From assembly GCF_000723205.1 (NCBI RefSeq), contig NZ_HG315671.1, positions 3,422,001-3,486,000 of the forward strand: a stretch of 64,000 nt of DNA, in the 5' to 3' direction. Source of the stretch: Formosa agariphila KMM 3901 (lineage in GTDB: Bacteria; Bacteroidota; Bacteroidia; Flavobacteriales; Flavobacteriaceae). Below, piece after piece: positions 1-64,000 of this stretch (positions are counted from its first letter, which is position 1; the number at the start of each line of letters is the position of its first letter). Position numbers and translations under genes: made by a program. The notes beneath the pieces are model-generated. The model searched no databases. It was not told the DNA's origin and saw nothing but the letters and a program-made list of their open reading frames with translations.

Positions 1-253
1 ATTATTAAGCCTGCTTTGGAATGGAGCAGAACCAAGACAATATTTTATAGAAGTTGGTGTCTATTTTCTAAAAAAAGGAGTTGGCTATGAGGTTGGCCAA
101 ATTATAAGAGAAAAGAAAATTAACCATATAAAAGGCAAAAGCTTAAAGGTTTGGGTGGTTAAAGATATTACGTATAGTTTACGACATAATAAGGTTGATA
201 GTGTACTTGAAACGCAATTAATTAACGAGAATAACAAATACAGGCTGGATTGA
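1..253 (+). CDS. Partial phage protein, C-terminal fragment
   Basis: The frame is open from position 2 to the TGA at 251-253 and gives the last 83 residues of a protein whose start lies left of the window. The fragment is basic and rich in beta-prone segments, and no family is recognised. Its stop overlaps the TTG start of the terminase (TTGA overlap), so the two are translationally coupled. In Mu the gene just before the large terminase encodes the small terminase subunit (gp27). That position makes a small-terminase role possible, but nothing in the sequence itself proves it. Confidence 0.55.
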   Translation, partial: LLSLLWNGAEPRQYFIEVGVYFLKKGVGYEVGQIIREKKINHIKGKSLKVWVVKDITYSLRHNKVDSVLETQLINENNKYRLD

Positions 254-1764
254 AAAGGGACGATAAATTAGCATTAGAACGCTATAAAAAGCGGTTAGAA
301 TTTGCGCGAAGTGCAGGCGAAGTCAATCCTTTTGAGACTACACAGGAACAAAAGAATAGGATTGCACGTTGTAAATCGTCTTACGAATCTATGTGTACCG
401 AATACTTTCCTCACTATGCAACTTCAAAACCTGCAGCCAGTCATTTAGAATCGGCAAACTACATACTAAAGCACAAAACAGGTAAAAAGTTTGACGAGAT
501 GCCTCGTGGTTTTGGTAAATCTGTTATGGACAATGTGCTTATTCCAATATGGCTTTGGATGAATGACCAAGCTCATTATATGGTTGTTGTAACAGTAAGT
601 AAAGACCGTGCTTCAGAATTGCTAGAAGACATACGAGCTGAGTTTGAAGGTAATCCCAAAATTATACATGATTTTGGTGAGCAATACAATATTGGACAAT
701 GGGAAAAAGGGTTCTTTATTACTAAAAGTGGGTTTGTTGGTAAGGCTCTTGGTGCAGGTCAATCTGTAAGAGGATTACGTGTAAAAAGTAGACGTCCAGA
801 TTACATAGTGGTCGATGATTTAGAGACTAAAGAAACGATTAAAAACCCAAAACGACAAGATGATTTAGTAAAGTGGATTGAGCGTGACCTTATCCCGACT
901 ATGGATGGGGATATACGTCGTTTTACTTATGCAAATAACCGTTTTGCTCCTGTAATGATTCAAACTAAATTACAGGAACGCCATCCAAAATGGAAAGTGA
1001 TTCACGTTAAAGCTTACGACCCTATAACCTATAAACCTACATGGCCTGAGAAATACTCAGACACGTATTACAAGGAGTTGGAATCTGAAATTGGAACATT
1101 AGCGTGTCAAGCTGAATATTTACAAATACCCCATGTAGAAGGTGCTATCTTTAAACAAGAACACATACAGTGGTCGCCATTACCAAAGCTTAATCAATAT
1201 AAAATAATTGTTGGAACTTGGGATGTTGCATATTCTGGGAAGTCTACAGGAGATTATAATGCTATAGCTGTACAAGGCTTATGGAATAAAAATTTTTATG
1301 TTATAGACACTTTTGTAAAGCAATGTAAAATGCGCGATGCTGTTGCCTACATGTGCGATTTTCAAAAGCGATTACCAAAAACTGTTATTGTGCATTGGCG
1401 TTTTGAAGCTCAGTTCTGGAACGACGAAGTAGAACGTATTATTAAAGAAACCGAAACCGCTTTTGGTATTAAACTAAACATTGTAAAGTTTACTGTGCCT
1501 AAAGTTAAAAAGTACGACCGTGTGTTAACCCTGCATCCGTATTACCAAAATAGTCGCATTTTCTACAACGAAAATTTAAAAAGCCACAACGATACTCAAG
1601 TAGGTATTGCGCAATTACTAGGTATAGAACCCAACTATAAAACGCACGACGATTTTCCAGATACACACCAACAAGGAATCGCATTTTTAGAACCTTACAA
1701 CCAACCTAATACAGGGCTTAATTACCACCAAGGCAAAATGCGCCCTAAAAACGAACGGATATGA
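250..1764 (+). CDS. Phage terminase large subunit (Mu gp28-like)
   Basis: This 504-residue protein is the DNA-packaging motor: the N-terminal ATPase drives DNA into the prohead and the C-terminal nuclease cuts the genome. A Walker A-like loop RGFGKS lies at residues 86-91 and a Walker B strand YIVVDD at 185-190. An RNase H-like nuclease segment starts at GTWDVAYSG (322-330), with D325 and D335 as candidate metal ligands. The length fits the family. The start is a TTG that overlaps the previous stop. The stop overlaps the ATG of the next gene (ATGA), so it opens the head module visible here. Confidence 0.92.
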   Translation: MKRDDKLALERYKKRLEFARSAGEVNPFETTQEQKNRIARCKSSYESMCTEYFPHYATSKPAASHLESANYILKHKTGKKFDEMPRGFGKSVMDNVLIPIWLWMNDQAHYMVVVTVSKDRASELLEDIRAEFEGNPKIIHDFGEQYNIGQWEKGFFITKSGFVGKALGAGQSVRGLRVKSRRPDYIVVDDLETKETIKNPKRQDDLVKWIERDLIPTMDGDIRRFTYANNRFAPVMIQTKLQERHPKWKVIHVKAYDPITYKPTWPEKYSDTYYKELESEIGTLACQAEYLQIPHVEGAIFKQEHIQWSPLPKLNQYKIIVGTWDVAYSGKSTGDYNAIAVQGLWNKNFYVIDTFVKQCKMRDAVAYMCDFQKRLPKTVIVHWRFEAQFWNDEVERIIKETETAFGIKLNIVKFTVPKVKKYDRVLTLHPYYQNSRIFYNENLKSHNDTQVGIAQLLGIEPNYKTHDDFPDTHQQGIAFLEPYNQPNTGLNYHQGKMRPKNERI

Positions 1765-2180
1765 TTTATATTACTCAAGACGATTTAAAAACCGAGAGTT
1801 TCGAGCGGTTTATTACCGAAAGCACAAGCGACTTTCCTACGGTAATAGACAAAGCCGAAGAGAAAAGCATTGGCATTGCCAAAACTCTTTTAAAAGGGCG
1901 TTATGATGTGGTTCTTATTTTCGATGAAACAACTCCTGTACGTGATGAATTTTTAGTTGAAATTATTACAAAACTTACCACTTGTAAAATATTTGGACGT
2001 AATGCAGCTAGAAAACTACCTACCGACCTAAAAGACGATTACGATTGGGCAATGAAACAACTCGAGAAAATAAACGCAGGACGTTTGGTGTTAGATCTTC
2101 CATTAATAACCTCCAGTTCTGGGGCTCCAACCAGCGACACCATTTGGGGCAATAACACCAACAAAAACTTTTACATCTAA
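1761..2180 (+). CDS. DUF1320 / Mu gp36-like head protein
   Basis: The 139-residue acidic protein begins with MIYITQDDLK and has the helical pattern of the DUF1320 (Mu gp36) family, short virion proteins thought to act at head completion or the head-tail joint. It sits between terminase and portal, overlapping the first by 4 nt and the second by 1 nt (TAATG), so the three are translationally coupled. The last 25 residues are Ser/Thr/Asn-rich and look unstructured. The family call rests on the N-terminal motif, length and context. The exact role in the particle is not known from sequence. Confidence 0.65.
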   Translation: MIYITQDDLKTESFERFITESTSDFPTVIDKAEEKSIGIAKTLLKGRYDVVLIFDETTPVRDEFLVEIITKLTTCKIFGRNAARKLPTDLKDDYDWAMKQLEKINAGRLVLDLPLITSSSGAPTSDTIWGNNTNKNFYI

Positions 2181-3475
2181 TGAAAATACCACCTTTTTTA
2201 TACAACCCCATTGCTAAGTATGTATTACGTAATACAGACGAACGTGTGTTACGTGTTGTAGCCGAAACAAAATCGGGTAACAAACGTATATCAGATCTAA
2301 CAACAAAAGAATCTATTAGTATGCAGGCTCAAACCCTCGAACAATGGAAAATGGCATTGTTGTTAGCTAGTGATCCTGAAGAACCAAGTCGTGCAGAATT
2401 AGACAAACTGTATAAAAATTTACGTTTAGACAATCATTTGGTGTCTCAGTTTGAAAATCGTACAGAACCAGTACAAGGCTCAGATTTTAAATTTGTAGAT
2501 GCAAACGGTAAAGAAAACGAAGATGCTAAATCCCTATTTGAGGCGCAATGGTTTATCGAGTTTGTTGGTATTTGTATGAGTTCTAAATGGGAAGGCACTA
2601 AAGTAATAGAACTTTACGATCTGGACGACAATATGTTTTTAAAAGACGTGGTAGAAATACCATTAAGTCACATTGTACCTAGTAAAGGTTTAATTTTAAA
2701 AGAGGCAGGAGGCACAGAAGGTTGGAACTATAAAGAAGGTGTTTATGCAGATATGTATATTCAAGTAGGCAAAGATAATTTCTTAGGGATGTTAGCCCAA
2801 CTAGCTCCAATTGTGCTTGCTAAAAAACTGGGGGTTGGGAGTTGGTTAGATTATATAGAAAAATATGGTGTGCCTTCCATTTTCGCGATTACCGATCGTG
2901 AAGACCAGGAACGTTTAGACCAATTGTATGAAGCTTTATTAAATTTCAAGTCCAACAACTTTATGGTTGGGCGAGGACAAGAGAAATTCGAGATTGGTAA
3001 AGACACAGGAACAGACGCCTATAATACTTTCGATAGACTTATTGAGCGTGCAAATAGTGAAATGAGCAAACGTATTGTTGGTGCTACAGGTACGAGCGAC
3101 GAAAAGAGTCACGTAGGAGCAGCACAAGTACATGCCGATATTTTAGGCACCAAGCATAAGCTAGACAAGTTCTTTATAAAAGTTATAATTAACAATCAAC
3201 TTATACCAAGACTGGTTAAGTTATCGCCTGCTTATGCATCTTTAGCTCATTTAAAATTTGAATGGGACGACACCGAAAGTTTAACCTTAAAAGAACTTTT
3301 ACAAGCCATTAAAGATTTAAGTAGTTTTTACGAATTCGATATTAAAGAACTAGAAAACCGTACAGGGCTACCAATTACTGGCATTAAACAAACTTCAACT
3401 GAACCTCCTACAGTTCCAGTTCCAGACCCAGAGCCAGAGCCAGAACCAACGACTAAAAAAAAAAGCCTAAAGTAA
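2180..3475 (+). CDS. DUF935 phage portal protein (Mu gp29-like)
   Basis: The 431-residue protein has the DUF935 portal layout: an N-terminal segment with the family-typical phrase MALLLASDPEEPSR (residues about 54-67), a central portal fold including WLDYIEKYGVPSIFAI (about 222-237), and a tail LPITGIKQ. The portal forms the dodecameric ring through which DNA enters the head and to which the tail joins. The C-terminus is a proline/glutamate repeat (PVPDPEPEPEP) followed by a lysine run encoded by ten A residues. The next gene has no start codon, so some ribosomes or transcripts probably continue into it by a frame change at this A run (see findings). Confidence 0.9.
   Translation: MKIPPFLYNPIAKYVLRNTDERVLRVVAETKSGNKRISDLTTKESISMQAQTLEQWKMALLLASDPEEPSRAELDKLYKNLRLDNHLVSQFENRTEPVQGSDFKFVDANGKENEDAKSLFEAQWFIEFVGICMSSKWEGTKVIELYDLDDNMFLKDVVEIPLSHIVPSKGLILKEAGGTEGWNYKEGVYADMYIQVGKDNFLGMLAQLAPIVLAKKLGVGSWLDYIEKYGVPSIFAITDREDQERLDQLYEALLNFKSNNFMVGRGQEKFEIGKDTGTDAYNTFDRLIERANSEMSKRIVGATGTSDEKSHVGAAQVHADILGTKHKLDKFFIKVIINNQLIPRLVKLSPAYASLAHLKFEWDDTESLTLKELLQAIKDLSSFYEFDIKELENRTGLPITGIKQTSTEPPTVPVPDPEPEPEPTTKKKSLK
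3455..3465 (+). promoter_or_regulatory. Candidate recoding site: A10-G slippery run
   Basis: Ten A residues followed by G lie 8 nt before the portal stop codon. In the portal frame the run contains the heptamer A-AAA-AAA. Moving back one base enters the frame of the head protein, which stays open from 3457 to 4752. That frame has no ATG, GTG or TTG before 3934. Ribosomal -1 slippage or transcriptional slippage would give an 857-residue portal-head fusion. A sequencing error or an inactivating indel in the homopolymer is the alternative. Confidence 0.5.
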
Positions 3476-4752
3476 ATGCTATAGCACAAATAGAGGCGTA
3501 TTATGCAGCACCTAAATGTAGTCATGTATTACCCGATCCAGTAGCAGTAAATTTAAATCCGTGGAATAAGGTAATAAACAGAATTGCAAAAGAGCTACAT
3601 ACAGGTAAACTTAAACCGTCGGATTTAGACCAGGAACTTGTACAAAAAACATACGACACTCTAAATGGTGGTGTCGCTGAAGGTTATGGTGCACGTTACC
3701 ACCAATACAGCGAGCAAAACAGTGCTACAGTACAACGTTTACAACAAAATCTTTACCAGTTTTCTGCGGCTAAAACCTACCAGCAATTAGCAGAATACAA
3801 TAGCTTTTTAACCGATGAAAACGGCAAAGAACGATCGTTTAACGATTTTAAAAAACTGGTATTAGACAAACACCCGAAGTACAATAAAAACTACCTGCAG
3901 GCAGAATACCAAACGGCAAAAGCGTCTGGACAAATGGCGGCTAAATGGCAGGGGTTTCAGCGTAACAAAACACGATATCCGTATTTAAAATATAAAACTG
4001 TTGGAGACGAACACGTACGCGACGACCATGCAGGTTTAGACGGTTTTATTGCTCATATAGATGATCCTATTTGGGATAGAATATACCCACCAAACGATTG
4101 GAGATGCCGTTGTTATGTAGTGCAAACTAACCAAGCTCCAGAAGACGATGCCGTACCAGACTTAAAGTTTATGAAACCTGCCTTTAGTGTAAATGTTGGT
4201 AAAACAGGCGTGGTGTTTAACGATCAAGCACACCCGTATTTTATAATCCCGAAAAAAGACGAAAAACGCATGCAAGTCGCTTTTGAAAGTATGAAGTTGC
4301 GTTTGGCCTATGGTAAAGCAAAATACACTTCGCCAACGGGCAGCAAAATATTTGTACACCCGTTTGCAGATCCAGTAGACTTGTACGACAATTACTCGAA
4401 TGCGGTTTTAATTTCAAATACGCTTAAACTCAATGTAAAATTAAGACCTCATATTGATGGTGCCGTGTTACTGAATACGAAAAATCCCGAGTATCTAATT
4501 AATAATAAAACTGGTGAGCGCAAAGCTCCAGAAGGACTAAACTTTAGAAACGTGTTACGTAAAGCGGTTAAACAAGGTAGCGAGGTTGTTGTTATTGATT
4601 TAGTTGATAATCCAAACCCTTATAAAAATGTGAAAGCCGTATTAACACAGCAATTAAGCAGACAAGATAGATTTCCATCAATCAAGGAAATTATTTTAAT
4701 ATCTAAAGACCGTAAAACAATAGAAAGCATTAAACGAAGTGCCGTAAAATAA
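3457..4752 (+). CDS. Phage head morphogenesis protein with CdiA-type nuclease-like tail
   Basis: The open frame encodes about 430 residues with no ordinary start codon in its first 159 codons. The middle carries the Mu-F/SPP1-gp7 signature, visible as DDHAGLDGF, IYPPNDWRCRC and flanking residues (about 4020-4115). These minor head proteins bind the portal and help prohead assembly. The last roughly 120 residues contain NPEYLINNKTGERKAPEG and a later VVVIDL strand, a layout like the C-terminal tRNase domain of some CdiA toxins. The ERK triplet could be the catalytic E-x-K. Such nuclease-fold tails are known on phage minor head proteins. Translation probably comes from frame change out of the portal gene. 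The ATG at 3934 would remove the N-terminal third. Confidence 0.75.
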   Translation, partial: KKKPKVNAIAQIEAYYAAPKCSHVLPDPVAVNLNPWNKVINRIAKELHTGKLKPSDLDQELVQKTYDTLNGGVAEGYGARYHQYSEQNSATVQRLQQNLYQFSAAKTYQQLAEYNSFLTDENGKERSFNDFKKLVLDKHPKYNKNYLQAEYQTAKASGQMAAKWQGFQRNKTRYPYLKYKTVGDEHVRDDHAGLDGFIAHIDDPIWDRIYPPNDWRCRCYVVQTNQAPEDDAVPDLKFMKPAFSVNVGKTGVVFNDQAHPYFIIPKKDEKRMQVAFESMKLRLAYGKAKYTSPTGSKIFVHPFADPVDLYDNYSNAVLISNTLKLNVKLRPHIDGAVLLNTKNPEYLINNKTGERKAPEGLNFRNVLRKAVKQGSEVVVIDLVDNPNPYKNVKAVLTQQLSRQDRFPSIKEIILISKDRKTIESIKRSAVK

Positions 4753-4753
4753 C

Positions 4754-4776
4754 AAAAGCAACCCGAAGGCTGCTTT
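4754..4776 (+). terminator. Weak hairpin after the head gene
   Basis: The sequence AAAGCAACC-CGAA-GGCTGCTTT directly after the head-protein stop can fold into a short stem with one mismatch and a GNRA-like loop. There is only a short T run, so it may act as a weak terminator or mRNA stabiliser. A second tiny hairpin (GAATG-CA-CATTC) follows. Confidence 0.3.
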
Positions 4777-4838
4777 GGTGTGAATGCACATTCTTGATGT
4801 TACTCGCGAACTTCGTCACATTACAAAGATACAAAAAA

Positions 4839-5351
4839 ATGAATACCATAAACCAAATGCCCGATTTTATGGCTATGGCCGAACAACTAAAGCTCGACCT
4901 CCAGAGTGATGCCGAAATTATGGGTACAGATTTTATTCATAACAATTTTTATAAAGAAGGATGGCACGGATCAAGTTTTGAAGCTTGGGAGCAAAAAAAA
5001 CAAAGTAACAGTTATCAATTACTTCGTGTAACAAACTATTTATTTAACTCTATCCAAGTAGCCTCTAGTACTACTGAGCGTGTAATATGGGAAGCCGATG
5101 CACCATATGCACAAATACACAATGAAGGTGGGGTTTTAAATATACCAATAACAGAACGCTCAAGAAAATTCTTTTGGTTTATGTTTAAAGCAACTGGAGA
5201 GGAAAAATGGAAATGGATGGCACTAACAAAAAATGAACGTTTTACTGTAAAAATAGATAAACGACAATTTATGGGAGACTCCGAGATCTTTACTTCAGAT
5301 TGGGAAGCCCATGCAATAAACGAAATTATAACACGATTTAAACACCTTTAA
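4839..5351 (+). CDS. Phage virion morphogenesis protein (Mu gpG-like)
   Basis: The 170-residue protein matches the pattern of the phage virion morphogenesis family (Mu gpG/P2 gpS): an N-terminal helix, a WHGSSFEAW segment, a VTNYLFNSI segment and the conserved YAQIHNEGG motif (about residues 90-98). The family is needed for tail completion or head-tail joining. The ATG at 4839 was chosen because it follows an A-rich leader; an in-frame upstream ATG at 4794 would add 15 residues unlike the family. It lies 12 nt before the next gene, in the same direction. Confidence 0.8.
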   Translation: MNTINQMPDFMAMAEQLKLDLQSDAEIMGTDFIHNNFYKEGWHGSSFEAWEQKKQSNSYQLLRVTNYLFNSIQVASSTTERVIWEADAPYAQIHNEGGVLNIPITERSRKFFWFMFKATGEEKWKWMALTKNERFTVKIDKRQFMGDSEIFTSDWEAHAINEIITRFKHL

Positions 5352-5363
5352 AATACCATTAAA

Positions 5364-5876
5364 ATGCAAGACTGGAAATCACTTTATAAAGAACACGCAA
5401 CCTTATTAACAGATAAAGCAACTGCGGTTCGGTGGATAGATTTATGGCATAACCAAGTCAATTTTTTAACCACGGAACATCCATTCCCAACACCTGCAGT
5501 ATTTTTAAGTTATAGAACATTAAGCACTGTAGACGTTAGTAATAAGGTGCAAAATGTACGTGTACAAGTAGATGTGTACTTGTATTACGAAACATTTGCA
5601 GACACATATAGAGATTCATTTAACCAGGATAGTGCGTTAAATTTTATAGACCTTATGGATACGATAAACGCAGCCTTTCATGGTTCTGAAGGCGAAAACT
5701 ACAGCAGCATGCGTAGATTAGGTTTTGCTCCTGTAGATACAGGTAATGCAGGCAATTTATACAGAATAAGTTATGAGTGCACTTTAATGGATTATTCTGC
5801 TGTGAAAGCTTACGACGATCACGAAATTAAAGATTTGGCAATTGAGCAAAACGATACACCTTACGATGTATCTTAA
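5364..5876 (+). CDS. Phage tail-terminator/connector-like protein
   Basis: The protein has 170 residues with alternating helices and beta strands (for example VQNVRVQVDVYLYYE, then LYRISYECTLMDY near the end). This is the compact alpha/beta pattern of tail-terminator or head-tail connector proteins. It is the last gene of the head module in this window and is followed at once by a strong terminator. No named family is recognised with certainty. Position after a gpG-like gene supports a joining role. A minor tail or unknown structural function remains possible. Confidence 0.5.
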   Translation: MQDWKSLYKEHATLLTDKATAVRWIDLWHNQVNFLTTEHPFPTPAVFLSYRTLSTVDVSNKVQNVRVQVDVYLYYETFADTYRDSFNQDSALNFIDLMDTINAAFHGSEGENYSSMRRLGFAPVDTGNAGNLYRISYECTLMDYSAVKAYDDHEIKDLAIEQNDTPYDVS

Positions 5877-5880
5877 CACA

Positions 5881-5912
5881 AAAAAACCTCACTAAAATTA
5901 GTGAGGTTTTTT
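5881..5912. terminator. Bidirectional terminator between head and early genes
   Basis: A perfect 15-bp stem (5881-5895 with 5898-5912, core CCTCACTAA/TTAGTGAGG) has A and T runs on its outer sides. It can end both the rightward head transcript and the leftward early transcript, which converge here. Confidence 0.9.
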
Positions 5913-5972
5913 ACAACGTTCAAAATTGTATGGTGTTCTTAACACTTTAGAGTGCTAATATAGTCTTTTTTA

Positions 5973-6380
5973 TCAAACTTCTGAATGACTGCCTTTTGTT
6001 AGGTATTCTAATTTAGCAGAGATATAATGTGCTAATTTATAATTTTTGTCGTCTACAGCTCGTTTTAAATCGGCTTCTAAATCGGTAATTGCAATAGGTT
6101 CTAAATAAGTATTTGGTCTTAATTTTTCAAGTTCTATTTCTGTTTCATTAAGTTCTACAGTTAAAAAACTATCATCTACGTTAAACTTAAATGGTATAAG
6201 TCCTAAATAGAATTGAATATCTATCTCCTCGTTGTCGTAATCTGAAGCAAAAGCTTTTAAAGATGTCCAATGTTGCTTACCATTAAAAGTTTCGATAGTA
6301 CCTTTCTCTGTACAGAAAAAAGAAAAGGCATGTAAGCCATTATTCGTAATGTCACTACCTAAATCTATAAATTGTTTCAT
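5973..6380 (-). CDS. Hypothetical phage protein
   Basis: The 135-residue acidic protein starts with MKQFIDLGSDITNNGL. Its first half is predicted beta-rich (IDIQFYLGLIPFKFNV), and its second half contains helices such as DLEADLKRAVDDKNYKLAHYISAKLEYL. It has no signal peptide or membrane segment. It is the last gene of the leftward early operon, 2 nt after the previous stop, and ends before the shared terminator. No family is recognised. The clean coupling and codon use support a real gene. Confidence 0.65.
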   Translation of the reverse strand: MKQFIDLGSDITNNGLHAFSFFCTEKGTIETFNGKQHWTSLKAFASDYDNEEIDIQFYLGLIPFKFNVDDSFLTVELNETEIELEKLRPNTYLEPIAITDLEADLKRAVDDKNYKLAHYISAKLEYLTKGSHSEV

Positions 6381-6382
6381 AA

Positions 6383-6565
6383 TTAAACGCGTTGAAAAAT
6401 AATGTCTTCTATGGTTTTAACTTCTCGAAAAAAAGCACTTGCAAGTTTATGACGAATCCACTCGTCTGAAAACTTTTGCACACCGTATTCTTTTACATTG
6501 GTTAGGCGTTCGTGTTCCTTGCGTATGGTGTCGTAAAATTGGTTGGTTGTGTTTTTGGCGGCCAT
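6383..6565 (-). CDS. Small hypothetical phage protein
   Basis: The 60-residue protein begins MAAKNTTNQF and is mostly helical and charged, with segments such as YDTIRKEHERL and SDEWIRHKLASAFFREV. The ATG at 6565 was preferred to an in-frame TTG at 6592. The next gene starts 2 nt after its stop, which supports a shared transcript. The length and charge would fit a small DNA-binding or regulatory phage protein, but no helix-turn-helix or zinc motif is evident and no function is assigned. Confidence 0.6.
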   Translation of the reverse strand: MAAKNTTNQFYDTIRKEHERLTNVKEYGVQKFSDEWIRHKLASAFFREVKTIEDIIFQRV

Positions 6566-6612
6566 TACACAAATTAAATATAAACCCTCCAATTTACCAA
6601 AAGCAGTTTTTA

Positions 6613-7017
6613 TTAGTTGACCGCGTATTTTAAACCAGTCTCATATTTTTGTTTGGATTCCAAAAGCATATTTTTTTGAGACGGATCAAAATTTTCTATA
6701 GGCATAAACGAATTGGCTTGAGCAAACAATGCATTAGCTTTTGCTAAAATAGGATCTACTAATGTCTGATCTACTTGATACACTTGATATGCAGCTTCAA
6801 AATAATGATCGGCTAATAGATATAAAGCTGAAGCTTTAGCCTTATTACATTTGGCTTCTGGATTAGTTGTACACAGTTTTTCTATCTGTTTAAGTCCTGT
6901 TCGTAAATCTTCAGTAGAAGATTGTGGTTGTATGTATTGTTTAAAAACATCGGTTAAGCTTTGCGAGTGCAATGAAGCTGTAAACAATAAAACGGCTATT
7001 ATTAAGAGTTGTCTCAT
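6613..7017 (-). CDS. Exported helical phage protein
   Basis: The 134-residue protein begins with a clear signal peptide (MRQLLIIAVLLFTASLHSQS), with cleavage likely near residues 18-19. The mature part is predicted all-helical, with two cysteines (CTTNPEAKC) that could form a disulfide in the periplasm. Repeats of alanine-rich helices (KASALYLLADHYFEAAYQVY) are reminiscent of TPR-like packing. A phage-encoded periplasmic protein could serve lysis, superinfection exclusion or host fitness. Nothing in the sequence decides between these. It is the first gene after the opposite-strand cassette. Confidence 0.65.
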   Translation of the reverse strand: MRQLLIIAVLLFTASLHSQSLTDVFKQYIQPQSSTEDLRTGLKQIEKLCTTNPEAKCNKAKASALYLLADHYFEAAYQVYQVDQTLVDPILAKANALFAQANSFMPIENFDPSQKNMLLESKQKYETGLKYAVN

Positions 7018-7195
7018 GAGTTTAATTTTTCTAAAAATAACAAAGCCTACTATAAAATAGCAAGCTTTGTAAAAATATTGGTTGTAATAAAGGTTTTAGC
7101 CTGTAAAGTGTAAGTTTCAATTCATGTAAATGAGTTGTCCTTTTATGTAATACTCCTTTGTTTTACATTTAAATTTAATTTAAAAATATATTATT

Positions 7196-7435
7196 ATGTT
7201 AAACATTAGTTTTATTCAAACAGACACAGAAAAAGAGTTATTCAAATTTAAATTGAAAGCTGTTCCTAGACGCAAAGAGTTTATTATTTATGATGATTTA
7301 CAATACATAGTAGATTATGTATTCTATAGTCCAGGACAATTAATTAGGGTATTAATTAGTCCTACAGATACTTCATTTTTTAAAACGGAAACATCTAAGA
7401 GAATTCCTTTTTCGGATCCTATTGTGGTAGTCTAA
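7196..7435 (+). CDS. Small accessory protein, paralogue-like pair member 1
   Basis: The 79-residue protein contains AVPRRKEFIIYDDLQYIVDYVFYS followed by IRVLIS (quoted in parts: PRRKEF, DDLQYIVDYVF). This P-x(4)-E-x-I-x(2)-D-x(3)-YIV-x(2)-V-x-F pattern recurs in the next small gene. It resembles short beta-barrel-like domains in which a charged loop precedes a YxVxxV strand, but no family can be named. It lies on the + strand inside a - strand operon, so it belongs to the inserted accessory cassette. The TTATTATGTTA context at the start matches that of the next gene. Confidence 0.6.
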   Translation: MLNISFIQTDTEKELFKFKLKAVPRRKEFIIYDDLQYIVDYVFYSPGQLIRVLISPTDTSFFKTETSKRIPFSDPIVVV

Positions 7436-7481
7436 AATTAAGCATGGATTTCATGTCTTAAACAATTTCAACAGTTAGTTT

Positions 7482-7489
7482 TAGGTTTG
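7482..7489 (+). promoter_or_regulatory. Candidate Bacteroidota -7 box (TAGGTTTG)
   Basis: TAGGTTTG fits the Bacteroidota consensus TAnnTTTG and lies 24 nt before the ATG at 7513. No convincing -33 TTG was found, so this is a candidate for a promoter inside the accessory cassette. Confidence 0.4.
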
Positions 7490-7512
7490 GAACTAATTTA
7501 AACTTATTAATT

Positions 7513-7683
7513 ATGTTAGTATCTTATTACACTATTGAAAGTGGAGATTTGTTTATGTCTTGGGCTAGCAGCTTACCTAAATTGAACGAGGTTATACTGA
7601 GCAAAGACATGAAATACATTGTTAAAGATGTGAAATTTGGTTTTAATGTATATTACATTTTAGTAGAAAGAAAATACATTTAA
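7513..7683 (+). CDS. Small accessory protein, paralogue-like pair member 2
   Basis: The frame encodes 56 residues: MLVSYYTIESGDLF, then SLPKLNEVILSKDMKYIV and KDVKFGFNVYYILVER. It aligns with the preceding 79-residue protein over P-x(4)-E-x-I-x(2)-D-x(3)-YIV-x(2)-V-x-F, about nine identities in 33 positions, which suggests an old tandem duplication followed by shortening. The ATG sits in an AATTATGTTA context almost identical to that of its neighbour. A hairpin follows the stop. The function is unknown. Confidence 0.5.
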   Translation: MLVSYYTIESGDLFMSWASSLPKLNEVILSKDMKYIVKDVKFGFNVYYILVERKYI

Positions 7684-7690
7684 ACTAAAA

Positions 7691-7725
7691 ATGGTAACGA
7701 CTTTTTTGTCGTTACCATAGCTTTA
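7691..7725 (+). terminator. Hairpin terminator after small genes
   Basis: A perfect 11-bp stem (7691-7701 with 7708-7718, ATGGTAACGAC/GTCGTTACCAT) has a T6 loop. The 3' tail is A-rich rather than T-rich, so termination may be partial on the + strand. It separates the two tiny genes from the RexA/RexB-like pair. Confidence 0.55.
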
Positions 7726-7877
7726 AAAAAAAGGTATATACTTATCTACTTTAAATCGTTTTGAGGTTATCTAGCTTTTATTTGCTACTAAATAATTAAC
7801 ATTTGAAAATTAGTTTTACTAAATTGTCAACCATTTTTATCTTTCAATTTAAATTAAACTAATTTAACCTCTAATAA

Positions 7878-8735
7878 ATGGAAAACAAATTAATAAATTT
7901 TCACATCTTCAGGTACCATCTTCTACCTCTAAATAAAAAAAATCAACAAGTTGAAATGTTCGAAAATTCAGACTTATCATTTGAAGAAATTAAAGAAAGA
8001 AAAAACGAATTTTTTGGAAATATTTTAAATGAACTAATTTCTTACAAGAATAAGAATCATCCATTAAAATTAGAACATCATGAAGGCACAAAATATATCT
8101 TCAAGATAGCAAATAAAAAGACTACTAAAATCACCCAAAACTTCAAAAATCAGATAATAGCCAATGAACCTTTCTCTTATGTTATTTTTGATAACGACCC
8201 AACAGTTCAAAAGATAGCAATAAGTGATAACAACGAAGCTTTCTCTTCACCGATTGTAGTTAAAAATAATTTAGGGAAAATTTTTAGAAAAGGACTTGAA
8301 AAATATGGTTTAAACATTGAAATAGAACAACTTTTTGACAAAAAAGGGTTCTGGGAGTATGTAAATGAACATAAAAAAGAAATTACTTATATTAATTTTC
8401 AGTTCATAAAACCTAATTTAGCAAATATATCTAGAAGTCTTCCAGAAGCTTTTAAAGATTTTGCAAATAAAACTAATAGCCACGATAGCCATATAACAAT
8501 TAAGGCACCTGAAAAAGGTACTTTAGAAAATATTAGCCAAAAAAATCAAGATATTGCAGGATTAGTTGATTATACCTCCAATGGAGCTGGTAGTATTAAA
8601 TTAAAAGTAAAGGGAGTAAGAACTCAATTAAAAACTGAGGACAATCCTAAAATAATACAGATGAGAGAAATAGATGAGGTCGAAATTGAAGGTTCTCCGG
8701 AAGCAGTAACTAAATTCTATAAAACATTAATGTAA
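7878..8735 (+). CDS. RexA-like soluble protein of a two-gene accessory system
   Basis: The 285-residue lysine-rich protein has no signal or membrane segment. It is followed 1 nt later by a four-helix membrane protein. Lambda RexA has 279 residues, and its order of segments can be traced here: an N-terminal helix plus an H-x-E-G-TKYIFKI strand (about 67-77), then a PFSYVIFDND strand (about 97-106), then an IEIEQLF segment ending in the strand ITYINFQFI (about 168-176), and a helical C-terminal half. No catalytic motif is seen. RexA senses or relays phage infection to RexB in lambda. A similar role here is inference from size, topology and gene order, as direct identity is low. Confidence 0.55.
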   Translation: MENKLINFHIFRYHLLPLNKKNQQVEMFENSDLSFEEIKERKNEFFGNILNELISYKNKNHPLKLEHHEGTKYIFKIANKKTTKITQNFKNQIIANEPFSYVIFDNDPTVQKIAISDNNEAFSSPIVVKNNLGKIFRKGLEKYGLNIEIEQLFDKKGFWEYVNEHKKEITYINFQFIKPNLANISRSLPEAFKDFANKTNSHDSHITIKAPEKGTLENISQKNQDIAGLVDYTSNGAGSIKLKVKGVRTQLKTEDNPKIIQMREIDEVEIEGSPEAVTKFYKTLM

Positions 8736-8736
8736 T

Positions 8737-9186
8737 TTGAAGTTAATAAAAAACATATCTTTTTATATAATAATTGGAATTCTAATTTGCACATTAGGCA
8801 ATATGTTAGAGTCTAAATCTTTATTCAAGTATTTACAAGATAACATTATAGGATTACTTCTAACTCTTCTTGCAATAAATACTGCGACTCTTGGACTTAT
8901 AGCATCAAAAATTCAAGATATTCTTATCCCGTATCCATCACTAGATTTTTCCGATGTGATTAAAGAGATGAAAATGTCTCTCTTAGAGCAGATTATTCTA
9001 ATTATTGTAAGTATTGCCACTTTATTAGTTAAAGACAGCGCTATATTGGAATTTAAGTTAAAGGATTCTTTTTGTGAAGTAATTTTAGTTGCAGTACTAA
9101 CTTATTCGATTTATATCTTATGGGACACAGGCAAGGCTGTGTTTATTACTATTGAAGAAATTCAAAATATGAACAAAAAAAAATAG
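8737..9186 (+). CDS. RexB-like four-helix inner-membrane protein
   Basis: The 149-residue protein has four predicted membrane helices: about residues 8-25 (FYIIIGILICTLGNML), 38-59 (IIGLLLTLLAINTATLGLI), 83-98 (LLEQIILIIVSIATLL) and 113-129 (CEVILVAVLTYSIYILW). A charged loop lies between the second and third, and the C-terminus is lysine-rich. Lambda RexB has 144 residues and four helices and lets ions cross the membrane when RexA activates it. The start is a TTG 1 nt after the upstream stop, so synthesis is coupled to the partner. A terminator follows at once. Holin-like or unrelated membrane roles remain possible. Confidence 0.6.
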   Translation: MKLIKNISFYIIIGILICTLGNMLESKSLFKYLQDNIIGLLLTLLAINTATLGLIASKIQDILIPYPSLDFSDVIKEMKMSLLEQIILIIVSIATLLVKDSAILEFKLKDSFCEVILVAVLTYSIYILWDTGKAVFITIEEIQNMNKKK

Positions 9187-9212
9187 GCTAGTAAGATACC
9201 AGCCTATTTTAT
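9178..9212. terminator. Bidirectional terminator closing the accessory cassette
   Basis: A 10-bp stem (9180-9189 AAAATAGGCT with 9201-9210 AGCCTATTTT) has an 11-nt loop and A/T tails on both sides. It lies between the convergent stops of the RexB-like gene and the - strand gene at 9214. Confidence 0.85.
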
Positions 9213-9213
9213 A

Positions 9214-9450
9214 CTACAATAACAAACGGTTAATACGTGTCCTAAACGATTCAGCATCTTCTAGAGAATAATTGTCTAGCCATTCAATTGCATTACTCAT
9301 ATTACGAGCATTTGACTTTATACTCACTGAAATTCCTTTAATATTTGTTCTTGTTAGCATATCGTAGACATCATTATCTACGCTATAATCTATAGTCAAC
9401 AATACTTGTTCGTTATTTCTTAATTCAATTAGTTTTGCAAATCTTGTCAT
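9214..9450 (-). CDS. Hypothetical phage protein
   Basis: The 78-residue protein starts MTRFAKLIEL and reads as a beta-alpha-beta mix: EQVLLTIDYS, then NIKGISVSIKS, and a C-terminal helical part LEDAESFRTRINRLLL. No signal, membrane or metal motif is evident. It lies in the early operon 12 nt after the 38-residue membrane protein and is the last early gene before the opposite-strand cassette. No family is recognised. Confidence 0.6.
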   Translation of the reverse strand: MTRFAKLIELRNNEQVLLTIDYSVDNDVYDMLTRTNIKGISVSIKSNARNMSNAIEWLDNYSLEDAESFRTRINRLLL

Positions 9451-9462
9451 TTTAAAATGGGT

Positions 9463-9579
9463 TTAAATGTTTTTCAATACTATAAGTATTACTATTAATA
9501 GCAGTATTATTACTGGCAATGGGTTGGGGTCTGGATGGCGTCCTAAATATGGATCGTCTAACCATTCGCGATCATGCAT
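9463..9579 (-). CDS. Single-helix membrane micro-protein (38 aa)
   Basis: The frame encodes 38 residues: a polar N-terminus MHDREWLDDPYLGRHPDPN followed by one hydrophobic helix LPVIILLLIVILIVL and the end KNI. It overlaps the upstream gene by 8 nt and has a free gap of 12 nt to the next, as expected for a real operon gene. The layout (short acidic/proline head, one helix, almost no tail) is typical of small phage membrane regulators such as spanin-, Imm- or protease-inhibitor-like peptides, but the specific role is unknown. Confidence 0.5.
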   Translation of the reverse strand: MHDREWLDDPYLGRHPDPNPLPVIILLLIVILIVLKNI

Positions 9580-9808
9580 ATTCGTCTGTTTTATCGGTTA
9601 CTTCAACATCTTCAAACGTATCGTCTATACCGTACATATCAGCCATGTCAATTAAACCTTCTATTTCGTGAAACAATTCATAATTGTCTCCACTGTAAAC
9701 ATCTTCTACGCCTAAATTTTTTAGTCGTTCAAATTGTTCCTCAGTAACTTCAATTTGTTGGTTGAAATACATTTTAATCGAGCCTTTTATTTTTATGGTT
9801 TTACTCAT
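9572..9808 (-). CDS. Small acidic phage protein
   Basis: The 78-residue protein begins MSKTIKIKGSIKMYFNQQIE and then has an acidic part with EEQFERLKNLGVEDVY, DMADMYGIDD and a very acidic tail. The start at 9808 was chosen over an upstream in-frame start because the leader around it is nearly identical to the leader of the neighbouring 63-residue gene (see repeats). The acidic surface could mimic DNA, as in many anti-restriction or anti-repressor proteins, but that is speculation. Confidence 0.6.
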   Translation of the reverse strand: MSKTIKIKGSIKMYFNQQIEVTEEQFERLKNLGVEDVYSGDNYELFHEIEGLIDMADMYGIDDTFEDVEVTDKTDEYA

Positions 9809-9822
9809 TTCTATTAGTGTTA
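9801..9822 (-). repeat. Repeated translation-start leader, copy 1
   Basis: A 22-bp segment covering the start codon of the 78-residue gene matches 21 of 22 bases at 10021-10042, where it covers the start of the 63-residue gene. On the - strand it reads TAACACTAATAGAAATGAGT at its core. Confidence 0.7.
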
Positions 9823-9836
9823 TTTCAAGATTTTGT

Positions 9837-10028
9837 TTACTCAATTATTGAAACGAATGATTTTACAATACACCGTTTTTCTCCCGATGGTTTATTTATA
9901 TCTGATGCTAGTAAATACCAATCTCCTCTATCTACGACCTTAAAAGAAGCACCTTTCTTTCCAAAGCACCACACCCCGATGGGAGGTTCTTCTATAATTA
10001 GAACAATTAATGTTTTATCCTTACTCAT
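9837..10028 (-). CDS. Hypothetical phage protein
   Basis: The 63-residue protein begins MSKDKTLIVLIIEEPPIG and contains a beta-rich middle (ASFKVVDRGDWYLLASDI) and the end CIVKSFVSIIE. Two cysteines are present, without a metal-binding spacing. Its ATG sits in the repeated leader. The 28-nt gap to the next gene holds the second copy of that leader. No family is recognised. Confidence 0.55.
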   Translation of the reverse strand: MSKDKTLIVLIIEEPPIGVWCFGKKGASFKVVDRGDWYLLASDINKPSGEKRCIVKSFVSIIE

Positions 10029-10042
10029 TTTTATTAGTGTTA
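10021..10042 (-). repeat. Repeated translation-start leader, copy 2
   Basis: The segment is the partner of 9801-9822 with one mismatch, 220 bp away. On the - strand its core reads TAACACTAATAAAAATGAGT and it carries the ATG at 10028. Confidence 0.7.
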
Positions 10043-10074
10043 AAGGTTATATTTTAAATTATTAGCTATTAAGC

Positions 10075-10203
10075 TTATTCTGTTTTACAAACACCTCCAC
10101 ATTGTTTGCATATGTAAAGTGATTTGTCTTGTGTTTTGTGGGCTTGTATGGTTTTATAAGTGCCTGCATTACAGCAGGCACTTTTGTATTTGGTTTTCGT
10201 CAT
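10075..10203 (-). CDS. Small zinc-ribbon protein
   Basis: The 42-residue protein begins MTKTKYKSACCNAGTY and ends YICKQCGGVCKTE. The CC...CxxCxxxC pattern is a compact zinc ribbon of the kind found in many short phage proteins that bind nucleic acid. The ATG at 10203 was preferred to the upstream in-frame start at 10278 because the extra residues are unlike the rest and would overlap the previous gene by 74 nt. The distance to the upstream stop is 1 nt. Confidence 0.65.
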   Translation of the reverse strand: MTKTKYKSACCNAGTYKTIQAHKTQDKSLYICKQCGGVCKTE

Positions 10204-10204
10204 T

Positions 10205-10669
10205 TTAATGAATACTAGCGTGGTTATCTTCCCAGTAACGTTTAGATAAATATCTATGTGGGTTCGTTTTTGCGACACCTTTTCTAGCTAAATAATTATC
10301 GTAAGTTTTTATATAGGCAATGGCGTCTATCTTATCTTTTTTAGACATTTTGCTCCAGAACTTCTGAGTGTCTATTTTTTTTAGCTTATGGCCATAAGCA
10401 TCCCAAAATGTGTCGAAAGTTAAATCGGGTTCTCCAATGGTAACTTTCATAAGGGTTTTTAGTTCCTTATTATTTATCCAAATAGTTTTCATTAAAGTTT
10501 CACTGGCTGGAAAATTAGAGTTATTAAATAACCATTTCATTTGGTTGCCTGTTAAGTCACCGTCTATAATTTTAAACGATCGTAAACGTCCGTTTAAATC
10601 GTATTTAAACTCCCATAAAAAGCCTTTAACAAGCCCTTGCACGGTATAGGTGGTATAAATCTCTGTCAT
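10205..10669 (-). CDS. Phage protein with replication-loader-like C-terminal motif
   Basis: The 154-residue protein has an N-terminal beta-rich part (TEIYTTYTVQGLVKGFLWEF) and a C-terminal region with FDTFWDAYGHKLKK, FWSKMSKKDKIDAIAYI and PHRYLSKRYWED. This FW-x(2)-Y ... AW/FW ... Y-L-x(4)-WED layout is the tail motif of many phage replication initiators and helicase loaders. In a replicative transposing phage it could help hand strand-transfer intermediates to the host replisome. The match is a pattern seen by eye, not a scored domain. It overlaps the upstream gene by 4 nt. Confidence 0.6.
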   Translation of the reverse strand: MTEIYTTYTVQGLVKGFLWEFKYDLNGRLRSFKIIDGDLTGNQMKWLFNNSNFPASETLMKTIWINNKELKTLMKVTIGEPDLTFDTFWDAYGHKLKKIDTQKFWSKMSKKDKIDAIAYIKTYDNYLARKGVAKTNPHRYLSKRYWEDNHASIH

Positions 10670-11001
10670 TGTAATTTTTGGTCTAATACGTTAATTAAAC
10701 TTTGTACGAGGTTTTTAGAATAGTCGCTACTGCAGGTATAAATAAGGTCGGTTGCAATGGCTTTTAAAGCCCAAGCTTCGTAATATTTTAAAGTGACACT
10801 TATTTTCTTTTTCTGGTCGAAAAGCGTCGCCTTCTTTTTTTGGGTTTTTACTTTTTTATCGAACTTATCTGCTAATTCAAACCCAATGCTTTTATGTACA
10901 TTTTCTAGTGTTTTATTGCCATAACTTACTACATATACATATTGTAAAATGGCGTGGGTTGCTAACAGAGTATCGTTACTTAGTTTCAGTTCTATCTTCA
11001 T
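10666..11001 (-). CDS. Hypothetical phage protein
   Basis: The 111-residue protein begins MKIELKLSNDTLLATHAILQ and is mostly helical, with a basic central stretch KKVKTQKKKATLFDQKKK. The last third contains a cysteine (TCSSDYS) and a C-terminal amphipathic helix. It overlaps the gene before it by 26 nt and the gene after it by 4 nt, so it is embedded in the operon. The basic stretch suggests nucleic-acid contact. No family is recognised. Confidence 0.6.
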   Translation of the reverse strand: MKIELKLSNDTLLATHAILQYVYVVSYGNKTLENVHKSIGFELADKFDKKVKTQKKKATLFDQKKKISVTLKYYEAWALKAIATDLIYTCSSDYSKNLVQSLINVLDQKLQ

Positions 11002-11185
11002 CTTTATTGTATTGTTTTACAAAACGAAGCATTTGTTGTGGGGTTGGCTTTGATGTGCCGCCAACATTGTTTGGAGAAATAACTTCGTAAAAGAAATGGG
11101 TTAATAAATTAAGGTCACGGGTGTTTTGTTGGTTAAGCCTGTTTAATGTGGCTTCAGGTATTTTTCTAGCGGGTTTTAAAGGCAT
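10976..11185 (-). CDS. Small basic phage protein
   Basis: The 69-residue protein begins MPLKPARKIPEATLNRLNQQ and ends DEDRTETK, with a helical HFFYEVISPNN part and a proline-containing turn. The ATG at 11185 was chosen because the only earlier in-frame start is a TTG at 11224 that would overlap the upstream gene by 49 nt. It overlaps neighbours by 10 and 26 nt. The function is unknown. Confidence 0.55.
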   Translation of the reverse strand: MPLKPARKIPEATLNRLNQQNTRDLNLLTHFFYEVISPNNVGGTSKPTPQQMLRFVKQYNKDEDRTETK

Positions 11186-11466
11186 TCTGTACGTTCTTTT
11201 ATTGGGGTTCCACAATCGTCGCAAATTGTTTGTATCGTTTCGCAGGTTACAGTAGAGTTTATTATAACATCTGTCTTTTCGCCTAGGTGTTTACAAAAGG
11301 ACTCTGGGAGTTTTGGCCTAGATTCTGGTGCTAGATCTGTATAAAACTCGTTGTTGTAACTAAATGGGTCTAGATCGTCTAGACTGAAACGGTATTTTAA
11401 TATAAATAGACCAAAAAGGGCTAAGCCTAAAAGAATAGCCCCTATGGCTAACACAAAATTTAGCAT
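11176..11466 (-). CDS. Membrane-anchored protein with Cys-rich tail
   Basis: The 96-residue protein begins with one membrane helix (MLNFVLAIGAILLGLALFGLFIL). The remainder is soluble and contains cysteines at CKH, CETIQTICDDC and the end, a spacing that could bind one zinc ion (C-x(7)-C-x(2)-C). The N-out/C-in orientation suggested by the following K-Y-R would put the tail in the cytoplasm. It starts 1 nt after the lipoprotein gene, so two envelope-linked genes are adjacent in the early operon. No family is recognised. Confidence 0.6.
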   Translation of the reverse strand: MLNFVLAIGAILLGLALFGLFILKYRFSLDDLDPFSYNNEFYTDLAPESRPKLPESFCKHLGEKTDVIINSTVTCETIQTICDDCGTPIKERTECL

Positions 11467-11467
11467 A

Positions 11468-11719
11468 CTATTGTACTGGGGTTTGGTTAAAGTAAACAGG
11501 CTTTTTTTCTTCGAATTTTGCGGTTGATATCACTATAAAGGAGCGCGATTTACCATTTAATGGAGACATGAAATACTTATAGAGTCCTGGTTTATTTTTA
11601 ACAGGTAATCTTCTCTCTACCATAACACCCGTAGCATTGCCTTTAGGATCGTTAATGGTTTTTGCGGTTTTACAGTTAAATGCTGTTAATACAGCAAGTA
11701 GTACAATTAATTTTTTCAT
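11468..11719 (-). CDS. Small phage-encoded lipoprotein candidate
   Basis: The 83-residue protein begins MKKLIVLLAVLTAFNCKTAK. The hydrophobic stretch ending in FNC looks like a lipobox, although asparagine before the cysteine is not the usual residue, so lipidation is likely rather than sure. The mature part is basic and beta-rich. Prophage lipoproteins often change the host surface or block superinfection. It sits after a hairpin that separates it from the GemA-like gene. Confidence 0.6.
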   Translation of the reverse strand: MKKLIVLLAVLTAFNCKTAKTINDPKGNATGVMVERRLPVKNKPGLYKYFMSPLNGKSRSFIVISTAKFEEKKPVYFNQTPVQ

Positions 11720-11764
11720 AATTTTGATGTGAATTTTAAGAATTAAACTTGTTTTAAGGTTTAT

Positions 11765-11794
11765 CCGCGTTATTGGCGTAACGCGGTTTTTTTT
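11765..11794 (+). terminator. Hairpin with T-run on the + strand
   Basis: An 8-bp GC-rich stem (11765-11772 CCGCGTTA with 11779-11786 TAACGCGG) is followed by eight T on the + strand. It faces against the surrounding - strand genes, where it would read as a hairpin with a weak tail, so it may attenuate early transcription or protect it from antisense reading. Confidence 0.6.
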
Positions 11795-12212
11795 AATACG
11801 ATTTTGAGATCATGCTTTCTAGAGCCGCAATAGTTTTAGAAACTTCTTGAGGTTGCATATCTAATAAAGGTTTCTTAACAGGAGCTTTAGTTTGAAGCCA
11901 ACCACCAAAGGTGTTCATATTGGCGTAGTAACGCCCTTGAGTGTCATTATACCATTGCCAGCCTAATTGCATGCACAAGCTTAAAATATTAAGATGTGCA
12001 CGCGAGTTTACGTTAAACAAACACCAACGGTTTTGTACTGCTGTACCACCAAGTTGTGATATAATTTGATTGGCTTGATAAAATGAAAGATCGTTAGTAC
12101 TGCGTTTACTAGCATCTTTAGTTTGATGTTCTACTAGCTCAGCTTTAAAATCTTTATCGCCTTTAGTAAGTATTGCAATAATTTGTTTTTGTTTAGCGTC
12201 TGCTTTAATCAT
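11793..12212 (-). CDS. GemA/Mu gp16-like regulatory protein
   Basis: The 139-residue protein has the two halves seen in the DUF1018/GemA (Mu gp16) family. First is an N-terminal helical part with SKRSTNDLSFYQANQIISQLGG. Second is a C-terminal part LNILSLCMQLGWQWY, GRYYANMNTFGGWLQ and a final helix QEVSKTIAALESMISK. In Mu the protein modulates host gene expression and DNA supercoiling. Position in the early operon after the MuB and DUF3164-like genes agrees. Identity is low, so the call rests on pattern and place. It overlaps the 51-residue gene by 4 nt (ATGA). Confidence 0.6.
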   Translation of the reverse strand: MIKADAKQKQIIAILTKGDKDFKAELVEHQTKDASKRSTNDLSFYQANQIISQLGGTAVQNRWCLFNVNSRAHLNILSLCMQLGWQWYNDTQGRYYANMNTFGGWLQTKAPVKKPLLDMQPQEVSKTIAALESMISKSY

Positions 12213-12364
12213 GACATTAGGCTTTTAATATACTTTTGAAAGGCTTTTTGTTCGGCTTGAGTAAGTTCTACTCGAGCGATCCAGTTGTTGTCGCTATCAC
12301 GTTCTACAATTTTATTGTTTACAAATAGCTGGTCTTCGTTTAGTGGAGAAATAATAACAGACAT
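12209..12364 (-). CDS. Small hypothetical phage protein (51 aa)
   Basis: The frame encodes 51 residues beginning MSVIISPLNEDQLFVNNKIV, then ERDSDNNWIARVELTQAEQ and the helix KAFQKYIKSLMS. It starts 1 nt after the stop of the DUF3164-like gene and its TGA overlaps the ATG of the GemA-like gene, which makes a true coding role likely despite the short length. No family is recognised. Confidence 0.6.
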   Translation of the reverse strand: MSVIISPLNEDQLFVNNKIVERDSDNNWIARVELTQAEQKAFQKYIKSLMS

Positions 12365-12365
12365 A

Positions 12366-13034
12366 CTATACAGAGAATCTAAAGCTTAATTTTTTGCTAA
12401 TACCATCGACCTCTATAAACTTCCAACCACTTACATACATGCTGTTTTGAACGCGTATTTGAGCGTTAAAAATTATATCTAGACCATCGTCGAAACGCTC
12501 ATCGTCAAACTCATCTCTTAATTTGCTTAACTCTATAATTTTACTTGGATTTAGCATTCCTGTTTTAGGGTTTTCTTTTAAAAAGATGTCGACCATCTTA
12601 GCTAGTTTCTTAGTTTTATCGTCTGCAGTTTCATCTAATAGTGATTTAATAAAATCTTTAATCTTTTTTACTCCAGAAGCTTCTGTACCATCAAAATTTA
12701 TACTTACGTTATGGCCTATGGTAATACTTGCAGAACCATCTGATAAAGTAGAAGTATGGCTGTCTTGAGGTTCGTGTCCATACACTTCATTTTTTATAGA
12801 TTTTACAGGAGCATAATCTTCAAAAAGTTTCTGAATAATAATTCCTGTTACATCATTATGGTGTATTAAACCATCTATATTGCGGTTTACAAAGTCGTAT
12901 GTAAGCTCCTTATAGGCTTTGCGATCTTCTTTTATTTTTTGCTTTTCGGCTTTAGCGTCTTTAGCTAGTTGCTTCATTAATTCTGCTTTTTCTGAAGCTG
13001 TTAATTTTTTTAGGTCTAAGGTTTCTGTACTCAT
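12366..13034 (-). CDS. DUF3164-like Mu-phage protein
   Basis: The 222-residue protein has a charged coiled N-terminal part (KQLAKDAKAEKQKIKEDRKAY), a variable middle, and a C-terminal motif LNPSKIIELSKLRDEF ... DIIFNAQIRVQNSMYVSGWKFIE. DUF3164 proteins show this order and lie downstream of the MuB gene in Mu-like phages; their function is unknown. The ATG at 13034 was preferred because of its A-rich leader (AGTAAAATGAG). An upstream ATG at 13103 would add 23 residues and overlap the previous gene by 8 nt. Confidence 0.65.
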   Translation of the reverse strand: MSTETLDLKKLTASEKAELMKQLAKDAKAEKQKIKEDRKAYKELTYDFVNRNIDGLIHHNDVTGIIIQKLFEDYAPVKSIKNEVYGHEPQDSHTSTLSDGSASITIGHNVSINFDGTEASGVKKIKDFIKSLLDETADDKTKKLAKMVDIFLKENPKTGMLNPSKIIELSKLRDEFDDERFDDGLDIIFNAQIRVQNSMYVSGWKFIEVDGISKKLSFRFSV

Positions 13035-13095
13035 TTTACTATTTGAATTTGATGTTATTATTATGGGGTTTACGACTTCTATGTTTAAAATATTT

Positions 13096-13389
13096 TTACA
13101 CATGGTCTTTGGGGTTAAATTTTTTCCAAAACAGCCCGTCTAAATATTCTAACTCTCGATCGCTGTTATATCTTAATTCTGGGCGTTGCCAGTTGTTATT
13201 AATAATGGTTTCACTTAGTTGCATAATGTGCGATGACGCTGTAGATACTATAGCTTCGTCTATTACATTTTTACTGTTGGTTACAATTTCACGGTGTAAC
13301 CAATACCGACATGCAATAGATAAGTGTTGTATTATAGCATCGAACGCAAGGATATTAAGTAGGTGATTTGTGTATTGTGTTCTGGTCAT
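13096..13389 (-). CDS. Hypothetical helical phage protein
   Basis: The 97-residue protein begins MTRTQYTNHLLNILAFDAII and is almost wholly helical. It has histidines at QHLS, WLHRE and SSHIM and a basic WKKFNPKDHV end. The ATG overlaps the stop of the 58-residue gene by 4 nt. No metal motif with fixed spacing is seen. It is one of four small genes between the RecA-like ATPase and the DUF3164-like gene, where transposable phages often keep replication accessories. The function is unknown. Confidence 0.6.
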   Translation of the reverse strand: MTRTQYTNHLLNILAFDAIIQHLSIACRYWLHREIVTNSKNVIDEAIVSTASSHIMQLSETIINNNWQRPELRYNSDRELEYLDGLFWKKFNPKDHV

Positions 13390-13562
13390 GCTTTAATAGT
13401 TTTTAGACTTGGGTTTTGTTCCAGCTCTACGAGCTTATTAATAAAATGCTTAATGCGGTTTTCTAGGTTAATTCGTTTAGAGTTTGGTAATAATGGGTTA
13501 TCTAGTTCTAGTTTTAGGGCTTTTACTTTATTATTAAGTCCAGTTAGGGTGTATGCTTGCAT
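13386..13562 (-). CDS. Small coiled-coil-like phage protein (58 aa)
   Basis: The frame encodes 58 residues, MQAYTLTGLNNKVKALKLE onward, with a heptad-like helix that includes NLENRIKHFINKLVELEQ. It overlaps the upstream gene by 19 nt and the downstream gene by 4 nt (ATGA), which fits translational coupling. The leucine spacing suggests a dimeric coiled coil. No family is recognised. Confidence 0.6.
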   Translation of the reverse strand: MQAYTLTGLNNKVKALKLELDNPLLPNSKRINLENRIKHFINKLVELEQNPSLKTIKA

Positions 13563-13909
13563 TCTTTTTTTAATGGCTTTAAATCGTTTTTAATCTTGTT
13601 AATTAATACAGATGGATAGAATCCTTCAATTGCTTCAGGGTAAGTAGACAGGAAATCTAAATAAACAATAGCGTCTTGAATCTTTGCGTCTAGATAAGGC
13701 TTGCAGTCGTTTTTAAAAGCCTTTTCTACAAGACCTAACCATTGTTGGCAATACCAGCTATACAGGGCTTTAGATGTTGTTAAGGCTTGTAATGGCACAC
13801 CTAATTCTGAATACAAACTACACCACTTAAAAAAGCAGCTAAACCTGTAATCGTCATAAGACCTGTAGTCTATTTTTAAAATTTGAGTAATTAGCGGATT
13901 TGTTTCCAT
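13544..13909 (-). CDS. Hypothetical phage protein
   Basis: The 121-residue protein begins METNPLITQILKIDYRSYDD and has four cysteines scattered over the chain (FSCFF, WCSLY, WYCQQ, KDCKP) plus one near the end. It is rich in aromatic residues and predicted helical. It starts 1 nt after the RecA-like ATPase gene, so the two are probably made together and may act together. No motif identifies a reaction. Confidence 0.6.
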   Translation of the reverse strand: METNPLITQILKIDYRSYDDYRFSCFFKWCSLYSELGVPLQALTTSKALYSWYCQQWLGLVEKAFKNDCKPYLDAKIQDAIVYLDFLSTYPEAIEGFYPSVLINKIKNDLKPLKKECKHTP

Positions 13910-13910
13910 A

Positions 13911-14552
13911 TTATAGTTTTAAATCGTCCCAGTATTTTTGTGCGCCTTTTTCCCAAATGGTGTAAGGCTTGGTTATTGTACCTCTAGAGGCGCGACTACG
14001 AGAAAAGGCTTTAAAACCCTCGACATCTAGTTTTATATCGGCATCGTATTCTATGCGTTTGGCTAAAGCTCCTACTGCATTTTTACCGTCTACATGGCTA
14101 TTTATAATAAATACTATGTTGGGGTTTTCTGCTTGCATATCTTTATATTCCTGAAGGGTCATAAATGCATATTGTATGGAGTCTATAACAACAAACCTGA
14201 TGCCTCTACTTTTTTGAAGACGTATTCTCATTTCATCAATAGGTTCGCGGTGTAGCAACTTTATTTTATTACGTGTTGCTTTGTCCAGATTGAGTTCTAC
14301 AAAGGCATCTTGCATACTTTTACGTGCGCCCTCTTCAAGCGAGTTATAAATAACTTTACCATATTTGGTAAGCTCTTTTATAAGCTGAAGCATGAAGGTG
14401 GTTTTACCGTGTCCAGATTTTCCTTTTAAGAACCATGTGCCGTTAGCTTCTGGTCTTCCTATTAATTCTCTAAGTCGTCCTGTTAGAGGTATTTCAATGA
14501 ACTTTTTCTTTAGTAATTCGTCAACTGAAACTGCTTTTTTCAATTTTTTCAA
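13911..14552 (-). CDS. RecA/RadA-like phage ATPase
   Basis: The 213-residue protein is a minimal RecA-fold ATPase: Walker A GKSGHGKT at residues 44-51, a Walker B strand FVVIDS at about 119-124, and an IINSHVDGKN strand that resembles the sensor region of RadA/DnaB-type proteins. RadA-like proteins remodel recombination intermediates; in a replicating transposon this could aid strand exchange or replisome assembly. It follows the MuB-like gene by 12 nt and begins with TTG. It is not part of classical Mu, so it is an extra ATPase of this phage group. Confidence 0.75.
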   Translation of the reverse strand: MKKLKKAVSVDELLKKKFIEIPLTGRLRELIGRPEANGTWFLKGKSGHGKTTFMLQLIKELTKYGKVIYNSLEEGARKSMQDAFVELNLDKATRNKIKLLHREPIDEMRIRLQKSRGIRFVVIDSIQYAFMTLQEYKDMQAENPNIVFIINSHVDGKNAVGALAKRIEYDADIKLDVEGFKAFSRSRASRGTITKPYTIWEKGAQKYWDDLKL

Positions 14553-14564
14553 TTGCAGTAGGTT

Positions 14565-15422
14565 TTAGGCAGTTTTTTTAAATTGCTTTTTTTGTTTGAG
14601 TTTATATTTTTCAATGTCACGACGTACACGTCTTAAATCGTCTTCGCAGTTTTGGTATATAAAATCTATTTCGTCGGGGGCGGTTATACCATTAGCGTTA
14701 CATATTAAATCCACATCGTTATAACTAATAGGATCTAGCTTTATGAACTTTCTACCAATTCGGCTGTACAATTCTGCATAACCTATTTTGTTTCGGTTTA
14801 CACCTTTATCTATTCTAATCTCCAAAGCTTCTACACCGCTAATAACAAAACCACAATGGCCATTTAGATCGTTATAGAAATCCATAAATAAATCAAGCTG
14901 TGGGTCTTTTAACTTGTCAAACTGATCTATAATTAATAGCGGATTGTTAAGTGATTTTAAATGCTTTATAAAGCGATTAATTAGTTCTTCTGTAGTACCT
15001 AAAGAATTTAATCCTGCACTTATAAGTAATTGACGGATATAAGATTTTTTAGTCCAGTAGTTTTTGCACTCCACGTAAATAACGTTTTCATGTATGCGTT
15101 CAAAATCAGTATAAGCATGAGTTTTACCCTTTCCTGCAGTATCACTAATAGCTATACTCACACTGGTATCTTTAGCCGTTTTTACTAAATCGTAAACAAG
15201 ATTATAGTTTGATGTTTTGGCGGTAACCCAGTTAGGATCTATGCGTAAGGTGACTTGAATTTTACGCCACATAGCATCGCTAATTAATGCCCAGTTGTGG
15301 TTAATGATTTGACTAATTAAGGCCGTAGAAACGCCTGCTTGATTAGCGATTTGCTTCTGGCTTATCTTTCTTGATAAGCGTGTAAGCTCGTTGGCAATTT
15401 GTGATTTTTGTTCTTGATTCAT
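14565..15422 (-). CDS. MuB-like target-capture ATPase
   Basis: The 285-residue protein begins with a helix-turn-helix (about residues 20-42, SQKQIANQAGVSTALISQII), followed by an AAA+ ATPase: Walker A DTAGKGKT at 94-101 and Walker B LLIID at 162-166, with a later arginine-rich part EDDLRRVRRDIEKY. MuB binds target DNA as an ATP-dependent filament, recruits MuA to it and keeps the phage from inserting into itself. N-terminal HTH plus AAA+ is the expected domain order and the length fits (Mu 312). It lies 20 nt after the transposase. Confidence 0.9.
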   Translation of the reverse strand: MNQEQKSQIANELTRLSRKISQKQIANQAGVSTALISQIINHNWALISDAMWRKIQVTLRIDPNWVTAKTSNYNLVYDLVKTAKDTSVSIAISDTAGKGKTHAYTDFERIHENVIYVECKNYWTKKSYIRQLLISAGLNSLGTTEELINRFIKHLKSLNNPLLIIDQFDKLKDPQLDLFMDFYNDLNGHCGFVISGVEALEIRIDKGVNRNKIGYAELYSRIGRKFIKLDPISYNDVDLICNANGITAPDEIDFIYQNCEDDLRRVRRDIEKYKLKQKKQFKKTA

Positions 15423-15442
15423 TGACTTGAAAAAAATTGGTT

Positions 15443-17440
15443 CTACATTCTATCTATAAAAGATTCGGCTTCAACCTCGTTGCGCAACTGTTTTGGTAGT
15501 TTACCTCCGAATTTCATTTTTAACTCTTGATCGCTTATTAGTTTTTCTGGTGTAATACCAGTTTCGCGTTGTATTCTCTTAATTTTTGATTGGGCAGCCG
15601 CCTCTTCAATTTTACGTACTTCATAATCTTTAGCCCATTGTTCTTTATCGCCTTCTTGCATTAATACTGGTACTTGCTGTTGTTTGCGCACAGGTTGTGC
15701 ATCGGCTACAAATTGTTTATCTCCATCTGGAAGTTTTAAGTACAGACTTACATAATTGTCTAACTGGTCTGGGTCGTACTTCACAAAGAATTTTTTGTTT
15801 ACCCATTGCTCTCTAAACCTTAAATCGATATCGCCATTCACGTTGTAAACCTCGAAGTGGTATTTGGTTTTTGCTATTTCTACACGTAAACCATCAGCTC
15901 TGTAAGTAATTGGTTCTGGGGTATAGCACCAGAATAAATCTATCATATCTAGATAGTTTACAGGTTCGTGTAGTAACGGCTCTTGGTTATAAACTTGACT
16001 TCTTGTAAGACCTTCTTTTTTAAATTTTGGATGAGTAGAATTATTCCATTCATTAACACATAATTTCCATGCTTTTAAAAGTTCTTCTTTCTTAGGAAGT
16101 TTGTGTTTGTTCTCTAAAATAAAATCCATGTTGGGTTTATTCTTTTCAGTACGAACCGTAATAGATTGTTTGTCACTAAACCACCAACCGTTAATTACTT
16201 GCTGTTGTAGACGGTTAAAAATACCTTCTACAGGCGAGCTGTGTTCGTAAGCTGCATGCTTATAATGTAAACCGCCTTTTTTTGCTACCATCTTACCGTA
16301 TAATTCTTGCATGCGAGTAGAGGTATGTCCTGACTGACCATCGTAAGTGAATAAGAATGGTCTAGACTGCGATTCTTGGAAAGCCATTTTAACTGCTGTA
16401 AAGTGATCTATATGGTTTTCAGTTTCACTAAAGCTCCAGCCTATTATTTTTTCGCTATAAACATCTACTACAGGGTCTATCTTAAATTTAGCAGCTGCAC
16501 CAAGATCATTATCATAATAGTGCATCCAATCAATCTTAGAGCCATCAATCGCCCAATATGCATTAGGGAACCATTGTTCTTTATCTCTAACTAATTTGTG
16601 ACCATATTTGTTTTTGTATTCGTTTAAATCACGAGAAACCAACCATACCTTTTCCTGTTCTGGTTCATACAGCCATTTGTAGATTGCCGATTCTGAAAGA
16701 TCGCACCAGCCTCTTTTTTCGGCTTCTCGCATATAAAGCGTATGCAATACAGGTACAACAATTTTATTAGGCATAGAGTAGGTTGCAATTAACCATTTAG
16801 CATTTTCGCCTTTAATTTTTTGAGCAGCTTTGTTTCCTGCATTCTTATGTACAAGAAAGTCATAACCCTCATCTATATAGCCTTGTGCTTTTCTATCTAA
16901 GGCGCGAACGTTTGATGGTAAATTATGAGGATACTTTTTAGTTTGTGTGTTTGGGTAACATTCTGTTTTAAGATCATTAATAATACTAGACAACTTTTTC
17001 TTTAAAGCACCTTTTTTAGATTTTTTACGTTGTGCTTTTATTTTGATTTCATAATTATTAATTGTGGTGTTGTATAAGTTTAAAATTTCGGCTTCACAGA
17101 TGTATTGAGCTTGCTTCTTGTCTGAAATACCACGACCATCTTCGTAGTTGTAGGTTTTAAAAAACACAATAGCATCGTCGTCTGTAGCTAATTGATTAGT
17201 GAAGGTTTCGCGATTGTCTTTTAAGTACGGATTACCAAACGTGCGAATAATTAAGTTCTTTAAGTCTTCAGGTATGGAGTCAAATTCTATTAAACCAGTT
17301 CTACCACGACCTTTAGTTCTTACTTTGTTTAGTTTACCACGTTGTACCCATTTCTGAAAATTATCATAGCTTAAAATAGATAGGCTATCATAAAAGACTT
17401 CTTGGTCTACACAAATGATGTTTAAATAATTCTCGTACAT
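15443..17440 (-). CDS. MuA-like DDE transposase
   Basis: The 665-residue protein has the MuA layout: an N-terminal DNA-binding region, a helical linker, an RNase H-fold core and a C-terminal beta-barrel and MuB-contact region. The core shows AIDGSKID with D299, FTYDGQSGHTS with D367 and SSPVEGIFNR with E405, the expected D-D-E triad. The enzyme nicks prophage ends and joins them to target DNA during integration and replicative transposition. The length matches MuA (663). The C-terminal tail is charged, as needed for contact with MuB and ClpX. The ATG at 17440 lies 18 nt after the HTH gene. Confidence 0.95.
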   Translation of the reverse strand: MYENYLNIICVDQEVFYDSLSILSYDNFQKWVQRGKLNKVRTKGRGRTGLIEFDSIPEDLKNLIIRTFGNPYLKDNRETFTNQLATDDDAIVFFKTYNYEDGRGISDKKQAQYICEAEILNLYNTTINNYEIKIKAQRKKSKKGALKKKLSSIINDLKTECYPNTQTKKYPHNLPSNVRALDRKAQGYIDEGYDFLVHKNAGNKAAQKIKGENAKWLIATYSMPNKIVVPVLHTLYMREAEKRGWCDLSESAIYKWLYEPEQEKVWLVSRDLNEYKNKYGHKLVRDKEQWFPNAYWAIDGSKIDWMHYYDNDLGAAAKFKIDPVVDVYSEKIIGWSFSETENHIDHFTAVKMAFQESQSRPFLFTYDGQSGHTSTRMQELYGKMVAKKGGLHYKHAAYEHSSPVEGIFNRLQQQVINGWWFSDKQSITVRTEKNKPNMDFILENKHKLPKKEELLKAWKLCVNEWNNSTHPKFKKEGLTRSQVYNQEPLLHEPVNYLDMIDLFWCYTPEPITYRADGLRVEIAKTKYHFEVYNVNGDIDLRFREQWVNKKFFVKYDPDQLDNYVSLYLKLPDGDKQFVADAQPVRKQQQVPVLMQEGDKEQWAKDYEVRKIEEAAAQSKIKRIQRETGITPEKLISDQELKMKFGGKLPKQLRNEVEAESFIDRM

Positions 17441-17458
17441 ATTAATTCGAAACTTTTG

Positions 17459-17659
17459 TTAATCTATCTGATTGTATTTTTCAATTATTTCTCTAGCGGC
17501 TTGATGAATATTTTGAGCCTTTTCGTTTGTTGGCTCATTTTCTAATTTCAAAATCCTTGATACATAAGTTGATGTGCAATCAAATTTTTTAGCTAATGCA
17601 GATGCGTTCACCATTTTTATTTCTTCAGGGTTTAGTGCAATAAATTTTTTTGAGTACAT
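17459..17659 (-). CDS. Ner/Cro-like HTH regulator
   Basis: The 66-residue protein contains a helix-turn-helix at about residues 20-42 (ASALAKKFDCTSTYVSRIL), ended by a helix QNIHQAAREIIEKY. It is the first gene of the early operon, opposite the repressor, the position of ner in Mu. Such proteins shut down the repressor and early promoters after induction. The ATG at 17659 was chosen; an in-frame TTG at 17707 would run across the intergenic operator. A 16-bp palindrome lies 2 nt upstream of the start, so the gene is probably under direct operator control. Confidence 0.75.
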   Translation of the reverse strand: MYSKKFIALNPEEIKMVNASALAKKFDCTSTYVSRILKLENEPTNEKAQNIHQAAREIIEKYNQID

Positions 17660-17661
17660 TA

Positions 17662-17677
17662 GTTCAAATATTTGAAC
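17662..17677. promoter_or_regulatory. Operator palindrome in the repressor/early switch
   Basis: GTTCAAATATTTGAAC is a perfect 16-bp palindrome in the 54-bp gap between the divergent early operon and the repressor gene. A dimeric HTH protein (repressor or Ner-like protein) is the likely ligand. Confidence 0.65.
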
Positions 17678-17691
17678 AAATATTACAAACA

Positions 17692-17721
17692 ATTTTGAGA
17701 AAACCAAACTATTTTGAGAAA
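17692..17721 (+). repeat. Direct repeat ATTTTGAGAAA in the switch region
   Basis: ATTTTGAGAAA occurs at 17692-17702 and 17711-17721, 19 bp apart, and a degenerate third copy (TTTTTGAGAGA) lies near 17731. The spacing of about two helical turns suits a row of regulator sites. The second copy overlaps the proposed TTG start of the repressor. Confidence 0.5.
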
Positions 17722-18502
17722 TAACACAACTTTTTTTGAGAGAATGATGCAGTTAGCCAGTACTAAAGGCATCAAGAACGCCCAGAAGTTAAGCGAATAC
17801 TTAGAGTATAAGTCCCCCGAAAAGCTTTATAGGCTTGAAAGAAACTCAGATGCAAAGCCTTCGTTTGCTATTTTACAAGATCTCTCAAAAAAGTTTGAGA
17901 ATGCAGATCTTAATTATTTAATTACTGGAGAAATAAGCCATGTTCCGATAGTGTCAAAAAAAATGGAAGTAAATGAAGACAATCAACTTCCTAAACTGGT
18001 AACTGTAGACACGCAGGGAAATGAAAATATAGTAATGGTTCCTGTGTCTGCTCAAGCAGGTTATATTAATGGGTATGGTGATCAGGATTTTATTAGCACA
18101 CTACCAACTTACAGGTTACCTAAGTTAAATAACGGTACATTTAGAATGTTTGAGGTAAAAGGTCATTCAATGTTTCCAACCTTACACTCAGGCTGTATTG
18201 TTGTTGGGGAGTGGGAAGAGGACTGGAGTAATATAAAAGATAATCAAATCTATATACTGGTAACAGATGAAGGAGTTGTTGTTAAACGTGTATTAAATCG
18301 TATTGAAAAATATGGTAATCTCTACTTAAAGAGTGATAACAGACTAGAGTACCCTTCTTACCCTATTAAAACAGAGGAAATAAAAGAAGTTTGGAAAGTA
18401 AGCTTAGCTATGGTATTTAATCTTTTAGACCCAGCAACTTTGGTTGATCGTGTTAATGATCTTGAAGCCGAATTAGCCATGATAAAAGAAAGATTATCCT
18501 AA
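17714..18502 (+). CDS. LexA/CI-type prophage repressor (S24 peptidase fold)
   Basis: The 262-residue protein has an N-terminal HTH part (about residues 8-72), a linker and a C-terminal S24 domain. A self-cleavage site A115-G116 (SAQAGYING), the serine S152 in GHSMFPTLHSG and the lysine K191 in GVVVKRV form the expected Ser/Lys dyad. DNA damage through RecA should trigger self-cleavage and prophage induction. A short C-terminal coiled coil (LVDRVNDLEAELAMIKERLS) could aid dimerisation. The TTG at 17714 keeps the FFERMMQLAS part. An ATG at 17744 is the alternative start. Confidence 0.88.
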   Translation: MRNNTTFFERMMQLASTKGIKNAQKLSEYLEYKSPEKLYRLERNSDAKPSFAILQDLSKKFENADLNYLITGEISHVPIVSKKMEVNEDNQLPKLVTVDTQGNENIVMVPVSAQAGYINGYGDQDFISTLPTYRLPKLNNGTFRMFEVKGHSMFPTLHSGCIVVGEWEEDWSNIKDNQIYILVTDEGVVVKRVLNRIEKYGNLYLKSDNRLEYPSYPIKTEEIKEVWKVSLAMVFNLLDPATLVDRVNDLEAELAMIKERLS

Positions 18503-18599
18503 TAAAGCATATTGTACACTCAATTTTAATCTAAAAATCATCGTTTTTTACGGTAACCTACTAAAAAACATGTTTTTAGACTTGTTTTGTAATCTTTTT

Positions 18600-18634
18600 T
18601 TAATGCATTAACCCCCTAGCTTAAGCATTAAAAC
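18600..18634. repeat. Candidate transposase-end site C and imperfect inverted repeat
   Basis: TAATGCATTAA and TTAAGCATTA flank CCCCCTAGC. The second arm on the - strand reads TTTTAATGCTTAAG, similar to sites at 18671-18685 and 18817-18831. Confidence 0.4.
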
Positions 18635-18670
18635 AAGTGTTTACAACATCTTTTAACTATTAATTAATGT

Positions 18671-18685
18671 TGTTAAGCAGTGTTT
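18671..18685 (-). repeat. Candidate transposase-end site A
   Basis: On the - strand the site reads AAAACACTGCTTAAC. It shares AAACAnTGCTTAA with the + strand site at 18817-18831. Repeats of this kind in both orientations near a prophage end are what MuA-type transposases bind. Confidence 0.4.
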
Positions 18686-18696
18686 TTTATTGCGTT

Positions 18697-18732
18697 TTGT
18701 CCATCCTATTGTCCATCCTATTGTCCATCCTA
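18697..18732 (+). repeat. Three tandem copies of TTGTCCATCCTA
   Basis: Three exact 12-bp units lie at 18697-18708, 18709-18720 and 18721-18732. There is no spacer, so this is a short tandem array and not a CRISPR. It lies between two candidate transposase sites. Confidence 0.95.
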
Positions 18733-18803
18733 ATGAAAAACATATAAAATAAGGCGTTTTTTAGGACTCTAAACTAAGCTTGTATAATTGATATGGTATT
18801 AAA

Positions 18804-18844
18804 CATTTAACGCCATTTAAACAATGCTTAAATGGCGTTAAATG
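18804..18844. repeat. Perfect 17-bp inverted repeat with candidate site B in the loop
   Basis: CATTTAACGCCATTTAA (18804-18820) and its exact reverse complement (18828-18844) flank the loop ACAATGC. The loop and adjacent bases form AAACAATGCTTAAA. Weaker outer arms (TTGTATAATT at 18780-18789 with AGTTATACAA at 18847-18856) surround it. There is no T run, so a plain terminator is unlikely. Confidence 0.85.
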
Positions 18845-19077
18845 ATAGTTATACAAAGACTTAAGCTTTAAAATTAAAGTTCTAAGAAACTAATGATACT
18901 TTTTTATATTTATGATTATATTGCAATTATAGCAAAATGATAGTAATGTACAATTTGATTTTTTTAGCAGAAAGAACAAAAAACAGCCGAACCCCCCGTA
19001 AAATAAGACTTTTTTCGACCTTTTTTATATTAGTTACTTTGTACTATTTAATTTAATACCCCTAAACTGTTAAATTA

Positions 19078-19296
19078 TTATTTTGTGATCATTTTTAAAT
19101 ACATCTGTTCAACCTTAGTTCTTGCCCAAGGTGTACGACGTAAAAATTTTAAACTCGATTTAATAGAAGGATTTTCTGTAAAGCAACGTATCTTTATATT
19201 ATAGCCCATATATTCCCAGCCATAATGAGCTTCAAGATCAAGTAAAATTTGCTCTAGTTTAACTCCATGTAGGGGATTATTTGGTTGACTTTCCAT
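19078..19296 (-). CDS. VF530-family DNA-binding protein
   Basis: The 72-residue protein begins MESQPNNPLHGVKLEQIL and contains GWEYMGYNIKIRCF and SIKSSLKFLRRTPWAR, the conserved core of the VF530 (DUF2132) family. This compact basic fold, known from a Vibrio fischeri structure, is thought to bind DNA. It starts 3 nt after the rhlE stop and is probably read from the same promoter. It is the first clear host gene next to the prophage. Confidence 0.85.
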   Translation of the reverse strand: MESQPNNPLHGVKLEQILLDLEAHYGWEYMGYNIKIRCFTENPSIKSSLKFLRRTPWARTKVEQMYLKMITK

Positions 19297-19299
19297 AAC

Positions 19300-20574
19300 T
19301 TAATTTCTTCTATCTCGGGTTCTTCGACCAGAATTAGAAGAACCACCTTTAGTTGAACTTTTACTAGATTTATTACTTCCGCCTCCTCTTGGACTTCTGC
19401 TTCTTCCGCCACCTTGTTTAATAGGCTCTGTTGAAGCGTTTGGATCTGGTTCGAAACCTTCAACAATTTCAACAGGAATTTTCATTCCGATTAATTTTTG
19501 AATATCGGCCAAGAAAGACGTTTCATCTGCACTTACTAATGAAATCGCTTCTCCACTAGCACCTGCACGACCAGTTCTACCAATACGGTGAACATAGTCT
19601 TCAGAAATATTTGGGATTTCGAAGTTTATTACATGTGGTAATAACGGAATATCCAAGCCTCTAGCCGCGATATCTGTAGCAACCATAACACGAATGCTAC
19701 CATCTTTAAAACCTGCTAAGGCTTTAGTTCTGGCACCTTGACTCTTGTTTCCGTGAATTGCAGCTGCTGTTATACCTGAAGAAATTAATTTCTTAGTTAA
19801 ATTATTAGCGCCATGCTTAGTTCTTGTAAAGACTAAAACCTGTTGCCAATTGCCTTCAGAAATTAATTTTATAACTAATCCTGTTTTCTTGCCTTTTGCT
19901 ACACGAAAAACTTTTTGCTGAATCACTTCAACTGTTGTATTCTCTGGCGTAGCTTCAACAGAAACTGGATACGTTAAGATACCGTTTGCTAATTTTTTAA
20001 TATCCTTAGAAAAGGTTGCAGAAAACATTAAGTTCTGACGTTTTTTAGGGATCAACTTAATTATGCGTTCTATATCTCTAACAAACCCCATGTCTAGCAT
20101 ACGGTCTGCTTCGTCTAAAACAAATATTTCTACACTTGCTAAAGACAATATATTTTGATTACATAAATCTAATAATCGACCTGGTGTTGCGACTAAAACA
20201 TCTACACCACGTTTAAGTGTTGCAGCTTGTGGACGTTGATTAACGCCCCCAAAAATCACTGCCGATTTTATATCTAAAAATTCGCTGTATTCTTTTACGT
20301 TTTCAAAAATCTGAGCAGCCAATTCTCGAGTTGGCGTTAATATTAAGGCGCGAACTGGGCGGTGTCTTTTTGTTGTTCCTTCGCTTAAAATTTGAAGTAA
20401 TGGTAATGTAAAACCCGCGGTTTTACCTGTACCTGTTTGTGCCGATGCCAATACATCCTTCCCTTCTAAAATGGGTGGAATTGCTTTTTCTTGTATTGGA
20501 GATGGCGTGTCGTATCCTTTTTTATTGATTGCTTTCAATAAGGCATCAGATAGGCCTAGTGAATTAAATGACAT
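19300..20574 (-). CDS. rhlE: DEAD-box RNA helicase RhlE-type
   Basis: The 424-residue protein carries all DEAD-box motifs: Q-motif phrase [15 protein letters not shown] (20-34), Walker [11 protein letters not shown] (43-52), PTRELAAQ, the DEAD box [17 protein letters not shown], and [13 protein letters not shown] near residue 330. A Gly/Ser/Arg-rich tail ([12 protein letters not shown] and on) should contact RNA. RhlE-type enzymes unwind short duplexes in ribosome assembly and mRNA decay, using ATP. The leader holds a 9-bp inverted repeat and a TAnnTTTG box. The VF530 gene follows directly. Confidence 0.95.
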
Positions 20575-20591
20575 ACATTAGTATTGAAGAA

Positions 20592-20620
20592 AATGATATC
20601 CTATTTGTTTTGATATCATT
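20592..20620. repeat. Inverted repeat in the rhlE leader
   Basis: AATGATATC (20592-20600) and GATATCATT (20612-20620) flank 11 nt, just upstream of the rhlE start. In RNA it could form a small hairpin able to control translation, for instance in the cold. Confidence 0.6.
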
Positions 20621-20633
20621 CTTTATGAAGTTA

Positions 20634-20641
20634 CAAAAGTA
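20634..20641 (-). promoter_or_regulatory. Candidate rhlE promoter -7 box (TACTTTTG)
   Basis: On the - strand TACTTTTG fits TAnnTTTG. The transcript would begin near 20627 and carry a 50-nt leader with the inverted repeat. No good -33 element was seen. Confidence 0.5.
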
Positions 20642-20979
20642 CGTTTAATTTTTCATGAATAGCATCATTTTAAGACAAGATGACAAAACACACTATCTTA
20701 AGCACAAAAATGAGTAACAACTAACGCGTTTAATTTTAAGTGTTTAAACAAAATAAAACTCCTTATTTAGTATTAACATTAAGGATGATAAATTTAACAG
20801 TAACAATAATTTTCTTATAGAACCTAAAAACACACCTAAATAAGTCGGTTTTTAAGTATAGAAGTCAATCAACAATAATCTAAAAAAGAGTAAAACATCC
20901 GTTAAATTAATCGTATTTTTACCTATTAAATATCGGCTTTATAACACCTTTATATTCTAAAGCTAATAATTATTACAGC
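20642..20979. other. rhlE-hemN intergenic region
   Basis: The divergent gap (405 bp in full) contains the rhlE promoter box on its left side and very AT-rich DNA on the right. No open frame with plausible codon use, no perfect Fnr-type site and no exact TAnnTTTG box for hemN were found. Confidence 0.6.
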
Positions 20980-22341
20980 ATGCATAATTTAATTCAAAAA
21001 TACAATATCCCTGGGCCACGTTATACTAGTTATCCAACCGTTCCGTATTGGGATAAAGACGGGATTCCACTAGATAATTGGATTTCAACAATTAAAAAAT
21101 CTTTTAAAGAATCGAATACAACAGAAGGCATTAGCCTTTATATTCACTTACCGTTTTGCGAAAGTTTATGTACGTTTTGCGCGTGTAATAAACGCATTAC
21201 AAAACAGCATAGTGTAGAAGTACCTTATGTAGATATGGTGTTAAAAGAATGGAGTATGTATTGCGATATTCTAGAAGACAAACCAAACATTAAAGAAATA
21301 CATTTAGGTGGTGGTACCCCAACATTTTTTTCGTCTGAAAATTTATCGAAATTAATTCATGGTATTTTTAAAACAGCCAATAAAGCTGAAGATTTTGAAT
21401 TTAGTTATGAAGGCCACCCCAACTACACCACCAAAGAGCAACTGCAAGTATTATTCGATTTAGGATTTACACGTAATAGTTTTGGGATTCAAGATTACGA
21501 CCCTAAAGTACAAAAGGCGATTAACCGAATACAATCTTTTGAAGCCGTAAAACGTGTTACAAAAAATTCTCGTGCCATTGGTTACGACTCTGTTAGTCAC
21601 GATTTAATTTTCGGCTTGCCATTCCAAACCGAAGAGAGTATACGCGAAACTATTAAAAAGACAGTCGAATTAAAACCCGACCGTATTGCGTACTATAGCT
21701 ATGCACATGTGCCGTGGATTAAAGGAAACGGACAACGCGGATTTAAAGATACAGACTTACCTCAGGATGATGAAAAACGTGCACTATACGAACTAGGAAA
21801 GCAACTCTTTTTTGATGCGGGTTATGTAGAAATTGGTATGGATCATTTTGCTTTGCCAACAGACAGCATGTACGTGTCCATGAAAAATAAAAGTCTGCAC
21901 CGTAATTTTATGGGATATACTTCTGGAAAAACAAAACTCATGATTGGTTTAGGCGTGTCGTCTATTAGCGATTCTTGGTATAGTTTTGCTCAGAATGAAA
22001 AAAATATAGATAGTTATTATGCCCGTTTAGAAGCTAATGAATTACCTATATTTAAAGGGCATCTATTATCTACTGAAGACTTAGTGGTGAGACAACACAT
22101 TCTTAATATTATGTGTAATCTGCAAACGTCTTGGAAATCTCCTGAGATGAAACTAAATGCACTTCCTGAATTATTATCGCATTTAAAAGAAATGGAAGCT
22201 GATGGCATTCTAGATGTTTTTGAAAATCATTTAGTTGTAAAAGAAGAGGGTCGCATGTTTATCAGAAATATTTGCATGGCATTCGATTTAAAACTGCATG
22301 AAAGCAAACCTGAAACCAAATTATTTTCAATGACGATATAG
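20980..22341 (+). CDS. hemN: Oxygen-independent coproporphyrinogen III dehydrogenase
   Basis: The 453-residue radical SAM enzyme has the HemN signature PGPRYTSYPT (11-20) and the iron-sulfur motif HLPFCESLCTFCACNK with C60, C64 and C67. GGGTPTF follows, a SAM-binding glycine motif. It converts coproporphyrinogen III to protoporphyrinogen IX without oxygen, in the cytoplasm, as part of heme synthesis. The length and the C-terminal HemN domain are complete, so this is true HemN and not the HemW-like relative. It stands alone and shares a terminator with the convergent capsule locus. Confidence 0.96.
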   Translation: MHNLIQKYNIPGPRYTSYPTVPYWDKDGIPLDNWISTIKKSFKESNTTEGISLYIHLPFCESLCTFCACNKRITKQHSVEVPYVDMVLKEWSMYCDILEDKPNIKEIHLGGGTPTFFSSENLSKLIHGIFKTANKAEDFEFSYEGHPNYTTKEQLQVLFDLGFTRNSFGIQDYDPKVQKAINRIQSFEAVKRVTKNSRAIGYDSVSHDLIFGLPFQTEESIRETIKKTVELKPDRIAYYSYAHVPWIKGNGQRGFKDTDLPQDDEKRALYELGKQLFFDAGYVEIGMDHFALPTDSMYVSMKNKSLHRNFMGYTSGKTKLMIGLGVSSISDSWYSFAQNEKNIDSYYARLEANELPIFKGHLLSTEDLVVRQHILNIMCNLQTSWKSPEMKLNALPELLSHLKEMEADGILDVFENHLVVKEEGRMFIRNICMAFDLKLHESKPETKLFSMTI

Positions 22342-22384
22342 TCTTTCTTTTTAGCACTAACACAATTTCATTAACAAAACATAT

Positions 22385-22422
22385 AAAAAATAAGAGCGAC
22401 ATTATTGTCGCTCTTATTTTTT
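22385..22422. terminator. Bidirectional terminator between hemN and the capsule locus
   Basis: A perfect 16-bp stem (22385-22400 with 22407-22422, core TAAGAGCGAC/GTCGCTCTTA) has loop ATTATT with A and T runs outside. It ends both hemN and the leftward wzc transcript. Confidence 0.93.
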
Positions 22423-22427
22423 ATATG

Positions 22428-24821
22428 TTAAAATTTTCTGATTTTCTCTTTAAGTCCTTCTTTAAACCAACTCCAAGAATATTTTTTAAGCGTTTTATCA
22501 TCTTGATGATATCCATAACCATATCCATAATTATAGCCATAACCACGAGATGTTTTAGACTCACTAATACCATTAACAACATAAACCATATTATTAAGTT
22601 TTTTAGTTTCGTATAATTCACTAGAAAAACCTAATAATTTTTTTTCTGTATAATTTGCTCTAGTAACATAGACAGTAGCATCTGCGTACTGAGAAATTAA
22701 TAATGTATCTGTTACTAATATTATAGGAGCTGTATCTATAATGATATAATCGTATAAATGCTTAGCTTCCTCAATTAAATCTTCTAATTTACCATTAGAT
22801 AATAATTCCGTAGGATTTGGAGGAATAGTACCAGCTGTTAAAATATCTAAAAACGTAGTGTTATACTTACTTTTTTGCAGATAATCTTTCCATGACTTAT
22901 TATCTGATTGAAAAAGAAAATCAGATAAACCCTTTGCATTTTTTGGTCCATCTGTAACAGTAATTTTAGGGTTTCTTAAATCTGCTCCTATTAATAAGAC
23001 CTTTTTATTTATACTAGAAAAAGCTAACGATAAATTTACAGAAACAAATGTTTTACCTTCTCCCTTTATAGTAGACGTAACATATACCACTTGAGCCTTA
23101 TCCTCAGTCTTTGTATTTAATACATACTTTAAATTGGTACTAAGTATTCGAAATGATTCTGCTAAGATTGTTCTATCATGAGGGTTTTCAAATAATTTGT
23201 GTTCAACTTTTAATTCAGGTATTTCTCCAATAATAGGAATTCTTCGAGTAAATTTAGAAATATCGGATTTATCATGAATTTTATTATCAGATTTGAAAAC
23301 TAAAAATAAAATTCCAAAAGGTACTAAAAGAGCTCCTAGTATACTTTTCATATAAATACCCTTTGAATCAGGACTTATAGGTCTACTCGAACTAGAAGCA
23401 AATTCAACTACTTTAATAGAAGGTGAAGTAATTGCCAAATTAATTGCAGCCTCTTCCCTTTTCTGTAATAATAATAAATATAAATTTTCTTTTAAATTTT
23501 GCTGACGCTCAATGGACCTTAATATTTTCTCTTTTTGCGGCATACTTTTCACCAAACCAACCGCATTATTCTCTTCTTTTTTCAAACGACTTAATGAAAG
23601 GTTAAGTTGATTATAATAGGCATTTAATGAACTTCTTAAGCTTTTTCTAAGTTCTAAAAGTCTATTATCTAAAGCCACGACCATAGGGTTACTTTCTCCT
23701 GCACTTGAAATTAAGTTTTCACGTTCTAATACAACAGTATTATACTGCGTAATTATTCCATTTGTATTTGCATTTTCAATACCAATATTTTCTGGCATTA
23801 ATGTACTTAGGTTATTATCTTTTAAAGGGGCTTCAAGTAACTTAGATAAAGCAATCTGATTTTCCAACGCCAATACAGCTTCTTCTGTAACAGATCGTTT
23901 AGCCATACTATATGAAATATCCGAACTAAAAGAGGCTAGATTATTGTCTTGCTGGAATTCCTTTTTTCCTATCTCAATTGAATCTAATTCTTCTGCTAAA
24001 TACAAAAAACGTTCATCTACAAAATCAATTGTCCTTTGATAAACTAATTGTCGATCTTGAACACCATCCAAATTAAATTGTTCTAATACTTTATTAAGAG
24101 CTGCTTCTGATCTTTTAGTATCTTCACCAACCATAAATAACTGCAAGATATCTGTGGTTCCTAATTTAGTTATAGATATGGCTCCTGACAATCCATTTGC
24201 TGCTGAAGTTATAGGTTGTAACGAAATTCTATAGGTTAAACCGATATATTTTTTTAACCATGCTTCTGATTGGATTAAAAAAGGAAAATCTTTCTTAGGC
24301 GAATTTAAATTATAACCATCTATTGTGAATGAATTATCAAACTCCTCATTTTTACTAATTATTAAACCTGTATCAGTAATTTCTATATAAAACGTTGACC
24401 AAGACACATCATTTTTTGGAATTATAGGAACTAATTTTAAAGGTCCTTGCCAAATTTCTTTCGATGTAAATTTACCCTCGATAAAATAACGTATATGTAA
24501 ATCTAGACTATCAACAACCTTAGATAATAATCGATTAGATTTTATAATCTGAATTTCATTATCTAAATTTTTTGAATCTTTAAACAAGCCCCCTGTTTGA
24601 TTAGACAATTCTAAACCTTCCGACTCATCTAAAATCTTTATTTTAGCAAAGGTACTATATGTTTCTGGCGTATATCTTAAATATAGAAAAGCGATTAATG
24701 TTCCTATTAAGACACTTAAAACAAACCATTTCCAATAATGTAAATAATTTAAAATTTCTTCTTTAATATTCAGCCCTGATTCATTTGGCTCCGGGTTATT
24801 AGCAGAAAATTCTTTATCCAT
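22428..24821 (-). CDS. wzc: Polysaccharide co-polymerase and tyrosine kinase (Wzc-like)
   Basis: The 797-residue protein is a bacterial tyrosine autokinase. It has an N-terminal Wzz domain with membrane helix at about 33-50, a long periplasmic coiled region, a second helix at about 492-512, and a cytoplasmic kinase with Walker A STIKGEGKT and Walker A' LLIGADLRNP. The C-terminus has a tyrosine cluster (GYGYNYGYGYGYHQ), the autophosphorylation site. It controls chain length and export with Wza. It lies 10 nt after wza and is the last gene of the locus, ending in a strong terminator. Confidence 0.95.
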   Translation of the reverse strand: MDKEFSANNPEPNESGLNIKEEILNYLHYWKWFVLSVLIGTLIAFLYLRYTPETYSTFAKIKILDESEGLELSNQTGGLFKDSKNLDNEIQIIKSNRLLSKVVDSLDLHIRYFIEGKFTSKEIWQGPLKLVPIIPKNDVSWSTFYIEITDTGLIISKNEEFDNSFTIDGYNLNSPKKDFPFLIQSEAWLKKYIGLTYRISLQPITSAANGLSGAISITKLGTTDILQLFMVGEDTKRSEAALNKVLEQFNLDGVQDRQLVYQRTIDFVDERFLYLAEELDSIEIGKKEFQQDNNLASFSSDISYSMAKRSVTEEAVLALENQIALSKLLEAPLKDNNLSTLMPENIGIENANTNGIITQYNTVVLERENLISSAGESNPMVVALDNRLLELRKSLRSSLNAYYNQLNLSLSRLKKEENNAVGLVKSMPQKEKILRSIERQQNLKENLYLLLLQKREEAAINLAITSPSIKVVEFASSSSRPISPDSKGIYMKSILGALLVPFGILFLVFKSDNKIHDKSDISKFTRRIPIIGEIPELKVEHKLFENPHDRTILAESFRILSTNLKYVLNTKTEDKAQVVYVTSTIKGEGKTFVSVNLSLAFSSINKKVLLIGADLRNPKITVTDGPKNAKGLSDFLFQSDNKSWKDYLQKSKYNTTFLDILTAGTIPPNPTELLSNGKLEDLIEEAKHLYDYIIIDTAPIILVTDTLLISQYADATVYVTRANYTEKKLLGFSSELYETKKLNNMVYVVNGISESKTSRGYGYNYGYGYGYHQDDKTLKKYSWSWFKEGLKEKIRKF

Positions 24822-24831
24822 TTCTCTTATC

Positions 24832-25593
24832 TTAGCTTTTTAATAATACAACTAGGGTTATAATAAAAGAAACCATTCCTAGAAGACCACCAACATTAGA
24901 TATGTAACCTGCTTTTTTAACAGCAGGCCCGTTTTGGTTTACCACAATAATATCATTTTGTTTAATTGTATAATATGGACTTGTAAACCAATCTGTTTTT
25001 GTCATATCAATATGAGCTACAGTTCTAACTTGATTAACTTCTCTTATAATCATAATATCTTCCCTAACCCCATTTATCGATAAATCTCCTGCCAAACCTA
25101 ATGCTTGAGGTAATGTTATTGTTTCTTCATCATAATCATATGTACCAGGACTACTTACCTCTCCGAGAACAGTAAACTTTGCATTCACGATTCTAACTAT
25201 CACTGTAGGATCTTTTAAATGACCACCGTCTATCAAAATATTTCTAATATAATCTTCTAGTTCTTTTGTCGTTTTATTTATTACTTGAAGCTTTCCTAGA
25301 ATAGGAAATGTAATTTCTCCTGAAGGAGAAACTAAATACCCTTGTAATTTCATCATATCTGTATTATTACCAGAACCTGCACCATTATTTCTATTATATG
25401 GCTCAGCAGCTTCAGCTACTAAAGACTTGACAGTTATACTTAAGATATCATTTATCTGAATTTTAGGGGAGTTTATAATAACGTCTTTTGGTATATTTTC
25501 ATAATCTTGAAAATATAAAATTTCTTTTCGGGTCGCACATGATGAGACCAATAAAACACAGAAGAATATCTTTAAAAATGATTGAAATTTCAC
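24832..25593 (-). CDS. wza: Outer-membrane polysaccharide export protein (Wza-like)
   Basis: The 253-residue protein begins with a lipoprotein signal (FFCVLLVSSC, lipobox cysteine C19). A polysaccharide-export domain follows (YLVSPSGEITFPILGKLQV), then an SLBB domain (FTVLGEVSSPGTYDY) and a C-terminal hydrophobic helix LLGMVSFIITLVVLL. Wza octamers form the channel that takes the polymer to the cell surface. The start is GTG. At 253 residues it is shorter than E. coli Wza (379), as is common in Bacteroidota. The helical end matches the outer-membrane helix barrel. Confidence 0.93.
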   Translation of the reverse strand: MKFQSFLKIFFCVLLVSSCATRKEILYFQDYENIPKDVIINSPKIQINDILSITVKSLVAEAAEPYNRNNGAGSGNNTDMMKLQGYLVSPSGEITFPILGKLQVINKTTKELEDYIRNILIDGGHLKDPTVIVRIVNAKFTVLGEVSSPGTYDYDEETITLPQALGLAGDLSINGVREDIMIIREVNQVRTVAHIDMTKTDWFTSPYYTIKQNDIIVVNQNGPAVKKAGYISNVGGLLGMVSFIITLVVLLKS

Positions 25594-25663
25594 TTATCTT
25601 AATTTTAATTTACGAATATAGTTGGAATTACTGTAGAAACAATTAACATCTTTTTTATTTTAG

Positions 25664-26812
25664 CTATTTAGCTCTAGAAAGGTTAGTCTTATTAATCTTT
25701 TTCAACAATCTATTTAGTTTAATTCTTTTATTGAATACACTATAATTAATAAAGAAGGGTAAAGAGAACATAAATAAACCGGCCATAACAACCAGTAAAA
25801 GTTGAATATTTACACTTAAATTCTGAGCTAATAAGGTGCAAATCAGCACAGATGTAGAAGCTATTGAAATTACTAAAGTCACTTGCCAGTGTTTTAATCC
25901 TAGTTGAAGCATATGGTGATGTATATGGTTTTTATCTGGACTAAATGGATGTTTTTTAAGTATGACTACACGTACATAAAATATACGAAGGGTGTCTAAA
26001 AGTGGGAAAAATAATATGGCCAAAACAATTATAGGTGCATTTAAGTGAAATTGAGCCAAAGGATTTAATTGATTAATATTAATAAAAGCAATAGATTGAA
26101 ATGCTAATAAAAACCCGACAACCATAGACCCTGTATCTCCCATAAATATTTTCCTAACCTTTGAAAAATTAAAATATAAGAATGGAATTAATGCTCCTAC
26201 AAGTGCCAATGACACAACTGTTAAAGTCATTTCATTCATATTAAAGAACAAGAAGCCGTAAAACAATGAGACCAAAAGACCTACTGACCCTGCTAATCCG
26301 TCTAATCCATCAATTAAATTGTAGGCATTTATAATTAGGATAAACACAAACAATGTGAAGCCTATAGATAAAAAATATGGAATACTTTCTATTCCTAAAA
26401 TACCCGAGAACGTTGTAATTCTTAAGTCTGTAATGAGAATAACCATTAAAGCTGCAATTATCTGCCCTAACATTTTTTTCTTAGGAGACAAAATTAAGAT
26501 ATCATCTTTAACCCCTAAAAAAAATAATATAATTAAAGCCCCAACTACTGGCATTAGTAATTTTGCATCTAAAAAAGCACCACAAAGCGTCAGTACTATT
26601 GCTACCGCAAAGAAAATACCAATACCTCCTAATGTTGGCACTGTTTTAGAATGTACACTACGTTTATCTGGCACATCAACTAATTGTTTGGCATGAGCTA
26701 TAAATATAATAGTTGGAAAAGCTATAAAAGCGGTAATTAGTGCTAAAAGAAAAGGTAACAACAATAACATTGTGCCATTTCCGTTTTCGATAATTTCGGT
26801 TATAAAATTCAT
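25664..26812 (-). CDS. WecA/TagO-type undecaprenyl-phosphate sugar-1-P transferase
   Basis: The 382-residue protein has about ten membrane helices and the family motifs DVPDKRSVHSK, FLGVKDDILILSP (the DD pair), NAYNLIDGLDGLAG and GDTGSM, plus a HIHHHMLQLG loop. The enzyme moves a HexNAc-1-phosphate to undecaprenyl phosphate and so starts the repeat unit at the inner membrane. It is the only initiating enzyme seen in the locus. It is preceded by its own TAnnTTTG box and 161 bp of non-coding DNA, so wza, wzc and this gene may form a separately read unit. Confidence 0.92.
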   Translation of the reverse strand: MNFITEIIENGNGTMLLLLPFLLALITAFIAFPTIIFIAHAKQLVDVPDKRSVHSKTVPTLGGIGIFFAVAIVLTLCGAFLDAKLLMPVVGALIILFFLGVKDDILILSPKKKMLGQIIAALMVILITDLRITTFSGILGIESIPYFLSIGFTLFVFILIINAYNLIDGLDGLAGSVGLLVSLFYGFLFFNMNEMTLTVVSLALVGALIPFLYFNFSKVRKIFMGDTGSMVVGFLLAFQSIAFININQLNPLAQFHLNAPIIVLAILFFPLLDTLRIFYVRVVILKKHPFSPDKNHIHHHMLQLGLKHWQVTLVISIASTSVLICTLLAQNLSVNIQLLLVVMAGLFMFSLPFFINYSVFNKRIKLNRLLKKINKTNLSRAK

Positions 26813-26829
26813 TAACAGCGGTTTATATT

Positions 26830-26837
26830 CAAATATA
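26830..26837 (-). promoter_or_regulatory. Candidate internal promoter -7 box (TATATTTG)
   Basis: TATATTTG on the - strand matches TAnnTTTG and lies 18 nt before the start of the WecA-like gene. It would give the export genes (initiator, wza, wzc) a promoter of their own. Confidence 0.5.
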
Positions 26838-26973
26838 CAACTTTAAGAAAAATTGAGCAATTTTGGGGTTTGATTTAAATCTTACATCGAAATTTTCCGA
26901 TATAAAAATGAGACGCAAGCTAGTAAAAAAACAACAAACTCTAGAAGCTTAACTTCTAAATACTAAAAGAAGG

Positions 26974-27729
26974 TTATTTTTTAAATAACTGAGGTATTTT
27001 AGATAAATTTTTGGAACATATTACTAGTGCTGGATTCTCGAGTTTATTACCTTTTACCGCCATATAATCTTCTCTCGTTTTTAACCATATATTCTTTAAA
27101 CTCCTATTACTTGCTCCACCCACTCGCATTTTTGTAATCACTTCTGGTAAATAATTAAATTGAAGAGATTTATCCTTGAAAATTCTCAACATTAGATCGT
27201 AATCTGCTGCTATTTTAAAGTTTAAATTGAATAATCCGTGTTTATTATAAACTGCTTTTTTCAAAAATAAGGTTGGATGAGCTGGCATCCACCCTTGTTT
27301 TAATAAATCGTCAGAAAAAGGTTTACTCTTCCAATTTCTTACTATTTTATCTGAATTTGTTGAATTTATATAATGTAAATCGCCATACACACCATCTATA
27401 TCATCCGTCTTAAAGGCTTTTACAATATTACTAATAGTTTGATTTGAAGCAAAAAAATCATCAGAATGTAAGAAACCAACAATATTACCACTAGCCTTTT
27501 CAATACCTTTATTTAGTGCATCATAAATACCTTTGTCAGGTTCTGACACACTAATTACATTTTCATGTTTTTGTTGAATTTCATTAATTATATTTAAAGT
27601 ATCATCTTTAGATGCTCCGTCTATTACAATGTATTCAATATCTTTATAATCCTGATTTAAAACCGACTGCAAACAATCTCCAACGGTCTTCTCACTATTA
27701 TACGTTGCTGTTATAATTGAAACTTTCAT
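26974..27729 (-). CDS. GT2 glycosyltransferase (WcaA-like)
   Basis: The 251-residue GT-A enzyme begins MKVSIITATYNSEKTVGD and shows DGASKDDTL, EPDKGIYDALNKGI and the DxD-like HSDDFF at about 88-93. The C-terminal acceptor part carries AADYDLMLRIF. This subgroup, which lacks a membrane helix, is common in colanic-acid-like clusters. It adds one sugar to the lipid-linked unit in the cytoplasm. Its start overlaps the stop of the acetyltransferase gene by 1 nt. The donor sugar cannot be read from sequence. Confidence 0.9.
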   Translation of the reverse strand: MKVSIITATYNSEKTVGDCLQSVLNQDYKDIEYIVIDGASKDDTLNIINEIQQKHENVISVSEPDKGIYDALNKGIEKASGNIVGFLHSDDFFASNQTISNIVKAFKTDDIDGVYGDLHYINSTNSDKIVRNWKSKPFSDDLLKQGWMPAHPTLFLKKAVYNKHGLFNLNFKIAADYDLMLRIFKDKSLQFNYLPEVITKMRVGGASNRSLKNIWLKTREDYMAVKGNKLENPALVICSKNLSKIPQLFKK

Positions 27730-28274
27730 TACTCTATTACTCTTTTTCTAATTTGTTTAGCAGGATTACCTTGATAAATATTATTTGCATCAAGTCTTGT
27801 TGTAGCCACAGAATTTACAGTTAGTATGGCATGAGACCCAATGGTTACTCCTGGACAAACTATAGATTTCGCACCAACCCAAGCTCCATCTTCTATATTA
27901 ACTTTCCCCACCATTAAATCGAATGTGGATTTTTTATAATTATGATTTCCGCATAAAAGCATTGCTTCCTGTGAAATACAAACGTTCTTTCCAATTATAA
28001 CTTCGGCTAAATTATCTATCCATACCTTTTCACCAATCCATGTGTAATCACCAATAGTCAATAACCAAGGAAACTTAATATTTACCCCTGGTTTAATCAC
28101 CACCCCTTTACCAATTTTAGCACCAAATAATTTCAAAAGAAGGATTTTGAGACCAGAAATAGGATTTAAGGGATTTATAAAAAACAATACATTTATAAAA
28201 TACCAACATATAATTTTTAGTTTATTACCAGGTTGATACCACAAGTTACTATATGTCGATAAATCTGTTTTCAA
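27729..28274 (-). CDS. WcaF-like O-acetyltransferase
   Basis: The 181-residue protein is a left-handed beta-helix acyltransferase with hexapeptide repeats (IGKGVVIKPGVNIKF, IGDYTWIGEKVWI, IEDGAWVGAKSIVCPGVTIG) and the catalytic-type histidine in CGNHNYKK. It should add acetyl from acetyl-CoA to a sugar of the repeat unit. The start is a TTG directly after the stop of the UDP-xylose synthase gene; no ATG exists nearby and the N-terminal MKTDLSTYSNLWYQPG matches WcaF-type proteins. Confidence 0.9.
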   Translation of the reverse strand: MKTDLSTYSNLWYQPGNKLKIICWYFINVLFFINPLNPISGLKILLLKLFGAKIGKGVVIKPGVNIKFPWLLTIGDYTWIGEKVWIDNLAEVIIGKNVCISQEAMLLCGNHNYKKSTFDLMVGKVNIEDGAWVGAKSIVCPGVTIGSHAILTVNSVATTRLDANNIYQGNPAKQIRKRVIE

Positions 28275-29222
28275 TTATTGTTCTGCTTTTAATAAATTAT
28301 CGAAATAACTAATCGTTTTAATAAGTCCCTCTTCCAAATGAATTTTAGGCTCCCAACCACTTAATTCCTTTTTAGCCAAATCGATAACTGGCTTACGTTG
28401 TAATGGATCGTCTTGAGGTAAAGGCATATTAATAATTTTCGAACTAGAATTTGTTAATTCTATAACTTTACTAGCAAGTTCCATCATGGTGAATTCTACT
28501 GGGTTACCAATATTTACAGGACCTGTAAAACCATCTCTACTATTCATCATTCTAATTGTTCCTTCAACTAAATCGTCTACATATTGAAAAGATCGTGTTT
28601 GAGAACCATCACCAAACATTGTAATATCTTCACCCTTCAAAGCTTGTACTATAAAATTAGAAACTACACGCCCATCATTAGGATTCATATTAGGACCGTA
28701 AGTATTAAAAATTCTAATAATTTTAATAGCCACTTCATTTTGCAAATGATAATCCATGAACAACGTTTCTGCACAACGCTTTCCTTCATCGTAACATGAA
28801 CGCAACCCTATTGGATTTACATTTCCCCAATACGATTCTGGTTGAGGATGTACAGCTGGATCACCATACACCTCACTTGTTGAAGCTTGTAATATTTTAG
28901 CTTTTACACGTTTTGCCAATCCTAACATATTAATAGCTCCCATAACCGACGTTTTAATCGTTTTAATAGGATTATACTGGTAATGTACTGGAGATGCAGG
29001 ACAGGCCATATTATAGATTTCATCTACTTCTATCATATATGGCTGTGTAACATCATGACGAACTAATTCGAAATAATGGTGATCCATTAAATGTTCAATA
29101 TTCTTTTTGCTTCCCGTAAAATAGTTATCCATACAAATAACTTCATTACCTTCTTTTAACAAACGTTCACATAAATGTGAACCTACAAAACCTGCTCCGC
29201 CGGTTATTAGTATTCTTTTCAT
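28275..29222 (-). CDS. UDP-glucuronate decarboxylase (UDP-xylose synthase)
   Basis: The 315-residue SDR enzyme has [10 protein letters not shown] (7-16) for [12 protein letters not shown], and the family mark RSCYDEGKR with the catalytic Y-x(3)-[15 protein letters not shown] and [14 protein letters not shown] are also typical. It turns UDP-glucuronate into UDP-xylose by oxidation, CO2 loss and reduction. The substrate is supplied by the UDP-glucose dehydrogenase gene at 53257 of the same locus. This predicts xylose, or a sugar made from it, in the polymer. Confidence 0.94.
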
Positions 29223-29232
29223 TTTATATTTT

Positions 29233-30372
29233 CTATTTAAATAATTTCTTTGTATCGATTACAAGTTGTGGTTTTTGAGTAAACGTCTCAGCAAAATCAT
29301 ATGAAGATTTAGACCATAAATTATAACTAACTTTATCCATTTCAGCAAAGTGATTGATTTTTTCCACAAACTTATCTGTTTCGGACAAAGTTACTGAATA
29401 TCCTATATGTTTTTCTTTTAGTTTTTCCCAGGGCGTTTGGTCTGAAATAATTACAGGACAACCATTTTGCCAAGATTCCATAATTACGTGTCCGAAATTT
29501 TCGTGCATAGTTGGTAATAGTAGAACATGTTGTGCTTTTAAAACGTCCTTTAATTTATAATTTGGAACTGCCCCTAAATAATTTACTATTATATGACTAG
29601 GTAATGTCTTAATGTAATTTTCGCAAGCCGTCCAATATTCAGATTCATCAATTGGACCGATAATAGTAAAATTAATAGTATGCTCTGAACTTGTATGAGA
29701 TAGATATTCTAAAGACTTTAATAAATTTTTCTTAAGTGCTATTCTAGAAAGAAAAAACACATTTAAACATTTTTTACTTTTTTCTTTCTCCTGATACTCA
29801 CCCATTTTTGAAGATAAATTTGGCGCAATACGAATATCCAACTCATGTCCGAACTGTGTCTCGATTTCTTCTTTTTCCAAACTGGAGGTGGCGTGCCATA
29901 CTACTTTTTTATGCAACCCATTTAACTTAAATAAGGAGATAAATAGTTTCTTCTTCAAGGGTTTTATCGCTAAAGCACCTTTCCCGACCATACCTCGAGG
30001 TGCTAAAACCTGCTTTAAAACTGTTTTTCTAAATGTCCATAAAGGAAGTAATGTGAATTTTATAGAAAATAACGAATTATAATACACGTAATCGTAATCT
30101 TCTTCTTCAATTAAATTTTTATAAAGTGCGCTATTTTGATGGTTTTCATCTAAATACATCACCTTGTAATTTGCTTTTAGTTGCCAAGTATTAAATTCTA
30201 TATTATCGTAAGGAATAGACTCTCCTAAATCTTTATTGGAAGTTACTATAGATATATCAAATTCATCATGAAGATGAAACACTATATTATTTACAGATTG
30301 AATTGGACCTCCTGCTTTGTAGCCCGGTAAAAACCAATCTATAAAAATTAATATTTTTTCTTTTTTAGGCAT
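29233..30372 (-). CDS. GT4 glycosyltransferase
   Basis: The 379-residue GT-B enzyme begins with [20 protein letters not shown] (about 12-31), the loop that holds the acceptor. It ends with the donor-site motif [20 protein letters not shown], where the two glutamates contact the nucleotide sugar. In between, [17 protein letters not shown] marks the start of the second Rossmann half. The enzyme keeps anomeric configuration. It lies 10 nt before the UDP-xylose synthase gene and overlaps the preceding GT4 gene by 8 nt. Donor and acceptor are unknown. Confidence 0.9.
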
Positions 30373-31360
30373 TAATAACGTCCTTATAAATAGTTAAATA
30401 ATCTTCTACAATCTTATCAATACGAAATCTCTCGACGTTTATCCGACCTTTACTTATTAATTTATTTTGCATCTCGACATTCGAAGTAATACTTAACACA
30501 GCCTCTCGAATCTCTTCTACATTATATGGATTTACTAAATACGCTGTATCTTTAGCAACCTCTTTCATCGCTCCTATATTAGACGTAATAACAGGTCTAC
30601 CAATGGCTTGGGCTTCTATAATAGGCATTCCAAAACCTTCATAAGTCGATGCAAACAAAACTAAATCACAGTTCTTATACGCTTGAATAATATCAACATA
30701 AGGTACCTGAAACATGGATTTATATTCTAACTTATACAATTCTAAAAGTTTTAATTGATTTTCTGTTAATTTTCCTATAATCGTTAATTTACAAGTTATT
30801 CCGCTTAAAGCCTCAAAAGTACGTTCAATATTTTTATTTGGCTTAGTTCCTATCAATAAAATATTTGGACAAACAGAATTCTTTTCTTTTGGGCAATAAC
30901 TTAATTCTGAATGCACTGGATTATATACAACCTCTATTTTCTTTGAGGCAAAAGGTATTACTTTGCAAAGTTCTGCTTTAGTAAATTCAGAAATCACAGT
31001 AATTTTATTAACGAAAATAGCGGGCAAAGTAAACCAAAATAGCTTAAGATATATTCGTTTTAAGGTATTTCCTTTTAAAATGGAACCAATATCATGAATG
31101 GTTAACACTGATTTTTTCCCTGTTACTAACGCCATGTAATTCACATCCCCAGTAATATGATTTATTTGAGAAGGTGACTTCTTTCTAAAACTTAGGATAT
31201 TTTTTAATATTACAACTGGACTCCCTCCAGATAATTTGAGTTCTTGAGTATCTATCTCTACCTTATCTTTAAGCTTAGCTTGAATCGCACCAAATAGCTC
31301 CTCAATGCTATTATATTGTGGCAATCGTTTTCTGAAGATGTAATTTATTTGTTGTAGCAT
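30365..31360 (-). CDS. GT4 glycosyltransferase
   Basis: The 331-residue GT-B enzyme has NHITGDVNYM near residue 67, SVLTIHDIGSILKG at about 99-112, a second-half start NILLIGTKPNKNIERTFEA and the donor motif STYEGFGMPIIEAQAIGRPVI. The N-terminal half resembles mannosyl- or rhamnosyltransferases of this family. It follows the polymerase-like gene by 17 nt. The shared reading with the next GT4 gene suggests that the two act one after another on the repeat unit. Confidence 0.9.
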   Translation of the reverse strand: MLQQINYIFRKRLPQYNSIEELFGAIQAKLKDKVEIDTQELKLSGGSPVVILKNILSFRKKSPSQINHITGDVNYMALVTGKKSVLTIHDIGSILKGNTLKRIYLKLFWFTLPAIFVNKITVISEFTKAELCKVIPFASKKIEVVYNPVHSELSYCPKEKNSVCPNILLIGTKPNKNIERTFEALSGITCKLTIIGKLTENQLKLLELYKLEYKSMFQVPYVDIIQAYKNCDLVLFASTYEGFGMPIIEAQAIGRPVITSNIGAMKEVAKDTAYLVNPYNVEEIREAVLSITSNVEMQNKLISKGRINVERFRIDKIVEDYLTIYKDVINA

Positions 31361-31377
31361 TAATACTTTAATAGTTA

Positions 31378-32778
31378 TTATGTTATTCTGAAATATCTAT
31401 CGAACTGCTTATATAGTATATTTCTCATGAGATAAACAGGGACAACATAAGTAATCATATTCCCCATAACCTTTATCATATTAAAACTATAAACACTTAT
31501 TAAGAAATAGAAAGGCGTAATAAAAATAACAGCCCAAAACATGGTTTTAGATTTATTAAAAAATAAATTTATAACATATCCAAATATAGCCCCCAAGAAT
31601 ACTAAAAAGGGAAACATATTTATAGGCCCAAAATCTATATAGGCGTCAGTCATATAGCCAATACTGTGTGACGCTTTACCACCACCTGCTAGCCCCAACA
31701 TAGTATATTTATTTGTATGCGCAGAATCATCTATAATTCCTTTGTTAGGAAAAAACATTCTGGGTTTAAAATAAAAAGAAACTGCATTTGTAAAAATTTC
31801 CCCATCTTGATATGGTATCTTATCTGGAACATTATCTAATGTAATTGAAAAAAATTCGATATAACTAATTCTATCTAATAAATCGTCAACAGCATCGTCC
31901 ATATCCTCCAATGTTAAATCTTCTAAAAGAGATATCATTTTATTCACAGCATCAGATTGTGAAACGACAACTTCTTGTCCGCCACCATCTGATAAATATT
32001 CTCTAAATTGAAACTTAACAGATGTCCAAACTAGACCAAGCATTAAAGTAACTATACCTAACATAAAGAACTTTAATAACTTTGATGTATCAATCTGGGA
32101 AACCACACTTAGCATTCCGACAAAAACGATAATAATGATATCTTTAAATGATGAAAAATACCCGGTAAAACCAATCAGTATTTCTACTACAATAACGATG
32201 TATAGTAATTTTAGATTATTTTTATAATAGTTTGCATATATAAAAGCCCAAAGAAACACGCCCCATTTTAATTTAGAGAATGCCATAAGAATAGTATTTA
32301 ACCCTGGAATAAAACTTTTTAATATAAAAAGAAAAGAAAAACCAAAAGTTAAGATTAAATAACAAATTAATATTTTTCTTACCGAGTAGTTTGGGTCTAT
32401 TATTTTGTCAATTGTTAAATTAGCAATCTTTTTTTTCGTCATTAGGTAAAGACCTGAACAGAAACAGACTAATCCAATATTACTTATCGAATTTGCATCA
32501 TATAGCCTATATATATTCTGATAAAAACTAAACTGTTCTTCTAACGGCAGATTAACAATGTTTCCATATACAATTTTAATATTTATTGCTAACCATTGAA
32601 AAAGTAAAGCAAAAAAAAGTGTTGCATAAATGGGGTTTCTTAGCCTAAAGAACAATTGCATTACAACTGACAATGAAAAGAATGCCAATAAACTGGACAT
32701 AAAATGCGGGCCAATTATTGCCAACAAGAACCATGGAATTGCTACAAACCCTATAATTTTAGATGCTTCTTTATTCAC
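31378..32778 (-). CDS. O-antigen/capsule polymerase-like membrane protein (Wzy-type)
   Basis: The 466-residue protein has at least ten hydrophobic helices and one long soluble loop at about residues 262-365 with DGGGQEVVVSQSD and an acidic stretch LEDMDDAVDDLLDR. Many helices, a single big periplasmic loop and no enzyme motif are the marks of Wzy-like polymerases, which join lipid-linked repeat units in the periplasm. A Wzx flippase was not found in the window. Sequence in this family is so variable that the call rests on topology and place. Confidence 0.7.
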   Translation of the reverse strand: MNKEASKIIGFVAIPWFLLAIIGPHFMSSLLAFFSLSVVMQLFFRLRNPIYATLFFALLFQWLAINIKIVYGNIVNLPLEEQFSFYQNIYRLYDANSISNIGLVCFCSGLYLMTKKKIANLTIDKIIDPNYSVRKILICYLILTFGFSFLFILKSFIPGLNTILMAFSKLKWGVFLWAFIYANYYKNNLKLLYIVIVVEILIGFTGYFSSFKDIIIIVFVGMLSVVSQIDTSKLLKFFMLGIVTLMLGLVWTSVKFQFREYLSDGGGQEVVVSQSDAVNKMISLLEDLTLEDMDDAVDDLLDRISYIEFFSITLDNVPDKIPYQDGEIFTNAVSFYFKPRMFFPNKGIIDDSAHTNKYTMLGLAGGGKASHSIGYMTDAYIDFGPINMFPFLVFLGAIFGYVINLFFNKSKTMFWAVIFITPFYFLISVYSFNMIKVMGNMITYVVPVYLMRNILYKQFDRYFRIT

Positions 32779-32844
32779 TTAAAAATCGATTTGTATTTTG
32801 CATATATTACTTTACTGTAATTAATTTATAGTTATTGTACTTCT

Positions 32845-33864
32845 TCAATTTCTTTCAGAAATAATTTTGGTGTTAAAGTTTACTATTAACGATGACTGCA
32901 AACCTAAATATTTATACGGTACAAATTTAGCAATAAGAGTAGAAATACATATGGCAATAATATTTAGACTAACCACATATAGATAATTTTTAGTAGAAAT
33001 ATTTAAAAATTCAAAACTAATTTTTATTAAATAAAATATAGGCCAATGTATTACGAGGTATACCAACGACTTTTTACCTATCCATGATAAAATAGTTAGA
33101 TTAACATCTTTAAATAACACCAAACATAGATTTATAGCAATCAAGGTATTTAAGGTAAACAACCAATAATTACCATACATTAAATTATTATTATGAAAAT
33201 CTACATAACCAGCAAGAAATATTGACAACGCTATATATGGTAAAATTAACCATAGTCGTATTTTATTAATTCTATCCGGAACTCTAAATTCATTACATAA
33301 TAATCCAGATAAAGTAAAAAAAAGACCTAAAGGAAAGCTATGTAATCCAAATGGAATTTTAATATTATTCTTTTCAAAAACCCAACTTAAGCACAATAAA
33401 GAAATGGCTATAATTTTTTTTATATTTAAATTTAAACGAGCGATGAAAGGAAACATTATTTTAATAAAAAAAAGTGATAACAAAAACCAAAGTGGGGAGT
33501 TTCCTATTGTATCTCCACTTGACACTAAAAAAAATAATGGCGCTATCGGAATCTTCCATAAAGGATAATTCCCTGTTAGTAACTCTGGTATTGTTAGCAG
33601 ATAACCTATTGCTGTCCAAATTAACATTGGAATAATTAGCTGATCTATACCTTTTTTAAAAGTATTGATCAATCCTCTCCCTATTTTATACAAGAAACCT
33701 GTCTTAAAATAAAACCAAGCCATGAAAAAATACAAACATTTCAAAAGAAAAATATAAATTATCGATTCGGTTAAATTTCCCCATTGAAAAGAATGTAAAA
33801 TCACCATCCAAATTATCATAATTCCAGATATAATATCTAAACTTTTATCTCTTTCTAAACTCAT
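32845..33864 (-). CDS. Membrane acyltransferase, AT3 family
   Basis: The 339-residue protein begins RDKSLDIISGIMIIWMVILH, in which the early histidine of VILHSF is the conserved residue of the acyltransferase-3 (OafA/NodX) family. About ten helices follow, with NSPLWFLLSLF in the middle. These proteins move acetyl or succinyl groups onto sugars across the inner membrane. Together with the WcaF-like enzyme it gives the locus two acylation steps, one on each side of the membrane. Confidence 0.88.
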   Translation of the reverse strand: MSLERDKSLDIISGIMIIWMVILHSFQWGNLTESIIYIFLLKCLYFFMAWFYFKTGFLYKIGRGLINTFKKGIDQLIIPMLIWTAIGYLLTIPELLTGNYPLWKIPIAPLFFLVSSGDTIGNSPLWFLLSLFFIKIMFPFIARLNLNIKKIIAISLLCLSWVFEKNNIKIPFGLHSFPLGLFFTLSGLLCNEFRVPDRINKIRLWLILPYIALSIFLAGYVDFHNNNLMYGNYWLFTLNTLIAINLCLVLFKDVNLTILSWIGKKSLVYLVIHWPIFYLIKISFEFLNISTKNYLYVVSLNIIAICISTLIAKFVPYKYLGLQSSLIVNFNTKIISERN

Positions 33865-34074
33865 AAAACAACTAGTTTACTTCTGTAATATTGTTAAGTT
33901 GAACTTATTCCTATATTTCACAAATAAATAAAGTCGATAAAAAAATATCATCTCAGAATACTTCACATTTATATGATTGGGTGATAATATACTTTATTCT
34001 AAAGGGTTCTAAGTAAGTGCAACTAAAGAAGTCCGTCATAACTTACAATTAAGATTTAAGACTCTTTAAATATT
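33865..34074. other. Intergenic gap inside the capsule locus
   Basis: The gap holds 210 bp of AT-rich DNA between the sulfotransferase-like gene and the acyltransferase gene. No coding frame, clear terminator or exact TAnnTTTG box was seen. It is the largest gap inside the locus and may mark a module boundary. Confidence 0.5.
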
Positions 34075-34875
34075 TTATTTATCTGCTGAATGATTTAATT
34101 TTCCTGTAATATTCTTTAATCTTTTTTCACTAAAAAATTTAATACCGTTATCCTTCTTGTGCTTAATGGTATCTGATTCGAAAATTTTATCTACATTAAA
34201 ATGATTTAATTTTATCCTAAATTTTTCATTTATATTATCAATGTTAGCGTTGTAATTATTTATAAAAATAGGTAAATTATAAATTACAATGTCCTGTGGA
34301 TAAAGCTCTTTAAATTTTAAAATACTTTCATTGTAAACGCTCCACGCTTTGTAATGATTATACTTTAAGTACTGACTATTAACGGGATAAATAAGCTTAT
34401 GGATAAAACGTCTAAATGAATCATAATTCACTTTATTCTTTATTTTATACCAATATCTTCTATCCAATGAATTTACAACTTCATCGTAGTCCCTATATAT
34501 TGCAATAACTTTTAAATCTGGAATTATTTTTTTCCATGCAAGTAAATACAATGTGCTTCTTGGATCTTTCCAACCCCAAACATCATGTGTTTCTCTTTTT
34601 TTTATAATCTCTTTTATTAAAGCTTTACTTTGATTGTCAAATTCAAAGTTAAAGTTTTCAATATTTTTTAAGCCAGTACTCTCAAACCCTTTACGACGTA
34701 AATCTTTCTCTTGCAAATTTACAAATTCGTAATCTTCAAAATGACCGTTTTTATTATCAAAACCACCATTCATCAAATCATCACCAATAAACAAACCTGA
34801 TTCTCTTAATAAATTTGCACTTAAAGAAGTTCCTGATCTATGCATTCCTGCAATTAGTATTTTATTATTTACCAT
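34075..34875 (-). CDS. Sulfotransferase-like protein 1
   Basis: The 266-residue protein has the PAPS-binding loop KILIAGMHRSGTSLSANLL near the N-terminus and a later GWKDPRSTLYLLAW and IAIYRDYDEVVNSL, which match the 5'-phosphosulfate and 3'-phosphate sites of sulfotransferases. It should add sulfate to a sugar hydroxyl. The ATG at 34875 was preferred to an in-frame TTG at 34884. It overlaps the upstream GT2 gene by 11 nt. One of three such genes in the locus. The acceptor is unknown. Confidence 0.82.
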   Translation of the reverse strand: MVNNKILIAGMHRSGTSLSANLLRESGLFIGDDLMNGGFDNKNGHFEDYEFVNLQEKDLRRKGFESTGLKNIENFNFEFDNQSKALIKEIIKKRETHDVWGWKDPRSTLYLLAWKKIIPDLKVIAIYRDYDEVVNSLDRRYWYKIKNKVNYDSFRRFIHKLIYPVNSQYLKYNHYKAWSVYNESILKFKELYPQDIVIYNLPIFINNYNANIDNINEKFRIKLNHFNVDKIFESDTIKHKKDNGIKFFSEKRLKNITGKLNHSADK

Positions 34876-35857
34876 TATTTCCAAATGCCTGTTTATAATA
34901 TAACCAATGTTGAAATTTTTTATCTTTTTTTATAACACTCAAACTTTTTAAAATACTATACCTAAAATAATAATTAGGTACACTACTATATTTTTTTAAA
35001 ACCTTTAAAAATTCTTGAGCTTCTTTATTATCTCCAGTACGTAATAAATTTAAATACAATCCAAAATATTGGTTATAAACGCGCCAAAGTAGCCCCCTTT
35101 TCAAATATTTTTTTCTATCTTCAGGGACACGGGCCATAAATGTTGTTAAAATTTCATCATTCTCCTCAATTCTATGAATCCACATTTTTGGATTTCGACT
35201 TAATTGGCCTGTATGTCGTCGCAACTTTATTAAATGTTTTTGGATAATACCAACTGGTAATCTATCTGTTATTCTACACCAAAATTCAAAATCGCCTGAG
35301 TATTTTAAATCTTCTCTAAAATAACCATAGGTTTCGAAAATAGATTTATTTATAGAAACGTTAGCAATATTACCAGGAACACTACCCGTAAGTATTGAAG
35401 TTAAATCATGAGTTTGGCTGCTCATAGTACTATTGGAATCTATTGACATTCTATCAATAACAGTTCCGGATTCATCGATTATCTCTACTCTAGAAAAAGC
35501 ATAAGCTATGTTTGGATTTTCATTGTGGAAATTAACTGTTTCATATAAACAATTTGTATTCATAATATCATCCTGCGACCACAAATGTATAATACGTCCA
35601 TTAGAATTTCGGATTAGATTATTTAAATTACCGAATAATCCGAGATTATTTTCATTATGAAAAACTCTTAATTTTTCATAATGAAGTTGATCTAAATAAT
35701 TTCTAGTTTCTACATCTGACGGGCTATCATTTCCAACCAAAACTTCATACGACACTCCTTTTTGAGCTAAAACTGAGTCTAATGACGCTTTAAATAAAGG
35801 CATCCCATTATAAGAGGGTACAATAACAGAAATATCTATTGTTTCTTGAGTTTGCAT
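34865..35857 (-). CDS. GT2 glycosyltransferase
   Basis: The 330-residue GT-A enzyme begins with ISVIVPSYNGMPLFKASLDS, has GNDSPSDVETRNYL for the nucleotide and the DxD-like WSQDDIMN at about 93-100. YSGDFEFWCRI (about 173) is the acceptor-side motif that carries the catalytic base. No membrane helix is present. It stands directly before a sulfotransferase gene with which it overlaps, so the sugar it adds could be the sulfated one. That link is inference. Confidence 0.9.
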   Translation of the reverse strand: MQTQETIDISVIVPSYNGMPLFKASLDSVLAQKGVSYEVLVGNDSPSDVETRNYLDQLHYEKLRVFHNENNLGLFGNLNNLIRNSNGRIIHLWSQDDIMNTNCLYETVNFHNENPNIAYAFSRVEIIDESGTVIDRMSIDSNSTMSSQTHDLTSILTGSVPGNIANVSINKSIFETYGYFREDLKYSGDFEFWCRITDRLPVGIIQKHLIKLRRHTGQLSRNPKMWIHRIEENDEILTTFMARVPEDRKKYLKRGLLWRVYNQYFGLYLNLLRTGDNKEAQEFLKVLKKYSSVPNYYFRYSILKSLSVIKKDKKFQHWLYYKQAFGNNGK

Positions 35858-35913
35858 GATTTATTTCTAATGATTGAATATTTTTTTTATCAATTATAAA
35901 AACTAAACAGAAT

Positions 35914-37074
35914 CTAAAAAGCGTCTTCTAAAGCTTCTACAATAGCTGTAAAGTTCCATTTCTCTATATCTTTTTGAGCTACTTCTCCCATCGTTTTTAA
36001 ATTACTAATTGACAAGGTATTAAATATTTTTATTAAAGCGGGTTCATCGTAGTAGTTAAAAACATACCCATTCTTACCTATTTTCACGACATCTGATGCA
36101 CAACCAACTTTATTACTTACAATTACCGGTCTAGAAGATGCCATAGCTTCATTTACTGCTAAGCCCCAAGTTTCTCCTGGACCTTTTGATGGTAAACAAA
36201 ATACATTCCCTAAACGATATAAAATGGGCATTTTACTCTGATTTTGGAAAGGTATAAATTTAATATTAAAATCCGCTTCAGATAATGAAAGTAACTCTTT
36301 CTCTAAAGGACCATGTCCTACTAATAACAACTTCAGTGGTTGTTTTAAATATTTATTTGCTTTTTGAACAGTTTTTAACAAAAAATCTGGTTGTTTTTTA
36401 GATTCAAATTTTCCTGCAAATAAAATAACTAAATCTTCAGGTTTAAACCCAAGTTCTGCTCTCCATTTTAATGCTAGTTTTTCGTAATCCTTCTCCTCAG
36501 AATCATTAAATCTATCGTTATCAATTGCATGTGGGGCTAAAATTAACTGGCTATCCTTTACCCCTACCGATTTGAAATACTTTTTATTTTCTGTCCCGAC
36601 ATAAAAGGCCTTATCTATAAAACCGTAGATATAAGTTAAATAGTACTTTCGTAATACCTGTCTTAATCCAGGGGTATCGTCCAATAATGTCGAATCTCCT
36701 CGAAACCAAACAGGAATTTTGCCATTAAAATATTTCATGACCTCTAAATGGCTTTTTAAATACCATCCAAAAACCAAAATAGCATCGGGTTTCCAATTTT
36801 CAATTTTGTTATTCAATTCAGGGCAATCAATACCATTTTTATGATGTGTGCCTGGATCCTTAGATATATTCTCTAGGAATTCGAATGCATACCCGTCCAA
36901 TAATGGTATGTCCCATTTTATAGTTTTACCAAACGTTTTATCTATTACTTCATCTGAAGCTTGAGACCAAGTGTAAAAAACCTTTACTTCTACATTATTA
37001 CGATCGGCAAGTAATTTAAACCAGGGTGCATAATATTGAATAGGATGAGTCGTAACAATTGCTAATTTTTTCAT
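35914..37074 (-). CDS. GT4 glycosyltransferase
   Basis: The 386-residue GT-B enzyme begins KKLAIVTTHPIQYYAPWFKL. This TTHPIQYYAPW phrase is common in Bacteroidota capsule GTs. The second half starts at LVILFAGKFESKKQPDFLL and the donor motif is GETWGLAVNEAMASSRPVIV. A glycine-rich acceptor loop is replaced here by the HPIQYY segment. It lies 28 nt after the neighbouring GT gene. The specificity is unknown. Confidence 0.9.
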   Translation of the reverse strand: MKKLAIVTTHPIQYYAPWFKLLADRNNVEVKVFYTWSQASDEVIDKTFGKTIKWDIPLLDGYAFEFLENISKDPGTHHKNGIDCPELNNKIENWKPDAILVFGWYLKSHLEVMKYFNGKIPVWFRGDSTLLDDTPGLRQVLRKYYLTYIYGFIDKAFYVGTENKKYFKSVGVKDSQLILAPHAIDNDRFNDSEEKDYEKLALKWRAELGFKPEDLVILFAGKFESKKQPDFLLKTVQKANKYLKQPLKLLLVGHGPLEKELLSLSEADFNIKFIPFQNQSKMPILYRLGNVFCLPSKGPGETWGLAVNEAMASSRPVIVSNKVGCASDVVKIGKNGYVFNYYDEPALIKIFNTLSISNLKTMGEVAQKDIEKWNFTAIVEALEDAF

Positions 37075-37101
37075 TTAAAACGATTTGATATATAATGTAG
37101 A

Positions 37102-38382
37102 TTAATTAGATAATCCTAATACTTCATCCATTACATCTGCTAAAACTCTAGCCGATTGTTTTGATGAATATTGTTCTATATTTTCTAAAAGTGGATTCCA
37201 TTCGTTTTCTTTTTGGAATTCTCTTAAAACAAGTTCAATTTTATCGGCAATTTGAGCTTTGTTTTCATTTTCAAAATACTCTACCAAATAGGCTTCTGCT
37301 TTTACGTCTTTTATTACTTGTACTGCTTGGCTTTCACCATGTAAAACTGTAAATAAGGGACGTTCGCTTAACAAACACTGATATGTTTTTGACGCTGTAT
37401 AATGTTTTTCTGTACTTCCAAATAGAAGTACTCGGTCTGCTTTACTTATATAATTTAAGATATTAAGGAAAGGATGACGCTCTCGATCTTCAAATACAAT
37501 ATCTTCTAATCCATAATCTGCAGCATAAGCCGTTATACGTTTAGCAGGATATGGCCCAGTACCTATAAAAAATAAACGGACATTAGAATCCCATTCTGAT
37601 GTGCTTTTTAAAGCTGCGATAGCTTTAAAGAACGCATCCATAAACATATGCGAATTGGGTAAAAATGCTCCTGCATAAATCCAAGGTTTGCAATTAGGAA
37701 TATCATCCCATGGCATTTTTAAATGGTCAAGTTCGACTTTATGATCATTAGGATCGAAACCATAAGGCATTCCTGCATGTATTGGCGTTTTTTTAAAGTT
37801 GCGCTCAATAACTGGCCAATAATAAGGCGTAGAAACACCTGTAATAAAAGCTGCCTTCTTAACGGCATAAGGCTCTAAATTACTGGCTACCATTTGACTT
37901 AATTTAGCACGTGTATCGTTTTGATTTGTAATATCACGTACCCAAGGATCTATATAGTCTATTCCGTACGGAATTCCGGTTTTATCGTGTAGTATACGCC
38001 CCAAGATAGCAGTATAAAATGACGGAATAGGAATCCAAATAGCATCTATTTTACGTGTTTTACAAATTTCTAAGGCTTTAGCTTTTAGAAACGGGAAGGC
38101 TCTTAAGCCTATATCTCCAATAAGTCTTGGTTTTGTAACATTATACGCTTTGGTATATATTACTTCAATGTCTTTTGATGCCGTTTTTGCAATATGTGGA
38201 TCTAATGGCTCTTCGTAATATTCGGACTCTACCGTTAATAGTAATGGATGCCAACCGAAAGATTTTAAATAATTACCTATTAATCGTGGTCGTTGAACCC
38301 CTGCTAAATTAGCAGGCACCCAATGCGGATATATAATGAGTACTGTTTTCAATTGCTTTAATTTTATAATATTTTTTTCCAA
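37102..38382 (-). CDS. GT4-like glycosyltransferase
   Basis: The 426-residue GT-B protein has YPHWVPANLAGVQRPRLIG (about 19-37) as acceptor loop, GIDYIDPWVRD in the first half and AGAFLPNSHMFMDAFFKA in the second. The donor region SKTYQCLLSERPLFTVLHG is less typical than in its neighbours. The frame contains no early ATG. It starts at TTG 38382, overlapping the previous gene by 19 nt, or at TTG 38352. It is probably active, as the fold and length are complete. Confidence 0.83.
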   Translation of the reverse strand: MEKNIIKLKQLKTVLIIYPHWVPANLAGVQRPRLIGNYLKSFGWHPLLLTVESEYYEEPLDPHIAKTASKDIEVIYTKAYNVTKPRLIGDIGLRAFPFLKAKALEICKTRKIDAIWIPIPSFYTAILGRILHDKTGIPYGIDYIDPWVRDITNQNDTRAKLSQMVASNLEPYAVKKAAFITGVSTPYYWPVIERNFKKTPIHAGMPYGFDPNDHKVELDHLKMPWDDIPNCKPWIYAGAFLPNSHMFMDAFFKAIAALKSTSEWDSNVRLFFIGTGPYPAKRITAYAADYGLEDIVFEDRERHPFLNILNYISKADRVLLFGSTEKHYTASKTYQCLLSERPLFTVLHGESQAVQVIKDVKAEAYLVEYFENENKAQIADKIELVLREFQKENEWNPLLENIEQYSSKQSARVLADVMDEVLGLSN

Positions 38383-39629
38383 AGACGACGCAATTTTTTT
38401 TCTTCAGTGTTCCAACTTAGTTGTTTACCTATTTCAAAACGTTGCTCTTTTTCTCTTTTAATTTCATCATTCCGTTCTAACAATTCTAAAATAGAATTTT
38501 CGATTTCATTTACTGTTTGCCCACAGAGAGCACCTAATTCTGTAAATTCATGGAGGAATTGTTTTTGTGCTTTTGTGTCGGTTGCAAGAATGAATAATCC
38601 TGCCTGGGCATAAGTAATTATCTTATTAGTTAGACAAATTTGACGATTTAAATCACTAGAGTTAAACTCTAAAGCCAAACCTACATCAAAACGACTTAAC
38701 CTTTCATGCAATTCTTTTTGAGGTAAAGACGATTCAACATTTACTTTTATTTCACTATTACCTAGTTTTTTTTGAAAATTTTGAATTATATCTGTATTAA
38801 ATTTCTCGTCTAACTCTCCAATTAAAGTTAAATCCAATTTTACTTGATGTGAATTTAATAATATTTTAGACAATGCTTCAAATAACTCCTCTAAACCACG
38901 ACCGTAGCCAATTTTTTGGCTAAACCAAACAAATCTTAACGAATCACCCACCTCATCGAAATGAACCTTATTATTTGTTAATTTAAATTCAGTATCGTTA
39001 AATCCATTTAGTATAACATCACTATTTGGATGGTCACCAATTAAATCCAAAGTATATTTTCCTATCAGTGGACTTGCAAAAATTAACCCACTAGCTTCGG
39101 GAAGAATTGTTTTCATGAGATACTCTCTCCGATTTTTTTCATTTATAGTATCAACAGAGATAGTTTCTCCTGGATGGAAATCTTCTACATCAAAAACAAA
39201 CGGAATACTCCACTTCTTATTAACATACCAACAAGGGTACATGCTCCCTTCACTATGTCCGATAACTAAATCTACATCTGACAAATTTAGAGTACTCAAG
39301 TGCGTTTTTAATATAATTGCAGCTTTATTACTCGCATAAGCATTAACACTTATATTTTTATTTGCTTTTTTATAAATTAATTTTGCACCTTTCTCTAATA
39401 TTGTTGATTTAAACCAATTAAAAAAAGGATCTCTACCTAATTCTAAGGTAGTAACATTTAAATTATTTGACTTAATAATATCAAAATCTTTGTCTTTCCA
39501 TGACTTCATTCTATTAACTAATAGAGTATCACAGTGATAATCATCTTTCATTGAAAGAATAGATTTTAAAGCCCTTGGAGTCGTTGATAGGTTGCCCGAT
39601 AAAATAAAAAGTACCTTCTTTTTTTTCAT
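38364..39629 (-). CDS. GT4-like glycosyltransferase
   Basis: The 421-residue protein begins KKKVLFILSGNLSTTPRALK, the acceptor loop with STTPR. It has PFVFDVEDFHPGE in the middle and a second Rossmann half from RFVWFSQKIGYGRGLEELFE. A degenerate donor motif lies at LTNKIITYAQAGLFILATD. The E-x(7)-E pattern is not obvious, so this may be a GT4-related enzyme with changed donor use. It lies 1 nt from the upstream GT4 gene. Confidence 0.78.
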   Translation of the reverse strand: MKKKKVLFILSGNLSTTPRALKSILSMKDDYHCDTLLVNRMKSWKDKDFDIIKSNNLNVTTLELGRDPFFNWFKSTILEKGAKLIYKKANKNISVNAYASNKAAIILKTHLSTLNLSDVDLVIGHSEGSMYPCWYVNKKWSIPFVFDVEDFHPGETISVDTINEKNRREYLMKTILPEASGLIFASPLIGKYTLDLIGDHPNSDVILNGFNDTEFKLTNNKVHFDEVGDSLRFVWFSQKIGYGRGLEELFEALSKILLNSHQVKLDLTLIGELDEKFNTDIIQNFQKKLGNSEIKVNVESSLPQKELHERLSRFDVGLALEFNSSDLNRQICLTNKIITYAQAGLFILATDTKAQKQFLHEFTELGALCGQTVNEIENSILELLERNDEIKREKEQRFEIGKQLSWNTEEKKLRRLWKKIL

Positions 39630-39630
39630 A

Positions 39631-40659
39631 TTATCCTTTTAACATACTATCAAATAAACTTAAATATTGATTAGAAATAAAATCAAGAGAAAATCTATTT
39701 ACGCAATCCTGTCTAACTTTTCTACGGTCTATGCTATCTATTTTTTTAACAGCCTCAACCATTTGTTCAACATTATCTACAATGAATCCAGTGTCTTCAT
39801 CTTTTACAACTTCTGGGACAGAACCTCTTCTAAAACCTATTACAGGCACACCACAAGCCATAGCTTCTGCCATAACTATTCCAAATGGCTCTTCCCATTT
39901 AATAGGAAACAAAAATGCCGAAGCCTTCTGTAAATAATTAAGCTTTTGTTCATCATTAACAGGTCCTACATATTCAATTAATTGATTTGAAAGATATGGT
40001 TTAATCTCTGTTTCAAAATATTCATCATGTCCTGGCTGAATATTACCTGCAATAATAAGTTTTTGATTGGTTTTAAGTGCTACTTCAATCGCTTCCTTAG
40101 TACCTTTAATATCTTCAATTCTACCTAAGAAAAACAAATATTCCGTTTCTAAATTATAATCAGGAACATAATAATCTGTCTCGGTAAAATTATGAATTGG
40201 AACAAAAGGTTCTTTATTTTGTAAATTTTTCAACATATGTGCTCCACATGCTGTAAACTTTAATTTATTACCTGCTAACTTATAACCTAGACTAGTCGTT
40301 TTTTCACTTATCTCTCTCCCATAGGTCATTACCATAGGAATATTCTTAAACTTCATTACTGGAAACAAATATAATAACCTTGCAAAACTATGAATGATAT
40401 CCGGATTCTCCTTACTCACTACAGAAAATAATCTCTTCGTATTTAATAATACATTCATTTTTCCTCTCGAATGTTTAGCTGGCCATGCATACATTTTAGT
40501 ACATAATGCCTTACTATCCTCATGTGCAACTAGAATAACTTCATGATTGTACTTCAAATAGGCCTTTATCAGTCCATCAACTAGACGCTCAACTCCTCCA
40601 TACAATAAAGGTGGAACTGGTATCTCTGGATCTACTGCTATTAATATTTTCATATTCAT
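39631..40659 (-). CDS. GT4 glycosyltransferase
   Basis: The 342-residue GT-B enzyme begins MNMKILIAVDPEIPVPPLLY, continues with GGVERLVDGL, and ends with the full donor motif EEPFGIVMAEAMACGVPVIG followed by RRGSVPEVV. The strand YLFFLGRIEDIKGTKEAIEV begins the second half. The start at 40659 was chosen because an earlier in-frame start at 40725 would overlap the previous gene by 56 nt. It resembles mannosyltransferase-type members. Confidence 0.9.
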   Translation of the reverse strand: MNMKILIAVDPEIPVPPLLYGGVERLVDGLIKAYLKYNHEVILVAHEDSKALCTKMYAWPAKHSRGKMNVLLNTKRLFSVVSKENPDIIHSFARLLYLFPVMKFKNIPMVMTYGREISEKTTSLGYKLAGNKLKFTACGAHMLKNLQNKEPFVPIHNFTETDYYVPDYNLETEYLFFLGRIEDIKGTKEAIEVALKTNQKLIIAGNIQPGHDEYFETEIKPYLSNQLIEYVGPVNDEQKLNYLQKASAFLFPIKWEEPFGIVMAEAMACGVPVIGFRRGSVPEVVKDEDTGFIVDNVEQMVEAVKKIDSIDRRKVRQDCVNRFSLDFISNQYLSLFDSMLKG

Positions 40660-40669
40660 TAAATATAAT

Positions 40670-41638
40670 TTATTTCCTTCTTTTTTTCCAATAATACGAC
40701 ATTGATTTCGCGCATTTCCAACCAAATAGATTTTTTACCATTTCAACAATTCTACCTCCTATAGCAGGTTCATAATTACTCCCTCCTAGTTTGTTAGAAG
40801 CTCGTATTGCCTGCTCAGAAATATCCTTAAATTCAGGCCAAGCATCAATTGCAAGTTGCTTAAATTGGATTGCTAGTGCACTTCTAGCTTGAGTCCCATG
40901 TGTTTTGCCAAACAAGTAAACTTCTTTAAGTTGTGTTGATTTAAGATTACTCGCTAAGTGTACTCGAGACTTACCTGAAGCGATATTATTACCATTTAAA
41001 AATTTTCTATAATAGTTTTTAGCAACAGGTACGTACACAATTCCATTACCATTTAATCCTAATCTAGCAAAAAACTCCCCATCTTGATCTTTAGCTAAGC
41101 TTTCATTCCACAAACCATGGTTTTCAATGAGTAGTCTAGGTGTCAACCAAGCACTAGTCTGGACCATATTCATAGGTAATTCATTTCCTCCCCAAAGTTT
41201 TATAAAAAATTCTTCAGGTTTTGATGTTGAAAAAAGATAGGGCTCATCGGTACATATTCCTGATTCAACTGCATCAATAAAATGAACTGTGTTACAGACT
41301 GCTAGGAGATCTTGTCTCCCCTTTAAAGCTTCAACTTGCCTCTCTATTTTATCTAGACTTAAAATATCATCTGCATCCAAAAACTGAATATAGTCTCCTG
41401 TACTTAGCTCAAAGCCATAATTCCTCGCGGCACAAGCTCCTTTTCCTTTATTTTTTAATACCTTAATCTTTTGAGACACGTAAGTTAAAGCGAATTCAAA
41501 TGAACCATCTGTAGAACCATCATCTACAATAACAATTTCAGTATTAATGTATGATTGATTTAAGACAGATTGCAAAGTCTCTCCTAGAAAAGATACTGAA
41601 TTATATAAAGGAATTATTATAGATACTTTGTCTACCAT
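40670..41638 (-). CDS. GT2 glycosyltransferase
   Basis: The 322-residue GT-A enzyme begins DKVSIIIPLYNSVSFLGETL and shows VDDGSTDGSFE and the canonical FLDADDILSLDKIE (about 89-102). KDQDGEFFARL (about 186) is the acceptor-side motif. The C-terminal basic tail (FGWKCAKSMSYYWKKRRK) may hold the enzyme at the membrane surface. It is 29 nt from the next upstream gene. The specificity is unknown. Confidence 0.92.
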   Translation of the reverse strand: MVDKVSIIIPLYNSVSFLGETLQSVLNQSYINTEIVIVDDGSTDGSFEFALTYVSQKIKVLKNKGKGACAARNYGFELSTGDYIQFLDADDILSLDKIERQVEALKGRQDLLAVCNTVHFIDAVESGICTDEPYLFSTSKPEEFFIKLWGGNELPMNMVQTSAWLTPRLLIENHGLWNESLAKDQDGEFFARLGLNGNGIVYVPVAKNYYRKFLNGNNIASGKSRVHLASNLKSTQLKEVYLFGKTHGTQARSALAIQFKQLAIDAWPEFKDISEQAIRASNKLGGSNYEPAIGGRIVEMVKNLFGWKCAKSMSYYWKKRRK

Positions 41639-41667
41639 AAGGTTTGTTAAATTTAAAATTATTTGAA

Positions 41668-42708
41668 TTACTTTTCCTCAAATAACCTAAAATATAAATC
41701 GGAATGCATTTTTGCCACATTTTTGATACTCCAAAATTCAATTCCATATTCATAATTCATATCGCCTTTTCCCAAAATCGTAGACTCCTTAGCTTCTTCT
41801 AATGCTGAAGATAATGAATTCATTTTTTTTGGACTAAATGACGGATTACCTGTAGTTCTCAGAATTTCTCCAATATTTCCAATACATGGACCTACAACCA
41901 CTTTTTTAAAAGTAAAAGCAAGTGGAATATTACCAGAATTTAATGTATCCAACCTTGGGATAAAAACAAAATCACTGGCATTCAAGAAAGTTTGAATATC
42001 TTTTTCCTCAACATAATCAATATTATTTATTCTATATTTAGAATCAAAATATTTTCGAAATAATAATAACTCATGTTTAAATCTTTTTAACGGTTCCTTT
42101 TTCCAACTAAAAAGTTTTGGCCATTTAGATGTCAATAAGGTTTTTTTTCTATGCTTTAGTAATTTAAAAGCGTTAAGTGTTAACTTCAATTCTTCCTTAC
42201 TTCTAAAATTACCAAAGCAAACCATAACAAATCTATCATCAGAAATTTTTAATTTTTTTCGACTTTCCGCTTTAGAAATACTATTAGGTAAATTTTCGTA
42301 TAAGGGATGTGAAATAATTACATTTTCAACATTAGGGTATAATGATTTTAACATATTCGATTCACCGAAATGAATTATTACATCTACATAATTATATACA
42401 ATTTGATAAGCCTTTAATTGATTAACATTTTTAGAATGTGGAAACTCATTATGTTTTGTTACTATAATTTTAGCTCCAATATTTTTCCAATGTGTTAAAG
42501 CCGATTCTAATTCTAATAAATTGTTATCAGATGGAATATTCCAATCAAAAATAGCTTCAGGCCATTGTACGTGTATTATATCATATTTTTTCGATTTATC
42601 GAAAAAACTCAATGTGGATAATTCATAATCAACCCCTTCAATATTATCTACGATATTTAACAAATAACTATTTTCTTGATTTGGACAAATTGGATATAAA
42701 ATGTTCAT
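41668..42708 (-). CDS. GT-B glycosyltransferase (GT4/GumK-like)
   Basis: The 346-residue protein begins MNILYPICPNQENSYLLNIV and has DIIHVQWPEAIFDW and AKIIVTKHNEFPHSK, an arrangement seen in GT-B enzymes whose acceptor loop follows a W-P pair. The second half has FVMVCFGNFRSKEELKLTL and the donor part NIPLAFTFKKVVVGPCIGNI. Both halves are complete. GumK-like glucuronosyltransferases are a possible match because UDP-glucuronate is made by this locus, but that is inference. Confidence 0.75.
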   Translation of the reverse strand: MNILYPICPNQENSYLLNIVDNIEGVDYELSTLSFFDKSKKYDIIHVQWPEAIFDWNIPSDNNLLELESALTHWKNIGAKIIVTKHNEFPHSKNVNQLKAYQIVYNYVDVIIHFGESNMLKSLYPNVENVIISHPLYENLPNSISKAESRKKLKISDDRFVMVCFGNFRSKEELKLTLNAFKLLKHRKKTLLTSKWPKLFSWKKEPLKRFKHELLLFRKYFDSKYRINNIDYVEEKDIQTFLNASDFVFIPRLDTLNSGNIPLAFTFKKVVVGPCIGNIGEILRTTGNPSFSPKKMNSLSSALEEAKESTILGKGDMNYEYGIEFWSIKNVAKMHSDLYFRLFEEK

Positions 42709-42720
42709 AAAATCAAAAAA

Positions 42721-43617
42721 TTATAAATTGAATTTAATTAATTCTTTTAATTGAATTTCCAGCTCCTCTGTTTTAGTTTCTAATAATTTACTATCACTTA
42801 ATTGAAAATTATCCGAAGAAATGTTTAGTTCCTTAATTTTACTTATAATTTTATTTTTTTTAATATTATCCAATTTGAATAATTTAACTCTATTTTCAAA
42901 CTCTCTAATATATCTAGAATATTCTAAATTAATATTCTCATGTTTTAACCCCATAGAATAAAGCCAATCAGACCATTTGAATTCTGAAACATAATTTTGT
43001 TCGTGCAGATGAGAAAAACATTTAAACCTAAGCCATGGTACCCTCAAAGCATCTGCTATAATAGCACCGTGCATAGCTTCCGTCATAAGACATTTAGACT
43101 GCTTAATCTGAAGCATAATTTTTTCTACATCGGGTTCAGAAGGGTCTATAAAGTGATAGCCTAACTCGTCGCAAATAGCCTTCCAATTCACTTGGTTCAA
43201 AGATCTAAAATGAGGCATAAATGAAATATCGTATTTTTTATCAGCTTTTAACTGTTTATAAAAAGGTGTTTTCAATATTAAATAACCAGGATCCGTTATA
43301 TACTTAATTTCTTTTTTCAAAGAACTTTGAATACAGGCAGAAGACAGTGGTCCTCTTACAAAATGAAAATCCCAACTATAATCAAATTGAGGCACTTTAT
43401 TAATAAATCTTATTCCTGACCCCAACACAATTTTTTTTAAATCTTTATTACCAAGGTTATGATCATTAATAAAAGCTTCAGACAAAATAGTGCCTATAAA
43501 TAATATATAAACATTACTATTGCCTGTTTTATAATTAGGCATTAAATGATTAAAAATATAAGGGTTTAAATCATCTCCAAAATTTGGGATATCTCCTTTA
43601 AAATAACATAAGTTCAT
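42721..43617 (-). CDS. Polysaccharide pyruvyltransferase (ExoV/CsaB-like)
   Basis: The 298-residue protein begins MNLCYFKGDIPNFGDDLNPY, with the NFGDDLNP motif of the family. Other marks are VRGPLSSACI, YITDPGYLI and TEAMHGAIIADALRVPWL, in which the histidine is the proposed catalytic residue. These enzymes put a pyruvate ketal on a sugar, using phosphoenolpyruvate, and so add a negative charge. The C-terminal 60 residues are a charged helix. Its start overlaps the previous GT2 stop by 1 nt. Confidence 0.88.
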   Translation of the reverse strand: MNLCYFKGDIPNFGDDLNPYIFNHLMPNYKTGNSNVYILFIGTILSEAFINDHNLGNKDLKKIVLGSGIRFINKVPQFDYSWDFHFVRGPLSSACIQSSLKKEIKYITDPGYLILKTPFYKQLKADKKYDISFMPHFRSLNQVNWKAICDELGYHFIDPSEPDVEKIMLQIKQSKCLMTEAMHGAIIADALRVPWLRFKCFSHLHEQNYVSEFKWSDWLYSMGLKHENINLEYSRYIREFENRVKLFKLDNIKKNKIISKIKELNISSDNFQLSDSKLLETKTEELEIQLKELIKFNL

Positions 43618-44459
43618 TATATTGAATTGTTTTTGGCCTTAAACATCTGAATTGATTTTTTAATAGAATGATGTTTAGCTGCACTAAGTATTGATCGATT
43701 AATTTTTTTATTTATAAGTAAAATAGCTTCTTTTTTTTCCGCATTTTCTAAAGGACAATCCTTGGCATTTAAATGCTCTAAGCTATTTAATAAATATTTA
43801 AAAGGCACATAAGGATCCGTTCTATTATCGTTCATCTGTTGATCGTCATGTTCTCTATGCCAAACAATACCTGGAGGCATTAAAACCACTGTACCTTTTT
43901 TAGAAAGAATATGCCAAAGTTCATAATCTCCTAAATGCTGCTTACCGCTAAAACCACCCACAGACAAAAATGCATCTCTATTAATAATTGCTGAAAGCGG
44001 AGCCCTTTCAAATATCGGAACTTGAAAATAATGTTTTTCATATGCTAATTTAGGAGAAAGTTGATATGGGTAAATTTTATTTTTATCCTGTTTTATAGAA
44101 CATAAACCATAACTAGAATTAGGAAATTGTTCCATATAATAAACCAATTGTTCCAAACCGTGAGGGTAAATTAAATCATCAGCATCTACATATTTCAAAT
44201 ATTTACCTTTTGCCAACGATGCAGCATGATTACGATTGGGATAATCTCCTAAATTTTTTTCATTTACAAAGACTTTTATTCGATTATCCAGCTTCTCAAA
44301 TGTCTTCGCTATTTTTACTGATTTATCCTTAGATCCATCATCAACAAGAATAAGTTCAAAATTATGGTAAGTAGATGCTAATACTGATTCTATTGCTTCT
44401 GCAATATATTTTTCTCTATTATAAACCGTCATTAATACGGAGACGAGGGGTTTATTCAT
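43617..44459 (-). CDS. GT2 glycosyltransferase
   Basis: The 280-residue GT-A enzyme begins PLVSVLMTVYNREKYIAEAI and has VDDGSKDKSVKIA and YVDADDLIYPHGLEQ (about 92-106), the DxD site. LGDYELWHIL (about 180) is the acceptor motif. It is coupled on both sides by 1-nt overlaps with the sulfotransferase and pyruvyltransferase genes. Stepwise addition and decoration of one sugar is therefore a plausible joint role. The donor is unknown. Confidence 0.92.
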   Translation of the reverse strand: MNKPLVSVLMTVYNREKYIAEAIESVLASTYHNFELILVDDGSKDKSVKIAKTFEKLDNRIKVFVNEKNLGDYPNRNHAASLAKGKYLKYVDADDLIYPHGLEQLVYYMEQFPNSSYGLCSIKQDKNKIYPYQLSPKLAYEKHYFQVPIFERAPLSAIINRDAFLSVGGFSGKQHLGDYELWHILSKKGTVVLMPPGIVWHREHDDQQMNDNRTDPYVPFKYLLNSLEHLNAKDCPLENAEKKEAILLINKKINRSILSAAKHHSIKKSIQMFKAKNNSI

Positions 44460-45244
44460 TATATTTTATTTAAAATCAACTTTAATTCTTCGTAATTTTC
44501 AATAGAATCTTCTAAGTTTTCGGTATTCATATTACTTACATTAGCCTTAACGGGAAATGAATCCACTCCAATATAATCAAATATTTTATCACAAACTGAT
44601 TGATGATTCTCACTAACTAACAATTCCTTTTCATAAGAAACTGATATATGCGGCATATTAATTAAACATTCCTTCTCCATCTCTGAAAACTTTCTTCTCC
44701 AGAGCAAAATTTTTTTAAACTGAATGGGGTCTATATATAACTTATCATTTGATACTTTTTGAGGAATCTCATTTTTATCTAAGTACCATCTACCTAAACT
44801 AAAAGCTTTAAATGAAGATACATTATGAGACATTTCATCTTCTCTATATAAAAAAATAAATTTCCATCCTTTTTTATGCAACCGCTGTAAAACGTTTTTA
44901 ACTTTTTTTATTTTTTGATCGGTGTATAATTGATACACTTTGACTTTAAAACCATATACATGATAGGGTAATGTAATAGGCTTTCTAGAGTTACTTTCAA
45001 CAAATAAACATGGATATAAAAATAATGGAGATGTTTTTTGCCCAAATATTTCTTGATCGCAAAAAATATTAAGATGTTGATTTAATAATTTTGTTAATAA
45101 TGTACTACCCGTACGCCCCTGGCCAAACACAATAAATTTTACTTTCTTTTCAGAGTCTTTTTTCAAAGCATGCCTATAATGATACCAATGAGTTAATATA
45201 GCTTTAGGCCCTTTCTCTTTTAATAAATAATAAAATCTTTGCAT
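44459..45244 (-). CDS. Sulfotransferase-like protein 2
   Basis: The 261-residue protein has the PAPS loop KFIVFGQGRTGSTLLTKLL at about 36-54 and a second part KFIFLYREDEMSHNVSSFKA (about 127-146), where R and S should hold the 3'-phosphate. The region in between (GQKTSPLFLYP) is like the Stf0-type family. It probably transfers sulfate to a sugar of the polymer. The stop overlaps the next GT2 start. The acceptor cannot be named. Confidence 0.82.
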   Translation of the reverse strand: MQRFYYLLKEKGPKAILTHWYHYRHALKKDSEKKVKFIVFGQGRTGSTLLTKLLNQHLNIFCDQEIFGQKTSPLFLYPCLFVESNSRKPITLPYHVYGFKVKVYQLYTDQKIKKVKNVLQRLHKKGWKFIFLYREDEMSHNVSSFKAFSLGRWYLDKNEIPQKVSNDKLYIDPIQFKKILLWRRKFSEMEKECLINMPHISVSYEKELLVSENHQSVCDKIFDYIGVDSFPVKANVSNMNTENLEDSIENYEELKLILNKI

Positions 45245-45253
45245 ATTAGCTTT

Positions 45254-46279
45254 TTAGTTAAAAATGTCTTTATACTTCGATCTGTAATTTAATTTGAATC
45301 CTTTATAATATCCTGGATATAAAACATCTATACTCTTGTTACAAATACGGTAAAGAATATTTAATTTATTTTTAAGCGCATAATACATGATACTAATTAC
45401 TATATCCCATTCCTTTTTTATCGTCTTAGGAAAAAGTTTATTTAAGTTTTTAAATTCTTCAACTATTTTATAATCGACACTATTTTTTAAACAGCTTAAA
45501 GTATCTCGAACCAAATATTTATGAAGAGCTAAAAAGTGGGACTCTTCTTTTAATTTATATATTAATTTCTCTATTAATGGTATTCTATTCATATATTTCT
45601 TATATGAATAATGACCTTCACTAATCCTTGCTTTATCTTTTTGATCGCGGCGTACAAAATAATCTGGAGCCGATTCTTCCTTTAAGAAATTACAATCATT
45701 TAACAGAACATTAATATGGAATTCCCAGTCTTGAGAACTTGCAACCTCTTCTTCCCATCTTAAATTATAATTTATTAGAAAGTCTCTTTTCCAAATTGGA
45801 CCTGTTGTTTGCCAAACAATATCACCTCTTAAAAATCTAATAAGATCATCCTCTGCAGTAAATTTATTCCAAAGAATATTGGAATCTTCTATTTTCTCAG
45901 AAAAAAAAGCACCTTGAAAAACCATGAAATCTAATTTGGGATTTTGTTTATAATTTTCAATTCTGTTTGATAAACATTCAGGAATAAACAAATCGTCTGA
46001 ATCTAAAAAAATAACATAATCCCCACTAGCCTCTTCCAGACCAATATTCCTACATGTTGGTGCCCCTTTTATAGAGGAATACTCTTCTCTAAATATAGAT
46101 TTAATTCTTGAGTCTTTTATAGACCAATCTTTTAACACACTCCTGCTATTGTCTGTCGAACCATCATCAACTGCTAATACTTCCCAATTTTCATATGTTT
46201 GGTTCCGAATTGAGTTTATAGTTTCAGTAATAACAAGCTCCCTATTAAAAACAGGAATTATAATACTAACTTTTTTCAT
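45254..46279 (-). CDS. GT2 glycosyltransferase
   Basis: The 341-residue GT-A enzyme begins KKVSIIIPVFNRELVITETI and has VDDGSTDNSRSVL and FLDSDDLFIPECL (about 90-102). SQDWEFHINVL (about 185) is the acceptor motif. The C-terminus is helical and basic. The start overlaps the upstream GT4 gene by 14 nt. Neighbours are a sulfotransferase gene downstream and a GT4 gene upstream. The specificity is unknown. Confidence 0.92.
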   Translation of the reverse strand: MKKVSIIIPVFNRELVITETINSIRNQTYENWEVLAVDDGSTDNSRSVLKDWSIKDSRIKSIFREEYSSIKGAPTCRNIGLEEASGDYVIFLDSDDLFIPECLSNRIENYKQNPKLDFMVFQGAFFSEKIEDSNILWNKFTAEDDLIRFLRGDIVWQTTGPIWKRDFLINYNLRWEEEVASSQDWEFHINVLLNDCNFLKEESAPDYFVRRDQKDKARISEGHYSYKKYMNRIPLIEKLIYKLKEESHFLALHKYLVRDTLSCLKNSVDYKIVEEFKNLNKLFPKTIKKEWDIVISIMYYALKNKLNILYRICNKSIDVLYPGYYKGFKLNYRSKYKDIFN

Positions 46280-47405
46280 CTATTGATAGAATTTCTTGAA
46301 ACCATTTATACTCCTTCTCTAAACTAAAGCATTCCTCAATATGCAATTTTGCATTCTTACCGTGCTGTACTAGTAATTCCTTATTGTTATAATATTGTAA
46401 AAAATAGTCAGCTTGTTCTTCCACATTAAAAGGCTCAAACAAGTAGCCTGTTTTACCATGTAATATAGTCTCTACAGGCCCCCCTGATGCTCCCGTAATT
46501 ACAGGTATACCAAAACTCATAGCTTCTAAAATAGATACTCCAAAAGCTTCTTCTTGATTCGATAATTGACCTAAGCAATTATGTGCTACAAAAATAGAAG
46601 CTTTTTTATATAATGTTTGAGCTGTTTCATAATCTACAGCACCTAATATCTCAATATTATTTTTAAATTTAGAATCTAAACGCATTAATTCTAATGTTGC
46701 TCTTAGCGGCCCATCTCCTGCAAAAATTAATTTAGCCTTCATTCCCTTTTTACTAGCAAATTCAAAAGCCTTAATCACCATATGTGGCCCTTTAAAATCT
46801 ACTAAGCGACCTAAATATAAAATAGTAAATTCATTAGGTAAATTTCTTTCAATATTTTGTTCTACTCCAAAATATTTTGTTCTAATTTTATTAACAGGGA
46901 CCCCAATAGATTGTAATTTATTAGAAGTACTAATAGAATTTGCAATAAAATAAACATCTTTAGATAATTCTACAACTTGAGTTTTGTAACTTTCTTTAAA
47001 ATAAGATTCATTTGGGTTACTATTTGTTTTTAAATCCCAAGTGATATCATAGCCATGACAATATACAAACACATTTTTCTTAGTTTTATGAATTATTTCC
47101 TTGAAGTTCAAAGAAAAATCTATAAAATGGAAAATAATAGAGTTGGCTTTCGATTTTGTTAAAATATCTTCTAATTGTTCACGTTTAAAATCTGAAATAT
47201 CCTTCTTAAAAAGTTTTGATAAAATTTTATACTTTAATTCATACTCCAAAGCAAGACTAGTTATAGGAATACCTTCTACTGTCTTCATAGGACATAAACC
47301 TAAAACCACAACGCGCTCAACACTATTTCCTAGTAACTGAATTTGTCGTTTCAACCAATGCTCAGATTTAATGCCTAAGGCTCTTACTACAATAATAGTC
47401 TTCAA
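46266..47405 (-). CDS. GT4 glycosyltransferase
   Basis: The 379-residue GT-B enzyme begins MKTIIVVRALGIKSEHWLKR, has FVYCHGYDITWDLK in the first half, and FTILYLGRLVDFKGPHMVI at the start of the second. The donor motif EEAFGVSILEAMSFGIPVIT plus GASGGPVETILHGKTGYLF is complete. It matches the capsule GT4 group with an acceptor loop of low conservation. It lies 3 nt from the upstream GT2 gene. Confidence 0.92.
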   Translation of the reverse strand: MKTIIVVRALGIKSEHWLKRQIQLLGNSVERVVVLGLCPMKTVEGIPITSLALEYELKYKILSKLFKKDISDFKREQLEDILTKSKANSIIFHFIDFSLNFKEIIHKTKKNVFVYCHGYDITWDLKTNSNPNESYFKESYKTQVVELSKDVYFIANSISTSNKLQSIGVPVNKIRTKYFGVEQNIERNLPNEFTILYLGRLVDFKGPHMVIKAFEFASKKGMKAKLIFAGDGPLRATLELMRLDSKFKNNIEILGAVDYETAQTLYKKASIFVAHNCLGQLSNQEEAFGVSILEAMSFGIPVITGASGGPVETILHGKTGYLFEPFNVEEQADYFLQYYNNKELLVQHGKNAKLHIEECFSLEKEYKWFQEILSIDEKS

Positions 47406-47408
47406 AAC

Positions 47409-48200
47409 TTATCTTAAATTTGGATATTTATATTCTACGTACTGAATTAAATTTCGCTTTATAAAATTACCAAAAGGTAATTTTATAACTTTTGGATTAA
47501 AAACGTATTTTCTTAAAGCCTTTTGTTCCTTCTTACTGAAGTATGTGTCTCTAATTTTAGGAATTTCTTTCTTACTATAAGTGTTATATTGCGTAGCGCT
47601 TAGGCCACCTAGCATATAATTTGCTACAACAATATTTGTATTTACAATTTTTGGATTCGTAAACATTGTCCTTAATAACCAATCGTAGTCTGCTTTAATT
47701 TTATAATCTAGATTAAAAGCATTGTTTTCAAACAATGTACGTTTGCAAAAAAGGGCCTGATGACAAACCATTTTATCAAACAGATTTATTTTATTTAATT
47801 TTTGTTTTAATCTAATCTTTGAGATACCAGTCTCTTCAGATATATCGTTTATATTTCCAAAAATAATTTTAGGCTCATTTTTTATAATCTCTTCATTAAT
47901 ATCTTGTAAGACATTATCAGAATAAAATGTATCACCTGAGTTAAGAAAATAGATAAATTCACCTTTACATTTCTGAAGCCCTTTATTCATTGCATCATAA
48001 ACACCTTTATCAGGTTCACTAACCCAATAATCAATAAGATCGTTATTATCTTTAATTACACCTATACTTCCATCTTTACTACCTCCATCTATGACGATGA
48101 ATTCAAAATTTTTATAACCTTGATTTGCTAAACTAATAATAGAATTCTTCAAACCTATTTCATCGTTATAATTTATAGTGACAATCGAAAATCTTAACAT
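47409..48200 (-). CDS. GT2 glycosyltransferase (WcaA-like)
   Basis: The 263-residue GT-A enzyme begins LRFSIVTINYNDEIGLKNSI and shows DGGSKDGSIGVI, EPDKGVYDAMNKGLQ and LNSGDTFYSD (about 89-98). KADYDWLLRTMF is the acceptor motif. It is similar in layout to the gene at 26974, and both probably descend from one subgroup that is common in colanic-acid-like clusters. It is not a tandem copy at the DNA level. The donor is unknown. Confidence 0.92.
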   Translation of the reverse strand: MLRFSIVTINYNDEIGLKNSIISLANQGYKNFEFIVIDGGSKDGSIGVIKDNNDLIDYWVSEPDKGVYDAMNKGLQKCKGEFIYFLNSGDTFYSDNVLQDINEEIIKNEPKIIFGNINDISEETGISKIRLKQKLNKINLFDKMVCHQALFCKRTLFENNAFNLDYKIKADYDWLLRTMFTNPKIVNTNIVVANYMLGGLSATQYNTYSKKEIPKIRDTYFSKKEQKALRKYVFNPKVIKLPFGNFIKRNLIQYVEYKYPNLR

Positions 48201-48257
48201 TTAATCTTTTTATTTTTATAATTACATCAATCCAAACTTAGATAAAAATTAAAATAA

Positions 48258-49217
48258 TTAATTTTTATTCACCTGATTGTAAACCCTGAACATTTCATAT
48301 ATAGTAGGATGCACCTTATATAAATTTCCTAACTTTATTTGGCCTAAGATTTTAGAAAATTCATCTTTTTTCAGAACCCCTCTTAAGGATTGATATATCC
48401 CAACAAGAACCGAATAATAAGAACTCTTAGATTCTTTAATCTTTACATTTTCGATAAAAACATTATAAAGTCTAAGAGTTTTACTTGCATCAAAATGTCC
48501 TTGATACAATTTATCTACATAATCGTCTGTTAACCTTTTTTGAATGATAAAATGTTTAAATTTTAATTCTTCTAAATACCACAGTTTATAGCCCATTAAT
48601 ATTACCCATTTAGAAAGCTCACTATCGTCTCCAGAACTAATTTTACTTCCCGACCTACCAACTAACAGGGAATTAAAACCTGCCTTATATAACTCTAGAA
48701 TAATAGATTTTCTAATTACAACACCAGCCCCCCATAAACCACCTCTTTTTGTTATATCTCCACTATTTTTCTGTTGCTGTCCGACTGCATAACCAGAGGC
48801 CTTTTCTTTCCACCAGGCTGGTTCATCTCCTTCTAAAACCCCAAATGACTGACCTCCTAATGCGCCTACTTCTGGATTGTCTCTCATAAATTTGTAAGAA
48901 ATCGAAAGGTAATTTTCATCTAACCAATTATCATCATCACAATAAATTAAAATATCTGCTGAAGAATTTAAAACACCTGTTTTTCTAGCATAAGCTAAAC
49001 CAGGTTCCGATTCTTTAACTATTTTTAAATTAATGACCGTATTATATCTATCCCAAATTTTCCTTGCAGTTTCACTAGTGTTATCTTTAGAATTATTATC
49101 CACTAGAATTACCTCATAATTGAAATCATTAATTCCTTTTTGATTTGCGACATGAAAAAGCGTCTCCTTGAGTAAACTTTCACTATTATAGCAACATATA
49201 ATTACTGAAATATCCAT
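48258..49217 (-). CDS. GT2 glycosyltransferase
   Basis: The 319-residue GT-A enzyme begins MDISVIICCYNSESLLKETL and has VDNNSKDNTSETA and YCDDDNWLDENYL (about 91-103). LRHF-like endings are replaced by GDDSELSKWVILMGYKLWYL, the acceptor motif of this subgroup with AWWKEKASGYAVGQQ in the middle. This type is frequent next to sulfotransferase genes in Bacteroidota. Its start overlaps the stop of the sulfotransferase-like gene 3 by 1 nt. Confidence 0.92.
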   Translation of the reverse strand: MDISVIICCYNSESLLKETLFHVANQKGINDFNYEVILVDNNSKDNTSETARKIWDRYNTVINLKIVKESEPGLAYARKTGVLNSSADILIYCDDDNWLDENYLSISYKFMRDNPEVGALGGQSFGVLEGDEPAWWKEKASGYAVGQQQKNSGDITKRGGLWGAGVVIRKSIILELYKAGFNSLLVGRSGSKISSGDDSELSKWVILMGYKLWYLEELKFKHFIIQKRLTDDYVDKLYQGHFDASKTLRLYNVFIENVKIKESKSSYYSVLVGIYQSLRGVLKKDEFSKILGQIKLGNLYKVHPTIYEMFRVYNQVNKN

Positions 49218-49900
49218 TAAAATTGATAATTAAAAATTTCTAAATCTTCCTTATATACATCTTCTAAAATTTCTCGCGTTGAATTAGTAATTAATTTTTT
49301 ATAATCTAATTTATTTTCTGAAGACGCATTTATTCTTTTTACTATACTAGAATTTTTTAATCCAGTAATTTGAGAAATATTTCTCATATTAAACTCCAAA
49401 TCTTCAAGCCTACCTAGGTATTTAACATTTATCTTATCATTCTCATCTTTTAACCAAAAATTTTGTGGATTCCATTGTATGTGCGGAGGATTATGAATTA
49501 ATTTTCCTTCTTTCAATAAAATAGCAGCTTCCTCAATACTTTTTGTTTTTAAAAGTTCATAGTCCATGTGATTCCCATATATTGCTTTATCGGGACTAAT
49601 ATTATTATGATAATAACTAACTTCCATTCTAGCATAATTATATAAAGAAATAAACCTACTAAAAGGATTTCTTACAAAAGCTAAGGAAAACATTGAATCA
49701 TATTTTTCTTGTCCTAATATTTTTATATATTCCTTTGCAGTCCTATGTTTAGAGTCTTTTAATCCTAAACTATTATATATTGAAGTCCCTGCATTCTTAG
49801 GTATATGAATAAAAATTAAATTTTTATCTATAGAAATATTTGGGATATTTGGAATATTTAAATTCTGTTCCTTATTAAATATTGATTTAATAGACTTCAT
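49217..49900 (-). CDS. Sulfotransferase family 2-like protein 3
   Basis: The 227-residue protein has the PAPS loop NLIFIHIPKNAGTSIYNSL at about 26-44 and the 3'-phosphate site SLAFVRNPFSRFISLYNYA at about 72-90. These IPKNAGTS and VRNPFSR marks define carbohydrate sulfotransferases of family 2, related to heparan and chondroitin enzymes. It is the third sulfate-transfer gene of the locus and differs in type from the other two, so up to three positions could be sulfated. No PAPS-making genes are in the window. Confidence 0.9.
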   Translation of the reverse strand: MKSIKSIFNKEQNLNIPNIPNISIDKNLIFIHIPKNAGTSIYNSLGLKDSKHRTAKEYIKILGQEKYDSMFSLAFVRNPFSRFISLYNYARMEVSYYHNNISPDKAIYGNHMDYELLKTKSIEEAAILLKEGKLIHNPPHIQWNPQNFWLKDENDKINVKYLGRLEDLEFNMRNISQITGLKNSSIVKRINASSENKLDYKKLITNSTREILEDVYKEDLEIFNYQF

Positions 49901-49978
49901 AAATTACTTCATTTTTTAATATAATTTTGCTAATTCCATAATACTTATTGCAAATTATTACATCTAATTCACATAATA

Positions 49979-50020
49979 ACACTTGTATTTATTAGAGTAT
50001 TTTCTTTACACTTGTATTTA
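49979..50020. repeat. Direct repeat ACACTTGTATTTA
   Basis: Two exact 13-bp copies (49979-49991 and 50008-50020) lie 29 bp apart in the 175-bp gap between the wzt-like gene and the downstream sulfotransferase gene. No exact TAnnTTTG box is close, so a regulator or processing site is possible. No gene was found in the gap. Confidence 0.7.
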
Positions 50021-50075
50021 AATACTTAGCATACTAGTTTAATTCCTAAAATAGTTTCTAATTTTTATAGGTGAA

Positions 50076-51338
50076 CTAAATTTCAAAATAATGTTCTACA
50101 AAAACTCCATCTTTTTTAATAGGAACAAAACCTGTATTAAAAAAGTTTCCTTTGTCTACAAATAATTTCATAGCCCCTTCTATATCATCTTCTGTACCAT
50201 CTTCGGAATATGCTGAAAGTTGTATAAAATATTCTCCTTCAGGTAACGGCAATTTTGGTATTATAAAGTTAAATTCACCTCCTTCACTAATATTTAACCT
50301 ATTAGCACAGTATGCATTGTTACATAAAAATAAATCTTGTCCATCTATATTAGAAAACACAACTCTAAAAGCAACACTTCTCAATGGTTTTTTCAGTGTA
50401 AACGATATTTTTAGTTTTATTGTACCTCCACTTATAGCGTGTTCTATAACTTCATCATTATTATTCAGAAGTTCAATATTAGTATGACGAAGATTTTTCC
50501 CATTCTCTCTGTCATTTCTTTCATTAAGGTTAGTAAAAACTTTTTTCCTACTATCAGTTAAATAATAATTAATACCTTCTTCTGTATTCCCCCAAAATGC
50601 AAATTTACCATCCTTTAAAACTAATACTTTCGTACATAAATTTTGTATGGAAGCCATATTGTGACTTACAAAGAGTACTGTTCTTCCTCCCTGTGAAGAA
50701 ACATTCTTCATTTTACCAATTGCTTTTTTCTGAAACTCGGCATCTCCAACAGCTAAAACTTCATCTACTATCAAAATCTCCGGTTCTAAATGAGCAGCAA
50801 CAGCAAAAGCCAGCCTCACATACATCCCTGAGGAATACCGTTTTACGGGCGTATCTATATACCTCTGACAACCTGCAAAATCTACAATCTCATCAAATTT
50901 AGAGCGAATTTCCTGTTTTGACATACCCATAATAGCTCCATTTAAAAACACATTTTCACGACCTGTCAATTCTGGGTGAAAACCAGTTCCTACTTCTAAT
51001 AATGAAGCTATACGTCCTTTAGCTTTAATACTTCCTGTGGTTGGGGCAGTAACACGACTTAACAATTTTAATAAAGTAGACTTTCCTGCTCCATTTTTAC
51101 CAATGATACCTAAAACTTCACCTGGCTTCACTTCAAAGTTTATGTCTTTCATTGCCCAAACATAATCTGAACTCCCCTTACTTGTTCTGTCATTAGACTC
51201 CCCTATCTTTAAATATGGATCTTCTTTACCTCTAACGGTATGCCACCAACGGTTAACGTCGTGTGAGAATGTACCTGTTCCTACAGATCCTAAACGGTAT
51301 TGTTTACTTAAATTTTCAACTTTTATTGCGGGTTTCAT
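50076..51338 (-). CDS. wzt: Polysaccharide ABC exporter ATPase (Wzt-like)
   Basis: The 420-residue protein has Walker A IGKNGAGKST, the signature YSSGMYVRLAFAVA and Walker B EILIVDEVLAVGD, then a C-terminal Wzt-type beta-sandwich of about 135 residues (from about VFTNLNERND on) that binds the end of the polymer. The N-terminal insertion between strands (TFSHDVNRWWHTVRGKEDPY) is typical for the O-antigen/teichoic export family. ATP drives export through the Wzm-like partner. The ATG at 51338 with its A-rich leader was preferred to an in-frame TTG at 51359. Confidence 0.95.
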   Translation of the reverse strand: MKPAIKVENLSKQYRLGSVGTGTFSHDVNRWWHTVRGKEDPYLKIGESNDRTSKGSSDYVWAMKDINFEVKPGEVLGIIGKNGAGKSTLLKLLSRVTAPTTGSIKAKGRIASLLEVGTGFHPELTGRENVFLNGAIMGMSKQEIRSKFDEIVDFAGCQRYIDTPVKRYSSGMYVRLAFAVAAHLEPEILIVDEVLAVGDAEFQKKAIGKMKNVSSQGGRTVLFVSHNMASIQNLCTKVLVLKDGKFAFWGNTEEGINYYLTDSRKKVFTNLNERNDRENGKNLRHTNIELLNNNDEVIEHAISGGTIKLKISFTLKKPLRSVAFRVVFSNIDGQDLFLCNNAYCANRLNISEGGEFNFIIPKLPLPEGEYFIQLSAYSEDGTEDDIEGAMKLFVDKGNFFNTGFVPIKKDGVFVEHYFEI

Positions 51339-51364
51339 TTTTTTTATTTTAAATTTCAATCTAA

Positions 51365-52225
51365 TTACACCGTATCCATAAAGCTTTTTTCAACTTTATT
51401 AAACGTAATCATTCCTAATACCAATACAATAATCATAACGATAAAACTATAAGCCAAACCTATCCAACTAAAATTCCCGACACCTAAGAAAGCATATCGA
51501 AAGGTTTCAATTATTGAACTCATTGGGTTTGCCATTATAACGAGTTTCATTTTACCTTCTATAGAACTTGCGGGATATATAACTGGTGTAGCGTACATTC
51601 CTAATTGTATAATAAAACCCAATAGAAATGTAAAATCACGATATTTAGTAGTCAAAGATGTTATAATCAGTCCTAATCCTAAGGCTATTCCTGCGGTCAT
51701 TATAATTAATAGAGGTGTTAAGAGCATTAAAACATTTGGTTTTATTGGTGCGTCGGTAAAAATTAGAAAATATGCGAATACAACAATAAATAACATAAAT
51801 TGCACACCAAATGTTAATAATTTAGATATAACAACACTAACAGGGGAGATAATACGTGGAAAATAAACTTTACCAAAAACTCCTTTATTAGTAGCAAATG
51901 TATTCGAGGTCGTAGATAGAGCTGCTGCAAAATAATTCCATAATACAATTCCCGACAAATAAAATACAGCTTGCGGCATACCATCTGTACTCATTTTAGC
52001 AATACCACCAAATACAACCATAAACATAATTGTGGTTAAAATTGGCTGTATGAAAAACCATAATGGCCCAAAAATTGTTTGCTTATAAACTGCTACAAAG
52101 TCACGACGTACAAACAAAGTTAATAAATCGCGATAGCGCCAAACTTCTTTTAAATTAAAATCTAATAATTTAGATTTAGGATAAATCTCAATATCCCAAT
52201 CTTCTTTTTCTATTGTATTTTGCAT
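51365..52225 (-). CDS. wzm: Polysaccharide ABC exporter permease (Wzm-like)
   Basis: The 286-residue protein belongs to the ABC-2 family. The cytoplasmic N-terminal part holds WRYRDLLTLFVRRDFVAVYKQTIFG, and six membrane helices follow with MLLTPLLIIMTAGIALGLGL and PVIYPASSIEG near the end. It forms the membrane pore for the ATPase encoded next to it. The gap of 26 nt to the Wzt-like start supports a shared unit. This export route coexists with Wza/Wzc and a polymerase-like protein in one locus. Confidence 0.95.
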   Translation of the reverse strand: MQNTIEKEDWDIEIYPKSKLLDFNLKEVWRYRDLLTLFVRRDFVAVYKQTIFGPLWFFIQPILTTIMFMVVFGGIAKMSTDGMPQAVFYLSGIVLWNYFAAALSTTSNTFATNKGVFGKVYFPRIISPVSVVISKLLTFGVQFMLFIVVFAYFLIFTDAPIKPNVLMLLTPLLIIMTAGIALGLGLIITSLTTKYRDFTFLLGFIIQLGMYATPVIYPASSIEGKMKLVIMANPMSSIIETFRYAFLGVGNFSWIGLAYSFIVMIIVLVLGMITFNKVEKSFMDTV

Positions 52226-52231
52226 TTTTAA

Positions 52232-53254
52232 TTAATTATAATAAGTGTTATACCAATTTACAAAAGCTTCGACACCTTCTTTAACATTGGTTCTAGGCAT
52301 ATATTTATATTGATTTTGTAGAGCTTTAACATCTGCATAAGTTTGTTTTACATCTCCTGCCTGCATAGGAAGCATTTCTTTCTTTGCTTTCTTATTTAAA
52401 GCTTCTTCTATCGCGATAATATAATCTAGTAATTTAACAGGCTTACTATTGCCTATATTATACAATTTATATAATGAACTTCTATCTGAAGTCTCAGATA
52501 ATGTAGCAATTACTCCTGATACAATATCATCTATGAATGTAAAATCTCTAGATAATTCCCCATTATTAAAAACTTTGATTGGTCTATCATTAATTATGGC
52601 ATCTGTAAATAAGTGCATCGCCATATCTGGACGCCCCCAAGGGCCATAAACTGTGAAGAAGCGTAAACCTATAGTTTCAAAACCGTAAAGATGACTATAT
52701 GTATGAGCCATTAATTCATTAGCTTTTTTTGTGGCAGCATATAAACTAATCGGGTGATCTACATTAGCTGTTTCTTTAAATGGCACTTCGTCACTATTCC
52801 CATAAACACTTGAACTACTAGCGTACACTAGTCGCTTAATTTTATTTTGTCGACAACACTCTAAAATGTTTAAAAAACCTATTAAGTTACTATCAGCATA
52901 AGCATTTGGATTTTCTAAAGAGTAACGGACTCCTGCTTGCGCAGCTAAATTACAAACTATATCAATTGAATTAGACTCAAACAAACTTGGTAATGCTTCT
53001 CGATCTTCTAAATTCATTTTAATGAATTGCATACGCTCTCCAAAACTATTACTTAATGTAAGGTTCAATTCCTTTTCAGCTTGATTTCTCTGAATACCTA
53101 GTTCAGCTAACCGTGCATATTTTAGATCCACATCATAATAATCATTGATGTTATCAAGACCAATTACGCTATGCCCAAGCTCTAAAAGTTGCTTAGATAC
53201 ATGAAATCCTATGAAGCCTGCTGCTCCAGTTACTAAAATGGTTTTTGATTCCAT
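52232..53254 (-). CDS. UDP-glucuronate 4-epimerase-like SDR
   Basis: The 340-residue SDR enzyme has TGAAGFIGFH (9-18), the phrase GLDNINDYYDVDLKYARL that marks UDP-glucuronate epimerases, YASSSSVYGN, and the catalytic Y-x(3)-K in SLYAATKKANELMAH. It should convert UDP-glucuronate to UDP-galacturonate. The UDP-glucose dehydrogenase gene lies directly upstream (2 nt), so substrate and enzyme are made together. It predicts galacturonic acid in the polymer. The lack of acid-specific residues seen by eye leaves room for a GalE-like use. Confidence 0.9.
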   Translation of the reverse strand: MESKTILVTGAAGFIGFHVSKQLLELGHSVIGLDNINDYYDVDLKYARLAELGIQRNQAEKELNLTLSNSFGERMQFIKMNLEDREALPSLFESNSIDIVCNLAAQAGVRYSLENPNAYADSNLIGFLNILECCRQNKIKRLVYASSSSVYGNSDEVPFKETANVDHPISLYAATKKANELMAHTYSHLYGFETIGLRFFTVYGPWGRPDMAMHLFTDAIINDRPIKVFNNGELSRDFTFIDDIVSGVIATLSETSDRSSLYKLYNIGNSKPVKLLDYIIAIEEALNKKAKKEMLPMQAGDVKQTYADVKALQNQYKYMPRTNVKEGVEAFVNWYNTYYN

Positions 53255-53256
53255 AA

Positions 53257-54648
53257 TTATTGTCCGATTACATAAACTTGAAAACCTATTTGTTCTAAAG
53301 CAGGTTTGTCTAGTACACTACGACCATCAAAAACAAAAGCAGGTTTTTGCATGTTATCATATATTTTTTGCCAATCGTACCCTTTAAATTCATCCCATTC
53401 TGTTAATACAGCTATAGCATGAGCATCATTTAATGCTTCATAAGGATTTTTAACTACCGTTAAGCCTTTTTCGTTAGACGATGAATCTCTTGTTTGCAAA
53501 TAGTCTAAATCACCATACATTTGTTCCGCAGTAACTTTAGGATCATAAGCAACAATATTAGCTTGCTCGTCTAGTAAAATATCAGCGACATAAATAGCAG
53601 CAGACTCTCTAGTATCATTTGTGTCTTTTTTGAATGCCCAACCTAAGAATGCAATTTTCTTTCCTGATACGGTATTATATAACGTTTTCACCATATTTTT
53701 AGCAAAACGATGCTTTTGGTGATCATTCATTATAATGACTTGTTCCCAATAATCGGCAACGGCATCTAAGCCATAAGACTTAGCAATATATACCAAGTTT
53801 AAAATATCCTTTTGAAAACAAGAGCCTCCAAAACCAACTGAGGCTTTTAAGAATTTAGGACCGATACGACTATCTTTTCCAATGGCATTTGCAACTTCAT
53901 TAACATCTGCTCCTGTAACTTCACATAATTCAGATAACGAATTTATTGAAGACACACGTTGTGCTAAAAATGCATTAGCTGTTAATTTTGATAATTCAGA
54001 TGACCAAAGGTTCGTAGTAATTATATTTTCTCTTGCCACCCAACTTCCATAAACGTTGACTAAAGCATCTATAGCTTCTAAACCTTCTGGTGTTTGTTCT
54101 CCTCCAATAAGCACTCGATCTGGCGCCATCAAATCTTCAACAGCAGTTCCTTCGGCTAAAAATTCTGGATTTGATAAAATTTGAAAATTAACATCGTTAC
54201 CTGTGTTGTCTAAAATATTCTTAATTGCTTGAGCTGTACGAACCGGTAATGTAGATTTTTCAACTATAATTTTATCATTTGTAGATACCCTAGCAATTTG
54301 ACGTGCACATAATTCAATATATTTTAAATCTGCTGCCATTCCTTTTCCAACACCATAAGTTTTGGTTGGAGTATTAACAGAAATAAATATCATTTCGGCT
54401 TCATCGATAGCTTTATCTACCTCAGTTGAGAAGAACAAGTTTCTTCCACGAGCTTCTCCAACAACTTTATCTAGACCAGGTTCATAAATAGGTAAATTAT
54501 CTAAATTACTATCATTCCACGCAGCTATACGTTTTTCATTTAAATCAACTACAGTAACTTTAATTCCTGGGTTTTTTTGAGCGATTACCGCCATTGTAGG
54601 GCCTCCAACATACCCCGCACCGATACAACAAATGTTTTTAATTTTCAT
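53257..54648 (-). CDS. UDP-glucose 6-dehydrogenase
   Basis: The 463-residue enzyme begins [20 protein letters not shown], the NAD loop of the eukaryote-like class. [10 protein letters not shown] and the catalytic cysteine in [16 protein letters not shown] (about 272-287) follow, then [14 protein letters not shown] near the end. It oxidises UDP-glucose twice to UDP-glucuronate, which feeds the epimerase next to it and the UDP-xylose synthase at 28275. The larger size is that of the animal/plant-like UGDH group, common in Bacteroidota. Confidence 0.95.
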
Positions 54649-54654
54649 TCTAAT

Positions 54655-55620
54655 TTATTTAGATAATTTAACTTGTTTAAGAGAAGCATGATGTTCTAAA
54701 AACCAAGCATAAGTTTTTTTAATTCCTTGTAATAATTCTATTTCATATTTCCAACCTGCACCTTTTAGCTTAGAAACATCCATTAACTTTCTAGGTGTAC
54801 CGTCAGGTTTTTCTGAATCCCAAATAATATCGCCTTGATGTCCGATAACATTTTGAATTGTTTCTGCTAATTCTTTTATTGTAACATCTGTACCTGTACC
54901 GACATTATATAAATGTTCTGGAAGCTTGTTGTTTACAGCAAATACTACAGCTTGAGCCATATCATCTACATATAAAAATTCACGCATTGGCGTTCCACTT
55001 CCCCATAAGGTAACGGGTGTGTTTCCATTCTCTTTCGCCTCGTGAAACTTACGAAGCATAGCTGGTAAAACATGTGAAGTATTTAAATCAAAATTATCGA
55101 AAGAGCCATATAAATTTGTTGGCATTAAGCTTACAAAATCTTTATTATATTGCTTTCTAATAGCTTCACAAGCTTTAACACCTGTAATCTTAGCAATGGC
55201 ATACCATTCGTTTGTAGGCTCCAAACTGTCTGTTAACAAACAGTCCTCTTTTAATGGTTGTGGCGCTAATTTTGGATAAATACATGAACTTCCTAAAAAG
55301 ATAAACTTCTCTACATTTTGTTTATGAGCCGTATCAATTAAATTATTTTGAATTTGTAAATTCTCCATTAAAAATTGATAAGGAAACTCGCTATTTGCTA
55401 AAATTCCTCCAACACGTGCTGCAGCATCTATAATAACATTTGGATGTTCTGAAGCTATAAATTCTGAAACAGCATCTTGGTTACGTAAATCTAATTCTGA
55501 ACTCGTCTTTCCTATTAAATTTGTATAACCATCTGCTTCTAAAGCTCGCCATACAGCTGAACCCACCATACCACGATGGCCTGCAATGTATATTTTGGAT
55601 TGTTTATGTATACTATTCAT
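54655..55620 (-). CDS. fcl: GDP-L-fucose synthase
   Basis: The 321-residue SDR enzyme begins with GHRGMVGSAVWRALE, has FLGSSCIYPKLAPQP (about 107-121, with the conserved cysteine) and NEWYAIAKITGVKAC with the catalytic Y-x(3)-K, plus PTNLYG. It performs the epimerisation and reduction of GDP-4-keto-6-deoxymannose to GDP-L-fucose. The partner GDP-mannose dehydratase is encoded 15 nt upstream. Both together predict L-fucose in the polymer. Confidence 0.96.
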   Translation of the reverse strand: MNSIHKQSKIYIAGHRGMVGSAVWRALEADGYTNLIGKTSSELDLRNQDAVSEFIASEHPNVIIDAAARVGGILANSEFPYQFLMENLQIQNNLIDTAHKQNVEKFIFLGSSCIYPKLAPQPLKEDCLLTDSLEPTNEWYAIAKITGVKACEAIRKQYNKDFVSLMPTNLYGSFDNFDLNTSHVLPAMLRKFHEAKENGNTPVTLWGSGTPMREFLYVDDMAQAVVFAVNNKLPEHLYNVGTGTDVTIKELAETIQNVIGHQGDIIWDSEKPDGTPRKLMDVSKLKGAGWKYEIELLQGIKKTYAWFLEHHASLKQVKLSK

Positions 55621-55635
55621 TTTACAGTTTTAAGC

Positions 55636-56754
55636 CTATTCGAAATAATTTAAAGTATCATATCCGTTCTCTTTCAAAAACTGATCTTTTTGCATCAACT
55701 TGATATCACTTTGCATCATATCTTTTACTAAATCTTGTAAATCGTATTTCGGAATCCAACCTAATTTATTGTTTGCTTTTGAAGCATCTCCGATAAGCAA
55801 TTCAACTTCAGTTGGTCTAAAATATTTAGGATCTACAGCCAACACTTCTTTTCCTTTTTCTAATTGAAAATCTGGATTTTCGCACGCAAGAACATAGGCT
55901 TTTTCTTCAACGCCTTCGCCTTTAAACTCTAAAGTAATTCCTAATTCAGCAAATGCCATTCTTACAAATTCTCTAACACGAGTTGTTTTTCCAGTAGCAA
56001 TAACCCAATCTTCGGCTTCTTCAGCTTGAAGAATCATCCACATCATACGAACATAATCTTTCGCATGTCCCCAGTCACGTTCTGCATCCAAATTTCCTAA
56101 GAAAAATTTATCTTGAAGTCCTAAAGCAATTCTGGAAACGGCTCTTGTAATTTTACGTGTTACAAACGTTTCCCCACGAATTGGTGATTCATGATTGAAT
56201 AAAATTCCGTTACAAGCATACATATTATAAGCTTCACGGTAATTTACGGTAATCCAATATGCATACATTTTTGCAACCGCATACGGACTACGCGGATAAA
56301 AAGGCGTAGTTTCCGATTGTGGTACTTCTTGTACTTTACCATACAATTCTGAAGTAGATGCTTGATAAATTCTTGTTTTCTTTTCTATACCTAATAAACG
56401 CACAGCATCTAATATACGTAACGTCCCTAATCCATCTGCATTTCCAGTATACTCAGGAATTTCGAAAGACACATGTACGTGGCTCATCGCTGCAAGATTG
56501 TAAATTTCGTCTGGTTGAATTTCTTTTATTAAACGAATTAAATTTGTACTATCGGTCATATCGCCATAGTGCAAAAAGAAATTACGGTTATCGATATGTG
56601 GATCTTGATATAAATGATCGATTCGATCTGTATTAAAAAGTGAAGATCGACGTTTTAAACCGTGAACTTCATATCCTTTTTTTAATAAAAATTCACTCAA
56701 ATAGGCACCATCTTGGCCCGTTACACCTGTAATTAAAGCTACTTTATTGCTCAT
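55636..56754 (-). CDS. gmd: GDP-mannose 4,6-dehydratase
   Basis: The 372-residue SDR enzyme has [16 protein letters not shown] near the start (NADP loop), [36 protein letters not shown], and [12 protein letters not shown] with the catalytic Y-x(3)-[15 protein letters not shown] is also fully conserved. It makes GDP-4-keto-6-deoxy-D-mannose, the substrate of the following fucose synthase. The length is that of the family. Confidence 0.97.
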
Positions 56755-56776
56755 TATGTTTTTACTTTATTTTTTT

Positions 56777-57775
56777 CTATAAATTCTTCCAATACCAAGC
56801 TACTGCCTCTTCAATACCTTTCTCGATAGTATGCGTTGGTTGGTATTCTAATTTTGTCTTTGCTTTTTCAATACTAGCTAATGAATGTGGAATATCTCCT
56901 AAACGATTTGGTCCATGTTTGATATTTACTTTTGCTATTTCAACATCAAACTTAGACAAGTATTTTTTTAAATAATTTGTTAATTCTAATAATGTAGTAC
57001 GATCTCCTACAGCTGTATTATACACCTCGTTCAGAGCTTCTTCATTAGTAGTTGTAATGGCTAGCAGATTCATTTGCAATACATTATCTATGTAAGTAAA
57101 ATCGCGTGAATAAGAACCATCGCCATTAATTAATGGACTCTCATGTTTCATAAACTGTTTTACAAATAAAGGAATAACTGCCGCGTAAGCTCCGTTAGGG
57201 TCTTGACGACGACCAAATACATTGAAATAACGTAAACCAACAGTATTCAACCCATAAGTTGAGTTAAAAATATCTGCATATAATTCGTTAACATACTTAG
57301 TGATTGCATATGGAGACAATGGTTTCCCTATTATATGTTCTACTTTTGGTAATCCTTCAGAATCTCCATAAGTGGAACTACTCGCTGCATATACAAAACG
57401 TTTCACTTTTGCATCGCGTGAAGCTACTAACATATTTAGAAAGCCATTTACATTAACTTCGTTTGAAGTAATTGGATCTACAATTGACCTTGGTACCGAC
57501 CCTAAAGCTGCCTGATGCAACACAAAGTCTACACCTTGACAAGCCTTATGACAAATCTCTAAATCACGAATATCGCCTTCTATTAACGTAAACTGATTAT
57601 TTGCCAAATAAGATTCAATATTATGTTTATGTCCGGTTGAAAAATTATCTAAACAAATTACATTTGCTTTGTTTTCTAATAAAACCTCTACTAAATTTGA
57701 ACCTATAAAGCCTGCTCCACCTGTTACTAAAACCGTTTTATTTTGTAAACTAGGTTTATTCAATTCTGCTATCAT
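56777..57775 (-). CDS. UDP-N-acetylhexosamine 4-epimerase-like SDR (WbpP/TviC type)
   Basis: The 332-residue SDR enzyme has TGGAGFIGSNLVE, GDIRDLEICHKAC, HQAALGSVPRSIVDPI (a WbpP-type phrase), SSSTYGDSEGLPK and the Y-x(3)-K in SPYAITKYVNELYA. RDFTYIDNVLQMNLLA is also typical. It should interconvert UDP-GlcNAc and UDP-GalNAc or their uronic forms. The gene directly upstream makes a UDP-HexNAc uronate, as in the Vi antigen pair TviB/TviC. The ATG at 57775 was preferred to an in-frame TTG at 57790. Confidence 0.92.
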   Translation of the reverse strand: MIAELNKPSLQNKTVLVTGGAGFIGSNLVEVLLENKANVICLDNFSTGHKHNIESYLANNQFTLIEGDIRDLEICHKACQGVDFVLHQAALGSVPRSIVDPITSNEVNVNGFLNMLVASRDAKVKRFVYAASSSTYGDSEGLPKVEHIIGKPLSPYAITKYVNELYADIFNSTYGLNTVGLRYFNVFGRRQDPNGAYAAVIPLFVKQFMKHESPLINGDGSYSRDFTYIDNVLQMNLLAITTTNEEALNEVYNTAVGDRTTLLELTNYLKKYLSKFDVEIAKVNIKHGPNRLGDIPHSLASIEKAKTKLEYQPTHTIEKGIEEAVAWYWKNL

Positions 57776-57798
57776 AATTATTTTTTTCAAGATTCCAA

Positions 57799-59091
57799 TT
57801 ACAAACGTTTATTAACTATCTCATTAGGGAGGATGCCTTTTACGTCATAAACAATTGCGTTAGTAGCTTTAAGTTTAGCTATATCTAACTTTAAAAATTC
57901 CTTATGGGAAACAGCTAGAATAATGCTATCATATGTATTTCCTTCAATATTAGTAACTAAATCTATACCAAATTCATGTTTAACTTCTGCAACATTAGCC
58001 CAAGGATCATAAACATCTACATCCATATGATATCCTTTTAAACTATGATAAATATCAATAGCTCTTGTATTTCTAATATCTGGACAATTTTCTTTAAAAG
58101 TAATCCCTAATAACAATGCTTTAGACCCTTTAATACATTGTCCCTGCCCAATCATTTCCTTTACTATTTCCTGAGATACATATTCTCCCATACTGTCATT
58201 TAAACGACGACCTGCTAAAATAATTTCCGGATGATATCCTGCTTCTTGTGCCTTTTGCGCTAGATAATATGGATCAACACCTATACAGTGTCCTCCTACA
58301 AGTCCTGGTTTAAATGGTAAGAAATTCCATTTTGTACCTGCAGCTTCTAAAACGTCATGAGTATTAATATCTAATAAATTGAATATTTTTGCCAACTCAT
58401 TTACAAATGCAATATTAATATCACGTTGACTATTTTCAATAACTTTTGCTGCTTCTGCAACTTTTATAGAAGTTGCTTTAAATGTACCTGCTGTAATTAC
58501 CGAGTTGTATAATTGATCTACTACTTCTGCAATTTCAGGAGTTGAACCCGAAGTTACTTTTAATATTTTAGCAACAGTATGCTCTTTATCCCCTGGATTA
58601 ATACGTTCTGGTGAATACCCTGCAAAGAAATCTTCATTGAATTTTAAACCACTTTGAGCTTCTAACACAGGAACACATTCATCCTCTGTAACACCTGGAT
58701 ATACTGTAGATTCGTAAATTACAATATCACCTCTCTTTAAAACCTTACCAACAACTTCAGACGCCTTTATTAAAGGTGTTAATACGGGACGATTATTTTT
58801 ATCTGTTGGAGTTGGAACCGTTACGATAAATATGTTTGCCGACTTTAAATGTGAGACATCGGTAGTTGGCAATAAACCTATAGCATTAGATTTTAATCCA
58901 CTTTCATCTTGAAGCACCTTTTTTAAATTTTCAGAACTCACTTCTAAAGTGTGGTCTTCTCCTTTATTAAGTTCTGCAACACGATTGGTATTAATATCAA
59001 AACCAATAGTATTATACTTTTTAGCAAATTCTACAGCTAGAGGCAATCCTACATAGCCTAAACCAATGATTGCAATGGTATTGTTAGTCAT
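57799..59091 (-). CDS. UDP-N-acetylhexosamine 6-dehydrogenase (WbpO/TviB type)
   Basis: The 430-residue enzyme begins IAIIGLGYVGLPLAVEFAKK, has VIYESTVYPGVTEDECVPV and the catalytic cysteine in GLVGGHCIGVDPYYLAQKA (about 259-277). This GGHCIGVDPYYL form separates the HexNAc dehydrogenases from UDP-glucose dehydrogenase. It should oxidise UDP-GlcNAc or UDP-GalNAc to the uronate. It is the first gene of the long - strand locus, after a leader of about 340 nt. The exact epimer is uncertain. Confidence 0.94.
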   Translation of the reverse strand: MTNNTIAIIGLGYVGLPLAVEFAKKYNTIGFDINTNRVAELNKGEDHTLEVSSENLKKVLQDESGLKSNAIGLLPTTDVSHLKSANIFIVTVPTPTDKNNRPVLTPLIKASEVVGKVLKRGDIVIYESTVYPGVTEDECVPVLEAQSGLKFNEDFFAGYSPERINPGDKEHTVAKILKVTSGSTPEIAEVVDQLYNSVITAGTFKATSIKVAEAAKVIENSQRDINIAFVNELAKIFNLLDINTHDVLEAAGTKWNFLPFKPGLVGGHCIGVDPYYLAQKAQEAGYHPEIILAGRRLNDSMGEYVSQEIVKEMIGQGQCIKGSKALLLGITFKENCPDIRNTRAIDIYHSLKGYHMDVDVYDPWANVAEVKHEFGIDLVTNIEGNTYDSIILAVSHKEFLKLDIAKLKATNAIVYDVKGILPNEIVNKRL

Positions 59092-59576
59092 ATTTTTTAC
59101 AAGATTTAAACATAAATTTTTTCTAAAAATAATTCAAAATTTATCAACATTTAATATCTCACCACAGCTATACTGCAGCGCCCCTAAATAAAAGTTATTT
59201 CAATTATTTCATATATTTTATTGAATTTGTAATTAAACTACAAAATCTCTCTTTTTTTTAAGCACCATATTATTTGTAGCCTATGATATTTTCAATTCAT
59301 TTTAAAACATCAACTTAATCACCTTTTATAACAATGTTTTATCTGTTTCAAAGTAAAAATCGAACACCTTACGCTATAAAAAAAACTTTGTTTCACTCCT
59401 GATTCAAAAGTCTCTCCAAAACCATAAACGGCAACAAAGGTACAAATACTTTTTTCTTTCTATCATTCTAAAATCCAAATCTATATTTTAACTAGATAAC
59501 AAGTTTTAACCTACATCTATTTGATTTTCTTGAACTTTTTTTTGTTTCCACACCTTGACATAACACCATGTATTCT
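59092..59576. other. Leader and promoter region of the capsule locus
   Basis: The 485-bp gap has no convincing coding frame. On the - strand it contains a TAnnTTTG box near 59435 and then about 340 nt before the first start codon. T-rich and A-rich runs are frequent. Long leaders of capsule operons in other bacteria carry antitermination signals (ops/JUMPstart or UpxY-type). No ops element was recognised here. Confidence 0.6.
59435..59442 (-). promoter_or_regulatory. Candidate capsule-locus promoter -7 box (TACCTTTG)
   Basis: On the - strand TACCTTTG followed by TTGC fits TAnnTTTG. The transcript would start near 59428 and carry a leader of about 337 nt before the start at 59091. The -33 element is not clear. 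Confidence 0.55.
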
Positions 59577-60095
59577 TTACTGCTCTATAAGTTCATCATA
59601 AATAACGAAACCATCTTTACGCTGATAACTATCTGTAAAAGTAAAATTAACCTTCCTTTTTATTTCAGATTCAATTTTACCTGCCATTTGATTAATATAC
59701 ACAGTATTTAATTCTTTTCCTTCTACCACAACATCAATAAGACCTGAATCTAACCCTTCTGCATAATCACCTATAACAATTACACGAGACACATGTCCCA
59801 TACGAGATAATACTGTTTGAACAATAGTATCTAACCCCACGTATTTACGAACCATATTTTGTAATGGTTGATAAAGCGGATGATTTGTATTTGCTTTGTA
59901 AGTAACTTTATTTTGCTCTTTCTCTTTCCCGAGATAGCCTGCCGAAGATAATTGATTTAATTCTTTTCTTACAGAATTTGTAGATTCATTAAACTCCAAT
60001 GCTAAACCACGTAAATAACCACTGTTATTTGAGTTGAGAAACAACTTAACTAGAATGCGAATTCTTGTTTTTGAGGTTATTAGTGATTCTAACAT
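59577..60095 (-). CDS. Winged-helix regulator next to the capsule locus
   Basis: The 172-residue protein begins MLESLITSKTRIRILVKLFL, an ArsR/MarR-like winged helix, with recognition part ALEFNESTNSVRKELNQL and wing YLGKEKEQNKVTYKAN. A second half (VSRVIVIGDYAEGLDSG, IDVVVEG) looks like a nucleotidyltransferase-type or ligand fold, with GDYAEG in place of the usual GSxxxG. The ATG at 60095 lies 20 nt from a TAnnTTTG box, which decides against an in-frame TTG at 60155. Such genes often stand at the head of flavobacterial polysaccharide loci and may sense a nucleotide sugar. Confidence 0.78.
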   Translation of the reverse strand: MLESLITSKTRIRILVKLFLNSNNSGYLRGLALEFNESTNSVRKELNQLSSAGYLGKEKEQNKVTYKANTNHPLYQPLQNMVRKYVGLDTIVQTVLSRMGHVSRVIVIGDYAEGLDSGLIDVVVEGKELNTVYINQMAGKIESEIKRKVNFTFTDSYQRKDGFVIYDELIEQ

Positions 60096-60115
60096 AAGGC
60101 TTTTAAAACGAGTAA

Positions 60116-60123
60116 CAAAACTA
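60116..60123 (-). promoter_or_regulatory. Candidate -7 box of the winged-helix gene (TAGTTTTG)
   Basis: TAGTTTTG on the - strand fits TAnnTTTG and lies 20 nt before the ATG at 60095, which gives a short leader and supports that start. Confidence 0.5.
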
Positions 60124-60290
60124 CTCCTTTTTATTAATATCAAAAACAATTTCAATAAAGATTTTAACGAAAACGTTGTAAACCATAATAATTAACAATG
60201 TGTTCATATTAAAACAATTATACAGAATTACAGTATATGTTTAATAGGTGATTTGAGTAGACTTTTAAAACACATCTTGAATTACACGTT

Positions 60291-61145
60291 TCAATATCCT
60301 TTAAAATCGAAATTCAACATTTGTCTAGTTTTAGCATAAATTTGAGGAAACTGTAAACGAAATTCTTTCGGATCCCCTATAAAATGCTCCATTATTACAG
60401 CCAAAAATTCAAATTGATTTACAAATGCATATTCTCTAAAAAAACGAGAATCTAACAATCGCTGTCTTAACAATTCATCTTTACTTAACAGCGCGGTTAA
60501 CTCTTCAAAACTATCTGTAAAAATACTAGAACTCACATCTCCTTCTTTCAAACTATTTAAATGTATAGCATGAGTGAATTCATGTATACCTAAACTCTTA
60601 TTGTGCTTCGAAGCATTAAAACCTTTATTAAAATCTGCCCAAGATACAACCAAAGCTTTCATTCTAGGGTTCATTTCACCTTTATGATAGGCCTTGTTGG
60701 TTGTAGAATAAAATTTATCCGGATATATAAAAATATTATCTATTAAACCTATAAAAAAGTCACGAAAACCAAAAGTCAGAATAACAGCATGTGCAGAAAT
60801 CAGTAATTTCATTTCATTAGTCACTTCTAAACCTCCTCTTCCTATAAATTGTTTGTCTTTAATAAAAGCAATAACGCGATGATTAAAATGTAAGCGCTGA
60901 TTAGTGTTTAAACTCCGATAAAAGTCGAATTTCTCATATAACAGATTCACGTCTCTTTGCTCCATTTTGTTTAACGACATGTAAAAATGTACAAACATTG
61001 GTTTCTTAAACCGAATTACATACACCATTTCTATCATTAAAAAAGAATAATACACAATAATAAAAAAAAGAAAAGAGAAGAATACACCCAAAATAATAGA
61101 ATTAGGTATATTTATTTGCTGAATAAAAGCGGGAGAGATATTCAT
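60291..61145 (-). CDS. mtfA: MtfA-like zinc metallopeptidase (M90)
   Basis: The 284-residue protein begins with one membrane helix (IILGVFFSFLFFIIVYYSFL), then a soluble M90 domain with the zinc motif HEFTHAIH and the downstream glutamates of SFEELTALL. NQFEFLAVIMEHFI near the end is also conserved. E. coli MtfA binds the regulator Mlc and cuts peptides in the cytoplasm. The membrane anchor is a feature of flavobacterial members. The ATG at 61145 has the better A-rich leader; an ATG at 61175 would add ten residues. Confidence 0.88.
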   Translation of the reverse strand: MNISPAFIQQINIPNSIILGVFFSFLFFIIVYYSFLMIEMVYVIRFKKPMFVHFYMSLNKMEQRDVNLLYEKFDFYRSLNTNQRLHFNHRVIAFIKDKQFIGRGGLEVTNEMKLLISAHAVILTFGFRDFFIGLIDNIFIYPDKFYSTTNKAYHKGEMNPRMKALVVSWADFNKGFNASKHNKSLGIHEFTHAIHLNSLKEGDVSSSIFTDSFEELTALLSKDELLRQRLLDSRFFREYAFVNQFEFLAVIMEHFIGDPKEFRLQFPQIYAKTRQMLNFDFKGY

Positions 61146-61362
61146 GTTTTTTTTAGTATAAATTAATAGACGCATAATAATTTAAGTATAAAAAACTGAC
61201 TATCTGAGCATTCAACTCATTATTAGACAACATCCATCATTAAATCGGCAAATAACCTCATGATAAAATAATAATTTTCATCCTTAAACCCTTAAATTCA
61301 ATAATTTTAGCAAAAACAAACAAAGTTTAATACTATTGTAAAACACAGTGTATATTTTTAAT

Positions 61363-61370
61363 TATATTTG
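61363..61370 (+). promoter_or_regulatory. Candidate promoter -7 box (TATATTTG)
   Basis: TATATTTGC fits the consensus, and a TTG lies at 61336-61338, 24 nt upstream, slightly wider than usual. It serves the type IX cargo gene. Confidence 0.6.
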
Positions 61371-61451
61371 CGCTTCAAAAACTATCTTTTAAATTTAGTT
61401 TAAAACACTTACTTTATGTGAGTTGCTATGAATCAAAAAAAAAGTAATACT

Positions 61452-63644
61452 ATGAAGAAAATTTACTATTTATTATTAGTCTTTTTATTAACTATAACAC
61501 ATTCGTCCTTTGGGCAGGAAATTACTGTTGCCACTCAAAGTTTTGAAGGTGTTGGAAATTGGGATTTAAATGAGATTCCAGACACAGGAACAACTCAAAA
61601 CAATGTAATTTGGGGAAAAGTTTCAAGTCTAAGTACTTTAGTGCCGTCTGCAGGCAATCAATTTTGGGGGCTTAAAAATCCACTTACTAATCCTAATAAT
61701 TCAGTTTACACCCTTGCATATGAATCTTTAGCAATTGACGAATATGAGGATGTGAAAATTTCTTTTGATTACATGTACGAAAGTACTTCTAGTATATTTC
61801 CTTCAACTTACGCTACTTTAAATATTGACGATACTGTTTATTATATAGTTTTACAATTTTCAGGTAATACTGGTTCAAATTCTATTACTATAGATTTAAA
61901 TGATTATCCTGCTCACCCAAATCCAACTAATGTTTCCTTATCTATTGTTGTAAATTATAATATAGGACCACCTCCATTCGGAAACGCTAGTAATTTATAT
62001 ACAAATGTTAATCTAGGTTTTGATAATTTCAAAGTTAAAGGTAGCATTACTGGATTCACAGGATTCATCTATGACAACGGATGGATGAATGGCACTCCAG
62101 AAGACTCTAATGCCTCACAAGCTAAAGATGCTATTATTGTAGCTGGAAATTATGAATTCACTGGAATTACTAGAGTTAAAAGTTTGACTATTTCAGGGAC
62201 GGGAAGTGCTACGGTTGCAGAAAACGCAACATTATATATAGCTAATGATTTACTAGTCGATGATAACTTAATAGTAAACTCTACAAGTAATTCTTATGGA
62301 AGTCTATATGTTAACGGTTCTTCAACAGGTAGTATGACTTATAATTTATGGGTTAAAGAATATGATACTAATGACCTAGTCACTGCTCCAGTTTATGGAG
62401 AAGATTTCGGTACATTTGCTTCAAGAAACGAAACTAAATTAGCAACGAGTGGATCAAATTCACGAGTAAAAGAATTTGGTCCTTTCATTAAAAACCCAGG
62501 AGTTTATTTAAAATGGGATTCATTAAATGAGAAAGATGAAATATTAGAAACAGCAGAAGGATATAGAGCTGCTACGAAAACCACTAGCGACAATATATTA
62601 TCTTTTAAGGGCCTAAATCACACTACTAATTATAATAAATCCGTTGAACATGCTCCTGCTGGAGCAGCTTCTCAATGGAATTTAATTGGTAACCCGTACA
62701 CAACTTACCTAAATATCCCTGAATTTGTTAACTATAACAAATCAAAAATGGAGAATGGTAAAGGTGGGGTTTATGCGTATAATGGAACGAACTGGACTGT
62801 ATATAATGAAAGTAGCACGACACATATGGCGCCAGGCCAAGGGTTCTATATCGCTACACAATTAACTAGTACCACGATGAATTTCATTAGAGGAATGAGA
62901 GAAGTTCAAGGAGGAGACGATTTTATAGCAGGAAGAACTACTGCGCCATCTCTTCTAACTTTAAATTTATCTACTTCGGCAGAAGAAAAACATAGTACCG
63001 AAATCTATTTTAACGACGAGACTACACTTGGATTAGACCAGGGATTTGACTCTAGTATCTTTGGTAATAATGCTTCTGGATTTACAATGTTTACACAATT
63101 AGTAGAATCAAATCCTAGTTATAAATTAGCAATTCAAACTATGCCAAATACGGCCTTAGACAACGAAGGGACTGCTATACCTTTAGGTATTATAGCTCCA
63201 AAAGGACAGCAAATTACTATTGATATTAAAGAAAATACTTTAAATAGCACGGCAACTATTATACTTGAAGATACTAAAACAAACACTTGGACGACATTAA
63301 CAGATAAGGCATATGTTTTTACTGCAGAAGAAAGCTTAAATGGTTTAGGGCGTTTTATATTACATGTTTCTGATGCTAATAGATTAAGTATAGTAGAAAA
63401 AAACACATTAGAATCTTTACAATTTTTCACAGGAAATAAGAGTATTAAAATAAAAGGTAATCTAGAAAAGAACACAAAAATAATCGTATACGATATTCAA
63501 GGTAGACAAATAAACAATTCTGTTTTATCCAATTCGGTAAACGAATACACTATTAACGCTAACAATTACAGTAGCGGGATATATATTGTGAAAGTTGAAA
63601 ATCAAGTTGGAAACCGAACTACCAAACGTGTTATTTTAAAATAA
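61452..63644 (+). CDS. Type IX secretion cargo protein
   Basis: The 730-residue protein begins with a signal peptide (MKKIYYLLLVFLLTITHSSF, cut near FGQ) and ends with a type A sorting domain: IIVYDIQGRQI, then a YSSGIYIVKVE strand and a KRVILK end. The middle has a lectin- or jelly-roll-like N-terminal part (FEGVGNWDLNEIPDTG) and a beta-helix-like stretch that repeats short strands (YEFTGITRVKSLTISG). It is likely placed on the outer surface or released. No enzyme residues are seen. An ATG at 61428 is the alternative start. Confidence 0.88.
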   Translation: MKKIYYLLLVFLLTITHSSFGQEITVATQSFEGVGNWDLNEIPDTGTTQNNVIWGKVSSLSTLVPSAGNQFWGLKNPLTNPNNSVYTLAYESLAIDEYEDVKISFDYMYESTSSIFPSTYATLNIDDTVYYIVLQFSGNTGSNSITIDLNDYPAHPNPTNVSLSIVVNYNIGPPPFGNASNLYTNVNLGFDNFKVKGSITGFTGFIYDNGWMNGTPEDSNASQAKDAIIVAGNYEFTGITRVKSLTISGTGSATVAENATLYIANDLLVDDNLIVNSTSNSYGSLYVNGSSTGSMTYNLWVKEYDTNDLVTAPVYGEDFGTFASRNETKLATSGSNSRVKEFGPFIKNPGVYLKWDSLNEKDEILETAEGYRAATKTTSDNILSFKGLNHTTNYNKSVEHAPAGAASQWNLIGNPYTTYLNIPEFVNYNKSKMENGKGGVYAYNGTNWTVYNESSTTHMAPGQGFYIATQLTSTTMNFIRGMREVQGGDDFIAGRTTAPSLLTLNLSTSAEEKHSTEIYFNDETTLGLDQGFDSSIFGNNASGFTMFTQLVESNPSYKLAIQTMPNTALDNEGTAIPLGIIAPKGQQITIDIKENTLNSTATIILEDTKTNTWTTLTDKAYVFTAEESLNGLGRFILHVSDANRLSIVEKNTLESLQFFTGNKSIKIKGNLEKNTKIIVYDIQGRQINNSVLSNSVNEYTINANNYSSGIYIVKVENQVGNRTTKRVILK

Positions 63645-63669
63645 CATTTTGAATACAAAAAACTTAATT

Positions 63670-63677
63670 TATATTTG
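63670..63677 (+). promoter_or_regulatory. Candidate promoter -7 box (TATATTTG), near-leaderless
   Basis: TATATTTGC lies only 4 nt before the ATG at 63682. If used, transcription would start at or next to the start codon, giving an almost leaderless mRNA. Confidence 0.4.
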
Positions 63678-63681
63678 CACT

Positions 63682-63948
63682 ATGAAAAAGGAAAATAAAA
63701 ATACAGAAATAACTCGTAAAGAAGCCTTAAAAAAAATGGGGAAATACGCTGCGTTCACCGCTGTTGGGACATTTGCAGTACTAAGTCCTTTACGTGCTAA
63801 CGATAGAAGTACCCCAATTAATCCTGGAGGTGATGGTCAAGCGGGTGGCAATGAAGACACCGGTGTAAATATTAACCCTTCAGCTACTCAGCAAAATTCT
63901 TTCGAAGAAACACAAGTGGGCAATACTTCAGTAAAAAGTAACTTCTAA
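63682..63948 (+). CDS. Small exported protein with Tat-like signal
   Basis: The 88-residue protein begins MKKENKNTEITRKEALKKMG and has a hydrophobic stretch KYAAFTAVGTFAVLSPLRA. The TRKEALKK segment before it is a weakened twin-arginine pattern (R-K in place of R-R), so export by Tat is likely but not sure. The mature part of about 45 residues is Gly/Asn/Thr-rich and looks unfolded. Such small genes often follow a type IX cargo gene in Flavobacteria. An upstream TTG at 63649 is an unlikely start. Confidence 0.65.
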   Translation: MKKENKNTEITRKEALKKMGKYAAFTAVGTFAVLSPLRANDRSTPINPGGDGQAGGNEDTGVNINPSATQQNSFEETQVGNTSVKSNF

Positions 63949-64000
63949 TTGCAAGTTAAATTTGCTTATAAATACTTTAAATCTGTTAGTGACTATGTGA
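63949..64000. other. Window end without a gene
   Basis: The last 52 bp are AT-rich. No start codon with a clear frame and no terminator can be confirmed before the window ends. Confidence 0.4.

Follow-up and report, generated by a model that had tools for sequence, protein, structure and literature searches.

By January 2026 only five RexAB-like systems had been described, and in four of them, that of phage lambda and three resembling it, the B protein is the effector (PMC12894663, by its authors' count); the trigger of the lambda Rex system is, by the same account, still unknown. In RexABpp (PP_5643-5644), carried by prophage P1 of Pseudomonas putida, both genes are required; RexApp binds DNA, RexBpp is a membrane effector that harms the membrane, and HHpred ties RexApp only, and not RexBpp, to lambda (PMC12894663). 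Lambda RexA itself is reported to have a globular domain of seven strands that is split into residues 1-139 and 248-279; between these two parts lies the dimerisation domain (143-234), with four strands and four helices. RexA has been proposed to open and close (PMC11077077). RdgC, IML3, and CHL4 are named there as its structural relatives, and a double change of R219 and K221 abolishes its DNA binding (PMC11077077).

Here we describe a soluble protein gene (A) and a membrane protein gene (B) that form a cassette in Formosa agariphila KMM 3901. The window, i.e., the whole stretch of DNA that was analysed, is 64,000 nt long, and the features discussed are collected in Table 1. Taken together, the fold of A, the order and coupling of the two genes, their behaviour as cargo, and the neighbours of their relatives point to a RexAB-type abortive-infection pair, and we infer that A-B is probably a two-gene cassette of this type, carried as cargo by a Mu-like prophage. 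An earlier note on this DNA, made from the sequence alone, had described a soluble ORF of 285 residues and a four-helix ORF of 149 residues lying 1 nt apart; ORF calls (stop of A to start of B, 1 nt), hydrophobicity, and modelling bear out this description, and the note also gave the correct lengths for RexA (279 aa) and RexB (144 aa) of lambda.

Table 1. Features of the A-B cassette and of the prophage that carries it (window positions).
Feature	Position	Strand	Basis
Second terminator-like hairpin, upstream of cassette	7691-7718	-	called for leftward transcription
Interval holding other genes in sister prophage G245; cargo site	7684-9571	.	comparison with G245
Presumed leader/promoter region	7719-7877	+	promoter inferred
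ORF A, RexA-like (predicted) soluble protein, 285 aa	7878-8735	+	ATG start; AlphaFold2 model, pLDDT 82.6
ORF B, RexB-like four-helix (predicted) membrane protein, 149 aa	8737-9186	+	TTG start
Terminator hairpin, junction of cassette and convergent early operon	9180-9210	.	terminator scan and RNA fold
MuB-like transposition gene	14565-15422	-	PHROGs, DNA transposition protein, E 2.3e-45
MuA-like transposase gene	15443-17440	-	PHROGs, E 4.5e-52
S24/CI-type prophage repressor	17714-18502	+	PHROGs, repressor, E 1.9e-18

The placement of the pair in a Mu-like prophage, which the earlier note had claimed, was confirmed by PHROGs matches that include the MuA-like, MuB-like, and repressor genes; others were to terminase (E 7.1e-66), portal (1.8e-32), minor head protein (2.8e-25), and neck protein (9.4e-7). 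The early operon runs leftward on the - strand from 17707 (first ORF 17459-17707) down to 9214, and the pair is indeed antisense to it, as had been stated. The convergent junction between ORF B and the 9214 ORF measures 27 nt and is covered by a hairpin of 13 pairs (-12.9 kcal/mol, z -5.45 on the + strand RNA), a fold that was matched by 0 of 200 shuffles. A bidirectional terminator had been proposed here; the strong hairpin was found, and its bidirectionality is likely although uncertain, since the U-run lies within the stem on the + strand and the terminator scan called the element on the - strand only. Upstream of A, the interval 7684-7877 holds no exact TAnnTTTG promoter element, and its seven one-mismatch matches are unsurprising in AT-rich DNA.

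The nearest named phage that we found was Winogradskyella phage Peternella_1 (Winoviridae), with 75.3% DNA identity over 250-2080 and protein-level matches, collinear in mirrored order, for 16 of the 27 window genes tested. A, B, and nine other window genes among these 27 had no match in Peternella_1, whose annotated holin is located elsewhere. The identical A protein is present in a 38,037-base viral contig of IMG/VR. In G245, a prophage from another species of the same genus, the genes flanking the site are kept (w7513 on the left, 75%; w9572 on the right, 76%), and five small leftward ORFs replace A, B, and the 9214 ORF. The A-B pair was absent from all six relatives read at this site (G245, G322, G123, G364, G389, and Peternella_1). 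Since other genes occupy the same site in this sister prophage and none of these relatives has the pair, A-B is exchangeable cargo, lying antisense in the distal early region. The cassette is located ~9 kb from the prophage repressor and does not have the position directly behind the repressor that is seen in lambda.

Several side observations concern the same prophage. The match of the last early gene of Peternella_1 is at 6383-6592, to the left of the cassette, and the cassette separates it from the early operon; the distal early region as a whole (5877-9571) is variable between prophages of the Winoviridae-like group. Near the left end of the prophage, at 3869-4873 of locus L089 (G000:C1:3403869-3404873), an ORF resembles a DNA methyltransferase by eye, and Peternella_1 has an annotated adenine-specific methyltransferase at the corresponding place.

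The earlier note had proposed RexA in advance of any fold search. We modelled A with AlphaFold2 on an alignment of 38 sequences (mean pLDDT 82.6, pTM 0.82). As far as residue 141 the model consists of seven strands and two helices; residues 145-244 form four strands and four helices, and one strand and two helices follow. Its middle domain equals that of RexA in strand and helix counts, whereas its outer domain has one strand more. When the model was searched with Foldseek against 350,542 PDB chains, lambda RexA took rank 1 (8twq_B, E 2.0e-4, the sole match below E 1e-3) and rank 2 (8twq_A, E 2.3e-3); rank 3 was chain N of the human CCAN complex (E 3.1e-3), which we take to be CENP-N, and the first clearly unrelated chain was an Argonaute (E 2.6e-2). 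A fold unrelated to RexA, the outcome that would have spoken against the proposal, was thus not what the search returned. The Foldseek TM-scores against RexA were low (0.20). On re-alignment, RexA reached Z 6.4 over 127 residues at 4.0 A, a value not above that of an unrelated Roco chain (6.9), and the top rows also held RdgC (Z 6.5), Iml3 (Z 6.6), and yeast CCAN chains. Different domain angles may be the cause of the low global score. Judged from the predicted model, A is a protein of the RexA/RdgC two-domain fold class, an assignment to be read with the TM-score of 0.20 and with Z-scores no higher than those of unrelated rows. Among viral structures, five uncharacterised proteins matched the model at E <= 5.1e-6.

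The A proteins differ from RexA in detail. Their median pI is 6.5, that of window A 8.9, and that of RexA 8.6. With the register set by eye, the counterparts of RexA R219 and K221 are K or R in 9 of 38 and 0 of 38 A proteins, respectively, and these DNA-contacting residues are therefore apparently not conserved in the family.

No relationship to lambda was found at the level of sequence. At E 0.1, 0 of 38 A members matched Pfam RexA (PF15969) and 0 of 37 B members matched Pfam RexB (PF15968), while lambda RexA and RexB as controls scored 326.8 and 305.4 bits. The profile-profile comparison that had been suggested as a check was performed with hhalign against lambda families of 4 and 7-8 members, with 160 column shuffles as control; the probabilities were 0.1-0.2%, and the scores were equalled by 74 (A), 67 (C-terminal part of A), and 30 (B) of the 160 shuffles, i.e., they did not stand above chance. 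A PDB sequence search with the A family profile gave 0 matches, window A hit TRAPPC3 only (E 0.18 or worse), and the B family profile hit only histone-fold chains (E 1). We therefore rejected sequence homology to lambda RexA/RexB, which was undetectable by Pfam, PDB sequence searches, and hhalign with its shuffle control. The hhalign consensus lines show short likenesses at similar places in the A family and in RexA, EPL[MF] ahead of the hinge and YxSxxG close to the swivel loop, which were dropped as a link to RexA because hhalign was not beyond chance. In an unfiltered search of 12 proteins the B profile scored 6.5 bits with RexB and 7.3 bits with Toast gp41, and for membrane proteins such scores carry too little weight. 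The Pfam matches of the window proteins and of the A members did not include DUF4747, which has been cited as a weak link in the case of Sbash and CarolAnn.

B has four hydrophobic stretches, and its model (pLDDT 92.1) has helices at 2-23, 28-63, 72-100, and 109-148. Across the family A46 is present in 37 of 37 members, T51, E84, and D130 in 36, and N36, N48, and Q85 in 35; such conservation of polar residues within the helices would be expected if B formed a pore or an oligomer. A confident match of B to a holin or transporter family had been named as evidence against the proposal, and only scattered weak ones appeared. Window B had no holin match in Pfam or PHROGs, and the B family had none in Pfam or NCBIfam, while holin-labelled viral models came up in the fold search only at E >= 0.8; permease-type families were hit weakly in single members (E 0.002-0.05), and SieB (PF14163) weakly in 2 of 37 members (best E 0.0092). 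A fold search with the B model gave nothing below E 0.4 in the viral library, and re-alignment to the PDB gave only helical-bundle rows. One phage contributed to both viral fold lists: A0A8S5S8L2 of Siphoviridae sp. ctylc9 is in the list for A, and A0A8S5S8H0 of the same phage is in that for B at a non-significant E of 1.6. These two could possibly be another pair.

With window A as query, relatives were found in 4 of 396 other genomes of the family sample; when the genome of the window is counted too, the figure is 5 of 397. The phylum sample held relatives in 3 of 395 genomes, the window's own included and one divergent, and the genus of a Pseudomonas host in 4 of 398, two already known and one very divergent; these frequencies are low. 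An alignment search of the species-genome collection returned at least 33 loci, a lower bound since that search was a pattern scan, and viral contigs returned 8, one being the window's own. Searches of 50,697 phage records and 72,556 plasmid records gave no match for window A or for a Pseudomonas A. By record title, relatives come from Flavobacterium, Mangrovimonas, Nonlabens, Pseudomonas, Shewanella, Colwellia, and Vibrio; those from Nitrospirota, Verrucomicrobia, and Desulfovibrionaceae are single metagenome bins, in which misbinning is possible. The family, unmatched by current Pfam, NCBIfam, and PADLOC models, spans several bacterial groups and is apparently undescribed; among the matches listed in the openly licensed literature, we recognised no description of it and no experiment on it.

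To obtain the A alignment from 41 loci, we dropped L031, whose contig ends in the gene, and the apparent repeats L041 (= window), L043 (= L018), and L046 (= L034); L002-L005, L065, L091, and the divergent L066 and L092 also stand outside it. The resulting 38 sequences, window included, have pairwise identities of 23-98% (median 33%). B directly follows A in 37 of the 38 loci, with a spacing of -23 to +8 nt and a 4-nt overlap in 22 of the 37, and across these 37 loci the identity of A between any two loci is correlated with that of B (Mantel r 0.87, 0/2000 permutations). The conserved order and this correlation indicate that the pairing is more than chance. Outside the alignment, B follows A in L002, L003, L004, L065, and L091, and not in L005. 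The one exception within it is L033 (872-3391), where a transposase gene stands in place of B. L005 (154-2385), apparently the same place as L033, likewise has a transposase gene where B is expected, and in both the A protein ends in residues unlike those of its relatives. It seems, then, that when the system decays, both members are affected together.

More divergent copies were also found. At the Pseudomonas locus L092, A has 309 aa and the B that comes next has 164 aa and four hydrophobic segments; this A matches gene 5 of Vibrio phage 10N.261.45.F7_PE002B (E 9e-5, 26% over 54% of the query). This phage (PQ189321) is a 13.3-kb tailless element of the Tectiliviricetes; its gene 5 scores 70.8 bits with the A family profile, and its gene 6, which overlaps gene 5 by 14 nt, encodes 161 aa with four hydrophobic segments. 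As predicted from sequence, genes 5 and 6 (L096, 2178-3543) are a RexAB-like pair outside the tailed phages. Accessory loci with many defence genes have been reported from tailless Vibrio prophages (PMC11630473). At L066 (420-2214, G772), no membrane gene adjoins the A relative, a divergent protein of 336 aa that scores 50.5 bits.

We also surveyed the surroundings of the relatives. A repressor profile search found a CI-type repressor upstream on the same strand, at 48-1026 nt, in 7 of 40 distinct loci (8 of 42 rows), and none at the other 33; in four loci the repressor lies within 62 nt, giving the cI-rexA-rexB order of lambda. The seeds of this profile were the repressor of the window and four upstream proteins chosen by eye (from L094, L017, L047, and L044), and these four match it by construction; the Pfam check is independent, and S24 or CI-repressor domains were confirmed in all six loci scanned of the seven. 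The count of 7 of 40 is a lower bound, the upstream flanks being short at some loci (410 bases at L025, 402 at L027), and a 124-aa helix-turn-helix-like ORF upstream of L034 fell below threshold and was left uncounted. Type I restriction genes occur at 4 of 40 loci (L031, L037, L012, and L016). At L031 (2698-6813) and L037 (3129-7267), A follows hsdS, the type I specificity gene, on the same strand after ~60 and ~80 nt, and at L016 (2613-5150, Nonlabens ulvanivorans) an 846-aa SIR2/nSTAND protein is encoded 0.85 kb from A on the opposite strand. Of 141 neighbour proteins, up to 5 matched type I methyltransferases and 4 matched specificity subunits among the first 25 of 181 PADLOC families, and 6 matched CI-like repressors and 4 matched integrases among the first 25 of 113 PHROGs families. 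These tallies cover 141 of 160 eligible ORFs and are without those of L023, L025, L032, L033, L036, L039, and the window, as well as one long ORF of L014.

Considering all of this, we class A-B as a new family of the RexAB kind that stands outside the lambda RexA and RexB sequence families. The suggestion of the earlier note that the pair is a distant functional relative of RexAB guarding the lysogen fits the fold and the layout, but no sequence relationship to RexA or RexB accompanies them. We propose that A, predicted to be a two-domain protein with the RexA/RdgC fold, is probably dimeric and would close like a clamp on nucleic acid, or on a nucleoprotein complex, from an incoming phage. On meeting this trigger A would activate B, B might then oligomerise and open a channel or otherwise damage the membrane, and the infected cell would stop growing before phage is made. 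This membrane-effector mechanism is modelled on lambda RexAB and on RexABpp of P. putida, and it is by such analogy that we infer expression in the lysogen, DNA binding, contact between A and B, membrane damage, and phage exclusion. Weighing against a RexAB reading are the missing sequence link, the TM-score of 0.20 and the re-alignment Z below that of the Roco chain, the apparently unconserved DNA-contacting residues and the low median pI of the A proteins, the lack of a significant fold match for B, the distance of the window copy from the repressor, the 33 of 40 loci at which no repressor was found, and the divergent A of L066 without a membrane gene.

The last of these would suit an arrangement like that of Butters, in which the roles are reversed, A being an effector that is toxic when free and B sequestering it until infection releases it. 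Butters gp30/gp31 have the same order and topology, gp30 defending and gp31 holding it (PMC12894663 and PMC7542560). However, polar residues are conserved within the helices of B, in 35-37 of 37 members, which hints at more than an anchoring role, and B is the effector in four of the five described systems (PMC12894663), so we regard such a reversal as unlikely. If the membrane protein instead sensed injection and positioned a DNA-binding partner that silences incoming DNA, the logic would be that of Kiwa, which also joins a membrane protein to a soluble DNA-binding partner (KwaA forming tetramers and KwaB dimers; PMC12904381). That reading has little probability in our judgement: RexA heads the fold list for the A model, and 0 of 78 members match a model at E 0.01 in PADLOC-DB, which includes Kiwa models. 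In Kiwa, kwaA comes first, unlike in A-B, where the membrane gene is second.

The pair might also have no defence role; it could be a phage regulator that adjusts the choice between lysis and lysogeny, or some other pair of fitness genes. RexA is reported to act on the lambda switch without RexB, biasing it to the lytic state (PMC11077077), and the CI-type repressors upstream at 7 of 40 loci would be in keeping with regulation. But A-B is also found beside type I restriction genes, and its absence from the G245 sister prophage and from Peternella_1 indicates that such phages do not need it; we accordingly give a regulatory or fitness role scant credence. The reading as a RexAB-type abortive-infection pair can be taken further. 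Since the family spans Bacteroidota, Pseudomonadota, and single bins elsewhere, it is conceivable, though we hold the idea only tentatively and with some doubt, that RexAB is an old realm-crossing immune module of which lambda RexAB is one derived branch. This view rests on the sites beside CI repressors and within restriction operons, together with the divergent copy in a tailless element of the Varidnaviria; if it were true, RexAB would be more than an oddity confined to lambda and a handful of prophages. The family is compact, with a strict A-B operon and natural variants, and so offers many independent systems for mapping the trigger, the A-B contact, and the effect on the membrane, and a family profile would allow defence finders to annotate such pairs.

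RdgC is a host recombination protein, and to our knowledge it has no membrane partner. Its DNA-ring fold is related to that of RexA (PMC11077077), and it is among the top rows for the A model. Kiwa (KwaA/KwaB) likewise combines a membrane protein and a soluble DNA-binding protein, with the other gene order; its chains were absent among the 50 listed rows of the PDB search and re-alignment of the A model, which proves nothing. Sbash gp30/gp31, CarolAnn gp44/gp43, and Butters gp30/gp31 are two-gene prophage defences made up of a soluble and a four-helix protein, as here, but their A proteins are longer (370-403 aa vs 285 aa). Sbash and CarolAnn were compared by published description, and the proteins of Butters and Toast had no convincing similarity to the A-B family, the 7.3 bits of Toast gp41 with the B profile being the best. 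The lambda pair (8TWQ; PF15969, PF15968) is like A-B in the fold class of A, in lengths (279/144), in gene order, and in the four hydrophobic segments of RexB, and some relatives share its repressor-A-B order, whereas the window copy lies far from the repressor. It differs in having no detectable sequence similarity to the family, in the DNA-contacting residues of RexA, which are apparently not conserved, and in the spacing of its genes (15 nt in lambda vs an overlap or a few bases). RexABpp is larger (RexApp-His 37.5 kDa and RexBpp at least 181 residues, from mutant Y181H, vs 285 and 149 aa). Nevertheless, as prophage cargo that pairs a soluble protein of the RexA fold with a four-helix membrane protein, like A-B, it is, to judge from its published description, the closest experimental precedent.
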